Below are positions 1 to 64,000 of a DNA stretch of 64,000 bases, one piece after another. Every line of letters starts with the position of its first letter. Position 1 is the stretch's first letter. Source of the DNA: Paraphysoderma sedebokerense (lineage: Eukaryota; Blastocladiomycota; Physodermatomycetes; Physodermatales; Physodermataceae); NCBI GenBank assembly GCA_025602915.1, contig JAHLJZ010000012.1, forward strand, positions 427,824 to 491,823, given 5' to 3'. Position numbers and translations under genes: made by a program. The notes beneath the pieces were generated by a model. The model had not been told where the DNA came from and did no database searches. It saw only the letters and a list, made by a program, of their open reading frames with translations.

Positions 1-463
1 GACAGCAGATCCCCAGTCGCATAAACACTATGATGGGCCGATGGCAATATTGTGTTATGACAGTATTATGACTTATGAGTATAACCCATCAGGAGACTGG
101 GAAGTGGGAGGCAAATTGTTTCTAGAACAAATTAATCTACTTAATAATAATAGTATAATAGTATAATAGTATTATAGATTGCCGATTCGTCAATCGTCAT
201 TTGTCATTTGTCGCCACTCGTTATATCAACTAATGCTCATCATCAACTCATAGTCATACTGCTAATAATTGGTTTCCCAATCACCTGTAAGATATATTAG
301 GGGATTTTTTATGTTGTCTGCTCGTCACAAAAAATTCTTGTACGCCGCTCATTGGGGTAAACGGTAAATTGATATTTGTGTTGATTTCACCAAGCAAATA
401 ATTCAATTTACACAAAATAATTATCTAGATTATATTAATTAGTCTGTACATGCATTCCATCAT
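1..463. other. Intergenic, downstream of KIF6
   Basis: AT-rich, no open frame or RNA gene that I can support. A short TAATAGTATA microsatellite lies at about 145-175. Confidence 0.6.
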
Positions 464-3400
464 TTATTTCTTTTGACCCAATATGGCGCCTTGAAGTCTT
501 TGTTTCATCATATAAAACTCTTGTACATGGTTATCTACGGTCAGGTTTCCAGTAGATCTCGTGGACGACGGTCTGGATATATTTGATGTAGTCGATGACT
601 GCTTCAAGTCTGGTAGGGATGATGTGACTTCCTTCCTGTCAACAATTACTGGAGATGCTGACATGGAATCACAGAGAGTCTGCGATGACGACGCTGATAA
701 AGAGCTAGAACAACTTGACAACGATGAAGATGTATCGTTCTTCGGTAAGTTCAGTGGATGTGGCGGAGCCTGCCAATTGCTAGCAGTGGAATTAAACGTC
801 GTCTCATCCTGTGTGCGCCTCCGCAAATTGTGATCCCCCGAGCGTCTTGTTGGTTCCGTTATGCTGCTGGTACGCTCAATCCACCAAGCCTCGAAATCTT
901 TCTGAAGTTTTATTCGGGCGTTCTCCAATAGGTGTTGTAGGTGTTCAATTTCAATTTTGAGATCCTTCAAAAGTTGATATGCTGCCTTGTATCTACCGGA
1001 TGGACTAGTTAAAACTTATGAAACTAAGTCGCATCCAGTAATATGGATTCTACCTTGTCACATTCATCGCAATCTGCTGTCGAAAGGTTTCTTCCTCAGG
1101 AAAGTTCACAGGCAATGATGGATTCATTAGTCGATTCCTGTCGTATTCTTCGCGTTTAAGGGCTACCTCGTCCTTCGCCTTCTCTGTATTTAAAAAATTA
1201 GAAAATAGAATTCATCGGTTGTAAAATTGGTAATGAAGTGGAAAAACGTACTAATCTGGGATCTTATTTCATTAGCCTGTTCACCCAATTTCTTCGCGTG
1301 TTCATATTTCGACTTCAATATGTCTTTCTGCTCATAGATCCATTTCATTTTTGGGTAAGTTCCTTTAAATATCTCAAAAGCCTTGACTTTATCAATTGCT
1401 TCCACATTTTGCAATCCAGGTGTCCGGTTGGGATCAATCCTAGATGGTATCATTTTAGCTTCCCGAGTAGTCGTTCCCCTATCTTTGTCACTCGTATTTG
1501 AATGTTGGAATATCTAGCGGCATGGAGATTGAATGGTACTCAGTCATTGTTGAGTTGGTTCGATTACACCAAAAAAAACCCTACTTTTTCGTTATCTGAG
1601 GTAAGTTCTGCTATTCCCTCCATAAGACCGTAGGTTTTGATGTATTTTTGCAAGTTTGACTTGTACTGATTCATCATTGGAATTAAAATGTCTGGCAACA
1701 TATTTTGGTGAGCTATTATCACCTTCATGATGGAATAAAGCCGCCATACTTATTTCGTTATTTCGATTTTGTATAAGCTGCTTAAGATTCGAAATCTTCG
1801 CCTGCAATCCTAAATCATCAGATTTTGGAGGATTTTGGTGCGAGGATGCATCGATTGAATTTGATTCTGCTTTCAATGATCGGGCAGACAGCACGTAACT
1901 CTGGGGCGTATCAGATGAGAATTATAGCAATACACGAATAAACGACAATACTCACCTTCAACAGCTTGAAGGATTCCACCACTTTTCGATAATCGTTGAA
2001 AATCAATGATGCATCACATGTAGTGTCTGCTAGATAATCTTCAACTGCCTGTTTACACCTCTCTTTCTCGTAATCTGGTAACTCTTCTTGCATGTTTTCC
2101 ACTGATTCGCCGCGAGCCAATGCTAGCTCGGCCTTTAACTGAGCCACCTGCTTCTTTAGCCTCGATATTATCAGATGAGGATCCACTTCTTCATTAACAT
2201 GGACGTTGTTTTGAATCAATGCTACTCTTTGCGCAAACCGACAAGTTGATATTGATTCCTACATGCAACAGTCAATTTTGTGGAAGCTATTAATGAGAGC
2301 TGATTAGCTTACATCGACCAGTTCATCCTCCATAGCCAGGGTAGCAATCATAGTCGTTTTACAGTTGCCACCAAGACTATCCCTTAAAACTGAGGTCATC
2401 ATTGAATTTCTATAAGGGATGTGACTGCGGCGTCCGAGGGCCTTTTCATGAAGAGCAATGATGACCTGCTCCAGGTAATGGAGCGACAAGTTAATATATT
2501 TCGCTTCCTTCAGCAGAGTACCATCTATTCCTGTTCGAGACACCCGTTCTGACCTAATTGTCAATAGATTGTGAGATTTGATAGATGTAAGCAAATCATA
2601 AGCAATAATATCTGGATTACCCTGCCAGATCAACCAAATGCAATTTACTACGTCTGATTTTATCGTCACCTTCTTTCCGGCTGGTCACACTGATGATGAA
2701 TAAACAATGAGATCGAGAGGAGGCTGGATTACTTGGAGTTTCAGCAATCATCTTGTTTGTATCACCAAGAAATAACAGGTTCAGTGCCTCTTCCTCATTC
2801 ACCGCAGGAATGCACGTCAGATTTTGAAGATGAATCACTCCTTCGTCATCTTCTTGTAGAGAAATCTTTCTACGGTTATAAATTAGTTGAAAATTACTGA
2901 GACCGACAGGTAAATATACGTACGGTAAATCTTCCAGTTTCTTTGCTTCCCTTGTGTTGTCTAATAGATCATAACCAGTCTCGTTGTATAATTCGAGGTA
3001 AGATATGTTAATGCTATAAACGTAACCTGGACGCTAGTTGGGGGCACTTGAGTTATCAGCAAGAAAGCTTCTGAATAAATAGAAGCTGTACCTTCGCTAT
3101 TTCCTTGTATATGAACTGTACCGTTCGAGGGATCAAACCTCGGTCGGCGTACTTATCTGCACCGCCTGTAATCGTGAATGTCTTTCCTGATCCTGTTTGC
3201 CCATATGCAAATATAGTTCCATTGTAGCCTTCCAATACACTACGATACATGGTCATTGATTATATGAACCATCCTTATGGATAGAGCAAAACTAACCTCA
3301 ACACAACATCTTTCGCCACAACATCGAAGACTTCCTCTTGCTTCGTATCCATGTCGAATACTCGATCGAATCTGAAATCGTATCTCTCTTTCTGATTGTT

Positions 3401-3598
3401 GATATATCCATGACTCTCATCCTTCGGAACTTCGAAATGTAACTGTGGAATTCCTTCGTCAGTCGGAATGGGCCCATCGAGTTGATAACGTTTCTTTGCT
3501 TTCGCGTTCGGTCGAAGAGGGCGAATCCTTGCGAATATCTTGATGGTAGCATTGAGTTCTGCGGGAGGGGCGGAATTTTCTGAACTGGATTCAAGCAT
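464..3598 (-). CDS. KIF6: Kinesin-9 family motor, KIF6 orthologue
   Basis: Plus-end-directed microtubule motor of the kinesin-9 family, which works in or along cilia and flagella. About ten exons can be followed. The first starts at the ATG at 3598 and gives the opening motor strand ([11 protein letters not shown]). The next carries the P-loop GQTGSGKT with [20 protein letters not shown]. Later exons give the switch I motif NPASSRSH, switch II DLAG-SE across an intron near 2.6 kb, and the [15 protein letters not shown] and [16 protein letters not shown] blocks. Behind the motor lies a coiled-coil tail. Two tail blocks match animal KIF6 rather than KIF9: AFEIFKG...[12 protein letters not shown] at about 1.25-1.4 kb and [20 protein letters not shown] just before a Ser-rich C terminus. 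The stop is at 464. Family and orthology come from recognised motifs; a flagellar role is inferred from the family. Confidence 0.93.
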
Positions 3599-4041
3599 TA
3601 TATGTTGTATGATGTCACTTTATTGGATTATTGAAAGGTTCTATTGTTTCTTGGATGCCCAAACTATTTGTTTGCCAATCGTGAGCTGATCAAAGCATGA
3701 GATAACGTCGCATCGTCCTACTTGAAACTGGGCAATCCTATTACTTACAATGCAAGTTATAACATTATAGTAGACGCAGAATTCATTGCTTTGTTCATTC
3801 CTCATAAACAATTACTAATGTTTATCAACTTATACTTGAATTTCAATACTTGGGCGAAGACCTAAAGTCTCTTTCTGGGCGATCCGTCCGCTCCTTCGTG
3901 TTCTGCCCTCGCTAAGTGTCTAAGTATCTGCATAGTGCGTTCTGAAGTAGTCATGCTTCTGCAAATAGCAAGAGATTATCAACTAAATTTCTTTCGAATA
4001 CGGTTGGAACATTGCTCAAGCGAGAAATAATGGGATAACCT
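3599..4041. other. Intergenic, KIF6 promoter side
   Basis: Lies between the AGGF1-like stop and the KIF6 start, both on the minus strand. It should hold the KIF6 promoter and AGGF1 3' UTR. No distinct motif recognised. Confidence 0.5.
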
Positions 4042-5571
4042 TCATTTATTGACATCATATCTCTCTAAAGTTTTCTGAAGAATACCTTCGCGAGAGTAAG
4101 GTGAATACGCCCGCTGAGTTTTGCTGCTATCAGTGCCCAATCCACTTCGATCTTTTCGTAAATGTACTTCAATAATATTCTGACGCCCTTTCTTCCCTTT
4201 CCCTAGGCCCTCACCTTCTTTCCAACCCATCTTTTCCAACAGCTTTTGCCCTTTCTCCATTGATCCTGGTTTCAATTCAACTCGCTGTTCATTCGTGTCG
4301 ATACCCTTGGCCATGTTTAATGATTCTATATCTGCGGTTTCATCTTTCTGCATCCCAGGAACGTCAAGTCCAAACATATCACGCCTAACTGCAGCCCGAT
4401 CCCGATACTGCGACGAGGACGATATTGAACCTCGACCGACAAAAAGATCTTTTAGTCGTCTCTTTTCCTCCCTTCTCTCTGCTTCTATTTCTTCCTTTGA
4501 TTTCGCCTTTTCAAATTTCCTCGGTTCAGTTAACTTGGGCCTTTCACCATCTAAACTTAAATAATTTTCGCCAGTACTATTCAGCTTGCATTCATCGCAG
4601 ACACCCCATGCATCTCGATGAAGGTGAATGGAAAATAGAGTTGAGCCAATTTGTAGAATGTCACCATGTGACAATGGGAATGGTTGTGAAGCATGCTTAG
4701 AAGGACTTAATCGAGTCGAATTAAGGAAAGTGCCTGTTGTTGAACCGACATCGACAATAAAGAAAGATTCGTTGGGTTTTGGGGAAGCGTCGACTATAGC
4801 CTTGTCTGATATCTCTTGATAAGGCTCTTTCGAACCCTGGCCACTTTCTTCATCATTCAAGTTTCCATCACCCCCATTTACATCGTCTAATTCATTTTTA
4901 AGATCAGTCGCGGGTCCGACATAAATAGTAGCATGAATTTTTGACACTGGCATTTCTGGAATCCGCAAGACTTTATCAAATCCTCTGTCCCTACCAATTG
5001 TTGCACCGCCAGCATCAATCGCTGCCACCATATGATCCTTAAACACATCAGACGATAGCACTACAAGACGCAACGTTAAGTCAGATATTGGTTGGCTTTG
5101 TAAGACACCGATTTCCGACAAGTCGGTAGTCGAGGGATCAAACGGTATGTACGAATTGGATTCTTGATGGTATAAAGAGTAAAGAGACGTGGATCGATCA
5201 AACCAAATAGAAGGATTTGAAAGATTATAGCAGTACTGGGGGATTTCTGAGGGCATGAATCCATCCGGTACTGGAAATTGATTGAGGTCATTATGGGCCT
5301 CATTGACTGTATCGTTCGGAATGGAACCACCCATTTCATCGGGAGAAATCTCACCATCTTCCAGGGTTGAGGATGCTGTCGCTGAATAATCATCATTTGA
5401 GTGTTTTGATTTGCTTTCGTGGTACTCAGACCGATTGAAGCTGGATGTGAAAGTTGACAACGCTGGCTCCTGTCCACTGGGATCAAGATTCGTCCCGCTG
5501 TTATTATATTCGTTAAACTGATATGATGCAGCCAAATGTTCAAGACTACGTTCAGAATCGCCGTTATTCAT
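4042..5571 (-). CDS. AGGF1: AGGF1-like protein with OCRE, FHA and G-patch domains
   Basis: Nuclear protein of the AGGF1 type, a family tied to pre-mRNA splicing and, in vertebrates, angiogenic signalling. Domain order is diagnostic. An OCRE-like aromatic repeat (SIWFDRSTSLYSLYHQES) comes first. An FHA domain follows, with GATIGRDRGFDKVLRIPE, SKIHATIYV and VDVGSTTGTFLNSTRLS, interrupted by an acidic Gly/Asp/Asn insert. A C-terminal G-patch (KMGWKEGEGLGKGKKG) ends the protein. The frame stays open without a stop up to 5685 and meets a good acceptor (TTTGTGCAG) at 5678. I therefore list the first in-frame ATG (5571), but a short upstream coding exon is possible; none with matching phase was found up to 6.0 kb. 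The vertebrate N-terminal coiled coil was not seen. Domains are read directly; function is by family. Confidence 0.85.
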   Translation of the reverse strand: MNNGDSERSLEHLAASYQFNEYNNSGTNLDPSGQEPALSTFTSSFNRSEYHESKSKHSNDDYSATASSTLEDGEISPDEMGGSIPNDTVNEAHNDLNQFPVPDGFMPSEIPQYCYNLSNPSIWFDRSTSLYSLYHQESNSYIPFDPSTTDLSEIGVLQSQPISDLTLRLVVLSSDVFKDHMVAAIDAGGATIGRDRGFDKVLRIPEMPVSKIHATIYVGPATDLKNELDDVNGGDGNLNDEESGQGSKEPYQEISDKAIVDASPKPNESFFIVDVGSTTGTFLNSTRLSPSKHASQPFPLSHGDILQIGSTLFSIHLHRDAWGVCDECKLNSTGENYLSLDGERPKLTEPRKFEKAKSKEEIEAERREEKRRLKDLFVGRGSISSSSQYRDRAAVRRDMFGLDVPGMQKDETADIESLNMAKGIDTNEQRVELKPGSMEKGQKLLEKMGWKEGEGLGKGKKGRQNIIEVHLRKDRSGLGTDSSKTQRAYSPYSREGILQKTLERYDVNK

Positions 5572-5677
5572 GTAATTTGGACTTTGGCTCGAATTATTGG
5601 AATTGCAGTTGAGATAGGGCCGCCCCAGGGGAGAATAATCGATAAAGTGGCTCTCATTGCTGCCGTCGGATGGATTC

Positions 5678-6055
5678 CTGCACAAATAGATCCATAAGGT
5701 AATATTAGCATGATGTTATACATAACTCTTATGCTGAGGAGAATGATCGCAGTACATCACAAACGAAGATGGGCGAGTGTAGTTAGTAGATTAAGTTAGA
5801 TGCAAAGATGCCTCCTGGGGCATTCGGCCAGGTCATGGACCATGATTCATCAAGTGTGATCGCACAGCCATTGACAACTTATTTCCGTGACACACATGAA
5901 GGAAGATAGCTCTCTTTTTATGGCTCAATCATGTTACATGTTTGCAATAATATAAAATAAAATACTCTTCTCAAAAATGGTTAGAAGAAGTTTTTTCAAG
6001 AAGTCACTGGTCCTCCAACACGGATTCGCATTCATGCTCTAATATTTTACATCCA
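5678..6055. other. Intergenic, AGGF1-like 5' region
   Basis: Contains the acceptor-like TTTGTGCAG ending at 5678 on the minus strand, so an AGGF1-like 5' UTR intron probably lies here. No upstream coding exon of matching phase was found. Confidence 0.5.
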
Positions 6056-8487
6056 TCACTTTTCTTTTCGTCTTCTTCTTCTTTTCTTCTTCACAATATT
6101 GGCAGAGCCGTGCTCAGCTTCGCTGGTTTTGATCAGCGCTTCCCAAGCTTCACTCTTACAATACAAATACACTGTATCTGCCCGCTTTGTATGTAATGGA
6201 TACTGTCCAGATTTCTTTTGTTCTCCGGCGGCTAAAGTTCCATTATTATACTCCGAGGTCGAATTGCTTGGCACCAAGTCCTTCGTTGAATGGGACGATG
6301 AACATGTGCATTTGTGAGAATGTTGATGAGGACTGATGGATGATAATTTTTGCTTGTCGGTTTTAGTGGAAGGTAGAGCGACACTTAGCGATTGCGTATT
6401 TGTCGATTTGAGGGTGGGATGCAACTGATCTTCATCATCGTACAACCCCTTCAGGACTTCTTTTTCCTTATCCTTAGTAAGTTTCGAATTAGTTTTTTGA
6501 GTCGAATGAAAGGAGGGATAATCTATCCAGTTTTGATCACTAATGCCAATTTCGGTTTTATGCGCCTCAGCATACTGTTTCCAGTAATTTATCCAATCCG
6601 TTTCGGATATATCATCCAAAGCTTCAAGATCTGTCCACATTCCTATCGTTCTCAGTCTTTCTCGAGTACTTTCAAAATCACTATGCGCCATACTGCGAGG
6701 AGTCAAAAATATCGGATATCCTTCCATAGTGCGATGGAGATAATTGATGTGACGATACCAATGTTGAGCGGTATCAAAATCTCCAAGGAACAAGTAATTA
6801 ATGCAGATTGCATACCATGATTCAACGATCAGGGGATGATATGTGGAAAGCGGCGGCAATGGTGTCTTTGGTTTCGGTGCGAGTATCAGTGAGTTTTCGT
6901 CGTCCAGCGGAGTCTCTGCGCTGTTCAGTGTCGAAAATTCGGTAGAGGATGAACTGGATATTGAGGAGATATTATCAATGATGGGTTGTTCTGTTTCGGG
7001 AGATTCGTGAACAGCTGAAGAAGGAGGAATGAATGACGGAACACTCGACGGAAAGTATGATAGAAAATGCATGTAATCTTTGATGGAGCGTCGAGCAAGA
7101 TTGGCGATTTGAGTGGTTAATTTACCAAATTGATGTCGATGCGTGGAAGCGGAACTGTTGTTATTTGAGGCGCCAGAGGAGTGTGACAAGGATGGTGCTC
7201 CGTCAACAGATTTTCCAGATTCGCTTTCTTCTAAGGCTTGATCAAGAAGATGAACTATGTAGTTATGCAGACAGCATGCTCTCAAAAAATATAACTGAGA
7301 TTCGGTGCCATGATCTTCATCTCCTGGTAAACTCGGATTACGACTCTCCGTGCCGTCGCTAACATCCCCTTTACTATTTTTAGAATTCACTTTTTTACTC
7401 CAATAATGCTGTGACCGTTTTCGCTCTTTAGCATAATATATTGCGGATTTGAAATCTTTTAATGCATCGTTAAATTGCAGTTTAAATGTTTTAACCATAG
7501 CCCGCGTCCGGTAATACTCAAATGTCGTTGGAAAGTCGTCAATTATTTTATCTAGAACCTCTGTTGTTGTGTATGCCGGTAGCATTCGACTGGGAATTTT
7601 TTCGTGAAAAAAATGTACATATTTTGCTTCAGTATGATTCGGGTTTCGTTTTAGTACCAGCGACGCTACATCGTCTAACGCCGAAGCACTCTATGTTGTA
7701 CAAGTCAGATATACTGTGGCATCATCATCAACAACTCAAATCGACTAACCTGCATAACAACAACACTTGTTCCAATCTCATCGATTCTATAAGCTTTAGC
7801 AAGCTTAGAAACGGCTAACTCTCGCATTCGTTGTTGTCGGACATGAGATATATTTGAATGTGTGTGCCGGTGTTGAGGGTGACCAATACCAAACGGATTT
7901 GACGGATTATATCTATGATAACTGCTATCAGCAGCTCTGATACATAAATCGGCTGCTTCATCGACTAAAGTTCTGATGGTGATAAGGTTTCGAAAAATGA
8001 TTGGATCGACAGGGGGGATTTCAGGGAGTGATTTATTATTCAAATGCAGTAAGGATTGTAATAGCTCGATGGGGAGAGAGAGCCATGCGCCTATTATAAT
8101 TGAGCATAAGTGAAAAGCAGATAAGAGAACTGATATAAGCAAAAGAGGTCGTCGGGCAAAAACTAATGGGGCGAACTACAATAGTCATAGCTCTAAAGTC
8201 CGACAATCATAGAATACGAAATGCCGACTGAATGATAATTCAGAATGGAGGTATTCGGATCAAATTGCAAATATCGTTTTCTTTTTGTTTTTGCATCATG
8301 ACCAAAGCAATTCTGGTGGCAAAAAAAAAAAAAACTTACCATGATAAGAAGCGATGTAGGACCAATGCTTATTCCTGCTGAGGTAGAGGTACTGCGTCTG
8401 TCCCGAGTGCGGGGCCGCCGACGACTGAGTCTTGCCTTGGATCGGCTTCTCGGCCTGGCAGTCAGCATCAGTTGTTTTCGACATCAT
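6056..8487 (-). CDS. Conserved fungal TPR-like protein of unknown function
   Basis: I recognise this as the type of protein conserved in filamentous fungi with helical, TPR-like segments and no assigned function. Exon 1 begins at the ATG pair 8484-8487 and reads MMSKTTDADCQAEK, ending in SYHG at a GTAAGT donor. The next exon resumes in phase with AWLSLPIELLQSLLHL. Recognisable blocks are DPIIFRNLITIRTLVDEA, FEYYRTRAMVKTFKLQFNDALKDF and GDFDTAQHWYRHINYLHRTM. The helical pairs at the ends flank long Ser/Thr/His-rich low-complexity stretches, including HKCTCSSSHS. The protein ends in a basic KKKRRRRRKEK tail that could be nuclear-localising. The first intron (about 8100-8330) contains a run of twelve T on the coding strand. 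No enzyme motif is visible. Confidence 0.75.
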
Positions 8488-8749
8488 GATTTGTGCGGAT
8501 GATGCATCGACGGAAAAAGACACTTTTTGCGTTTGGATACAGCCTGAGAAGAGCAAAGGATGCGCTCCACGCTGCACGCACGTGATCGTACCAAGAAATT
8601 AGAGTTTATCTACAGTAGATTTACAATGGAACAGAAACAGCCATCTTACAATACATGAGATCTAGAGGTGATTAATTAAGCAAAAGAGAAAGGAACACTC
8701 CGCTCCTTCTTAACGTTTTTCTCGGTTTGCGTCATTATAATGTCAGGTT

Positions 8750-11700
8750 TTAGACTCCGGGCCCCTTCCCTCCGCGTTCCTCCTTCACCGGATTCAAGGG
8801 TGTCTTGCCATCCCAATTCCTTGGTTCTAGTTCTAAACTCACTTTGTACAACTCTGCTTCCAATTTGTCACTCACCGGCGGGAAACTCAGCATTCGCTGA
8901 ATTTCCACCACAGATGTGAAATTGTATAGTTGTTCTTGAAGTGATAAAATAGCCGTAATTACATCGTAGACCAATCGTCGTTTGGCGAAATTGATCTGAT
9001 GTCCTATCATATCAGGGTTACCGTCTTCTACGTATACAAGATCCAGAAGGTGGACTCCTCTGATGAAAGAGAATGAATTTAGGCATTGGTGAGTATTATT
9101 GGAAGGGATATTGATAATCGAACTATTACTACTCACATATACGGAATCTTTGAATTGGTTTCTTTGCCTTCTATAGATCGTAAACTTTCACGGTAGGCTT
9201 TATAGGAATTCTCAGGATGCATCACTTTCTCCAACTCAGACAATTTCTAATAAATAAAGAACAAATAGGTGCATTAGATAACCAGTTATATGAATGTGAC
9301 GGACGAGTAGAATAAGTGTGTACCTTTTTCCCTCGCGCACTTAATTCTCCTTTAGTATGTTTTAGTCGCTGTACAGCGGCACTATTCAATCCCGCAATTA
9401 ATGCCATCAATGACGAGAAATTGTACATTTCCAGTAGATACTATAGCAATATTACGAAAATACCGATTTTGGATCAATGCAATTGAGTAGCGAACGAATT
9501 CGGGTCAATGTTTAGCTTAACAGAGCAAAAATTTACGAAAGCTGATAACATACCCCGCCAACATCAATAAAGAACTCCATTCTTTCGGCTCTTTTCTTCA
9601 GATTCTTAACTTCCAATATACTTTTACTGACCCATGCCGCAAAGTTGTTAAACCTCTGAGTCATCAACCAAACATTAGGAGCCCTATTTTCTCCATCCTT
9701 TACCCAGGCTTGATTCAACAACTCTGTAGGTTTTATCCGTTTGAATAGTGAAAACTCGTATAAACAGACTTGTCGGGCAACTTCTTCAGGATCGTAAATG
9801 AACATGCTTGGCTTATCGAAGGCCTTCTTGGGTAGTTTAGGAACTGGTGCCGGAATAAGGTTGCGTGATTGCACAGATTCAGATTCGCCATCCCGCTATT
9901 TGTAAAAGAAACAAATTTCTGTTAAAAATAGCCACAAATGCGACATGCTCACAGTTACAAACCAATTTCAAAATGTTCCTCCTGATTTGCTTAGCTATAC
10001 TCTGTTGTTTGTCTTCCGGTAAAACTATTTCAGTAAATTTTAAAAGTTCCTCGGTGACGGTTAACGATGATCCAGCAGCTTCCTGCAAGAATGCGGTTGT
10101 GTAAGATTTCGTCCATATCTTAAGCACATTGCAAACTCGACTTTGAACATTGGCTCGATCTCGTTGGAAATCTTTGAATGTTTGTGATGGCATTCTCGGA
10201 ACGTGATATCTAAAGCCTGTGTCAGTACAGGTAAAGGATTACGGAATTTTCAAATTTATATATGCTTACCGCTCAATCAATTTACGCAAAAGAACTTCTG
10301 GAGTCGTAAAACTGTGGAAGGTCAGCAGAACTGTCTGAACAAAACTCGTATCTAATTTCGAAGTGAAAGTAATTAGATATTGCTATCATTCCGTGCTAAA
10401 ATGTTAGAAATGGCTTGCCAACTTACAACTTCCGAAATCAGATACATCAGCCATTGTCAATTTTTCTACAATTTTATTCAAAGTAGCCGAAGCGATTTTC
10501 AATTCTTTGTCGGGATCATCACCCCCAGAGGCGAATACTACATTTGAAGCGTGATCGGGACCTTCCTTCCAGATGTCGAGATGATCAGTTTTATTTTCAC
10601 TGACTTGTTTCGCCTGATGATATCAAATAAACGAGCGTTATTGTTAGATCCACAATAATCGGAAAGAAAGCCATCATCATGATGAAGGAAACGGGTATCA
10701 TTTAAGAGACGAAAAAAAAAGGAGAATTCATCACTTACATCTGATCCTTCTATTTTTCTTCGTTTGTTTTTCTCCCAGGTTGCACTCAAGTTATTATGAT
10801 CATTCTTAATTTTCGCATCGTCCAGTTCCATTATCAAGCATTTTCCTTTCACATTCAATTCTTCCAATGAACTCTCTAAATCAGTTATAACATCTTCGTT
10901 CTCGGTTTTAATTTTCTTAATATGTTCTGCCTTAATTCCAAAACGGCGACACATCATAGGAAGCAATAGCTTGATGGGACGTGTATGGTCTGCGTCGATG
11001 TCAACTTTGGCAGGAAAATCGAGTGAAGAACTGATGGCGAGAGACTTTGATATGGGACGATAAACGAATTCGGCCTAGATGACATACACAACATTTAACA
11101 AGGAGATAGAAAAAATGAATTTAAGCACAGAAACTTACGTTGGAGATTACATCCTTTAAGACCTTCCATATGTTTTCTGTTGGTTTCAGCAGCTCTCCTG
11201 CACGTATATAAATTCCATAATCGTGACAATGAGCATTTGGATTGTCCACCGCCAGGGTATTCAACAAGTCTTGTACACTCGTCGATTCAGTGGTCAACAA
11301 CGTCACATCATCACTATTCGTTCCGGGAGTACGAATAGTAATTTTTATGTATTGACATTGTAATTTGTACTCCATTCCGTTATCTGGAATTTCTTTTTGT
11401 CCCGTGGCAACATTCGTGCTTTCTTGGCCCATGCTGTAATCTGCCAATGTTCGCGTATTGTCCATCCATGTTTTCTGCTCATTAATCCATAAGGCATATT
11501 GAGAGGTATTATGAGGGAGAATCAGATTTTTTGTGCGAAGATTATAAAGAATGAGGGAAATGATTTCAGAACCGGTGAATTGTGGTGGTGCTTTGATGAC
11601 AAACTTTGTCACGAGGTCAGGAACAGTAACTCGGATGTAGAGCTGGAAAGTGGACATTCGCAATTCAATCTTGTCCTAGGATGTTGTTGAAAAAGTTATA

Positions 11701-13331
11701 TGTTAATACTTTTTCACCAAATCGATAATAAAAACGGTCAAACCTCCGGCTTGAATTCGTATTCTGACAATGCACGATTTTCGTCCATCCAAAATCCGGT
11801 GTTTGAATTGCAGAACAACCCATATTTTTCTTTCTGATTCAACTTGAACCTCGGTATAAGTTGAGCCACCGCATCTTTTGTCGTCATCTTACTATCGTAC
11901 TCTAGCCTCGCTTCTTTTTCAGATTGCGGCACGGTAACCGTTATGCGTTCCCTGTCCTCTCGGCGTTTTAATCTCCACTCGTTCTAAATGGAAGAAATCA
12001 AGGAAAATATCAGTGTCAATTACAGTAGATTTCTGGAAAAGGGCACATGATTTACCATATTTCGCAATAAATCGTCCATGAATTGTCCTGGTTTGACTAA
12101 AATTCTTATTCCTGGGTGTTTTGGATCAAACTGATACAAGTCATAGTCATCTGGGTTTTCGTCAATGCCCCATTCAGCTAATGCGTGTTCGATGACATTT
12201 GTCACAGTTATGCTGTCGCGTTTATTGTGAGCATTCAGTTGAAATGAAATTTCTCGAGAGTCTCGGGGATTCCCCAGTGAAGCGAAAAACACTTTAATCG
12301 TGACTGTCTCAAAAACTCCCGCACTAATAGAAAAGGCATCAAATGAAGATTCGCCTGTTCCAAAAGGAATCCTTAGGTCAATAAGTGCGTAACGTTAGAG
12401 TCATCGCGAAAGTTGAACATACCGTCTGAATCGCCAGAGGTCTCGGAATTGACTCCGACATTGAAGCTTTCAGATTTGTCAAACATTCCTGGGTTGCTTA
12501 CACCAAACTTCCCTACGAGGAGCAAGGGTTTTGTCAGGATACCAAGTCTATGAGTCACAGTCACACTGGCAAATTAAATTAGTCACCTCGCATTCTCTTG
12601 ATGCTCGCTCGCACAGTATTTCCAAAATTTCCTTGCTCAGAAGCACTTTTTCTCCACATTTGTTTTAAAGCATCTGCTTTTGCCGGAGACATTGGTGTAG
12701 CGACGGAGGCGGAAGTCGGTGTAGGTGTTGGTGTGACTGGACTTCCAACCTGCGAACTGACGGAAGGTGATGGCGAAATTGAAGGTGAGCCTGTCGGAGC
12801 CGCTGACTGGAATAAGCTAGCGGCCGAAGCTCTCTTTGCAGGTGCAGGTGTAACGTCTTCCGAAGCTTGTCGGGTGCGGGAAAGTATTTTGTCCTTTTTT
12901 ACAGTTAAATTACCCAATTTTCCCTTGCTTTTGCCCTTTTTGCCGTTACCAGCTGTATAATTCTCGCCGTTACTATCATCATTTAACATAGGAGCACTAG
13001 CAGTCTCGTTGAATGTATTCGCCGGCGTGCTATCATCAGAATTCAACGCATTTGCAGCAGATTTAGAGTACGCAATGTCGCTGTCTGTTTCATTTAGGTC
13101 GACGACTTTGTCTTCAACAACACAGAGACTATTCCTCTTCTGCGAAGTCTCTGAGAGAGATTCAAAGCTCCTGTTTTTGGGCATATGGCTGGCAGTGGCT
13201 GCAGTGGCATTGTAGGCTCTTGTGTCTTCAGGAGTTGGGAACAGGTCGCTCGGGGTGTGCGAGGCAGACTGCATGGGGACGGCGGGAGGGTCCTGGAGGA
13301 GGGGGGCTGCGTTTGGGTGGGTTGCGGCCAT
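8750..13331 (-). CDS. Ras guanine-nucleotide exchange factor with tandem ubiquitin-like domains
   Basis: Large multi-exon signalling protein. The C-terminal third is a RasGEF module. A RasGEF-N region (9.9-10.5 kb, LLTFHSFTTPEVLLRKLIER) precedes a Cdc25-type catalytic domain with YDPEEVARQVCLYEFSLFKR, NFSSLMALIAGLNSAAVQRL and the signature IPYIGVHLLDLVYVEDGNPD. It should load GTP on Ras-family GTPases at membranes. The N terminus (first exon from ATG 13331) is a Ser/Pro/Ala-rich low-complexity region. Between them lie four or five segments that look like ubiquitin-like or talin-head folds: about 12.06-12.30 kb, 11.74-11.95 kb (YGLFCNSNTGFWMDENRALSEY), 11.40-11.66 kb (YALWINEQKTWMDNTRTLADY), 11.12-11.36 kb and perhaps 10.8-11.07 kb. 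The two W-hydroxylated-looking W(M/I)-D-rich loops resemble talin F0. GEF identity is firm; fold calls for the array are inference. Confidence 0.88.
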
Positions 13332-13688
13332 CAGAGAGCCAACATGAACAGTAGTATGGATGATGCAGAGTAGCGGAGTGGGTTGCAGGGACGATGCGGA
13401 AGGGAGTCGCCGACGCAGGGAGATGGCAGCATTTCGAGTTCCTCCCGTGAAGTGTCTTTCGCGTCATCTCCCTGCTACTGCAGAACGCTGCAGCAATGCC
13501 AATCTCCGCTCTACATATATTTATCCAGTATATATATATGGGACTATTATACTGTATACTGTAGTTGACAAATGATATGCCGCTCAAGTGCATGCAAATA
13601 AATGACGTCAGGAGTCCTGGTTTATTTCAGCAACTGCCCTCGTTGCAAACACTCGAAGGCTGCTACAGACAACTCTGTTGCTCTCTCT
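13332..13688. other. Intergenic, RasGEF promoter side
   Basis: Holds the CRE-like palindrome at 13603 and a TATATATA-like tract at about 13512-13540. Overlapping open frames here look like non-coding shadows. Confidence 0.5.
13603..13610. promoter_or_regulatory. CRE-like palindrome TGACGTCA
   Basis: A perfect 8-base CRE/bZIP palindrome sits about 270 bases upstream of the RasGEF start codon and just past the stop of the cortactin-like gene. Position suits a RasGEF promoter element, but one 8-mer in 64 kb is weak evidence. Confidence 0.3.
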
Positions 13689-14372
13689 TCATTTGGTAGC
13701 TCCACTCTTATCTCCTGTAAAACCAGCGGCGCTCTTATCCATTCTGTCATTCTCAACCGAATATTTTCCTCCGTATCCACGAGCAAAAGTTGGCTTGGAG
13801 TAATACTCGTTCTTGACCACTTCATTGTGGGTTTCAACAACCTTGTTGAGCAAGTCTAACTCCCACATTTAGTGACGAAAAATTGGGATGTAATAAATTA
13901 CCAATACACAATGAGGAGTATGGGGAGGTGACACCGCATCGTTAGATTCATCGAACCCCAATCCACAAAAGCTATAATTTTGACTTACTCTTCATATCCA
14001 CTGTTTCTTCTTTTGCATTCAAGGTTGCAGGATTCGTCTTGGAACCCCAACGAGTGTTCTTTTCGGCAACATCGTTCACAAAATCACCATCCCTACAAGT
14101 ACAGGAGCAGAAATTGAAAAAGAGGAGGTCGGTGCGAACAATTGCACATCGAAAACCGAAACGGCGCCGGAGGAGAAAAAAGTGAGGTTCAAGTCAGATT
14201 ACGGTCATGACATCAATAAGGCATTATAAGTTTCACTCTCTGAAGTGCTATTTAGCGTTTTAAATTGGACATACGTTTCCCAATCGTCATCTCGCTTCTC
14301 CAAAGCCGCTTTCGCAGTCAAAACCTTCTTGGACTCGGAGGAACCAACTGCTGCTTTCCAAGCTTGAGACAT
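13689..14372 (-). CDS. Minimal cortactin/HS1-like protein, 122 residues
   Basis: Three exons (14372-14275, 14092-13989, 13855-13689) join in phase to 369 bases including the stop. The N terminus has an acidic DDDWETDGDFVND motif followed by VAEKNTRWGSKT, closely matching the Arp2/3-binding acidic region of cortactin and HS1 (DDW...DFVNDxxEKxxRWGAKT). The C terminus contains one cortactin repeat, ARGYGGKYSVENDRMDKSAAGF, split here as GYGGKYSVENDRMDKSA. Animal cortactin has about six repeats, a helical-proline region and an SH3 domain; all of those are absent here. The expected role is binding Arp2/3 and perhaps actin filaments at branched networks. It lies downstream of the RasGEF's promoter side, on the same strand. 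Exon junctions follow GT-AG and preserve frame, so the short length looks real rather than truncated. Confidence 0.85.
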
Positions 14373-15055
14373 GCAAATAAAGTTGACGTTATGAATTCGT
14401 TTGTCTTAAATGTTATAGGAAATAGTGGATGTTGGATAAATTCCAGACGAATGGACATCACATACAGGCTGGCCCGCGTAGTTCTTACCGTCTTAGCGAG
14501 AACAAAGGGACATACACAGTCTTCCGTGTGATAAAATCAAAATTTAAGCAGCAGGGGAAATGATTGGATCGTATATACATTAATAAATAGGCATATAAGG
14601 ATTAACGATCATGGCGATTGCATCGAGTATTTAGTACCAGAACACTACTATGAATTCATCAGGAACAACCAACCACTTCCCCCGGGCCCCTTAGAAAATA
14701 GACGATGCTAATGGAAAGTAGTAAAAGTTAGATAAGAGCATTGCAAATAATTATCAGCAGTGAATATTATATGTCGGAAGAGTAATAGTCGTCGGCATTT
14801 GAATCTTCACTCGGCAGCATGAGCACTGTGGCTTCCAAAGGCACCCGAATTACCACAATCCTCTGTCATACCATTCCATCCGCAATCTGCTTTTTCAGAT
14901 GTCCCATTCAAGCCTTCTGATATAGCTAATACATTGTTACCGTCTGCCTTCTGCCATATTGCTCTACATTTTGTAATCGGCCTTCATCAGTCTTTCGTTT
15001 ATTCCTTTCTCGTCGGTCGATGCACACATTTGTTCTCTAATTCGTTCAAATCGTT
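14373..15055. other. Divergent intergenic region, cortactin-like / GNPAT
   Basis: Shared 5' region of two genes transcribed away from each other. CT-rich stretches occur just upstream of the GNPAT start. No further gene seen. Confidence 0.5.
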
Positions 15056-18000
15056 ATGTCTCATAAGAAAGTCAAAGAGACCTCAGTAGCGTATTCAGAT
15101 CCGCCGTTGACTGCCGAGGCGGATCCAGACAACCCAGAGACCAATGTAGAAGAAGTTGATAATCTGAAAAATTTAACGTGAGTTTTTTACCTTTATCCTC
15201 GACTAGTCGTGGTGGACTGCGGAGACATATGTATCAATAACTGCTATTTTGTACGAACATAGAGAGAATGACAAGGGTTTAGGTATGAACGTTCTGCATG
15301 TCACATTATATGTAAAGGCATGGATATTAACCTTAACATGGTTTGTCCGCTCATCATGTCAACCCAGGCCGATTCAGACATGCACCCTTAAGGTTTATGA
15401 TTCGTTTAACAGGTAAAGTTTACCTCACCGACCTTTCATATAAGGTTCCCTTATTTGCAGCATGCTAATGCGAAATGGAAATAGCGGAAGGGCAAGCCTT
15501 CTATCAAGGGAAAGAATGGAGAAACTATGACACTTATATCGGTGCAAAGGTATTCCATGACAAATACAGTGATGATATCAGGGCATCACTAGCTCAGTCT
15601 GAACGTTGTAAGTTGCTGTTATAATAAGATTCTGCTCAAGTCATCTGAATTTGTGCTCACAAGAAGTGGCGATGTTGATAGTAAAAGAAAGTATCAAAAA
15701 AATGGCCCAAGATTTAAAAGATCAGTCTCCGAATCAAAAGAAATCTCTGAAACAAATAGAAAAGTCTTTGTGGAAGAAAATGGAATCTTACACAGCTACC
15801 CTGATGGCCGATATGACATCAATGAGGTCTCTTCGGTTTGTCGCCTTCGTTGTTAACAACTTGTTAGTTCGGTTGTACCATCAGGGGATTTTTGTGAAAG
15901 CAAATGAATTTTTAATGGTAGTACATCCATTCTATCGCTCTCACTTTTATGTCTTCATATTTAGCTGACTCTGTCTACTACAATCGCAGTTAAAGGAAGC
16001 AGCAACCGAAGCGCAACGCCGAGGAGTGTCACTGATATTTCTACCTTGTCATAAATCCCACGTAGACTACTTGGTGATAAGGTTTTCAGCTCCTTTCTTC
16101 CTCTTCTTTATTGACAGGAAAGCTAACAGGGGATCAAACCGCAACACTATATAGTTACGTCTTCTATCGTTTGGGTCTTGCGCTTCCCCACATAGCTGCA
16201 GGAGACAACCTAAATATTCCTGGGGTTGGATACTTCCTTAAAAAATCAGGGGCTTTCTTTATTCGTCGATCTTTTGGCGACGACCCTCTGTACAATGTCC
16301 TCGTAAAAGAGTATTTAGAAGTACTATTATCAAAGGGTCATAACATCGAAGCTTTCATCGAAGGAACTAGAAGTCGTACCGGCAAATTATTGACCCCGAA
16401 ATTCGGAATTTTGAAGACAATATTGGAGTCGATTCTGAGCGGGCGTGTGAAAGATGCAATAATTGTACCAATGTCAATTGCCTACGACCGAGTGATAGAG
16501 ACGGAATCCTATGTCAATGAGCTTCTCGGAACTCCTAAGGAACCCGAAAGTTTGGGGTCTTTGATGAATAGTACGAGCGTTCTGAATATCAAATGGGGAA
16601 GGATTGACGTCAGGTTTGCCAAACCGTGGTCCCTTCAAGAATTTATAGCGGATGAATCGCAGCGTCGACGGTATGCATTTCCCTTGTTACTGTCACGACC
16701 GCGTTCACTTTCTTGGTCTAACCCTATTGCTTTCATCATTCGATTAGGCCGTTTGATCCTGTCGCTGACCAAGTTGCAAAATCGCTGTTATTGCAGGCTC
16801 TTGGGTATAGAGTGTTGGCTGATATAAATGATATTAGCGTAATTATGCCGACTGGTTAGTTACTTCAATTTGTTCTTTTCGCGCCACCCTGGATTGATAA
16901 TGTTACATACGATATAGCTCTTGTTGGAACTATCATTCTGACACTCCGAGGTCGTGGGGTCAGTCGAGACGAAATAATTAAGAAAGTAAACTGGCTTCGA
17001 AAACAAATACTAAGTAAAGGTGGAAGAGTGGCTGAATTTGGAAACATACCAACTAGCGTCATCGTTGATCGAAGTTTAAAATTGATGGGGAATGATCTAA
17101 TCGGGGAAAGAAAAGATTTGTTAGAAACAGTGTATTATGTGAAGAAACGGTTTGAATTGAGTTTCTACAGGAATCAGGTGATTCACTTGTTTGTACCGGA
17201 GGGTAAGTGAATCAATTGTGGCAGCTCAAATAGCTACTTTTTGTAAACTCACCCTTGATTTACAGCCATCATATGCGCTTCCATGTACGCATCGATTAAA
17301 AAAGGCGGTGATGCTCATTTGCGATTAGAACGATCTCGTCTGCTGGCAGGTATGGGACCGTCATAGGTGATTTCTACTCTCGCTACATGTAAAGCTAATC
17401 AATTCTAATAAATAGATATCACTTTCTTATCACAATTATTGAAACGAGAATTTATTTATCCTCCGGGTGGAGCAGAAGCAAATATGGATAAGACATTACA
17501 AGGATTGAAAGTCCGTTCTTAAATTCCGATATTTCTGTCGTTTGATACTGTATTGATATTACTCATTTTCCTCCTTTCTTTGTTATAGGACTCAAATGTC
17601 ATCAATTACTCGAATGGTATGGCCGAATTGTCGGATTCGGAGAAACAAATGGATCGAGAAAAGTTTGATTTTTATTGTTTCTTAATATGGCCTTTCATTG
17701 AAACATATTGGCTTGCAAGTTTGTATCATGCTTTCTCTTGAAGCTCGCAGTAAGATGGAATATGACGTTAACCAATTGTAATACAGCTATGTCGCTCTTC
17801 TTACTTGCCATTCCTCCGCCGCTTGACTCGACGGAAGCGTGGGTGGATGAAAAACTCTTTGTCGAACAGGTTCAGTTATTGGCAAAGACACTTTATTATC
17901 AGGGCGACTTGAATTACTTTGAAAGTATCAATAAAGAGATTTTACGAAATTCGGTAGGTTCACTTCGATTTTTAGGTGCTTACACTCTAGACTAAAGTAG

Positions 18001-18409
18001 CTGCTTTTAGTGGATATCGTTAGAAGAACAAGGAGTCATGCAGAAACAAGGACATTTTGTCAGTTTATCCGCCGCTTGGAAACCTTCGCCTTGCTTCATA
18101 GAGTCCAAGACTCCATCGCAGGCGCCTTCGTCAGTTACGACTCAGGAATCTGCCAGCACAACGATCCAAACATATCACCAATCTCTACCATTGGGAAAGT
18201 TGTGGACATTGGTAGAAACGATCCATCGATTTCGAAGAGATAAAGACGGGGCATCTATATTCGGGTTAGGGATGAATCAAAGAGTGGCAAAGTGCGCACG
18301 AATTAGTGCGAGGTTACTGCAAGGTTCCGGCATTGGGACGGAAACGATGAGACAACGGCTGAATGATGAGAAGAATAAGAGTCTGAAGAAGGGGAAATCA
18401 AAACTATAA
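15056..18409 (+). CDS. GNPAT: Dihydroxyacetone-phosphate / glycerol-3-phosphate acyltransferase (GNPAT type) with C-terminal SKL
   Basis: PlsB-like acyltransferase of the GNPAT family. These enzymes acylate DHAP, the first step of ether-lipid synthesis, in peroxisomes; relatives use glycerol-3-phosphate. All four acyltransferase motifs are present in order: I, LPCHKSHVDYL (HX4D); II, KKSGAFFIRRSFG; III, AFIEGTRSRTGKL; IV, VPMSIAYDR. LLGTPKEPES and RFELSFYRNQVIHLFVPE also match GNPAT. The last exon ends KKGKSKL then stop; SKL is a canonical type 1 peroxisomal targeting signal, and animal GNPAT ends in a similar AKL. The start (15056, MSHKKVKETS) was chosen as the first ATG spliced in phase to the following small exons. 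About ten exons. DHAP preference is inferred from the family match plus the signal. Confidence 0.85.
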
Positions 18410-18898
18410 TATATCCTGTTTATGATAAATTTACTTATCTTTTTCATATGGACGATCTGAACTAAAGAAACCTCAAGTAATATTTGTCGATAAGATTGGC
18501 CTCATGATGATGCACCAGGAGTTTAATTGTTACGGGAATGGAATTATTAGACTTTGGAAGGCGGGACGAATTCAAAGACGTCGAGAAGCAAACTTCGCAC
18601 ACAGCAAGCGACAATAGGGCACGCCACATCGGAAATGCGGACGTGACTTGCATTTGATCAGCCATGCACTTTTTAATTCCCTATGCTCTCAGTGCGGCAT
18701 TAAGTCATTAATTACACCTCCGACCCCTCTTCTTCATATTAAATCCAAATAGGCATTAATACTCTAATTGCCGTCCTCTTTCGTCCTTATCTCAGCATAG
18801 CAGTTTTCCTTCCACACTCATTGGCATTATCAGCAGACTTCTTCAACCGGTTTACAGGTTGCATTTAGTCCAAACAGCATAAAACCGATTCACAATTC
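18410..18898. other. Intergenic, GNPAT to ceramidase
   Basis: Tandem gap. A 67-codon minus-strand open frame (18462-18665) lacks any recognisable feature and I leave it uncalled. Confidence 0.45.
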
Positions 18899-20640
18899 AT
18901 GGCACTGCCAAACCCTCCAAATTTTAACCAGTCCTCACAAATAACGAATGATAACTACTGGCCGTTTGAAAAATGTATGTCCATCTTACTTTTACAAAGC
19001 TGTATGATCGCCGTAATTGAGGGCCCTGGCAATTCAGCATACTGTCACCCTATGCTAATGCACAAAATTACTAAATTTCATTACACTGTTCTTAATCTTT
19101 CTCATTTCCTTTTATTTTACCTCTATGTCGTCCCTCCTACGATTTAATTACGGCAGCTGGTTTTCACGGATATTGGGGGCCCCCAACTAGCACAGTCGAC
19201 GTAAGTTCTTATTTCCGAACTCATAATTTCATTTGACCCTGCTCCAAGCTTGAATCCTACATATGCTTGATTTGTCTATTCAATTGCAGTGGAATGATAA
19301 GATTATTCATTGACCCTTTTTTTCCTTGACATTGTCCAGTGGTGCGAAACGAATTATGCAATATCGTATTACATTGCCGAGTTCTTTAATTCGACCAGCA
19401 ACCTAATTACGATATCATGTGGGCTATTTCTGTGCGCATTTGCAATTAAAAATAAATGTAAGTAGGAATTGCGAATTAATTTTTCGCCTCATCTGAAATT
19501 GCAATCAGCATTTTTTATTATATTTTGGCATGATTCTTAACAATTGATGTCATTCAATAGTGGAATTTCGCTTTGCACTTGCTTCGCTGGCTCTCAGTTT
19601 AGTTGGATTGGGAAGTCTTGCATTTCATGGAACACTTTTAATTGAAGCTCAGGTAACTATAATGAACATTTAAATACAACTGAAACTGATAAATTAACGG
19701 GTTACGTTTTTTGGGTAGATGTTAGATGAAATACCAATGGTTTATCTTGCTTTAGTGTTTTCGTATTGTGTTTTCGAAAACGGTCCAAAACGACAGGTTC
19801 GATATTTCTTTAATTAATTGGCTCAAGGTTCACAGCGAACTGATACATTTTCCTGGGATTTAGTACTTCTTCATTAGGCCGTTGCTTATCGCTATTGGTA
19901 TCGCCTATTCATTCATTCATCTTCTTGGTAAATTTTTCGTCATCTTCCATGTTATGTACGTTGCCATTACTACATTCGTAGACATGCATGATTCAATCCG
20001 TAGAGGTTAACCAAGATTTGATTACTTTGTAGATTTGGTGTACTACTTGCTCCAGTCGTGATATATCCTCTCCAATTTTTAAATGATCCTCACCTCGGAA
20101 AAATAGTGGTAACGATGTTATCGCTGTTCGCCGCTGCTTTTACAGCCTGGGTACGTTACATTCGTTCCTTGTCAACCGAATTATATCTTAAATCTTCTCC
20201 TCATTTCATGCGTACTAAAAATGCAAATTTAATTATAATAGAAATTTGATCAAATTTACTGCCCTGATTTAGAGAAACTTTATCTTCATAGCGTATGGCA
20301 TATCTTTACTGCTGTCAGCGCCGGACTTTGGATTATGTGTATGATGTACATTCGCTTGCGATACACATATAACAAAAACGTGACTTTTAAGTACGTTTTT
20401 GGGTTTATTCCATTTATTCAACGCGACGCAGATGATGTCCATTACAGACGACATAGTTCAGTGGCAGAGGCTCTGAAGCCTTCGAAAATGGCAAAGGCAT
20501 TGAATAATAACACGAAAGAGACAGCAAACGAGAAGGAGGAGGGACAAACTGCAGGTGTGTTGACAAGGTCAAGATCAAGGTCTAGAGAGACAAGTAGATA
20601 CAGAAGGAAGATAAGTAATCGAAGTGAAAGATCTGAATAA
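18899..20640 (+). CDS. Alkaline ceramidase (YPC1/ACER family)
   Basis: Integral membrane hydrolase that splits ceramide to sphingoid base and fatty acid, normally in ER or Golgi. Exons join to give the family signatures: GFHGYWGPPTSTVDWCETNY near the N terminus, YYIAEFFNSTSNLI, LVGLGSLAFHGTLL with the Ser and His of the catalytic/zinc site, QMLDEIPMVY, and LHSVWHIFTAVSAGLW with the HxxxH zinc ligands. Several hydrophobic segments match the usual seven-helix fold. The N terminus MALPNPPNFNQSS comes from the ATG at 18899, whose exon ends in phase at GTATGT. The C-terminal tail is long, basic and Ser/Arg-rich (TRSRSRSRETSRYRRK), unlike yeast Ypc1, and probably cytosolic. CFAP57 begins about 200 bases downstream. 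Confidence 0.9.
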
Positions 20641-20842
20641 GGTCTTACATATTGTTAGTTAAGCTCATTCATTGCATTTGTACATTCTTGTAAAAAATAC
20701 ACACGCAACCCATTTGAAAGATTTCAGTGCTTTTCCAGTGGCGGTTTGTTTGTCGCGAACCTATTACGACGATCAATGCTGACTTACTTTGCAGATATTT
20801 TTGAAATTGCATACAATTTCGTGGAGGTTGGGGCAACATATC

Positions 20843-23800
20843 ATGGCTAGTTTTACACAGTGGTACCAATTATGCATCATTTTCAAGATTATTGAATCAA
20901 ATTAACTTTTCGTTCCTCATGCAGCCACGTATTTGGAGTCTCCAGTGACATCCATGATAACGTTGCTTTCATTGACGATCAACAATTGTCGTATCCAGCT
21001 GCTGCGAATCTCGTCATTTATAACGTTGAGAATAAATCACAAAGGTTCCTCCCCCTTCCAGGAGAAGGCAGGCTTTCCAGTTTATGTTGGTCGAGTGATC
21101 GCAGTTTGATTGCGGTTGCGGAAAAAGGGGAGGGTCACCCTACTGTCACAATTTTCGATGGAAATACTTTTCGAAAACGGAAAGAATTCAGAGTTGATGA
21201 GACTACATCTAAAGTACATACTTTGCCATTAAATTATATCTGAAATTATTACTGACATACCGTTTCCTCAGGCAATTATCAGTCTTGCATTCCATCATGA
21301 TGGCAAATATTTGATCACACAATCGGGCGAACCAGATTGGATGCTTCATCTGTGGAATTGGGACCAAGGCAGGATTATGTGTCGAATTCGATTCAACACT
21401 ATTCCCAACATTGACATAAGGGAGGTCAGTTTCAACCCTTATGGGAAAAGTGCAATTCAAGTCTGCGTTATCGGAAGAAACTTGTGTCGAATTTTCAAGT
21501 ACACTGAAGGAACTCTAAAGCCATTGACTTCACAAAAAAATGAGCAAAAGGTTTTCTTTATTTTCAATAGAAGCTAGCGATAACTGGGGAATTAATTGCA
21601 GCATCGTTTCATTTATGTGTATCAGAACTATCATTGTCATGCTTGGCTGTCAGCAGAACGAATTGTAGTTGGAACAGATGAATCAAGGCTAGTGATATAT
21701 GACAACGGAGAGGTTGTGACAGAGATCAATTGCGCATCTCCACTTAAAGATAGTTCTTCAGATTCACGCAACTTTGTCAATGTTATCAAAGCAAGTTCTA
21801 CAGGATTTATGTGCGGATCTTCCAATGGCCTTTTGGCAATCTATCAAAAGTCTGACGGATCGGTACCGTATAAGCAGACAAAGATAATTAATGTTGGCAA
21901 TGCCTTGATCAGTGGAATTGCGATAGCGCCTAGTGAAGATAGCTTAGTGTGCAGTTGTGCGAACAACAAAATAATGGCTATTCACTCCATTCAGGTACAG
22001 TCATTTGGCTTATCATAATAATTGGGCCAGATGTAACGTATTGTGCCCATCCCTGTACAGAGCGATTCCTATACGTTGGAAGAGATAACACACTCCCATG
22101 AAGACAATATCGTCGGTTAGTCTCGATTGTGTGTCGTAACTCTTTGTGTGTAGTTTAATTCTCAAGGAAGTTATATGTACCGGTTAGGTCTCGACCTGTG
22201 CATTCGAAAGGCTTTTTTAGCCACATGCAGCAGTGATTATTCAGTTCGAATATGGAACTATCTTGAGAACACATTGGAAGTTGCCAAAATATTCGAAAGC
22301 GAACCTTTTTGTCTTTCCTTGCACCCTTCAGGACTTTACCTTCTGGTAGCGTTCTCAGATTCCTTGACGCTATTAACTCTACTATTGGATGACATGAGAC
22401 CATATTGGGAACATGAAGTCATAGAGTGTCGAGAGGTATGATTACTGATGAATGTCCCGGAGGACGATTGTATTAAATATTGCAAGCAGTGCAGATTCAG
22501 CAACGGCGGTCAATATTTTGCCTACGTTCAAGAGACCGTTATCACGATTAAGTCAACATGGACTTTCCAGACCATCGCGTCTCTCAGGGGTCATTCAACA
22601 AATGTTACGTCAATTCAGTGGTCAATGGATGATTCTAAGTTACTATCAGTGAGTATTGAAGGAATGCTTTACTGTTGGGATCTGCAAACGGAGACAAAAC
22701 AGTGGCAGCATATGACAGAAGGTGCCGCGCACCTATCTGCTGTATTTTCTCCGGATAACACAACGCTGTATGCAGTGGGTTCGGATATGACGCTGAGGGT
22801 ATGTTGTGTGATAATTAAATATTATACGTTCCGGTCTCAATGAACTGCTACCATAGGAATTACGAGACGGCAAAATCACCAGAGAAATACCGATGCAAAC
22901 CGCCTGCTCACAAATAATGGTCTCAAAAAATGGAGAACTAATATTTTTAGGTAAAATGCATTTGATCGTATTGTGAAACTTCTCTATTGACATGATAATT
23001 TGTCTAAGGGTGCTCGCGCGGTACAGTTCTTGCTCTGAAATACCCTCCCACTGGAGAGTACGTCGAATTTCGCGCTCATACCACACCGATAAGGAAAATG
23101 AAGCTTGCGTTCAATGAATCTCGTTTTATTACAGCTGGCGAAGACCGCTGTTTAACTGTAGTAAAGTTGAACGATAAAAATTCGAAATTGGGAAACCGAG
23201 ATCGAGAACCCCTATTTTCGGATGAGGTAGAATTAATTTATCCACGTTAAGTCAAACAAGCCCAATGATTTTGATTGCTCCCTACAGACTTTAGCGCTTA
23301 AAGCAGACATGAAAGAGAGAGTGCGAATGCTGAATGAGCTGAAGGTTCAAGTTGATGAAATCAGAATGGAGAACGAAAAAGAGTTGATTGCACGGGATAA
23401 AACTCATGCTGAGAAGATATCCGATTTACGCGAACGGAATCATCTGGAAGTCGAAGCGCTTATAAACTTTAACATCTCGATTAAGGAGGAGTACGAGAAG
23501 ATTTTGAAGCGACACGCTGCAGAAGCGAATTTAATCAATGAAAAAGCGAAAGAATACACCGTACGCCTGTTTTTCACGTTTTCCTACGGAGAACTGCCGG
23601 ATTCTATTGACGTGGATTACCGTAGACTTTAGTGGAAGATTTTAAGCGTAAGTTAGACGTCGAGAAGGACAGGATTGATGAACTGAATCATGAAATCGAA
23701 GACAAAAAGAGGATATGGGAAGGGCGAATGGAAGCTATTCATATTTCAATTAAAGAGGAGATAGATAGCGTGAACACATATTATAATGAGCAATTACAGA

Positions 23801-25156
23801 AGAAGTCGGAAGAAGTCAAAGAAGTATGATCACTTTTTTCTTATTCGGTGCGTCTCTGACCCGCTTTTCGCTCGACCACGCAGGTTGAAGAACTGATATC
23901 GCAACATGGAAAGAATCACATCCAAAAGAGCTTGAATGTGGACGAGAGAATCGAACGGGAAACGACGGCAATACAATATAGATTTGAACTAAAACTGAAG
24001 GACGAGCGGGCGGCGATACAAGAAATTCAAACTCAGCATGATGAGTTGACACAGAAGCAACAGACGCTACTGCAAAAGATTGAACATAATAAAGCGGAAG
24101 TCGTGAAATGTAACCAAAAAGAAAGAAGTTTGCACTCGGTTATTAAAACTTTGGAAAAGGAGATAGTGAGTTTGAAGAAGGAAGTAAGTCCTCATATCAG
24201 CCTCCCATCGTCATCAGCTTGTGCTGATTGACTTATTTTCCTCTTCTTTGAAGCTTCAAAAAAGAATTCAAATGGAAGATGAAAAAGAAATGCTGGCCGA
24301 AAATTACAAAAAGAAGAATAAAGAATTAGAGAAAAATAGATTTATGCTTGGTTCGTCTCTTATTTTCATTTCACACACAGTGGCATAGTAGGTCAGTATT
24401 AAATATCTTTTCAGACTACAAAATAATCGAGATGAGAAAACAAATTGAACCGCGCGAAGAAGATATCCGTAAATTGTCTTCCCAGATTGAATCTATGAAA
24501 GTCGAAGTAGCAGATTATCGAGAGAAGGATGAAAAGTTGAAATATTTGAAAGACGATGTACAACTTAAATATCGCGGCGTTTTGCAAGAGTTAAAATTTC
24601 AAAAATCGAAGGCAAAAGAAGTTGGGGCTGAAGTTACATCTTTACTGAGGGATTTAGAGGAGGTAGCGCTATGTAACGACCCAGTGGCATTGAAGGTAAA
24701 ATACATCACATCTCATGATGCCGTTGCTCCATCCAATTTTTGGCTTAATCCGCTTTACATCCTTTTACGAATAGCGTTATACAACGGAACTCTACCAGAA
24801 GTATTGTCTCCATAATGTTAAGACGGCAAGAGTCGAATTAGCCAACGCAGAACACAGAGCATCCAACCGCGAGCGCGAGTTACTTGAAAAATCAATTCAC
24901 TCATTGCAAAGCAATTATAATAAGCATTATCAAGCAAGGGAAACCGAAAGTCGAAGATTTATCGAAGAGAACATTCAGTTGGTGAGGTATGCGTGGCTAC
25001 TGTGTTCTTTCCAGGTGTCTTGATTGACTTTCTTCCGCCGAAACACGGCTGATTTCATTTTATTCTTTTAATGTGCTGATTTCGGATCCACATAGAGATG
25101 TCAATGATTTGCGAAAGGAACTTAAATATCATCAAGACCGACTTGCCGGCGTATGA
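20843..25156 (+). CDS. CFAP57: Cilia- and flagella-associated protein 57 (WD40 plus coiled coil)
   Basis: Axonemal protein that helps dock a subset of inner dynein arms. The start exon is short: ATG 20843 gives MASFTQ and splices in phase to CHVFGVSSDIHDNVAFIDDQ, matching the conserved opening of the family. WD40 repeats follow, with strong blocks RIVVGTDESRLVIYDNGE, IRKAFLATCSSDYSVRIWNY, FCLSLHPSG, CRFSNGGQYFAYVQ and SIQWSMDDSKLLSVSIEG. From about 23.3 kb the product turns into continuous coiled coil, with blocks KTLEKEIVSLKKE and MRKQIEPREEDIRKL found in animal CFAP57. It stops (25154-25156) soon after RDVNDLRKELKYHQDRL, so the extreme C-terminal tail of animal proteins is missing. About 17 or more exons. 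It converges on ARP2. Confidence 0.93.
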
Positions 25157-25274
25157 GTTGAGAATAATCAACGTCTGCATTGCACCCAATTTTCTCGCTC
25201 GATTAAAATTGTGGATGAGGTCCAATAAACTCATCTCTTATATGAGGACTATTGATCCATTAACGGCACGGCCG

Positions 25275-25356
25275 TAATGCGCATTAATAGATATATTATA
25301 TTCATAGTGTAGCATAATACGGATTTCTTATTATTGATGTTGTGTTTCCGTATTAT
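25275..25356. repeat. Palindrome cluster between convergent genes
   Basis: TAATGCGCATTA (25275-25286) is a perfect 12-base palindrome. ATAATACGGA (25314-25323) and TCCGTATTAT (25347-25356) form a 10-base perfect inverted repeat with a 23-base loop. They lie in the intergenic stretch where CFAP57 and ARP2 converge, so they may shape 3' ends of transcripts or be a remnant of a small element. Confidence 0.4.
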
Positions 25357-25807
25357 TATTTTAGATCTATGCACGACATATATTTATCAAACCCTTGCCA
25401 TATTATCTTTATGAATTTGCGAAAGAGGTTCGCTTGTAATCATACGGCAAATTAAAGTTGACATTCTAGTCATGACTTCTAATATTATGTAAAGGAAAAG
25501 TTTATTTTATACATTTAACAGAAAGATTATGCCAGAAACTCCATCGCAACATACTGAGGAAAGAAATTAGTCAATATCTTCCGTGGAAAAGATCTAATCC
25601 GTTGAAGAAATAGTTTTGAAACGAGCAAGAATAAAATAGCTAAGTGAAGAACCACAAGTTTTCAAAATGTGATATGCCTGTATTGAAACACATTATATGC
25701 TATCTAAGTCAAAAACGACAAAAGAACAAACGCCTGTCCAATAACAACATTAGTATGTGCCAGCAATCATCATCGTTTGTTCTTATGTACGCCAAAACTT
25801 CAAATCC

Positions 25808-27907
25808 TTAGACGACTCCAGCACCACCGCCAGCACTCATTCCCAGCTTGTCTAAACATCTAATGCCTTGCTCTTCGTACTCGCGTTTGGTTAACCAAAA
25901 GTTTTCGTTATTTTTCATGATATCAGCCAGTACTGCACCGCCTAAAAAGACCATATGTTTACGACGGGGTGGATCCTCTACCCTGATTTTGAATTTCTGT
26001 CGGTAAGAAAGAAAATGCCAAATAAACAACCCATCAGATAGACGAAGAAACGCAGAAGTTAATAGCAGTTCTGGCAAAGAGGCCTAAGACGCAAATAGAA
26101 TTTGCACATACACTCAATCTAGATGTGTCTCCCTTCAGAGTTTTCTGTAGGTACAATTGCTTCACTTCTTTTTCTAGACGTGAAGGCAATCCAGGGTACA
26201 TTGTCGATCCACCAGAAAGCACAATATGCTTATACAATTCTGATCGAATGTCAACATCGGCCGCTTGGATTGTGTTATACAGAAGTTCTTTGAAGAAGTA
26301 AAATCCATGAAAAGTTAGATCATCTATACAACCGGAACGAGACGGTAGGGCAAGAAGACAAGAGATGGAGGAAATTTAAATTACCTGCCACACCAGGGGA
26401 TTCGACATCAACGACATGAGGTTGGAACATTGCTTCGGGAGCTTCAAATCGTTCAGAACCCACTTTGATTACACGGCCATCGGGTAGCTTTAATTCCCAG
26501 TTAACGACAGTATAGATTAATATGTTATCAAGAAGATATGACGACGAATACAACAAAAACTTACAGTGTAGTTTTCAACTAAGACTGTGGTTTCATTGGC
26601 CAGCCGCTGTTCCAATGCGATGTCATACCTAATTACGATAGAATAAAATGGGTGAACTGCTAAGGAAATCTAAAAAGGTATGACATGAAAAGAGATTGCG
26701 GGAAAAGTACATACGCAACATAACACAGTTTTTCTTTTATCTGTCTCACGGTTTCAAAATCAGCTGTACGATTGAAGGCGTACCCTCTTAACAATAACAA
26801 TTTAATCAAATATCTGGTGACATCTCTACCAGCAACATCCAATCGTCTGGTCAAATGTGGAAGAGCAAAACCATCATATACAGGTACAATATGCGTTACA
26901 CCGTCTCCGGAATCCACGACAACACCGGTAAGGAGACCTAGAATCGCATCTGTGAGTAGATATCCCGAGAATCACTAGGTGGAAGGCAATAGTAACCTTG
27001 GGCGTATAATGTCAATACAGCCTGAATGGCAATATAGACTCCTTGAAATCCATAACGTTCGAACATAACCTCCACCATCTTTTCCCTGTTCTTTCGCGGA
27101 TTCATGGGTGGTTCAGTTAACAAGATTTTTGTGTCTCTTGTATCAACCTTCAACTTTTCATTGAATGTATAATCCCAAAGTAGCTGCATATCGTCCCAGT
27201 TCCTCACTATGCCATTTTCCATAGGGTATGACATCTGCAACATATTTCGTAGTTTTGCAGCTTCATCGCCAATCATGATATCTTTTAGGGGAACATCTTC
27301 CAATTTTTCTTCGGCTCGAAGAATAGGTCGGCCAAGAACGCTAGGAAAAATAGCGGACGGAAAATTGGAACCTGCGAAGCCACATTTTACAAACTATATG
27401 ATGGAGGCAGTGGTAAAGCGACAAGAACGAAAAGTGTTGGGGCAATGGGTGGCGAAATGATGGTTAATATAAACAATTGCGTTTTCCAAACAATTCAACA
27501 GCCATGAAAGAAATTGAGACAAGTGCGATATAAAACAATGAATTGCAGAAGGTAGAATGTGTTTAAAGTTAGCAACATTAAGTGGATGAAAACCCTTTAT
27601 CTCCTTCATAGGCAATATCCAAAAACAACAACCGTGACGTGTCTTTCCAACACTTGATGTCCATAATAACTGACCGCAGCTCTTCAATTCAGAGCTTTTC
27701 CACATATAAAGCAGCCTATCATGCTTATGCAGTTTTTTTCCTTGAAGGTTGCAGTGTCCAGCGGCAAAGCAACCCTCGGGTATTACACGTCACGATTATC
27801 TCCCAAAAGTGGAGTTTGCTGCAATTGGAAATGAAGCTGGAACAAGAGAAAGAGAGACCTACCCCAGTTCCGTTATCACATACGACGACTTTTGGCGAAT
27901 CGCTCAT
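25808..27907 (-). CDS. ARP2: Actin-related protein 2, Arp2/3 complex subunit
   Basis: ARP2 subunit of the seven-protein Arp2/3 complex that nucleates branched actin. The start exon reads [15 protein letters not shown] and is followed by the gene's largest intron (roughly 27.4-27.88 kb). Next come [108 protein letters not shown] and [20 protein letters not shown]. These separate ARP2 from actin and ARP3. The C terminus [15 protein letters not shown] carries a short Gly-rich extension. Seven or so introns, GT-AG. A cortactin-like gene that could act on the same complex lies 11 kb away, on the same strand. Confidence 0.96.
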
Positions 27908-28199
27908 GGTGTTGGATTAGTTGGTTAAAGTGACGAGTTGAATAAGGTCAATCCAGAGACGCCGAGAGTGACTTTTTAAGGGAGGCCAAAACAAATCACG
28001 GGTGCTCGTTGACCAAGTCGCAATTTACGGCACCGACAGTTCTGGCTCAGGGATCAAGACAGAGAAAACTACGATAATCTTGTATTCATGTTCGACAATT
28101 ATCTATATATAAACAATACAATATCCTTTTTCCTTCGGCTTATACCACGTCTGCCTCTTAGTCCTTGCGGCGATGTGACATCCTACTAAAGCTAAAAAC

Positions 28200-30102
28200 C
28201 TAAGGGACAGGCGTAGAACAAACATTTTTATATTCCTTCAAAGGAATGGCAACTTTTTTCATCATCTCCAAAAATACATTGACTTTGCATAACGATGTAT
28301 CGCCTTCATAGTGATTGTCAGGTCTTGCGCATTCAGGAACTGTTAAGGGCAGTTGATTGTACTTGAGTCGCACGTAATGATCTTGAGGCTTCGAGGAGTG
28401 CTGGAATAATTCGAATGTAACCTTTTGGCACAAAGTAAATAGTGTTATTATTTCTATAGACGAGAAAGTCACAAGTTGAATAATGCAAAACTTGCATTTG
28501 AACCAAACGGAGGCCAGTGCATGTCCCACACTCCTAAGGCCATTAATAAAGGCGCTACAGTTGTATCATGCCCACTGTAGATGGCCAATTTGGGAGGTAG
28601 CTTCGTCTCACCCTCTTGAAAGCGATTCCAATGCATCGAGTAGTTCTTCTTAAACGATCCTACATCGTTATCACTCGACTTGACCGCAAACCACTTGGGA
28701 AGTCCAAATTTGGAAGACGATGATTGCTGAAGATGGTCCGATATAAGTTCACCGATTTCGTGAACGAACCGACCAATACTAAGTTTCGGCATATCAGGGT
28801 CGGCTAGAAGGTGAGACCACCAATCTTGACATGCGAGCGAATGGACCTGGGCGATATCGGATTTCGTAAGTGACAGATTGCGCAATGGGATATCGTGAGC
28901 AAGAGCTAAAACCAAGTCTCACGGTTAACCATTTTGAACCATCAGTATTGCGGATCGAAGCTGCTGACCTGAGGCTAAAATATCGGATACAACAACGATG
29001 TCGTTCTTGCCTTTCTTGATGAGTTCTTTAACTGTTTTTCCACTCGTTTCAACTTTTTCCCGCAAAATGGATTTGTTCGCTTTTTCAAATTCCTTCTTGA
29101 TTTTCATATATCGTTGACAATCCCAATCAGGATACATGTTGTCACTAACGACGGGCCCAAACCATGTTAAGAAAACGATAATGATCTGGATAATAGATTG
29201 ATAGAACAAACCTTGTTGGCGGAGTTCTCGTGTAGATGTGTACATGGTTTCCCATAGCTCGCGCAGAAGGCGGATAAAGCCCCTGAAGAACAGAATGCAC
29301 TGATTCTAAGGTCCTATATATCGCGTGATTTTGAGATCCATATTCCACCAGGAACCAACCCTGTAGAAGAAACGTACCTGGGGTAATCTGTACTACGCAC
29401 AAAAATCTCAGCCTCTGATTCCAATTTTGGCTTCAAAAGCCCTAGACGTTCAATGTACAACTCTCTCAACCGTTTGCCAAGATTCTCCATACGTTCCCGA
29501 CCTAAATCTGTAAGTTGTCCATAATAGCTGGACGTATTCATTAATATGATAACAGTCATGCGAATACCCAGATAAACCAGAAGTTAAGCTTACCAAACCC
29601 CATGAACTAATTTAGCTCCTTCATCCTTACCAGTACTGCTGAGGGTGTTGTCACCCCATAAACTTGTATCGAAAGCTACTTTACGGTACATAGAACCCAG
29701 CTGAGCGTGGGCATGTGGTAGAATAGAGCCTTTTCCTTGGAGTTGTTCTTGGCTGTCTGGTATTCCAGCAGGAGATGGAGACTGAGTAGAGCCGCCTTTC
29801 AATGAGCTATGCAATGACAAGAAAGAGCCATAGTGACAATTCGGCCATAAGGCGGGAACATGTTCGGTTAGTTCTGGCTTGATTGGAGTTCTTTCACCTG
29901 CACCATGAATAGTTGAGTTAGACTTAATAAGGAGGTCGGATTGGAATCCTTTGAATGTACCGTGTCGATGAACGATTTGCACCAATTTAAGGATCAAGTC
30001 CTTCGGATACAACTTTTGTATAGATTTCTCGTCTAATGGCGGCAGAGGAGCGGAAAGGAGAACATCATGATTACTGTGTAGATTCTGCGCCTTAGTTGAC
30101 AT
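28200..30102 (-). CDS. Histidine acid phosphatase family protein (clade 2)
   Basis: Phosphomonoesterase of the histidine phosphatase superfamily. The catalytic motif RHGERTP is assembled across an intron: the exon from ATG 30102 ends in IVHRHG and the next starts ERTPIKPELTEHVPALW. Other family blocks are YGQLTDLGRERMENLGKRLR, FVRSTDYPR-TLESVHSVLQG (also spliced) and the proton-donor HD motif in IYSGHDTTVAPLLMALG. MYPDWDCQRYMK and the overall layout resemble lysophosphatidic-acid phosphatase type 6 and intracellular fungal acid phosphatases more than secreted phytases. No signal peptide is visible in MSTKAQNLHSNHD, suggesting a cytosolic or organellar enzyme. The substrate cannot be told from sequence. 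Confidence 0.88.
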
Positions 30103-30531
30103 CTTGGGACTTCACAAGGGCAGCGCTTGATATCAGAGCTGAAGAGTGAGTTATGGAGGATGGTGGGGAATGAGGGCGGTGATTGCATCACAGTGGCAAT
30201 GGCCATACACGCTGTTCCTTAGTCGAGAATTCGACCCATGAATCATATAGCTATATTGTCAAGTTCTGCGTATATTGTATGACAGAGTGCTATTAGAATA
30301 GCCCCATCATTACTGTCGTCGGCATACTCGAGCAGAAGGTACTCCATTCCCTTGGCAGGTCGCAACAAATCAGGTATCCCTCAGAGTCCCTATGATTCTA
30401 GTTATGAACTAATTGTTTTACACTTTTCAATTCTCTGTTCCCGACTCATGTCCTTTTCATATTATATGCTGCCTATTTCCAGCCTTTTCGAAGATTAATC
30501 AGTTGATTCGTTTCTGTCAAATTCTTAGAGC
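30103..30531. other. Divergent intergenic region, acid phosphatase / INTS4
   Basis: Common 5' region of the two genes. No conserved element recognised by eye. Confidence 0.5.
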
Positions 30532-33500
30532 ATGTTTGGCGGGAACTTAGATTTGGACTTAACGTCTAAGGATTGTGCAGCTAGGCTATCTGTATGTTAA
30601 GAACTATTTCTGAACTCGAAATATGTTATTGCAGTGTTATCTACAAGAGGACTCATACTGAACCTATTGATAGAATCTTGATACCTTCTCTCGATGGTTC
30701 AATCAATTGCCACTCCCAACTCTTCAAATGGCATTCTCAGTTCTCGAGCATCGCATTCAGCACGAAGAAAATGAGAGTTGCCAGGTTAAGTGTCAAGTTA
30801 TGCACTTCTTTAGACACTGAAAAGTCCTAACCCCAACCCCTAGGTTGAAATAACTAAAATTTTAGGCCGCTACTTTTTCTTCGACAGTCAAGTTTTTGAT
30901 CAAATGAAAACCGTTAAAAATTTAATTAAAATTAAAGACGCAAGTACCTTTTCACTTGAAAATTATATGTCTTACTACCACTCCTGCTCAAACGTTATGG
31001 TATTATAGAAATTATCATCTGTCCACGCAAATCATCAACTCCTCGCTACGCTATGTGATGTCGCGGTAGGTACTCTTATTGCGCAAAATGGCGATTACAA
31101 TTATGAACTGATAGCTGTTACAGTCATCACTGCTAGAACACTCAAAGTCTATCCAATTAGATGTGTGGTTAGCGCAAGCGAAGGGATTGATAGATTTGTC
31201 GCTCGCCTGCCTCAAGTTGTCAGATCGCCACTCTCGAAGTCTTGCGATCCGACTTCTTTCGTTTTCTTATGCTTTAAAGTTCACTCTTCAATTGCCGTCG
31301 TCCGCACAACCAAGTCAAACAATGCCATCTGCTTTGGTATCTGACAAACTCAATGTTTCAGATATTGGTGTCCAGAAAATTTTGAAAAAGTATGCCCATG
31401 ACTCGGACGGCATTGTGCGAGCGGTTTGGACTATTTCTATATACCATACATAACACTATACAAATTTAACAGCCACTTTTACAGGAATCTATTTCGGCTT
31501 TAATTCGTCTTCACCGCGTCGGAATCACCCTAGCTGTCTCTTTGTACTCTACGGCGGTTAATTCCTTAAAAGACGAAGAAGAAGAAGTCCGGTATAATGG
31601 ATTGTTTCTGGCCTGGTGCATTTCTTTTTATCCAGTGTGCTCCTGTATTCTCCGTGGTTGACACGCTCATTGAATTCAGGGTTTTGAGTACTTTACATCC
31701 ATCCTATCGGCTAAAGCCTCCTGTCTCTTCTCCTGCTGGTACCGCCATTCTTCTGGCAAACGATTTATTTTACAAAACATGTGACATGGTAAATGACCCA
31801 GCAGTGAAAGTCCGAACGCAAGTTTGTAATCGTATATCCACGGTCTTCCTTATTGTTTCTCTTGTTCCAACTTATAAAAACCCATTTGCTTCGGATGAGC
31901 GTTGACATCGGCTTTGGTGCGCTTTAGGCTTGTAAATTACTACGGAACTATCAAAATGTTTCAAATGAATATCTTCTGCAAACTCTAAACAAGAAACTTA
32001 CCATACGCGAATTGCGTAATCAGAATACAAATGCTGCAAACAGGCATAATGAATTGCGACAGTTGGCGACAGAGAATGCAGGAAATGTTCGTCTTTGTTT
32101 TTGCCAGGTCTCCTTAGTTCTGTGTAGATAGATCATTTCCTCTTTTACTTAATTCTTCTTTTTCCCCGACAACTATAAGACTCCTAACTGTTAAATCTCT
32201 TGTACTCATTGGCAGCAACTTCTGTCCGGTCCGGAGACCGATTTTGATACCGAGACGACACAGATAAATTTAGTCGACGCCAGTGGCGCTGGCGCATTTA
32301 TCCATGGATTAGAAGATGAGTATGAAGAAGTCAGAGATGAAGCAATCGGTCCGTACTTTTAGTTCGCTTACCTTCTCCCCACTGCGAAGCAAACCATGCA
32401 TCGTTTGAACTGGTGTCGCAAATGTAAAGTAATATCGTTTTAACAGATGATCTATCCAATGCTTTAGAATCAATATCGGTGTTGTCATCCCAATCCAAAG
32501 AATTTGCGGAACAAAGCGTTGATTTCGTTGTTGGTTTGTTTCGTTCTCTACTTGGTATTGTTCATATACTTTTCACTTCAGACGTAACCGGTGAATTTGA
32601 ATTTTATCTCCATCTTCCGATGAAAAATCGCCATCGTCCTGTTCTATCCTCAAAAAGATGCGTTTAACGATGAGTCTCCGTCAATCCGTCTCAAATCTTT
32701 GCGAGCAATTGAAATTATCAATTCTCATTTTCCGATATATATTCATTTAGATCAATTGCAGATATTTGTGCCAGTTCTGGAAGATACGGACCAGAATATA
32801 AGAGAAGCGGCCCACGGCGTTCTTAGGTTAGTGGCTTTTTTGCTGTCCGGTTTCTTTGCGGCTCACTTGACATTTGAAACAGTACTATAAGATTTACGGA
32901 TCAACGATGCATAAGGCAATCTTTTGAATTGCTTAAAAAGAATATGAGAAAGTTCCCACAGGACAGACTCACTATTATGGGTTGCTTGAAAGGCATGGGA
33001 AGAAAAAATGGACAATTTATTGGTTTGTTTCAAACATTTTTTGGTCATAATTCGATGATGTGGCAGGATAAGATTGCTTTGGGTCGTCTCACATGATGCA
33101 CGTTTGTGCTGATTTTTCGTTTTAATTGTTTTTTTCCCTCCGTATCGAACTGAGTAGAAAGAATATTTGAGGACTTGTTAGGATTAGACAAAAGATTTGT
33201 CCCTAAAGAGGCGCCCGTGAACGATCTTGAGCGTGAGTGATGTCCTGTTACTTTTGCTATTGGCATACGATAATCTTACGTGAACTGATTTTTCGACAAT
33301 AGATATATTAAAAGTTATCCTGATCTTAAACGCGACGGTCACAAATCCGCGAATTTTCGATTTCCTTCCTCGATATATTATAAGACATTACTCTTATCTG
33401 AAGGATATGTATCGCGAATTTTTCCCATCGATCGAGGTAAATTAAGTTTTCACCTGTTATTTGAGTTTGCTGAATAAGCTTTAAACTGTATCATATTGCT

Positions 33501-35277
33501 AACTCCCTTGAACCTCTTTCGTAGCCACTAGAGAGTGGATACAAAGCTATGGAGTATAACATCGATAAAGAAGAAGCCGAAGGAGATTACAAGAGATCAA
33601 ACTTTCCTGAGTATGTCCGAGAAACTTTTGATGCTGCGAGAAAAATCAACCAGTATTTATATGAGCGATCGAAGGGAGAAATTGTGGACTTGCTCTTTGA
33701 GAATAAGACATTTGCAAGGCGAATTCGGGATTGCATCAAGTATTTTGAGGCGTTCCTCCGTTTTCTTTATAGAATTTGAAAATTTTGCTGTCAAATCATA
33801 GAAGTAGTAACATGAGGCTGATTTCGTTGATTTAACAGTAATCTGATATATATCAATCATCTTGACCAATCGCTGGCCCCGTATTCGACATTCCAAGCGA
33901 ATTTCTTTGAAGCTTGCCATATTTTGACAGAGGTGGGTTTCCTACATTTTTAAATACTTATTCCAAACCTACATGCATTCATTCTTCAATTATGCTCCAT
34001 TAGATTATCAACTCCCCAGTCCCGTTCGAATTTATCACCGTTGCGTATTCCTTCGCTTCCCACTTGATATCTCTGTCGTACATTTTAGAAAACACTTTCG
34101 AGTTCCATAATGACTCACAAATGGTTTCAATATTTTTATTGCGTGTTGTTGGCAATCTGTGTTACATTTTTAAATCTTTTGGGTGTCCGAGCAGTGGGCA
34201 AGAAGAGCTGAGAGCAGTTTTGAAGGATTGCTTATCAAGAGTTGACTTGTAAGTTCCTTAAGTTACTTTCTCGATTTCGCCCTGGTGCACTGCGCCTTGC
34301 CTAGCACTTTGTATAATTTCTTCAACAGCTTACAACCATTCTCACTATCGTCAATAAGGCTCATTGCCGACCAGCGAATTCGATCGTTTGACGATTTGCG
34401 TGAAAGTCTGACAAATCTGAAATCGGCTATCAAACTTGGTCTTTCCCAACCTGGTATTAGAAGTATGGTCAATTTAGCCCAATATCTGAAGGTAGGATGA
34501 ACGATATAACGCAATTCGTCCAGTCGCCCAAATGAGACTCTCGTTGACCTTTGATGACAGCTTTTCCACCCTGTCTTTCCTCCTGTACCTCCCACTTCGT
34601 CAAAGTTGACTTGGACAATTTCGCGGGTTTTAGCGCCTTTGGCGAACGACGCCGACACTGCCCTGAGCTTCCCAGCAAAATTTCCAATTAATATACCTAT
34701 CGATGCTATTTTACGAAACATTGATGGAGTAACCAATGTTGGCATCATGGTGAGTCAGCTTTATGTTGAGCTATGCAGAATAATATTATCTAAAATCATT
34801 ACATGCTGTACATACTCTAATGCTGAACATCTGTGATGTATTCAGGTCACGCTACCGGATCAGAGTTTGGTTTACTTTTGGCCCCTCTCAACTCACTTTC
34901 AACCAAGAAGCCATGCTATTACTTCATGTTCCGACTTCAACGGAGTGGTTTCTCCGGACTCGTACAGTCCTTTTCCGTCTCCTTATCCATCCTCTACGCA
35001 AACTCAAGCGAAGTCTTACCGACTACGAACAGAAATAAATCTCTCGGTTCCTTCGGCTTGGACTTCTGCCGCACCGATTAAAATTCAGATTGTTAAAAGG
35101 TTCAAATTAGACGTTGCGAGTGTTGATTATAACCTGCTGGCAATTGAGTATGGAGTGGCCAAATTAAAAAGCGATGAAGCTGTGGTAATTATAGAAAGTG
35201 GAATTGAGTATGTTCACTGCAGTGCAAGAAAAGAAAAGACGGGCGTTGAACTGTGGATTTGGCCGAGAAACGTGTGA
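30532..35277 (+). CDS. INTS4: Integrator complex subunit 4 (HEAT repeats)
   Basis: Scaffold of the Integrator cleavage module, which holds the INTS9/INTS11 endonuclease that ends snRNA and promoter-paused transcripts. Many small exons encode HEAT-like helices. Diagnostic stretches are NEYLLQTLNKKLTIRELR, NLVDASGAGAFIHGLEDEYE with EVRDEA, KEFAEQSVDFVV, VPVLEDTDQNIREAAHGVLR, RYIIRHYSYLKDMYREFFPS, and the C-terminal beta region LPDQSLVYFWPLSTHFQP ... EINLSVPSAWTSAAPIKIQI, which fits the INTS4 C-terminal domain. The start at 30532 (MFGGNLDLDLTSKD) is the best available ATG; N-terminal exons before 31.1 kb are the least certain. Integrator is absent from model yeasts, so its presence points to an early-branching lineage. 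Confidence 0.88.
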
Positions 35278-35477
35278 TGATCCTAGTCATTTCGTACCTT
35301 GCTGTATTGGGCCGACTTAGCGTAATTGCTTAAATACATCTTGTTTTTTGGCAAGTGCTAGAGTAACATACGTTCAATTTGACCCATTTACAACATATGA
35401 TACAAGGGTATAATTTGATCAATATAAGAGAGGTATAATAATGTAAGAATGAATAATAGTAGCTGAAAAACGAGTGA

Positions 35478-36519
35478 TCAATAGTTGTATATCTCTTCAT
35501 CCACGTTCCATTCGGGTGATAGACATGCGGGATTAGAGTGTTCCAAGAAATGAATTCTCCATGATTTGATGAAATGGAATAACGGATCCTCCTCCTTAGG
35601 AAGGGCAGAGGATGGTTCTTTAGCGAGACTAAGTTTCCCTTGTTCCTCCAACAGTTTCTGTACGACAATTTCCCCATGCTCCTGGTATCCTTCACCTCGC
35701 ACCAATCCAACTAGTTTTACACTCTCTTCCAAGATATCTTGGCTGATATCGTCAACTTCCCAAAACTGCTTTACTAGATTCTCCAACTCCTTAAGTCGAT
35801 CGCTTGGAATTTTATCTCGATGCTTTAGCAATGCGCCAGCAGCCCTACGAACTTTATGGTGTCTCGGCTGCTGAACCCATGGGCGGCCTTGTAATGGCGA
35901 ATCAAATGTATGGGCAATCGTAAGCTTGTACTTGTCAGCTCGGACCTCATAAGATGCATGGCACGGTAAACATAAAGGAAGAGTGTCGATATTACTATGC
36001 GATTTGACTGACACCGGCATATGCTTTCGATACTGGTAGGGCACTACGTTGGATACGTGAAGCAAATGTGTTGGGCACAGTTAGCGTCTCACGAAATGCT
36101 TCCAAATAATATTAATGTTACAAACCGACATGATGTAATGTCAATCCGTCCTCAAAGGAGCCGCAAACAACACATCTGTTCTCTTTATCCTCAAGATACC
36201 AACTATGACCTGATCTGCCAAGCCCTTTCGGATCAAAAGTCAACTGGATAGAGATAGTTTCTGAATCGGAGGAATCACTCAAAGCGGACGAATCAGAACT
36301 GGAGCAGGAGGCGGAATCCGAGGATGATTGGGAAAGAATCCTAGCAAGGTTGCGAGAGAGATACCATTCGATTTTTTTGCGGCTACATCTAAACATGAGG
36401 ACCCCCCCTTTCGAGTAGACACTGCAATTTTCATAGATCAGCCGTCTTCTAGGGGCAAGCTTTGAAGCGACTTGGCATTCGGCTCGTGCAGACAGCATAC
36501 AGGACATTGAGGAGACCAT
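35478..36519 (-). CDS. HNH-like zinc protein matching the C-terminal part of EXD2
   Basis: Two exons join in phase at HHV-VPYQYRKH. The product has CVVCG and, about 40 residues on, CLPCH, spaced like the paired CxxC zinc knuckles of an HNH-type finger, with the TLHHVVPYQYRKHMP segment supplying the His-His. The opening (YENCSVYSKGGVLMFRCSRK ... WYLSRNLARIL), the FDPKGLGRSG block and the RRAAGALLKHRDKIPSDR helix match the C-terminal region of EXD2. The 3'-5' exonuclease domain that precedes this region in animal EXD2 is absent: the frame starts at ATG 36519 with MVSSMSCMLSARAECQVASK. A short Ser-rich spacer interrupts the first half. Whether it cuts nucleic acid is unknown. It shares a 378-base divergent promoter with the VIT/VWA gene. 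Confidence 0.75.
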
Positions 36520-36897
36520 CGCAGAAAAAATCTAATGGTGAGACCCTCCACGGGCTTTATGGTTTTGATCCGATAAAATGAAATAGAGTTTTAGAAGTCT
36601 CCACTCGAATGAAACTTTGTTTTACCACCTTCACGTGCATTGTTTCTTCCGTCTAAAGTGATAACTGCCCAGAATGCATTTTAATCTCTATTGCTTTGAA
36701 TCATCAGCGAATGGACGAATTTGTGAACTCACGGACATTTCGCATTGTCGAGTCTATCAAATGCACATTTGATCAGGCCCAGCCCCTCTCCGGTAACGTC
36801 GCTGACACTACTGCCGCAAAAATTGATACATACCAAAGGCGTAGTCTCGTAATCACTGGAATCTTAAATAATAGAGTAAGGCAAAACAAAAGTCAAA
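36520..36897. other. Divergent intergenic region, HNH protein / VIT-VWA
   Basis: Short shared 5' region. A plus-strand open frame at 36696-36908 is out of frame with the VIT/VWA start and shows no family feature. Confidence 0.5.
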
Positions 36898-39731
36898 ATG
36901 GCCCTTAATCATGCCGGATTCTATACCGAAGACACGGCCGAGCTCTATCATATTCCCCTCAAGTCAGTTCATATCCGAGCGCGAATAGTGGACTCTGTCT
37001 CTCTCACTATAATTGAACAAGTCTATCATAACAATACAGAATGCGACTTGGAAGCTATATACAAGTTCCCGATAATTCCTAATGCAGCTGTCTGTGGTTT
37101 TGAATTTGAAGTCAACGGTACCAAAGTGAAGGGTAATGTGGAAGAAGTGTCGAAGGCTAGAACTATGTACGAAGATGCAAAGGTGAAATTCGACAAACTC
37201 AATTTGCTGTGCGATGTTTAGAATCTAATATATATAATCGTTTTACCATTTGCAATTAGAATACATCGAGAATGACGTCTTTGCTTTCGCAAATTGCTGG
37301 AGATGTTTTCCAGCTGAAGGTTGCCAATATCTCTCCAAAGACTGATGTGAAAGTCAAAATCACATACACTCATGAACTTCCCAGCTCATCAATTTCTCCC
37401 GACGAACTTGTCTATACCGTCCCGACCACTATTGCGCCGCGGTATGATCCTAGTCCAAATGAACCAGCCCCTTCAAGCTTGAAGCTCGGAAGCTTTTTGT
37501 ATTTCGGCTCCAAATCGCCGAAATCTTACACTTTAAAATTGACCATTGATGTTCAAATGTCAACCAAAATAAATATGGTATCTTCTAGTACTCATTCCAT
37601 TAAATTTAAACCTGACGCTAGAAGCCCTTGCGTGGGCTGCATCACCTTCGCGAATGCTGATGTGCAGCTAGACAAAGATGTGGTCATCACTTTGACTTCG
37701 GAAAAATTAGATCGACCGACAAGCATTGTCGAAATCGACGAGACTAACAATACAAAATGTGTGATGCTAACGTTCGTACCCAGATTTAAGGTGCAAGAGA
37801 TTAAAACTCCCGAGTTTATATTTTTGATTGATCGGTAAGGGTGAATCTTTCTTTCCAGTAGAGGGTGTGAAAGAAGGACTAATATGGCGTTTTAAAAGAT
37901 CCGGATCGATGAGTGGAAAACCAATTGAAAACACTGCTGTAGCCTTGACTCTATTGCTTCGTTCTCTTCCTCCTGACAGCCTCTTCAATATCGTTTCTTT
38001 CGGCGATACCCATGCATCGCTATTCCCGTTGCCTTCCGCACGGTATACAAGTGAAAATATGACGCAAGCGATGCACTTCTGCTCTCAATTAAAGGCAGAT
38101 ATGGGCGGGACTGAAATATTTAAGTGTCTTCAGACTCTTTTCTCTAGTTGGAGCGGAGGACAGGACACAGGGGGAAAGCGAGATCGACAAATCTTTCTGT
38201 TGACAGATGGCGAAATTTCCAACACCAGTAATGTCATCCACCTTGTGCGGGAAGAATACGAACGAAATCAAACAAGATTCTTTACGCTAGGTATTGGTGA
38301 TTCCGGTATGAATATGCATATTTCATTATTCTTGAGACCACCAGTGAAATAACCATATTCTTAGTCTCCCACGCGCTATGCGACGGTGTTGCGAGGGTTG
38401 GACGAGGAGATGTACAGTATATCATTGGTACAGAGCGCTTAGAGAAAAAAGTTATCGCTTTGTTGAAAAAATCTCTTCATCGAGCCATAGACAACGTTCA
38501 AATTACATGGATTCCAAAAAATGTAGGAGTCATCATACCTTTTGTTTCTTTGAGCGCAAATAGATCATTCTGTCTAACCGATATCAAGTCTGCTGAAAAT
38601 CAGGTGGTTGGTCAGGTACCTCTGCCATATCCTCAATCGAGCTCCGAACCGCCAAAATTACAGCAATCCCCTTTTGTATTACCACCAATTTTTCCAATGA
38701 CCAGATTCACTTGTTACCTTATTGCTCCAACATCTACGACACTCGAATCACCGATTAAATTGGCGGCCGAATCACAGGAAGGAGAATTGAGTGTAGACGT
38801 TTCGCTTAATGCTGATATTGTTCATGGACAAATGATTCATAGGTTGGCGGCAAAGCGGCTTCTTACAGATTTTGAGGACAGAACGTCATATTTGCATGCT
38901 TGGCAAGAATTACATCAGCCTCCCGAAGTGAAGTTGCACGAGTTAGTTTGCCAACAAGCTTTGGACTTGGCCAAAAGATACACTTTAGCTGTTGATCCAC
39001 ACACTTCCTTTGTCGCAATTTCAGAGAGCAACCCTAACATGAATGGAAGCCAGAGGCCGAAACTTTCTGTCGTGGTTCCCTTGATCAATCCTCTTGATGA
39101 CGACATGCTGGTCGCTCAATTCTGCGGTAATGCCAGCCCTGCAGTTGCAGATGGGGGTGGTAAATGTTATTCAGCGCCGCCTAGATCTAAAAAGAAAGCG
39201 GCGTTCGGCCCATCGATTAAATTGCCGAGCATCACGAAGAGTTTTTCAAAACTTAAGTCGAAGAAACAATCTACTGCAAACAGAATCGGACCGCTCACAG
39301 TCCCACGATCATCTCTCCAATCAGCCACCGACAAGACAGAAGTGGAAACTCAGATTCTTGCGATGTTCTTGCAACATCAAAAACTAACTGGTGAGTTCTT
39401 GCACACAAGCCTAAGAGATTTCGTATCGTTTCCAACGATCTCGACGCTTCAGCGCGAAAAGCTTGTGACTTTCAATCCTACATTGAAAGGCTCAGATAAC
39501 GCCGATGTCGAAAATTGTTGGGCGACAATTATAGGGTTACTGTATATGGAAATAAGACTCGAATCAATCAGGGAAGAATGGGTTCTTGTGCACCAAAAAG
39601 CAATGAAATGGATCGTAAAATTTATTAATGTTGGAAAGGAAGGTGACACGGAATCTACGAAAATAAATGATGTGATTGAAGAACTGAAGAAGGAAGCTGA
39701 AGTTTACGTCAAAGTCGGAAAAATATGTTAA
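36898..39731 (+). CDS. VIT and VWA domain protein (VWA5A-like)
   Basis: The start ATG (36898) has a strong AAAATGG context. An N-terminal VIT domain (YHIPLKSVHIRARIVDSVSL, YKFPIIPNAAVCGFEFEVNG) is split by an intron near 37.19-37.26 kb. A VWA domain follows. Its metal-ion (MIDAS) motif is built by splicing: FLIDR from one exon and SGSMSGKPIENT from the next give DRSGSMS. The later MIDAS Thr/Asp fits DMGGTEIF and FLLTDGEISNT. After the VWA come a beta-rich region, a basic linker (PRSKKKAAFGPSIK) and a C-terminal helical domain (ETQILAMFLQHQKLTGEF ... WATIIGLLYMEIRLES) as in VWA5A and related fungal and slime-mould proteins. Cellular role unknown; no signal peptide, so probably intracellular. 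Confidence 0.88.
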
Positions 39732-39833
39732 CACTTTGTTGAAGGTTATGAATCAGTGTCCGATGTATTGATCCACCCATGACAACACCGCATACGTAAC
39801 TGTATTAGACCAAATATTTGGTATATTAATAAA

Positions 39834-41979
39834 TTAAACCATTTTTCCATGGTTCCGCCCCATTAATACGTCCTTCAATTCTCTAATTACCCCTTCTGAC
39901 GGAGCCTTTTCTGCTCGTGCTTGTACCTACATTGAAATGAATGAGTTCGTTTAAGCATTTTGACGGCATACTTTTGTGATTTTACCAACCTCAAACTCAC
40001 GCTTCTGTCGCTGCAACTTGATTCGTTCTGCCCTCGATAATCTTGGATTTGAGGCCTTATTAAGAGTCTGTCAGTCATCGTTTATCTCAGAAGAGCTAAC
40101 ATGACAACCCAACATACTTCGGAAACTACATTATCGCCGGCCACTGCTTCTACCATAAAACCGTCCTCGTCCAATTTGATGATTGATTCATTTTCCTTTG
40201 TACAATCAAACAGAATCTGAGGAACCTTAACGTCAGACCTTGCGGCTAATTCTTCGAGGTTATTGTCAACTGTTTCCACTGTTCTCTCTGACGAGTGGCG
40301 TAATTCATGAAGACTTTTAGCTTCGTCAGATAGGACGACAGCATACTTTATATCGGCGGATATGGAAGTCAATAAATCCGACATTTCGTGTTGAGAATCA
40401 ATATCTGCAATTTCATCATTCGAAAAGCGTGAATGCATTGCTTTCAATGCAACATGAATCTTGAACTTAGCAGTCTGTAGATGATTATCTAAAATTAATA
40501 GTTTTTGAGAAGCGTTGGCGATATTGGAGGGTATTTGTGTCTGATTTTGGGCTGACGAAGAATTTTCGGTAATTAATTTCGATGAGAAATCTAGTTTGAA
40601 AGGGACACGTTAGCCATCGACTAGCCGAATCCCGGTGAAAATCACAACCACACCAAACTCATACTCTTCCGCGCGCTGGATATCGTGAATCGCTATCTCC
40701 AACTTCTCAGATAAGCCGTCAATGCAGGATGTCAAGAACGCCAAATTCCGCTCATATGCTTCTGTTACACTCTTTGTTACGTTGTAGATCGAGTCGGCGA
40801 AGATATCCATCAAAGCTCTGACCACATGAACCCCATGTTTTAACTGCTCAAGCGAATCGGCAATATCTTGGAGACGCTGATTTCCAATTGCCAGCACCTC
40901 CTCCACAGAGAATTGGACAACTTCATCGAGTTCGTTCTGGAATTGTAGACTTGAACATTTTGCTATCTTTTGCAAGTTGTTCATGTACGATGTAACTATT
41001 TCTTCGACTGAAGATGAGAGTTGGCGGCGAAGATGAGCACATTGCTTGTTGGCCGATGAATGACGATCGATTCTGCTTATCGGAGGCATTGGATTCGAAC
41101 TACAAGAATTATTAGAAACCAAATGCGGGAGGGGGATTTGATTAGGAATACAATTTACTATCGATATCCACGGCTTATTAATTCAATTTCTTGGACTCGA
41201 CGTATTGATTTATTGAACGATGCGCACAGTGTAGCCGAAAGCAAACTGTACTGATCTAATGCAACAAGGAAACACTTTCGCTGTCTGTCGAACGAGCCTA
41301 TTTCCTGAGGAGAGAGTGCACATTAGCAACAGCGTTGTCGCAGTATATCTGACATGTTACTTACCATAACGCTTCTTTTGAGTACCCAAAAAGTCGGTAC
41401 GGCTAGGCTGCCCAAAAGCCATTTTGGGGGTCTTAAATTTCGGTCCAAAAAGAATCTCGGAGCCAAATTCGGCTTCAAGAATATGAATGTCGCAGATGCC
41501 ATAGTAATAAATAATAATATAGACTTGTCTAAATAATTTCGTGGGCTGGGGTTGAAATGTCTTCTGTGATCATGTAAAATTCTATAAGTCTCTTCCTGCA
41601 GCTTCCGTATCTCTGAAGGTTCTTCATCCCTGCTGTGGAAGATTTCGACCTAGTAGTAATAGTTGTGGCAGACCGATCAACAAATTTGATATTATCTCTG
41701 AACCAATTTCTTGCATATTTAACCTGATAACGTACCATTAAACTAGAGAGCTGCGTCGGAAGTTCTTTGATCTTCTCGACCAACACCGAGAAGTATCCTG
41801 TTCGGCCATTATTGCTGGCTCTCGGCTCTTTAACAAATTGGTCGTCTGCGCTAATTTCTGAAGTTCGAAATAGTATAAGCCAAAATTCGCTGATCCATTT
41901 ATAGGATTGTCAAGCACATACCGTGCAGGTATTCGGCTAAGGGAGAATCACTATAAACGACTGCTTCAGGGCCCGGCAT
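39834..41979 (-). CDS. Vezatin-like myosin-binding membrane protein (VezA type)
   Basis: Fungal VezA promotes dynein-driven early-endosome movement; animal vezatin binds myosin VIIA at junctions. The start exon reads MPGPEAVVYSDSPLAEYLH, in the style of fungal VezA. Two hydrophobic stretches, ILLFITMASATFIFLKP and WLLGSLAVPTFWVL, form a membrane hairpin, and splice in phase to GSFDRQRKCFLVALDQYSLL. The hallmark myosin-binding block SIRRVQEIELISRGYR-YSNPMPPISRI is joined across an intron and followed by helical coiled-coil segments. The C-terminal exons (SRAERIKLQRQKREFE, EKAPSEGVIRELKDVL) match the conserved vezatin tail. The stop used is 39834-39836, chosen because the last exon joins in phase zero. 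Six or so introns. Confidence 0.82.
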
Positions 41980-42269
41980 ACTAGGCGACTAAAGAAATGA
42001 TATAGTGCAATCAGCACCGAAGAAATTAAAAGCAACAGACAGTGGCGGCGGATAGTTTGAAATTAAACGAAAATTGCACGACAGATATCGTTAGGTTGTC
42101 GGTGAAGTGAGCCGCCCTGGCGCTGCGCCGGAATAATTCTATGCACCAACTTAAGTTTCCCCTATCACCACAAAACTTAGCAAATGCATCAGAGAAGTTG
42201 AGAATTGGAGGGCCATGAGAAAATATGAAAATCGATGAATATATTTCTTTATCTTTACAAAAAACGATA

Positions 42270-44316
42270 TCACCATCGTTTTCTGTCCCGATCCCGTCGA
42301 ACTTCGTCATTTCTACCCCTATCGGAGTCTCTTCCTTTATTCCAATTTCCACTTCCACCACCAGGCTTAAATACTTTACTTATTCCCTTCCCACTCTTCT
42401 CTCTTTCCATTTTCTTCTGTCTCTCGACTTCCATTGCCTGTTCTTTCCGTTCCCTTGGGTCAATCACCACAAAATCATTCACGTCGTCCCGCTTCTTCAT
42501 TAAATCTTTTCCTTTATAATCCTTTTCAAAAACTAAAGTGTGCGTTAACCAACCTTCATCTGTTGCTGCATCTTCTTGTCCAAATGAGTCGAAGCAGGAA
42601 AGGCAATTGGGGACGCCATGCAGGAAACAAGTCTTGGCATTTGACGATGTTGATGAGGATGAAGGTGTTTTGCGCTCGGACTTTGATCGCGAAGAGGATC
42701 CTGATGTCATTTTTGCTTTGAATGATTCGAGTTGTGCGAGAACCTACGATTGTAATGCTTGTTAAACTTAACGTAATATATCCTCAGATAATGACTGCTA
42801 CATACATCAATTCCTTCTTTCTTTTCTTTTTTGCCAGCGGCGTATTTTAACCGTTCCTGCTCGACATAAGATAACTTTTTCTCTTTCTTACTTCTCTCCA
42901 TTTTCTCTGAATTTCGAAGCTCACTATCCTCGGTATCTCTCTTGCTCATGAGGTCCCTTTTGAGAGACTCGATTTCGGACTTGACATCGTGACTGGGAAG
43001 TAGCAAATATCAACATAAATGTAGAAAAGGAGGGATCAGTATACAAGCGTGACATACTTCGCATTAGTTTCTTTCCTCCTCTTCGATTCACTTTGATCAT
43101 CTCTTTTATCCTCCTTTCTATGCGCTTTCCGCTTCAGTTTTTCTCGCATTTTTCGATCAAAATCATGGACATCTTCATCGGAGGCCTCCTCTCCCTCCCG
43201 CATTTGACGTTCTGCCGCTTCCCGAACTCGTTCCTTCGCTTGGTTCGCATTGTCAATCTTTTCTGCTTCGGACTGAAAACAATTTCATTAGGTCTCAGCA
43301 AAAAACAAAAATGAAATTGCTGTAAAGACAAATTACCAACTTCTCCACATCAACAGCAACTTGCTTACTTAACCTAGCATCGTTTTCCAATACATCATGG
43401 CTACTCCGGATCTTACTTTTTTCGTTACTCAACAATTTTTCTTCTTGTTCAGCCTCATCTCCAAATGACAGCAGTTTGACATTCTTTTTCGCTTTTTTCT
43501 TCATTTCTTTCTTCTTTTGCTCCTCGGCCGCGGTCTGCCTAGCCAACTCTTGAGCTCGCTTTTCAGCAGCTGTAATCCGAGGAATGATGTCGTCAAAAGG
43601 ATTTAACAGTATTTCAGTACTCAATATTTTCGGTGGGTACATAGGTCGATCATTGTCGTCTACTTCTTGATTCGCCATTTCCATAACATTGAAAAGAGTA
43701 TCACCGACAATCTATGTTGAGGCAGTAGTGGGCAATTATGTTCCTTTGTTACCATAGCACGAATGAAAATATTACCTTTCCAAATATTGTGTGTTTTCCT
43801 TGCAACTCTTCGGTTTTATCCAAAGTTATAAAAAATTGACTCAAATTATCCGCTGAAGCGACTAACCCTCTCCTAACGAATCGGAGTCGAGAGTGAATTT
43901 CCGGTTGCATCGGTTCATCGTAAATTGATTCTCCTCCTAGATGAATCGTACAGAATATGTGGATATATTAAATCTATGTAGAATGTATGTGCTTTTTAAT
44001 CCTTCCATTGATAAACCAAAACAAAAATAAGCGCTATCGGATGGAATTGGATCTGACAACGAGAACATGAGGCCAAAGAAAGGGCATCAACATTACCTTC
44101 GCCAGTTCCAGTGGGATCACCACCTTGTATTATAAATCCCGGTATCAAGCGATGAAATATAGTATTATCGTAGAATCCTTCCAGACAGAGCTGAATAAAG
44201 TTTCGACAAGTTTTAGGCGCTTCCTTCGTCCATAACTCGATATCGACGTCACCCTTAGTGGTATGTAGGACAACCTTCCCTCTTGTTAGAGGCTCTTGGA
44301 TGTATATGCTACTCAT
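42270..44316 (-). CDS. CWC27: Spliceosome-associated cyclophilin CWC27
   Basis: Peptidyl-prolyl isomerase-like component of the Bact spliceosome. The N-terminal cyclophilin domain starts MSSIYIQEPLTRGKVVLHTT and includes NFIQLCLEGFYDNTIFHRLI and PGFIIQGGDPTGTGEG. The later exon gives RRGLVASADNLSQFFITLDK and EELQGKHTIFGK. The position of the active-site Trp of cyclophilin A (TEWLDGKH) is Glu here (TEELQGKH), as in human CWC27, so isomerase activity is doubtful. The rest is the CWC27-specific tail: LNPFDDIIPRITAAEKRAQE, KLLSFGDEAEQEE, and the conserved closing block DEGWLTHTLVFEKDYKGKDL with VIDPRERKEQ. It ends in a basic RDRKRW. Divergent from derlin with 243 bases between starts. Confidence 0.95.
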
Positions 44317-44559
44317 CGATGCTAAAAGACCGCAGGAAAGAGTTGCGCGGTTGATGCTGATTCAAATGTATCATCAGCCAAGTCGGACACAAATGAGGAA
44401 GAGCCACGTTCAGTTTGCATCCACCACAATCACCGTCTGTCGACATTATACATACACATTCTGTCTCGTCTTCCTCGGATATATCTGTCGTCAGCAGCAC
44501 TCAACTACACTCTGCTAGTCGTATCCCTATTGTAGCAGTCTATTTCGTCTCATTTCGCA

Positions 44560-45834
44560 ATGGCAGACAGAATCGAATCATGGTATTTTGAAACCCCTCC
44601 AATCACTCGAACCTATGCCACCGCCAGTTTTATAATATCATTACTTTGTGTATGTTGGTTTGCAATTTGTTAGTCTTGCAGTTTGATTTAAGTAAGCTAA
44701 CGCTACCCTCTTCTCCCGTGGCTCTATAATGAATAAAATTGTGATGTTCGAATGAATTTGGAATGGGTATTCCACATCAGCAACTTCGAATGCTTTCGCC
44801 ATTTCATCTCCACTTCAGTTGGGAACTGATATTTTACGGCCGGCAGGTAAAGTGGACCTCGATGACCAACAGCAATTGCGATTTGAAATAGACATGTATC
44901 TAACTCGCCTCTGACTTGCCCATGTCCACGTTCGTTTATGTAGTATTGGAGATTAATGACGAATTTTTTCTTCTTCGGAACATTCGGACTTGATTTTCTA
45001 TTTCATATGTTTTATTTGTATCCTTTTTTTCAATTGATTTGAATAACTGTTTTAGCACTATAAATCGTGAACGCCTTACATTCCTTGACTACTCTTTTAG
45101 AACTCGATATTGTAGGATGCTCGAAGAAGGTTCATTTCGAGGACGGCCCGCTGATTTCTTGTACATGCTTTTCCTCGGAGCTGTATCCATTACTCTCATT
45201 GCACCCTTTTTACCTCGATATTCCCTTCCATTTCTTGGCTCACCGCTCACCTTTATGATGGTTTACATTTGGGCTCGACGAAATCCGTTCATTCACTTGA
45301 ACTATCTGGGACTGTTTGTATTTCAGGCTCCTTATCTACCTTGGGTTCTTCTGAGTTTTAGTTTGCTATTGAGCCACGGATGGCCGACGGGGGATCTAGT
45401 AGGAATAGCGGTGGGACATGTTTACTGGTTTTTGGAGGACGTATATCCAAGGATGCTGGACAGTCAAGGAAATAGAAGAGGAAAAGTTCTCAAGACTCCT
45501 TGGTTCTTGTAAGTCCTTGTCTTCAATTTTTCTTTTCAATCCTTGTATTATGCCACTTTTCTTACCGATATTTTCATTGGAAAGTCAACGAATATTTCAA
45601 ACACGAGACCATGAAGATATTTCCATTCCGTCAGAACCGGCTGTTGAACCGGAACCAAGCGGAGCTGATAGTACATCTCCGACACCCGCGTCGAACACTA
45701 ATCCATCCAACACTACTGATACTTCCTCTACAAATGTATCTGCAGGAGAAGAAACTAGGCGGAACGAAGCAAACTCTGAAACTGCGGACGAGCGACGAGG
45801 GGCAGATGAAGGGCAGCGGCTGCGAACTATGTAA
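44560..45834 (+). CDS. Derlin, ER-associated degradation pseudo-rhomboid
   Basis: Polytopic ER protein that moves misfolded proteins to the cytosol for proteasomal degradation. The start exon gives MADRIESWYFETPPITRTYA. Later exons supply the WR motif and luminal loop (WRLMTNFFFFGTFGLDFLFH), RYCRMLEEGSFRGRPADFLY, MMVYIWARRNPFIHLNYLG, FQAPYLPWVLLSFSLLLSHG and GIAVGHVYWFLEDVYP. This is closest to derlin-2/3. The rhomboid catalytic Ser/His pair is not expected in derlins. The acidic Ser/Thr-rich C-terminal tail ends ADEGQRLRTM, close to the GEGQRL core of the SHP box that binds p97/Cdc48 in derlin-2, though the upstream aromatic is missing. The spliced tail exon joins at TPWF-FQRIF in phase. Confidence 0.94.
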
Positions 45835-46512
45835 ATAGGTAACTCTTATAACAGAAAAACAGTCAAAATAAATTTTTATATTATATATTATTCATGCTAC
45901 CTCGCTTGTGAGTCTATTGAGAGTTTTCCCCTCAGTTGGCGCGGCGAAAAGTGGATCCAGTTATCACTTTTATTAGAGCCTCCATCAGAAACTGGGGACG
46001 AAATACATGAATCGCTGTACATCGCAATACCTTATACCATCGCTCTGTTTGGCTCCATCAGCCAACTCTCAGGAATGATAGATCGCTCTCAAGTGATAAG
46101 TATTTAGCTACCACATTGGCTATCAGTCAGCAAGAGCGATAAGACCATGATTGACTTTGGAGGGGCGGGAATGTCGCTTGCACATTCTAAAGTGACTTTC
46201 GCTATCCAAGTCAAACAAGCAATGACGCCTCAAAACGTCTGGAAACAGATCAGAAAAGGATTCAACTATAAAAAGTTAATTAGGTAACTTGATTGTCTAC
46301 AAAGTCGCACTACAAAAATACATATGAACCCGGCCCAACAAAATTATACCAGGATGTCTGACTACAATAAACTACATACAATCTTTGATACAGATATTAC
46401 AGGAGAGGTATTCCAGATCTATCGGAAACCTGTGGTGGCGGTTTCTAGTACACCTTCGAGCCGAAATTATCCACAAAAATGCTTCAAAACTGAGAGCCCA
46501 ACAGTTATTAAT
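45835..46512. other. Convergent intergenic region, derlin / Sel1 protein
   Basis: Two 3' ends meet here. Nothing else supportable; an 80-codon open frame at 46324 overlaps the Sel1 gene antisense and looks like a shadow. Confidence 0.5.
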
Positions 46513-48826
46513 CTAGGCACACAAAGCAGCGCCCTCTACAACTTCAACCGTTTGTCCACTCGGTAGTTCTACGGTTGTTGTCATTCTTTGACAATGTTCC
46601 CAAACACAGCATCTCATTATTAGCAGACTAAGCCATTCATTTAACATGGATTCGCTAGTGGTTTGAGAAGTCGAGCGATCTTCTCCATTTTCGTTATCAC
46701 CAATCGCTTTGGTTAACCACATAACTGCTTTTCGTAAATCACGCTCGCAACCGCATCCGTTTTCGTAACACCAAGCGAGATTGATACAGGCACTTGTATA
46801 TCCCTGTTCTGCAGCTTTTGTGTACCAGTAAACGGATTCGATGGGGTTCGGTGTGGTGCCAATACCAAGTTGAAGAAAGTAGGCCAATTTGTTCTGAGCA
46901 CCGGCATGACCTAAGCGAGAGAAGGAGTGAGTAAAACTGTAGACAAAGGGTGAGTAGAAATTGCTGTAGTAAATTACCTTGCTCAGCAGCCCTCTTGTAC
47001 CATTTTACAGCTTCTTTTTCATCTTTGTCGACACCAACGCCACCGGCGTAGCACCATCCAAGGTTGTGTTCTGCCCAAGGATTTCCCCACTCGGCAGCTC
47101 TCCTATACCATTCTACGGCTTTCCCTTCGTTCTTTTCGACACCCAAGCCTTCTTCGTAGAAATATCCTAAACTATTCGCGGCCAATGCATTGCCTAATTC
47201 GGCGGCTTTCAGATACCAACTGAAGGCTTCTTCATAACTTTTACCGACTCCAATTCCTTCTTCAAAACAGTATCCAACATTGTACATGGCAACTGTTTCT
47301 CCAAGATTAGCGGCGAGAAGATAATATTTGAGAGCCAATGTCGGATTTCGCGGCAATCCGAAACCTTCGCCGTGGCAGTATCCAAGGATTCCATATCCTC
47401 TGGGATGTTGCTGAAGGGCTGAAAGTGTATAATAGTGCACCGCCATCGTTGGAGATCGTTGAACAGCTACGCCATCATGATAGCAAGTACCTAGTGAATA
47501 TTGAGAGGCTGGAGGAGCATATAAACAACGAAGCGGTCACTAATGTGTTTGGAAACAAGATTCGTACACGAAAAGGAACAAACCTGCGTCGCCGACAACT
47601 TCACTTGCCCATTTTAACCAACCGACACTGCCTTCTTCGCGTAGTTCATCCCAAACAGCCTGTGGTATCTGCTCTTTGGGCAAAGAAATCACATCAATTT
47701 CTTCGGCGGAATCCCGCAATTTTTGGTTGGTCGTTGTCGATTTCAATAAAGTCGACATTTTAGCTCTGGTAGCCGCTTGAAGTTCAGTCACCCTTGCCGT
47801 CCACAGCGAGGCTTCACCTCGATCCATTCTTACATTTGGGCGACCATAGCGTCGGAGGAAGGCAAGTCGCAACATGGCCAAGCCGTTTGGTTTGGAATGG
47901 GGGGTCACTTGCGATGCCGTATTCGTCGATGACGAAGATGCAGATAATGAAGATGATGTGGAAGCAGAGGAAGAAGATGATGATGAAGAATTGGAGTCAA
48001 TAGACATATTAGAAAGAGAGATCGATGCGGACAATAGGACGGTCGACGGGGCGAGTTCAGGGTGGATGGTTGGGATGTCGAGCTCAGTTGCAAACGAAGG
48101 GGCGGGGGAAGCGCAAGGGGAGGATACGGGAGATGGATAATTGGTCGTATCGATGGGTGAGGGAGTGAATGCTTGAGGTTCGGTATTCTGTGGCTGAGCG
48201 GAGAGCAAATAATAATATTCGGACATTTTGAATGATTGAGGGACTCCGAGTCCAAATTCGTAACAAAAACCTATCAGTGCCAGCGACTGAAGTGACATAA
48301 AATTAGTACTTTGAAAAAGTATAGTAGAATCAAGGTAAAACTTTTGACATATGTGTCAACAGCTTTGACTTACCATAGTGCAACCACTTTCGGCGGACTT
48401 TCTGAAACATTCGACTGCATACTTTTCGTTCTTCCTTTCCACGCCATCTATTCCAAACAAGTACTTTTCGCCTTCTCGTCTCCACTCTTTTGAAGATTTT
48501 TCCAGTCTTTTCCTCTTGACTTTATAAGAGTGTTGGGCGACGGCCCTCCTGGATTTCTTCCATAGCGAAGTGTAGAGCGGGGCCTTCCTGAGGGCGATGT
48601 GTGGACGAGAGACCCTTGAATGCAGGAGAAGCGGGGAGGAAGGGAAGGAGGAGAATTGCTGGTTGGAGAGGGAGTTTTTGCCCTTGAAGGCGGGGATGGG
48701 GTCGGAGGAAGGGTGTGAGGAGGTGGTGGGTGAGTTTGGAGGTGAGGAGGTTGAATTGAGGGAGGGGGCGTGGGACTGGTGGATGGAGAGGGATGGTTTC
48801 CTCGTCGAGAGCTGATGATCCTGCAT
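46513..48826 (-). CDS. Sel1-like repeat protein
   Basis: Alpha-solenoid adaptor built of Sel1-like repeats. About nine repeats are visible over four exons: KYLFGIDGVERKNEKYAVEC, GFCYEFGLGVPQSFKMSEYY, GYCHGEGFGLPRNPTLALKY, GYCFEEGIGVGKSYEEAFSW, GYFYEEGLGVEKNEGKAVEW, GWCYAGGVGVDKDEKEAVKW, and others further on, ending ENGCGCERDLRKAVMWLTKA. The G-x-G-V consensus and 36-residue spacing are typical. Such proteins include chitin-synthase activators (Chs4/Skt5) and ERAD adaptors (Hrd3), but no signal peptide or CAAX box is seen, so I do not assign either. The N terminus (ATG 48826) and the first long inter-repeat loop are Ser/Pro-rich; the loop has a run of eight Ser encoded by a TCN/AGC microsatellite at about 47.93-48.0 kb. 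Confidence 0.85.
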
Positions 48827-49904
48827 CTGTAGTGTGGTGTTGTGTAGTGTATGTGTGTGCCGTGGTGATATGTATGGTGAATGTGGTGGAATGGGAGGGA
48901 GGGAATGCGGTGTCGTTAAAAGGGAATTCCTCTTCCTTCAGCCCTGCCCGCACAATCTGCGGTGAACGAGTGGACCGGTGAACCACCCGTGAACCACTCC
49001 GCATCTCCTCTACCAACGCGTCGCTCATTGGCCCACTCCAGCTCACCCTCCAATCAGATGGCCGCGCGCGTGTGGCTGATTGGCTCGCTCAGCTTGCCGG
49101 CAACCCACTTGCCACTTGCCAGTCTGCCACTTGCCTTGCCGGCCTGCCACCCCACACCCCGTGCTCCAAGCTCTTCACCCTACTATTTTCGGTATCATCA
49201 GTGTATCATCTAATTGTAAATGTGCGCTGTCGGCCCACACAACACTCAAGCGCATCCATAGCCTTCCCCCATTGTTGTTCACTTGTCACGCTCAACCGAG
49301 CGGATGGAAACCTCCGAGTATGTTGGATAATTTGGACATGGCGGCACCGTTTCCTTCCTGGCCAATAAATTCAAGCTAGAGTCATGCCCACGCACCGTCC
49401 TTATGTCATGGAACCAATTACTGTTCTTATTGCTCTTCTTCATAGAGCACCAAAGACATTAAATCACAAGTTTTGCCATTTTAATCAACGAAGCTTCTAC
49501 CTTGTTTTCATTTTGAAAATCTGGATTCATGTACATCCTATTGTATGATAATTCGAATAATCAAATAGCAGTTGGAGCAGGACATATACTCTTCTTCGTC
49601 CTGGAAAGGCCACTATTTACCTGTATGTATCGTAATAATAAACAGTATCAGCACATCCGTGATAAACCAATCCGCAAGCAATACATGTTTGAGAGCATCA
49701 GCATTTTCGATAATACAAAAGGCATTTCAACGTTTTTACTGTAAATTTACTGGTTGTCAAGATACGACAAGTGGTACCCGCGATGATGGGTCTGGAAGCT
49801 TAATATGTAATGGCAATAGATCACGTGGTGGCAAACAAAGATTCCACCCATTCCGGATTGACGCATGCATATTCAACTTAGGATTGGTTGGTCGTCTCAT
49901 AAAC
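48827..49904. other. Divergent intergenic region, Sel1 protein / ROK1
   Basis: About 1.1 kb. GC-richer than surroundings near 48.95-49.2 kb, with the CCAAT cluster and a local run of CTTGCCACTTGCC-type repeats at about 49.09-49.15 kb. No gene found. Confidence 0.5.
49027..49083. promoter_or_regulatory. Cluster of three CCAAT boxes
   Basis: ATTGG at 49027-49031, CCAAT at 49050-49054 and ATTGG at 49079-49083 fall within 57 bases of the divergent promoter between the Sel1-repeat gene (minus) and ROK1 (plus). CCAAT pairs bound by the HAP/NF-Y complex are common fungal promoter elements. Spacing of 23 and 29 bases is fairly even. Binding is inference. Confidence 0.45.
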
Positions 49905-52132
49905 ATGGATTTCTTTAGCTCTCTCGGCTCAGGGATTAACTTTAACAAAAAGCGATTTCGGGAAGACATTGAAATCTTTGAAGTAAGTCATAAGACCTTC
50001 ATGCAAAACGTTGTCCTCCGAGATTACTTGCTCTTGATTGAAAGTCTTATGGCTCAATTCATTTGTCAATTGCTATTGATATTAACGTTTTGATCTCGGA
50101 ATGACTCTTTATTCTCTCTTCACCCAGTCTAAGCCTACGATAGTCACGAATCAAGACGATTCCGCGATAGAGGATATCCCAACGTTAGACTTCTTCAATT
50201 CCACAAACGAGCCATGCAGGAAGATTCAACAGAACAAGAAGCAAAAGCTTGACAAAGTTGACAAGGATTCGAATAGAGATGGGAACGTCGGCAAGGACAG
50301 TATTCGCAAATTGCGTACTGAGGCTGAGGTGAGGAATTCTCTTAATCAGACTGGCTGCTCAAGTTCATATATTGATCATGTCATCTTGTAATTATAAAGG
50401 TCAAATCATTCAGAAAAACGAACAAGATCAGAGTTTACGGGAACGATGTGCCTGCTCCATTTACCTCTTTCCAACATTTATTCAAAGAATACAAAATGCA
50501 ACCATTCATTGTGCAGAACATTAGAAACATGGGATATACTACCATGACAGCCATTCAAATGCAGTCTATGTCGATATTTTTAAAGGTTTGACATCAATTA
50601 ACATACATTTTGTATCAAGCGGTTGTCTCATCGTATATTGATAGAAACGAGATGTTCTGGCAGCAGCACCGACTGGGTCAGGCAAAACCCTTTCATTCCT
50701 TCTCCCCATCATTCATCAACTCTGTCAGGCCAAAATATCATCAGATCCGTCTTCATCGAAGCAACAGGCACTTATCATTGCCCCCACAAGAGAATTATCG
50801 CAACAGATCTATCGAGAACTGTTGAAGTTAATAGAAAACTCGGAACCTTTAATTAAACCAATAATATTGACTGAAGTGGAAGATGTGAATAAAGAATTGA
50901 ACGTGGAGGAGGGAAATGATCACGAATTTGATATTCTGATTACGACTCCCCTTAGGCTGGTCTACGCCATTCAAAATGGTTTAAAACTAGATTGGTTTGT
51001 ACCAGCATTACTTTCCCGTGTGATTTTATCCTCGCATCTAATTTCAATTCTGATAGCGTGACCCAATTAATTTTGGACGAAGCTGATAAGCTTCTGGAAC
51101 TTGGTTTCTTGGATCAAGTGGACGAAATCATCGCAGCATGTACTCATCCTAACCGATATACTGGCATGTTTAGTGCTACGATTCCTAGTGGAGTGGAGGC
51201 GTTGGCGAAAACAGTCACAAAAGTAGACGTGGTTCGTGTAGTTATCGGTGTCAAGTACCTATCTTTTATCTTTTGCTGCTTCTTTTTGACAGACCCGCTC
51301 TTCATTTAACGCTATTATAAGACCCAGTTCTGACTGCTTTATTCCCTCATAGGAACGCCGCGCAAGAAACAATCTCGCAACAACTCGTGTACGTTGGATC
51401 AGAGCAAGGCAAACTTTTAGCTATCCGCCAACTTATACAAACGGGATTTAAACCCCCCATCATCATTTTTGTCCAATCCATCGATCGGGCCACCGCTCTT
51501 TTCCGCGAACTCGTGTATGACAACATTAATGTCGAAATGATACATTCGTCTCGTTCAAAATCCGATAGGGATAGTATTATTGAAAACTTTCGCATTGGCA
51601 AAATATGGGTGTTGATTGCGACAGACGTGCTAGCTCGTGGTATTGATTTTAAAGGTGTGAATATGGTCATCAACTATGATTTCCCCACTAGTGTGGAAAG
51701 TTATATCCATAGGATCGGTAGAACCGGGAGAGCAGGGAATATCGGTAAAGCCGTGACATATTTTACAAAAGAAGATGGGGAGTATTTAAGAAGCGTTGTG
51801 AATGTTATGAGAGAGAGCGGATGTGAGGTTCCAGAATGGATGTTGAAGTTGAAGAAACCAAGTCAAGAAGCAAGGAAGAAATTAAAGAAGAAGCCGCTAG
51901 CGAGGGGTGACATTACTACTGTAGCCAAGTATGACGTGGGAAAGAATGAGAAGAAAAAGTAAGTCTCCAATGTTTGATGGAAAAGTTCCATGTAATCCGC
52001 CCACTAACCTTTCATGAAACCAATAGGTCCATGATTGAGGCATCAAAGAAACGGAAGAAGAAAGCCAAGACTCAATCGAAGCAACGACCTCAGAAGGAGA
52101 CCAATGAGGAGGCAGTCTCGAGAATTGTCTGA
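49905..52132 (+). CDS. ROK1: DEAD-box RNA helicase ROK1/DDX52
   Basis: Nucleolar ATP-dependent RNA helicase required for 18S rRNA maturation in yeast. The start ATG (49905) gives [20 protein letters not shown], matching the DDX52 opening. Helicase motifs in order: Q motif region [28 protein letters not shown]; Ia, [10 protein letters not shown]; Ib, [85 protein letters not shown] is typical of this subfamily. Motif I sits in an exon whose acceptor (GATAG at about 50643) must be used to keep frame. The basic C terminus continues across one last intron to IVSRIV-like residues EEAVSRIV and stops at 52132. Eight or so introns. Confidence 0.95.
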
Positions 52133-52543
52133 TATCTACTTAAATAAATGTTGAGTGAATTCGACATGCATGTGGCACATACTTGGCTTAAATCATCGTG
52201 CAGTTGTGAGGTCGGCGGGACATGCAGTACGGTATTCGTCAACAACGGGCAGCGACTCTATCATACCTCAACTTATGTCTCCAAGCTGCAACAAAAGCTC
52301 CAGATCACCGTTCCCATGTCCTGTAGCCCTAGCATATTGAATTCCTTTCACCTTTTTATTAACAGAGTTATCCAACAATCCCCATAGTCAAACATAGATT
52401 GATTTTGTTTGCGGTGGTATATCTACAGCGGAAGTACTACAACAGATTTTGAGTTCGCGAACCAACACCAAGATTCAACATCAATCAACCACCACTAGTT
52501 CACTTTTTCCGAGATAATGATAAGTAAAATTTCATTATGAACT
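52133..52543. other. Convergent intergenic region, ROK1 / Ran
   Basis: Two 3' ends meet here. No feature recognised. Confidence 0.5.
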
Positions 52544-53738
<1,195 letters not shown>

Positions 53739-53839
53739 TGTGAGAAACTGTTTGAAAGCAAGAACGTTGGACTGTGAGCGCAGTTGTTTAGAGGAAAGGG
53801 AGAGGGATGGGGCTTGGACGGATACTCACGTTGTACGGA

Positions 53840-53935
53840 GAGTGGATGAGGTGGGTGGATGGATGGGTGAGATGGGAGGAGCGGGTGCGGGGAATGGATG
53901 GGATGGAGGGAAGGGGATGGATGGATAGTGTTGGA
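53840..53935. repeat. GGATG-rich low-complexity tract
   Basis: Short imperfect repeats of GGATG and GGGTGG units cover about 95 bases between the Ran and methyltransferase start codons. On the plus strand it is strongly purine- and G-rich. It may lie in the Ran 5' leader. It could fold (G-rich) or simply be a simple-sequence expansion. Confidence 0.6.
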
Positions 53936-54174
53936 TGCGGAGATGGAGCGAATGGCCAAGTGGGATGTGTTTGTTGGAAATCAGTGGAACACCCGTCACA
54001 CAGTCACGCTGTCCGCATTCCCTCTTCAGCGTAACTGCTAGCCCGACTTGACTCGCCGCTAAAAACTGCCAACTCCGCATTCCCTTCTAACACTAATAAT
54101 CATTCCCGCCAGACATGTATTGCAAGTAATAAAGACTGCGCTCCGTCCCTCTCTATCCATCCGTCGCTCTAAAA

Positions 54175-57100
54175 ATGAAAGACGACGATATCACGGTCAT
54201 CATCAATATCCTCTCGTCACTCGCGTCATCCCTAAAACCCCATATTCTGCTTACATTGCGCACTGCCCAGTTTGAAGGTATGCCATCCTTCTACTGCCCC
54301 TATTCTCTTCCTCGTAGCAATAATTTCAATTCATCACTTTACATTTGGCAATATGGACCGTCTCAGACTCCACAAAATGTCTTATCCTATCCGAGTTCAA
54401 CGATATCTTGAGAGAGATGGACCCATCGGCTGCTCCCATCTGCCAATACCACTGTATTATTGAAACTATTGAGGCATGTGAGCCATTGACACCATCGAAC
54501 CTAAATATAAATGTATTCAAAACAGCTATCGAGAAATTCATTTTGATCACCTCGCTTGCCACAGTCTGTCAGTTATTCGTTAGGTGTTGCGTCGCCATGT
54601 TTGAACTGTCGAATTCTAACCATGCCTCAGATTTCTTGGAAAATTTTGCTGGAATATTCGCAGAAACTGACAACATACTAGATTCAGCAAGTCTTCAGTA
54701 CCACCCGCACTTGTGGTATTATTATGTTGCTTCGTTGCATTGTGACGAAGACTGCTTTCAGCAGATTTCAGACTCTTTGATCGAAGCAGGATTTCAATTT
54801 TCCCATCCGGAACAATTCGAATTGATTTTGAGCAAGTTATTCACACAGTGCTTTCTTCAGAATGATGATTCTTCAACTCAGCAGAAAGATCGCGGCCAGG
54901 TAGTGTCATTTTCATTCGTTGTGTATTCTTTGACGAATTGTAGAGTCTAATGACATGCCAACCTTATCAGCATTTTACACCATTGAATGTGGTTAAATTC
55001 ATGTGGAACCGAGTGCTACCGCTTTCAAACTTAACGGAAATGTACCCACCTCCAAACTTCCTTGACCCCGCATGTGGCATCGGCAGTTTTATTGTCGAGT
55101 TTCTCAATCGCATCACTCAACATGCGATGAAGAACCCAAAGACATGGCGTTCTTCAACTAGCATTCAAAATATCCTAGTCTCCATACCTAAGCTTATTTG
55201 GGCAATCGAAGTAGATCGTTTTACTTGGCTTGTGTGTAAAATGAATGTAATGATACACTTGCTGCCCCTTTACACGCGCTGGACTGAATTACAGAGGAAC
55301 TCTTCATCCAAGAAATATCGCGCACACAAAATGAAACTAGAACGGCTGCGGCTTTTTTGTAACGATACATTGAAGCTGTCTGTCGACCTGCCGTGGCAAG
55401 ATGCATGGGAGCGAGAACAAATACATCTCCTTCGCAATCCTGAAAAACTGAAATTCGACTTCGTTGTCACCAACCCACCATACATTATTAGGAAGAGAGG
55501 GATCGTAACTGCAGCGGATCCTGCTCTATATGATCTCGATGTTGTGTCTGGAAAAGGGGTTCAAGCTTATTCGTATTTTATGTGGTGTGGCCTGAACCGG
55601 TTGTCTGAAAGAGGACAATTATGTTTTGTTACAGGTTGGACCATATTCTACCGTTCAATCATCGCAAATAACTAATGAGTAATTAGCTAGGTACAATGTT
55701 TTGCCTTACTTCGCTCAGAGAACCGGTTTGTTAACTGCAATATATTGATAGCCAATGGCTGAATTTGGAGTTCGCGCAAGGATTACGATGCTGGATGTGG
55801 AATAATTGCCACCTGGAAGAATTCTACCAATTTGAACCTTACAAAATGTGGAAAACAATACAAACTGATGCTTTGATTTTCAAATGTCGACGTATCCCGT
55901 ACTCGATGGATGCAGAGAGCCATTCAAAGCAAAGGACAATAACTTTCCTCCGCTGTGTCAACCGTAAGTCATCACTAACAGACATCTTAAATTTGTACGA
56001 AACTTTTGAGAAAAACAAATCGTATTCGACGAACTTACTACGATTCAAAATAACGAGGCAGAATCAATCATCGCCAACCAATAGCTGGGCGTTCATTATG
56101 CCTTCGAATAGCACCATAGAAGAAATTGAAGTGCTGGTCCAAGGGCTGCCGGGTATTTGCGATCCTTCGGGCTCGGTAAAGCACTGGAGTAGGGAATGCC
56201 CATTGATATGGCATCGAGGTAATTCTTCGGGGTATTTTATGATTATCACAGAAATAATTTATAACCAATGATTATAACAGGCCCAAATACCAATCCGGTG
56301 TACGCCCTCGTCGTTCGTACCGAGTTTGCAATTCAACATTTTGGGCAGGAAGCCTGCGAACGATGGGGAAAGCCTTGTTTCTATTGGTGCAATAAGGTAA
56401 AGATATCATCCATAAAGATTGGGAGTAAACTAACTTTATCTATCAGGGTAATAATGGGAAACTTAAGAGCAAAGAAGTCGATTTTTGGCAAAGTCGGTCT
56501 GTGTTTCGGAAAGACTCTCTTTAGCCATTTTCACAGTCTCATCTCGTCTCTTACAGGGATATAAAACGAGTAGCAGTCAAAGAGAATTCGCCGGCGGAGT
56601 CTTATTTACCATCCACACCGATAAAATACACATTACTAATGATTGACCGCGCTGATTCTATGCAAATCGAACGGGAAAATAGAATTCACCCTTCATCATT
56701 GTATTCTTATTTACAGGAGGCAAGGGAAATGTTACAGCCGAAGATGTCTGACCGACAGCTGGCATACTGCGGATATAAACAGTGCGGAGCAACGCACAAA
56801 GTGAAAATTATCACTCCTATCAATTATGGGTAGGTCATTGCTGAAACTACGGAGAAAAGAGAAAAGAGAATGACATGTTGTCCTTTCGTTTAGTTACTTC
56901 TCTGTGTCGCAACCGAGACAGCGCTTTTTCGTAGACTTTGATAGCGTTACAGTTACCAATCAGTGGTAAGCCAAACTTCCCACTCTTAATACTATGAAGC
57001 ATTCGTTAACTGCGTCATTCAGCATTTATTTTACAGTGAAAGAAGCGACATGTCTTGACCCTTTATATTTTCTCGGGTTTTTAAATTCTTCTATTTTTCA

Positions 57101-57671
57101 GCTATTTATGCGAGAGCGTTGTCGATATGACCAGCAGAATCGGATGCGGCTTTTTCGCGAAAAGATGGCCGAAATTCCGTATAAGGCACCATCTAGCGCC
57201 GGTGCTGGTTTCGTGGTCAAAGTAGTCGAAAGTATAATCATTATCAAGAAGCTTCTGTATCGCATTGACTCTTTTGTGCCGAAAGAGTGCAGAATTTTGG
57301 ATTGTCTCCGAAAAGGTCTTATTTGTTTAGATTCTACAGCAACTTCGGTCATAATGGACATGCTCGGAATGCCAGTAGCGAAATGCGTTGTTGAAGGGAT
57401 CAATGACTGCTTATACGCGGTAGCTGTGTTGCTTTATTGCATTGATCAATACATGTATAGGCTGTACGGAGTTAACGAAGAACTGCAACTCCGATTGGAA
57501 AAGGAGATGTCTTTAAACATGGATCAAAGTGTTATTAGCAGATTTCCACGAGTAAGTCTAAACGATGAAATACCATATTGGGGGGAATCGGCTCTAGATA
57601 CAGCGGGAGTCGCTGCGCTTAATAAGGATGATTTACTTAATATTCTGGATAAGCGAGAGAGTAAAAAGTGA
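54175..57671 (+). CDS. Type IIG/Eco57I-like N6-adenine DNA methyltransferase with TaqI-like specificity region
   Basis: Predicted SAM-dependent DNA adenine methyltransferase of a bacterial class. Exon 1 (54175-54277) and exon 2 (54367-54899) encode 212 residues of unrecognised helical sequence. Exon 3 (54944-55634) has the class opening QHFTPLNVVKFMW, motif I FLDPACGIGSFIVEFLNRI, an acidic motif II region WAIEVDRF, and catalytic motif IV NPPYIIRKRG, then RLSERGQLCFVT. The later exons carry motif VIII-like SQWLNLEFAQGLRCWM and a target-recognition region: PIKYTLLMIDRADS, IHPSSLYSYLQEAREML, QPRQRFFVDFDSVTVTNQC, DPLYFLGFLNSSIFQLFM and IDQYMYRLYGVNEEL. These fit TaqI/Type IIG C termini. No nuclease motif is seen. 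At least seven introns show it is a resident eukaryotic gene. One junction (55635-55800) does not keep frame cleanly. Confidence 0.85.
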
Positions 57672-57800
57672 AATAAATGCCCAATAACAAAAGCAAATCG
57701 CGGACACTGGATGGCTGGACTTTCGTGTTGTCTGTCCACCATCAAAAAGTTCACCAAAGTCATCGACTCCAACGTATTACCCTTCACGGGGCATGGTCCA

Positions 57801-60280
57801 ATGTCAGCAATTCCTCCAGCTCAGTCTACTCCGTCATCCTCTCCCGCCCAGCAATCCCCTGCCGCTGACAGGTAAATTTATGCTTAGTACCTCTTCGCGA
57901 AGATATTGACCTCTGTCAATGGTTCAATTGTTCTAATCTGTCATTTCTCTGTAATTTAATTTGAAAAATCGTGCTGATAATCCGTTTTGCTATTTTACCA
58001 TCATAATAGCTCGAATACCAAGGGGTCATTCTGGAAGCGTTCATCTAAACTTCCGGGCAGGTATAATTCACGATATACATCAATTTGTGTTTCCCCACAT
58101 TTAAATATTGCAATACATTCTTCTTACTGTACCCGAACTTACAAGTCATTTGATTATATATGAATCTATATTTCAAGGCCTCTATCGACTCCTGATCACC
58201 CAAGTTCAAAAGTTGTTGGTGCTCAATACACATTTGGCACACCGGGTCCTGCAGTGGGGAGAGAGAAGCAAGTTGAATTGCACCAGTCACGTTATTATGA
58301 ATTTGTATTAACCAACTCATGTCGGATGCATTGATAGAGCTGCATCAGACTTGACAGATTCCCAGCCGACATCACATACCTCATCCCCGAAACCGTCGCG
58401 CTCACAGCAAAGTAAGGCAAATACCCAATTCATTGATACCGATGATACGTGGGATGACGACTTATCCGATGATCCTACCGACCTGAACAACGACGGCTCT
58501 CGGTCAACGACTCAAGGGAAAGGTTCTCCTTCCGCAGCAGATTCATCCTCTGAGGAGGTGGAGTCGCAGGCTCGGCCGAAATCACATTCATTTTCTGAGA
58601 ACTTTCATCATATTCATGTCCCGAAACTTAAGCTTAATTATGGCAGTGATAAAAAAGCGGATCAACAGCAATGTACAAAACAACAAGGTAAAGATGCAGA
58701 TCAAGCAACCGCAGCAGAGGTCCTCAATTTGAGTGCGAAGATCGCAAAATACGATAAATTTCGAGCGGTGCTAGAAAGCCAAAATGTTGATTTAGGTAAA
58801 TGTTGCTGGCTTCATTCCAGGTTTATCATACATGTAGCTCATTTCGTTGTAGCCGCGCTTCGAAAGCTGAGTTGGAATGGGATTCCCGAGGAATTGCGAC
58901 CGATGTGTTGGCAGTTATTAATGGTGAGCCATCGCAACTTTCACACTGCAATGGTCAACATAGATTCACTTGTGCGGTTTTTCCAGGGCTACCTTCCGTG
59001 TCCAGCCGATCGCAGAGCAGCAGCTCTAGCTCGAAAACGCAAAGAATACGACGATAATGTTTTGCAAGCTTTTGGCAAGGGAGAGAGTAGTCTGGATCAA
59101 GCGATATATCATCAGGTATTGATTCGACGATATATTATTTATATATTATATAGCGAATGCTGATTGAGATTGCCGCTTGAAGATTCACATTGATGTGCCG
59201 AGGACCAACGCATCTGTTCCACTCTATCACCATAAAAAAATTCAAGAGGTAGCGGTTACAATTGAGTTCTGCCATTGTTTGAACAACATCGAGTATTAAC
59301 TAATTATGTAGTCGCTCGAGAGAGTTTTGTATTGTTGGGCAATTCGGCACCCAGCGTCGGGTTATGTTCAAGGGATGAATGATTTAGTGACACCGTTCTT
59401 CACCGTATTTCTCTCCAGTTATGTCGGTAAATACTATACTTCCTTCTTTCCTTGTGTAGTCATATCATTGAACCCCCTGTTTGTTGAATCATTACAGATG
59501 AATCTGTCTATGATTGCGATCCCGACGAAATTTCTCAGCAAGTTCTCAATGTTGTAGAAGCAGATAGCTTCTGGTGTCTCACAAAGCTACTTGATGGGAT
59601 ACAGGTATTAATGATATTCTTATTTTGAGAATATTCTTGTAGTGTTAACCTTGACTCGTCGCAGGACAATTACACTTTCGCACAGCCTGGCATCCAAAGG
59701 CAGATTATCAAACTCAAAGAATTAATTGGTCGCATTGATGGTAATACCCATGTTTACGAGCAATGCCGACTGCAGACTTCTAAGCCCAATTTTGCTCCCT
59801 AGCCCCCCTTTACGCTCATTTACAGAAAGAAAATGTTGAATTTATCCAGTTTGCTTTTCGCTGGATCAACTGTCTACTAATGCGAGAAATTCCACTTCGC
59901 CATATAGTCCGCATGTGGGACACCTATCTGGTACGCTTGCTTTGGAATCTTTTACTTGATCGGTGCGCGCTGATATTTCATTTCTCCTGTGTAGGCGGAG
60001 GGTCCTGATGGGTTTTCAGACTTTCATATTTATGTTTGCGCTGCATTTCTCGTTAGATGGAACCAGAAATTGAAAACACTGGATTTTCAGGTAATGATTT
60101 TCTATCCCGCCTGACTGCTCGTGCTAAATTTTAACTCAAAGCTGTCATCAGGGAATTATGATGTTTCTTCAATCAGCCCCCACCCAGGAATGGGACGATA
60201 AAGATATTGAATTACTATTATCTGAAGCTTTCATGTGGAAATCTCTGTTTCATAACAGTCCTATGCATCTAAATAGCTAG
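57801..60280 (+). CDS. TBC1D22: TBC1D22/Gyp1-type Rab GTPase-activating protein
   Basis: Accelerates GTP hydrolysis on Rab GTPases (Gyp1 acts on Ypt1 at the Golgi). Start ATG 57801 (MSAIPPAQSTPSSSPAQQSP) splices to SNTKGSFWKRSSKLPG, the conserved N-terminal motif of TBC1D22. A Ser/Asp-rich linker follows, then DKFRAVLESQNVDL. The TBC domain has LRKLSWNGIPEELRPMCWQL, the arginine finger IHIDVPRT (IxxDxxR), the glutamine finger in RHPASGYVQGMNDLVTPFF, EADSFWCLTKLLDGIQDNY, TFAQPGIQRQ, FAFRWINCLLMREIPLR and MWDTYLAEGPDGFSDFHIYV. It ends SPMHLNS. About nine introns. Only 129 bases separate it from the methyltransferase stop, so its promoter must be short or overlap that gene. Confidence 0.94.
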
Positions 60281-63200
60281 CTCAAAACCATTATTATTGT
60301 CTGTAATCATCATGTGCTAGACTTTCTGTATACATCTTCTAAAATCAAGTCTGAGTACCCGAGCCAATGCATGGTTCAGTCTTCCAAGTCTTCCGTCGTT
60401 AATAGTGCGACCATCAATCAAATATTCAGTCCTAAGAGCCAATCGCGCCACGAGCATCATCACCATTTAGTATTCATAACGATCAAACCAAGGAAGTAAC
60501 TGGCATTACAAGTCATGCTATAGTTTCGTTAACAAGAATATTTCGCGGATCCACTCTTAGAGCAGACACGAGTTTGGGCAATCGGCGAAGCGTGAATTAC
60601 GGCATAACAGTTCACGAGTTGAGTAGTCCAATACACAATAAACAAATCATTAAAAATCCTGATGAGAGGTGAATCTTTTCGCGAAGAAACTTTGGTAACC
60701 CTGCCGCCTCCAAAAAAATGGCACCATTTTGGATAGTAAGTATGTAACATATGTAAAAATCAACGAATAACAAATAATTAAGACACAGCATCAGATGAAT
60801 GATATCAAACAGAACAATAGCGGATGAATCGAGAAATCTAATCTGGATCAATTGTAAAAGCAAACAAGCGATTAATAGCACGAAGCAAGAGGATGGCTCT
60901 CGTCGCCTCACGACAAAACGGAATTTCAAATTTAAGATCTTCGCATCTGACACTATTTGAAAGTAAACGCGTTGCCGGAAGGACGGTGATAAGTGCTAGT
61001 TTTATGTGAAAACTTTTGTGGTCCCCCGTATCGATTGGAACACCAGCTTCAGCGCCTCGTAAGAGGATGCACATGTAAAAATATAATTCCACATGGAATA
61101 ATGCTCTTTTTGATTATCACTTCTTGATTATACATTTGTCTTGACAGGCGGTTCTTCCACGCAAATGTTGATAAATCAGAATCAGTTAGAGACTGTTCTC
61201 CATATTGCCCAAAACGAATGTATAGTCACTGTTGTCTTCGCTTCTACGTTGCTTCTTATGCTAAATATTGAAAAGTTGAATAAAATGTTTTGGGACTGGA
61301 TCAGTCAACGGTACTGTGATTCCATGAGCCGCGATAAGTAGGCAAGTCGTAATTATTTACTATCTTGCAACATCTTACTTAATCTGCGAGTACGGTGATG
61401 CGGAATGAATTTTTGACAACGCATTACATTGGATATTTTCAGTCGGCGTAAGATATCCTCGAAACATGTAAATTGGGTCACAAATTGCCCCATTGAAACA
61501 CATCAAACAATAACTAACAGTTACAAAGGATCATGACAGCAGAAAATGACATCAGACATAAGATCAAACAAATTTGTTAACTTGGACCATTAGAACAAGT
61601 GAATTTTTTACAGATTGTACATTGAAGGACAATGACCTTCCGTTTTTCCGATCGTCAATATTGCAGTCCTCGAAAGATGTCTCCAATACACAAGAACGTA
61701 ACTCTGCCGCGGATTTGGCTTCATGAGTTGGTGGGTGTTTCTGTTAAAGATTGAAGAATCTATTTTTAGCTTTCTATTTTTAGTATAGTTTACAATATGT
61801 TATTGTTTATATTTAGCTGGTTACAATTAGTCATTCATTGTATGATAAAGTAGTTAGGCTTTGCATTTATTGTTGTTATATTAGTTTAGGCGCATAAGTG
61901 GCTAATCATGATAAAAAGCCTCAACGCGTAGTTTAAGTGTTTATTCCGCAGTATTACTTAAGCCTATATTTAGTTCATTATTTATCTATAAAAGAGAGAT
62001 CTTTGATGAGATGAGCCACGCTCCATTTACAAGACAAAGCAAAATAACAAAGATGGATTGGAATTAGTTCATTAGGCATACAACGGGATACACGCGTCAC
62101 ACACTTGCTACACTTATAACAAAAGGGTAGATTACTGACACTTCACAGAATTACCCGCAAATACATTTTCAGCCTCCCAATGGCACAAAATCAAAACCAA
62201 CAATACTTAGCTATTATCCTGTAATATACACCAACTGTTTGACACTCCTAATAATACCCATTGTTCCTCCCCCCCTCCTTTGACGACTGCTCAAAGAAGG
62301 TTGTCACGTAAACATTACGTGACCCGCACCCGCAGGTGAAAAAGAGTATCAGGCCTCGCCTCGAGGCAAATGCAGACCAGTGCGCAGCTACGGCGCAACA
62401 ATAACATGTCATGTTCCACGAGAGACAGCGGCAACTCCTAAAATGGACGCATCTTAGAAGAAGACCGCGACAATCCTGAGGGTCCTTCTAGACCCAATAC
62501 CACATGCCACCACTACCACAAAACCTAGGTGGAGGGCGGGTGGGTGGTCCAAAAACAAGTCCCGTTGTCTTTTGCCTAAAAGGTATCTTGAGAACCCATG
62601 AAACTAACTTTGGTTCTTATTTGTTCACGCCAAAGGGCTTCCTTTGTAACACTGATGTGACGTCATAGTTAGGCTAAACCTAGATGAACCTTGGGTGCCT
62701 CAACCCATCAAAGCGCTTTACTTCGCAAAGATCACATTACTCTCTAAATAAATACTCTGATCTTTTGGACTCTAATCTCAACAGTTTCAACCCATCAGAG
62801 CACTTCGCAACCTCACATTCCTAACCGAATGTCAGGTGCGAATGTATTTGACTACGAGTCGTATTATATCGTTATGTATTGACAAATTGTGAATTTCTAT
62901 ATGCAATACGCCAACAATTTATCAGAAAAAGAATATTTGAGGGCACGTTTCCTTATATGCTGATAAAAGAAACAGGCCTTGTCACTGATTTCCGATACAC
63001 GCGGGTATTTACAAAACACAATTCTAATAGCGCTAGTAATAAACTTTTCAGAAGTTCTTAACCGACCATCTTCCTTTTCCCTTCTTTTAGGATGATAACA
63101 CCATATGAACTAATGTGAATGACACGAGATCGGAAGGGACAAGGTATATATTTAAAAAATTTCCTGCCACACCACCAATTAAAATTTCGATATTGACAAC

Positions 63201-64000
63201 AATTATAATTCATCACGTTGCTTCCACACTACCATTCGATGTTTCAGCTAATGGTTGACAAAGCTTTGCCCTAAATGTGCTGTAAATGTATGAATATCTT
63301 TGGCCAGCTGATGGCATCTTACTTTTTGTTTACCTTATAATTATCTGTTCAGTTAATCAGTTTACTATTCAGTCTTCTTCATGGCTCGTATAATCACCAT
63401 TATACATCGATGTTTCGTTCATAAAATAAACTGTTCACTCCATCTTGATCTTCATGACCACCTTATGTTGATTTTGATCTGACTCTGTCCTTCCTTGATG
63501 TAGGCCGTCTCCTTAATTTCGTCGGTTCATCGTTGGTGACCTCTGCCATTACTCTCGGTATTGTCGAACGGTCATAATATTTCTTCATTATCGCTTCAGA
63601 TGACCATATGTATTCTCAGGCTTCCTCTGGGGACCACACGGCTGAAACCTGAGAAGGAAGGACAGCGGTTCGAATGGAATGTGTTTAAAACGCGTTGGTA
63701 AATTGGCTTCACTAAAAATCTCAGATATCCAGCGTCTGATCGTGTCTGCTGTCGCTGCATTTTAAATTAAAATAGGGTGTTAGTCTCAAAGCGCCGCCAG
63801 TATTTAATGAGAATACTATAGATGTCTGTTCTAGATTTTTAAGGGCAGGGCATACTGTAAAATATTTTCGAATCAATTTCAACGATAAACAAATCTCCAT
63901 ACCAAACTTGGGATACCAGTCAATAAAAGTCAAAGAATAAAGAGCTGCATATCAATTTTACAGATTGACCAGAAGTTCTACATCACAAACCAAACAACTA
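60281..64000. other. Gene-poor 3.7 kb end of window
   Basis: AT-rich sequence without a gene I can support. The longest open frames are on the minus strand at 60529-61092 (up to 113 codons, hydrophobic stretches, no family recognised). They could be exons of a hypothetical gene but no clean splice pair joins them. The repeat-like segment at 62302-62820 lies inside. A TATA-like TCTATAAAAGAG occurs at about 61985. Confidence 0.5.
62302..62820. repeat. Repeat-like segment, possible degenerate transposon remnant
   Basis: This stretch differs from its AT-rich flanks in being richer in GC. It opens with a perfect 9-base inverted repeat, GTCACGTAA (62303-62311) and TTACGTGAC (62315-62323), around a 3-base loop. 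It includes a CRE-like TGACGTCA at 62658-62665. Two imperfect direct repeats of about 33-40 bases, CAACCCATCA-AGCGCTTTAC type, start at 62701 and 62788. A TGTCACG start is reminiscent of fungal LTRs, but no matching target duplication or coding remnant was found, so the transposon reading is only a suggestion. Confidence 0.3.

Follow-up and report, generated by a model that had tools for sequence, protein, structure and literature searches.

The window, that is the whole 64,000-nucleotide stretch of DNA analysed here, probably carries a captured bacterial enzyme: the intron-rich gene at 54175–57671 is best explained as belonging to the nuclear genome of a eukaryote, probably of an early-diverging fungus, and as encoding, after splicing, a Type IIG/TaqI-like N6-adenine DNA methyltransferase that came from prokaryotes and lacks a nuclease. 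Judged by its sequence, this putative DNA methyltransferase gene is genuine and is probably functional. The bacterial enzyme would have been acquired by an old horizontal transfer, a timing suggested by an identity of about 28% only to its relatives and by its long branch in trees. In the proposed mechanism, the C-terminal part of the protein, which is weakly TaqI_C-like, would bind DNA, an adenine would be flipped into the NPPY pocket and a methyl group would be transferred to it from SAM, giving N6-methyladenine (6mA) at a specific and probably non-palindromic site. This mark may serve a role in the host (as an epigenetic mark or for self-marking) and not restriction, because no partner nuclease is in view.

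Gene structure

A single intact gene of 10 exons and nine introns was found on the forward strand, encoding 976 residues (Table 1). All nine introns are of the GT–AG type and are 50–89 nt long, and the spliced frame is open across its 976 codons with no internal stops, from an ATG at 54175 to a stop codon that ends at 57671. The initial annotation of this DNA had described an adenine methyltransferase gene with at least seven introns; its coordinates, its strand and the motifs FLDPACGIGSF and NPPY (both read in exon 3) were all recovered here, and the number of introns now stands at nine. A first gene model of 985 residues used an acceptor for exon 3 at 54944. This was moved to 54971 in the final model because nothing is inserted between the conserved residues GQ and YTP in the prokaryotic relatives; the change removes a nine-residue insert adjoining the FTP motif, and raises the score against the Pfam N6_Mtase family from 43.9 to 53.4 bits and that against a profile of the relatives from 141.2 to 150.1 bits.

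Table 1. Exons and sequence motifs of the putative methyltransferase gene (positions in the window).
Feature	Position	Strand	Content and basis
Exon 1	54175..54277	+	Residues 1–34 and base 1 of codon 35; start codon ATG and donor GT seen in the sequence; no homology support for the 5′ end
Exon 2	54367..54899	+	Remainder of the unrecognised N-terminal region, up to residue 212; open frame
Exon 3	54971..55634	+	Residues 213–433, core of the N6-adenine methyltransferase domain; Pfam Eco57I/N6_Mtase, AlphaFold2 model, Foldseek
Motif I (SAM-binding), FLDPACGIGSF	55058..55090	+	In exon 3; DPACG.G.F positions common to 22 relatives
Catalytic motif, NPPY	55472..55483	+	In exon 3; common to 22 relatives
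Exon 4, inferred 4-nt microexon CTAG	55687–55690	+	Between introns 55635–55686 and 55691–55751
Exon 5	55752..56218	+	Methyltransferase domain up to its end, then the beginning of the C-terminal part; open frame; Eco57I match up to residue 467
Exon 6	56281..56396	+	GT–AG introns either side, open frame
Exon 7	56447..56496	+	GT–AG introns either side, open frame
Exon 8	56557..56829	+	GT–AG introns either side, open frame
Exon 9	56894..56965	+	Start of the TaqI_C-like target-recognition match, at about 56910; sub-threshold
Exon 10	57023..57671	+	TaqI_C-like match to about 57179, C-terminal region and stop codon; open frame

The junction between exon 3 and the next coding block cannot be bridged in frame by any single intron of at least 40 nt with a GT or GC donor and an AG acceptor, and there are seven two-intron solutions that keep the frame. 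When nine models of the junction were scored against the profile of prokaryotic relatives, the one with the four-nucleotide exon CTAG came out best, at 150.1 bits; the six other two-intron models reached 131.6 to 142.7 bits, and a single-intron frameshift model reached 119.8 bits, a score that is lowered by construction as this model is truncated at its first stop. The CTAG exon also gives a four-residue spacing within the pattern GxLxF(I/V)xxxxW, as seen in all 10 of the prokaryotic ORFs that contain the pattern (73 ORFs examined). A four-nucleotide exon is thus strongly suggested by sequence comparison, whilst a frameshift or an error of sequencing or assembly could instead account for the junction at 55635–55751. 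The introns flanking CTAG are 52 and 61 nt long, and each contains a branch-point-like sequence (ctaat and ttaac). A search of the open-licence literature found no paper on microexons in fungi.

Family assignment and predicted fold

Assignment of the protein to a family rests on sequence profiles, solved structures and a predicted fold. The final model matched Pfam Eco57I (PF07669) at 72.7 bits (cut-off 25.3, E 5e-20), an E-value that excludes a chance match, and N6_Mtase (PF02384) with an E-value of 3.2e-14 (cut-off 20.4 bits). Several further families scored below their cut-offs, namely TaqI_C at residues 743–813 (19.5 bits, or 20.6 bits for the C-terminal half alone, with a cut-off of 26.5), MmeI_Mtase (18.4 bits) and UPF0020 (17.7 bits). 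The HemK model, with 14.1 bits, was also below its cut-off. Of the motif set claimed in the initial annotation, FLDPACGIGSF and NPPY are therefore secure, and the TaqI-like C terminus is weakly supported by Pfam. When the first, 985-residue model was compared with other collections, the best NCBIfam match was the Alw26I/Eco31I/Esp3I adenine-methyltransferase family, far below its cut-off, and the two best PADLOC models were a Type II methyltransferase and a Type IIG restriction enzyme-methyltransferase. The same model, searched alone against the PDB, found two sequences at E ≤ 1, both of them CamA, with an E-value of 0.0021 in which no single stretch was significant; a weak third stretch of this alignment falls in exon 10. 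A profile made from the window protein and four prokaryotic relatives, in which the relatives weigh heavily, found 23 PDB sequences at E ≤ 0.001 with the CamA entries first (CamA 4e-46, BseCI 1e-31, BsaXI 6e-16). By name, these 23 are site-specific or adenine DNA methyltransferases, Type I modification subunits, TaqI, BseCI, BsaXI, BrxX (of BREX) and MmeI. In an alignment with 22 relatives (22 of 23 chosen loci, L005 having yielded no fragment), DPACGxG is followed by NPPY and this order is kept, an invariance that is partly by construction because the rows had been picked by a motif pattern.

The fold predicted for exon 3 by AlphaFold2 (pLDDT 82.5) points in the same direction. Foldseek returned 42 PDB matches at E ≤ 0.001, led by CamA and followed by LlaBIII, LlaGI, DrdV, BsaXI and BseCI, with moderate TM-scores of 0.47–0.61 by query in the top 42; among the best 50 of 382 matches, the first RNA methyltransferase appeared at rank 49 (E 0.011). 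The rRNA and protein methyltransferases, which the initial annotation had named as matches that would count against its reading, were not the best matches in any of these searches. Taken together, Pfam, the PDB profile and Foldseek uphold the description of the protein as a bacterial-type, Eco57I-class adenine DNA methyltransferase, with a predicted methylation activity. It is unlikely that the protein no longer methylates DNA, either as a pseudo-enzyme or through a change to an RNA or protein substrate: its long branch, its unrecognised N terminus and its weak TaqI_C match would fit such a change, but DPACG.G.F, NPPY and the open frame are intact, and UPF0020 and HemK, as models of RNA and protein methyltransferases, score far lower than the adenine methyltransferase families and below their cut-offs.

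Relatives and phylogeny

Relatives of the protein were found at no fewer than 46 loci in prokaryote genomes, on 22 IMG/VR viral contigs and seven plasmids, and in one phage record, the plasmids and phages having been searched with the 985-residue model. Two matches were the best among those listed. One is L028, a locus in the Bacteroidales MAG JAUXWT010000100, which is 28% identical over residues 203–481 of the 985-residue model (1.5e-21). The other is the locus L083, in genome G359, which also has 28% identity (2.8e-22) and belongs to the same phylum as the Leptospiraceae locus L038. A match at E ≤ 1e-10 was found in one of 345 genomes in the phylum of G001 (the genome of L028), G001 itself, and in one of 344 in the phylum of G006, namely G359.

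Two trees were built. The first started from 73 relatives with an ORF, minus L038 and plus L083, of which 58 of 73 passed a motif filter, giving 59 rows with the window protein; for the second, eight rows were dropped and six MmeI-type proteins were added, giving 57 rows. In the first tree the window protein falls within a set of 11 rows (support 100/93), together with Type IIG-like proteins: besides L028, L083 and the Nitrospira locus L031, the set holds a protein from a Thermus plasmid, one from a cyanobacterium, and archaeal proteins, haloarchaeal ones among them. The second tree places it with the same ten rows (support 96/84), and the six MmeI-type bacterial proteins form a 100/100 group of their own on a long stem, apart from the window protein. 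The branch leading to the window protein is very long in both trees (1.98 and 2.31 changes per column), a length that prevents the donor from being named and may reflect relaxed constraint. Its pairing with L031 in the first tree (83/48) carries a long-branch warning, and in an AU test neither a grouping with L028/L083 (p 0.315) nor one with L031 (p 0.39) was rejected. Union with the MmeI-type proteins was rejected at the border of significance (p 0.0486), for a group that was named after the tree had been seen.

This last result bears on the published fungal enzyme MetB. It has been reported that metB is needed for asymmetric 6mA and for the AAA6mACA motif in Mucor, and that MetB is an N6_Mtase (PF02384) protein whose recognition domain, PF20466, resembles that of MmeI (Lax et al. 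2024, PMC11258239). In that study, bacteria are the proposed source of metB by transfer, the PF02384 model was used to find MetB in 183 fungal proteomes, the origin of the gene was placed before Blastocladiomycota split from land fungi, and metB was reported in Paraphysoderma (PMC11258239). The window gene could then be a diverged MetB orthologue, and hence no new capture, a reading with a small but appreciable chance of being right. It would fit the score of 53.4 bits against the very model that found MetB, the early origin and the report from Paraphysoderma (PMC11258239), as well as the weak MmeI_Mtase match and the borderline AU result. However, PF20466 is missing from the window protein's Pfam list at E ≤ 10 (a list from which HMMER's filters drop most matches above 0.1), whereas the sub-threshold TaqI_C is present; the six MmeI-type bacterial proteins lie in their distant group, and Foldseek places CamA, LlaBIII, LlaGI, DrdV, BsaXI and BseCI over MmeI. 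The window gene might be among the exceptions of Lax et al. 2024 (PMC11258239).

Comparison with known enzymes

That a fungus should have captured a bacterial adenine methyltransferase is not in itself new, and MetB, as described in PMC11258239, shares with the window gene an N6_Mtase domain and, by the preferred reading of the window gene, a fungal host and a bacterial origin. MetB is reported with an MmeI-type recognition domain, for which the window protein has no match in its filtered Pfam list, and in the second tree the window gene stands apart from the MmeI-type bacterial proteins. In a 2026 review (PMC13297926), the fungal 6mA writers shown are MetB and enzymes of the MT-A70 family, and PMC12695648 centres on MT-A70 and presents MetB as an alternative pathway acquired from bacteria. 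Besides MetB, no Eco57I/TaqI-like nuclear methyltransferase in fungi was found in the open-licence literature by title or start of abstract. The novelty of the gene is reduced because MetB is a published bacterial-derived 6mA writer in early-diverging fungi. The initial annotation had proposed a source of eukaryotic 6mA separate from MT-A70 proteins; the bacterial-type enzyme stands, but it would not be the first such writer, as MetB precedes it (PMC11258239). What appears to be new, judged on the predicted protein and gene model, is the type of enzyme, together with its unrecognised N terminus and the putative four-nucleotide exon. The MT-A70 writers (AMT1/MTA1c) are likewise eukaryotic DNA 6mA writers, but Mta1 uses DPPW (PMC11258239), and the window protein uses NPPY and has no MT-A70 model in its filtered Pfam list (E ≤ 10).

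Likenesses are also found among bacterial proteins. The Type IIG-like proteins of L028 and L083 have an Eco57I/N6_Mtase domain followed by a TaqI_C region, an order to which the sub-threshold TaqI_C-like stretch of the window protein would correspond, with 28% identity to the window protein over about 280–290 residues. They are, however, about 1,270 residues long and have 427–429 residues before motif I, with a PD-(D/E)xK-type site (GDKPDF...DAK), in contrast to the window protein, which has 243 residues before motif I and no PD-(D/E)xK-like site, and whose gene contains introns. CamA of Clostridioides difficile is a nuclease-less methyltransferase that works alone, and it is the nearest solved structure to the window protein by sequence profile and by fold (PDB 7lni, 8fs1 and others). 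It differs in being bacterial and only 577–578 residues long, in having no counterpart of the 212-residue N terminus, and in an identity of 16–20% in structural alignments.

A more far-reaching reading, put forward tentatively, is that the gene represents a second, independent fungal capture from the Type IIG/TaqI-like side and not from MmeI, and that it supplies a nuclear 6mA writer with a non-palindromic motif of its own, in which the place of the nuclease is taken by an N-terminal domain that has no known relatives and that serves to target or regulate the enzyme. If the enzyme is active, eukaryotes would have recruited restriction-type adenine methyltransferases more than once and from different bacterial enzyme types, and a non-palindromic 6mA motif would be predicted in a lineage whose 6mA is as a rule attributed to MetB or to MT-A70 enzymes. 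It would also offer a simple test case for the maintenance of a one-strand DNA mark, because a hemimethylated site cannot template copying.

The N-terminal region and the missing nuclease

Residues 1–212 had been noted as unrecognised in the initial annotation, and they have no Pfam match in the filtered list at E ≤ 10; the structure prediction proposed there for this region was too poor to use, as the exon 2 model is predicted to be helical with a mean pLDDT of 44.8, a poor single-sequence fold. The claim that the protein carries no nuclease also held: no nuclease family is listed for it in Pfam at E ≤ 10, and a loose pattern, used without a shuffle control, found no PD-(D/E)xK-like site, whether in the 243 residues that precede motif I or in the upstream 436 nt read in six frames. 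Type IIG enzymes join nuclease and methyltransferase in one chain, and by these searches this combination was not recognised in the window protein.

The N-terminal region was compared with Type IIG connectors by means of three profiles (from 51, 15 and 7 sequences), against which the real region and 300 shuffles were scored. The real region scored no better than the shuffles, lying outside the top five for every profile with shuffles higher, and it was rejected as a recognisable connector. The tblastn match of L038 begins at residue 138, but this is no proof of a connector because the pairwise alignment also covers the start of the methyltransferase part. A degenerate Type IIG connector would also be in keeping with the predicted helices of the region and with its location ahead of the methyltransferase. 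The region may be a strongly diverged connector or a new domain, and the fungal addition proposed in the initial annotation is one candidate origin for it.

With the same loose pattern, a PD-(D/E)xK-like N-terminal site was seen in 12 of 15 relatives, the three without it being L034, L030 and L031. The last of these is a 625-residue ORF of a Nitrospira MAG (L031:4731–6605) with 123 residues before motif I, and it is possibly a naturally nuclease-less relative. The loss of the nuclease need not have happened in the host lineage, because L031 is already short before motif I.

Genomic setting

The gene is a eukaryotic nuclear gene, with its nine GT–AG introns and with eukaryotic genes on both sides. 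To its left, on the opposite strand, is a gene for the Ran GTPase, with its ATG at 53738 and split over several frames, as by introns; the two genes are divergent and 436 nt apart, and may for this reason share a promoter region. To its right, an ORF at 59312–59557 encodes the central portion of a RabGAP-TBC domain (40.3 bits against a cut-off of 25.2) in a gene that is also split, and three other right-side ORFs have no Pfam match above cut-off. Eight of 10 ORFs scanned carry Pfam domains (actin, Ras, Der1, helicase, Sel1, VWA, acyltransferase and G-patch/FHA), all to the left of the methyltransferase gene; the best PDB matches of the actin-type ORF identify it as Arp2, and both Arp2 and Der1 are more distant than Ran and RabGAP-TBC. 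The short, dense introns and this set of genes are compatible with an early-diverging fungus.

Contaminants do occur in fungal assemblies, and one Batrachochytrium sequence was judged a likely bacterial contaminant in PMC11258239. Here, a contaminant or chimeric contig is very unlikely indeed, because the gene sits between Ran and the split RabGAP-TBC gene and itself contains nine introns; the eukaryotic context proposed in the initial annotation is thereby borne out. A further possibility is that the gene was recently acquired from a virus or mobile element and serves that element, in keeping with the relatives on IMG/VR contigs, plasmids and the phage record. Such an origin is improbable in view of the introns, the flanking housekeeping genes and a GC content of 42.5%, with 41.4% for the window as a whole, and none of the viral relatives found was close, those on the viral contigs being 20–33% identical in their best segment. 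A search for close viral relatives with the window protein alone (985-residue model) gave two pattern matches, neither of which was confirmed. Codon usage does not discriminate, with a correlation to the neighbouring genes of 0.61 in frame and 0.76 in frame +2.

Some minor observations were also made. One IMG/VR contig has an 873-residue ORF that runs to the contig end (L006:3440–6058) and matches the window protein from residue 70 onwards; its partner in the tree is a protein of Cloacimonadota and not the window gene. Rfam gave no match within the window at gathering scores. The stretch between the Ran and methyltransferase genes (53739–54174) is in part rich in GGATGG-like repeats, at about 53850–53930, and a 557-residue ORF on the reverse strand at 4042–5715 has both FHA and G-patch domains.
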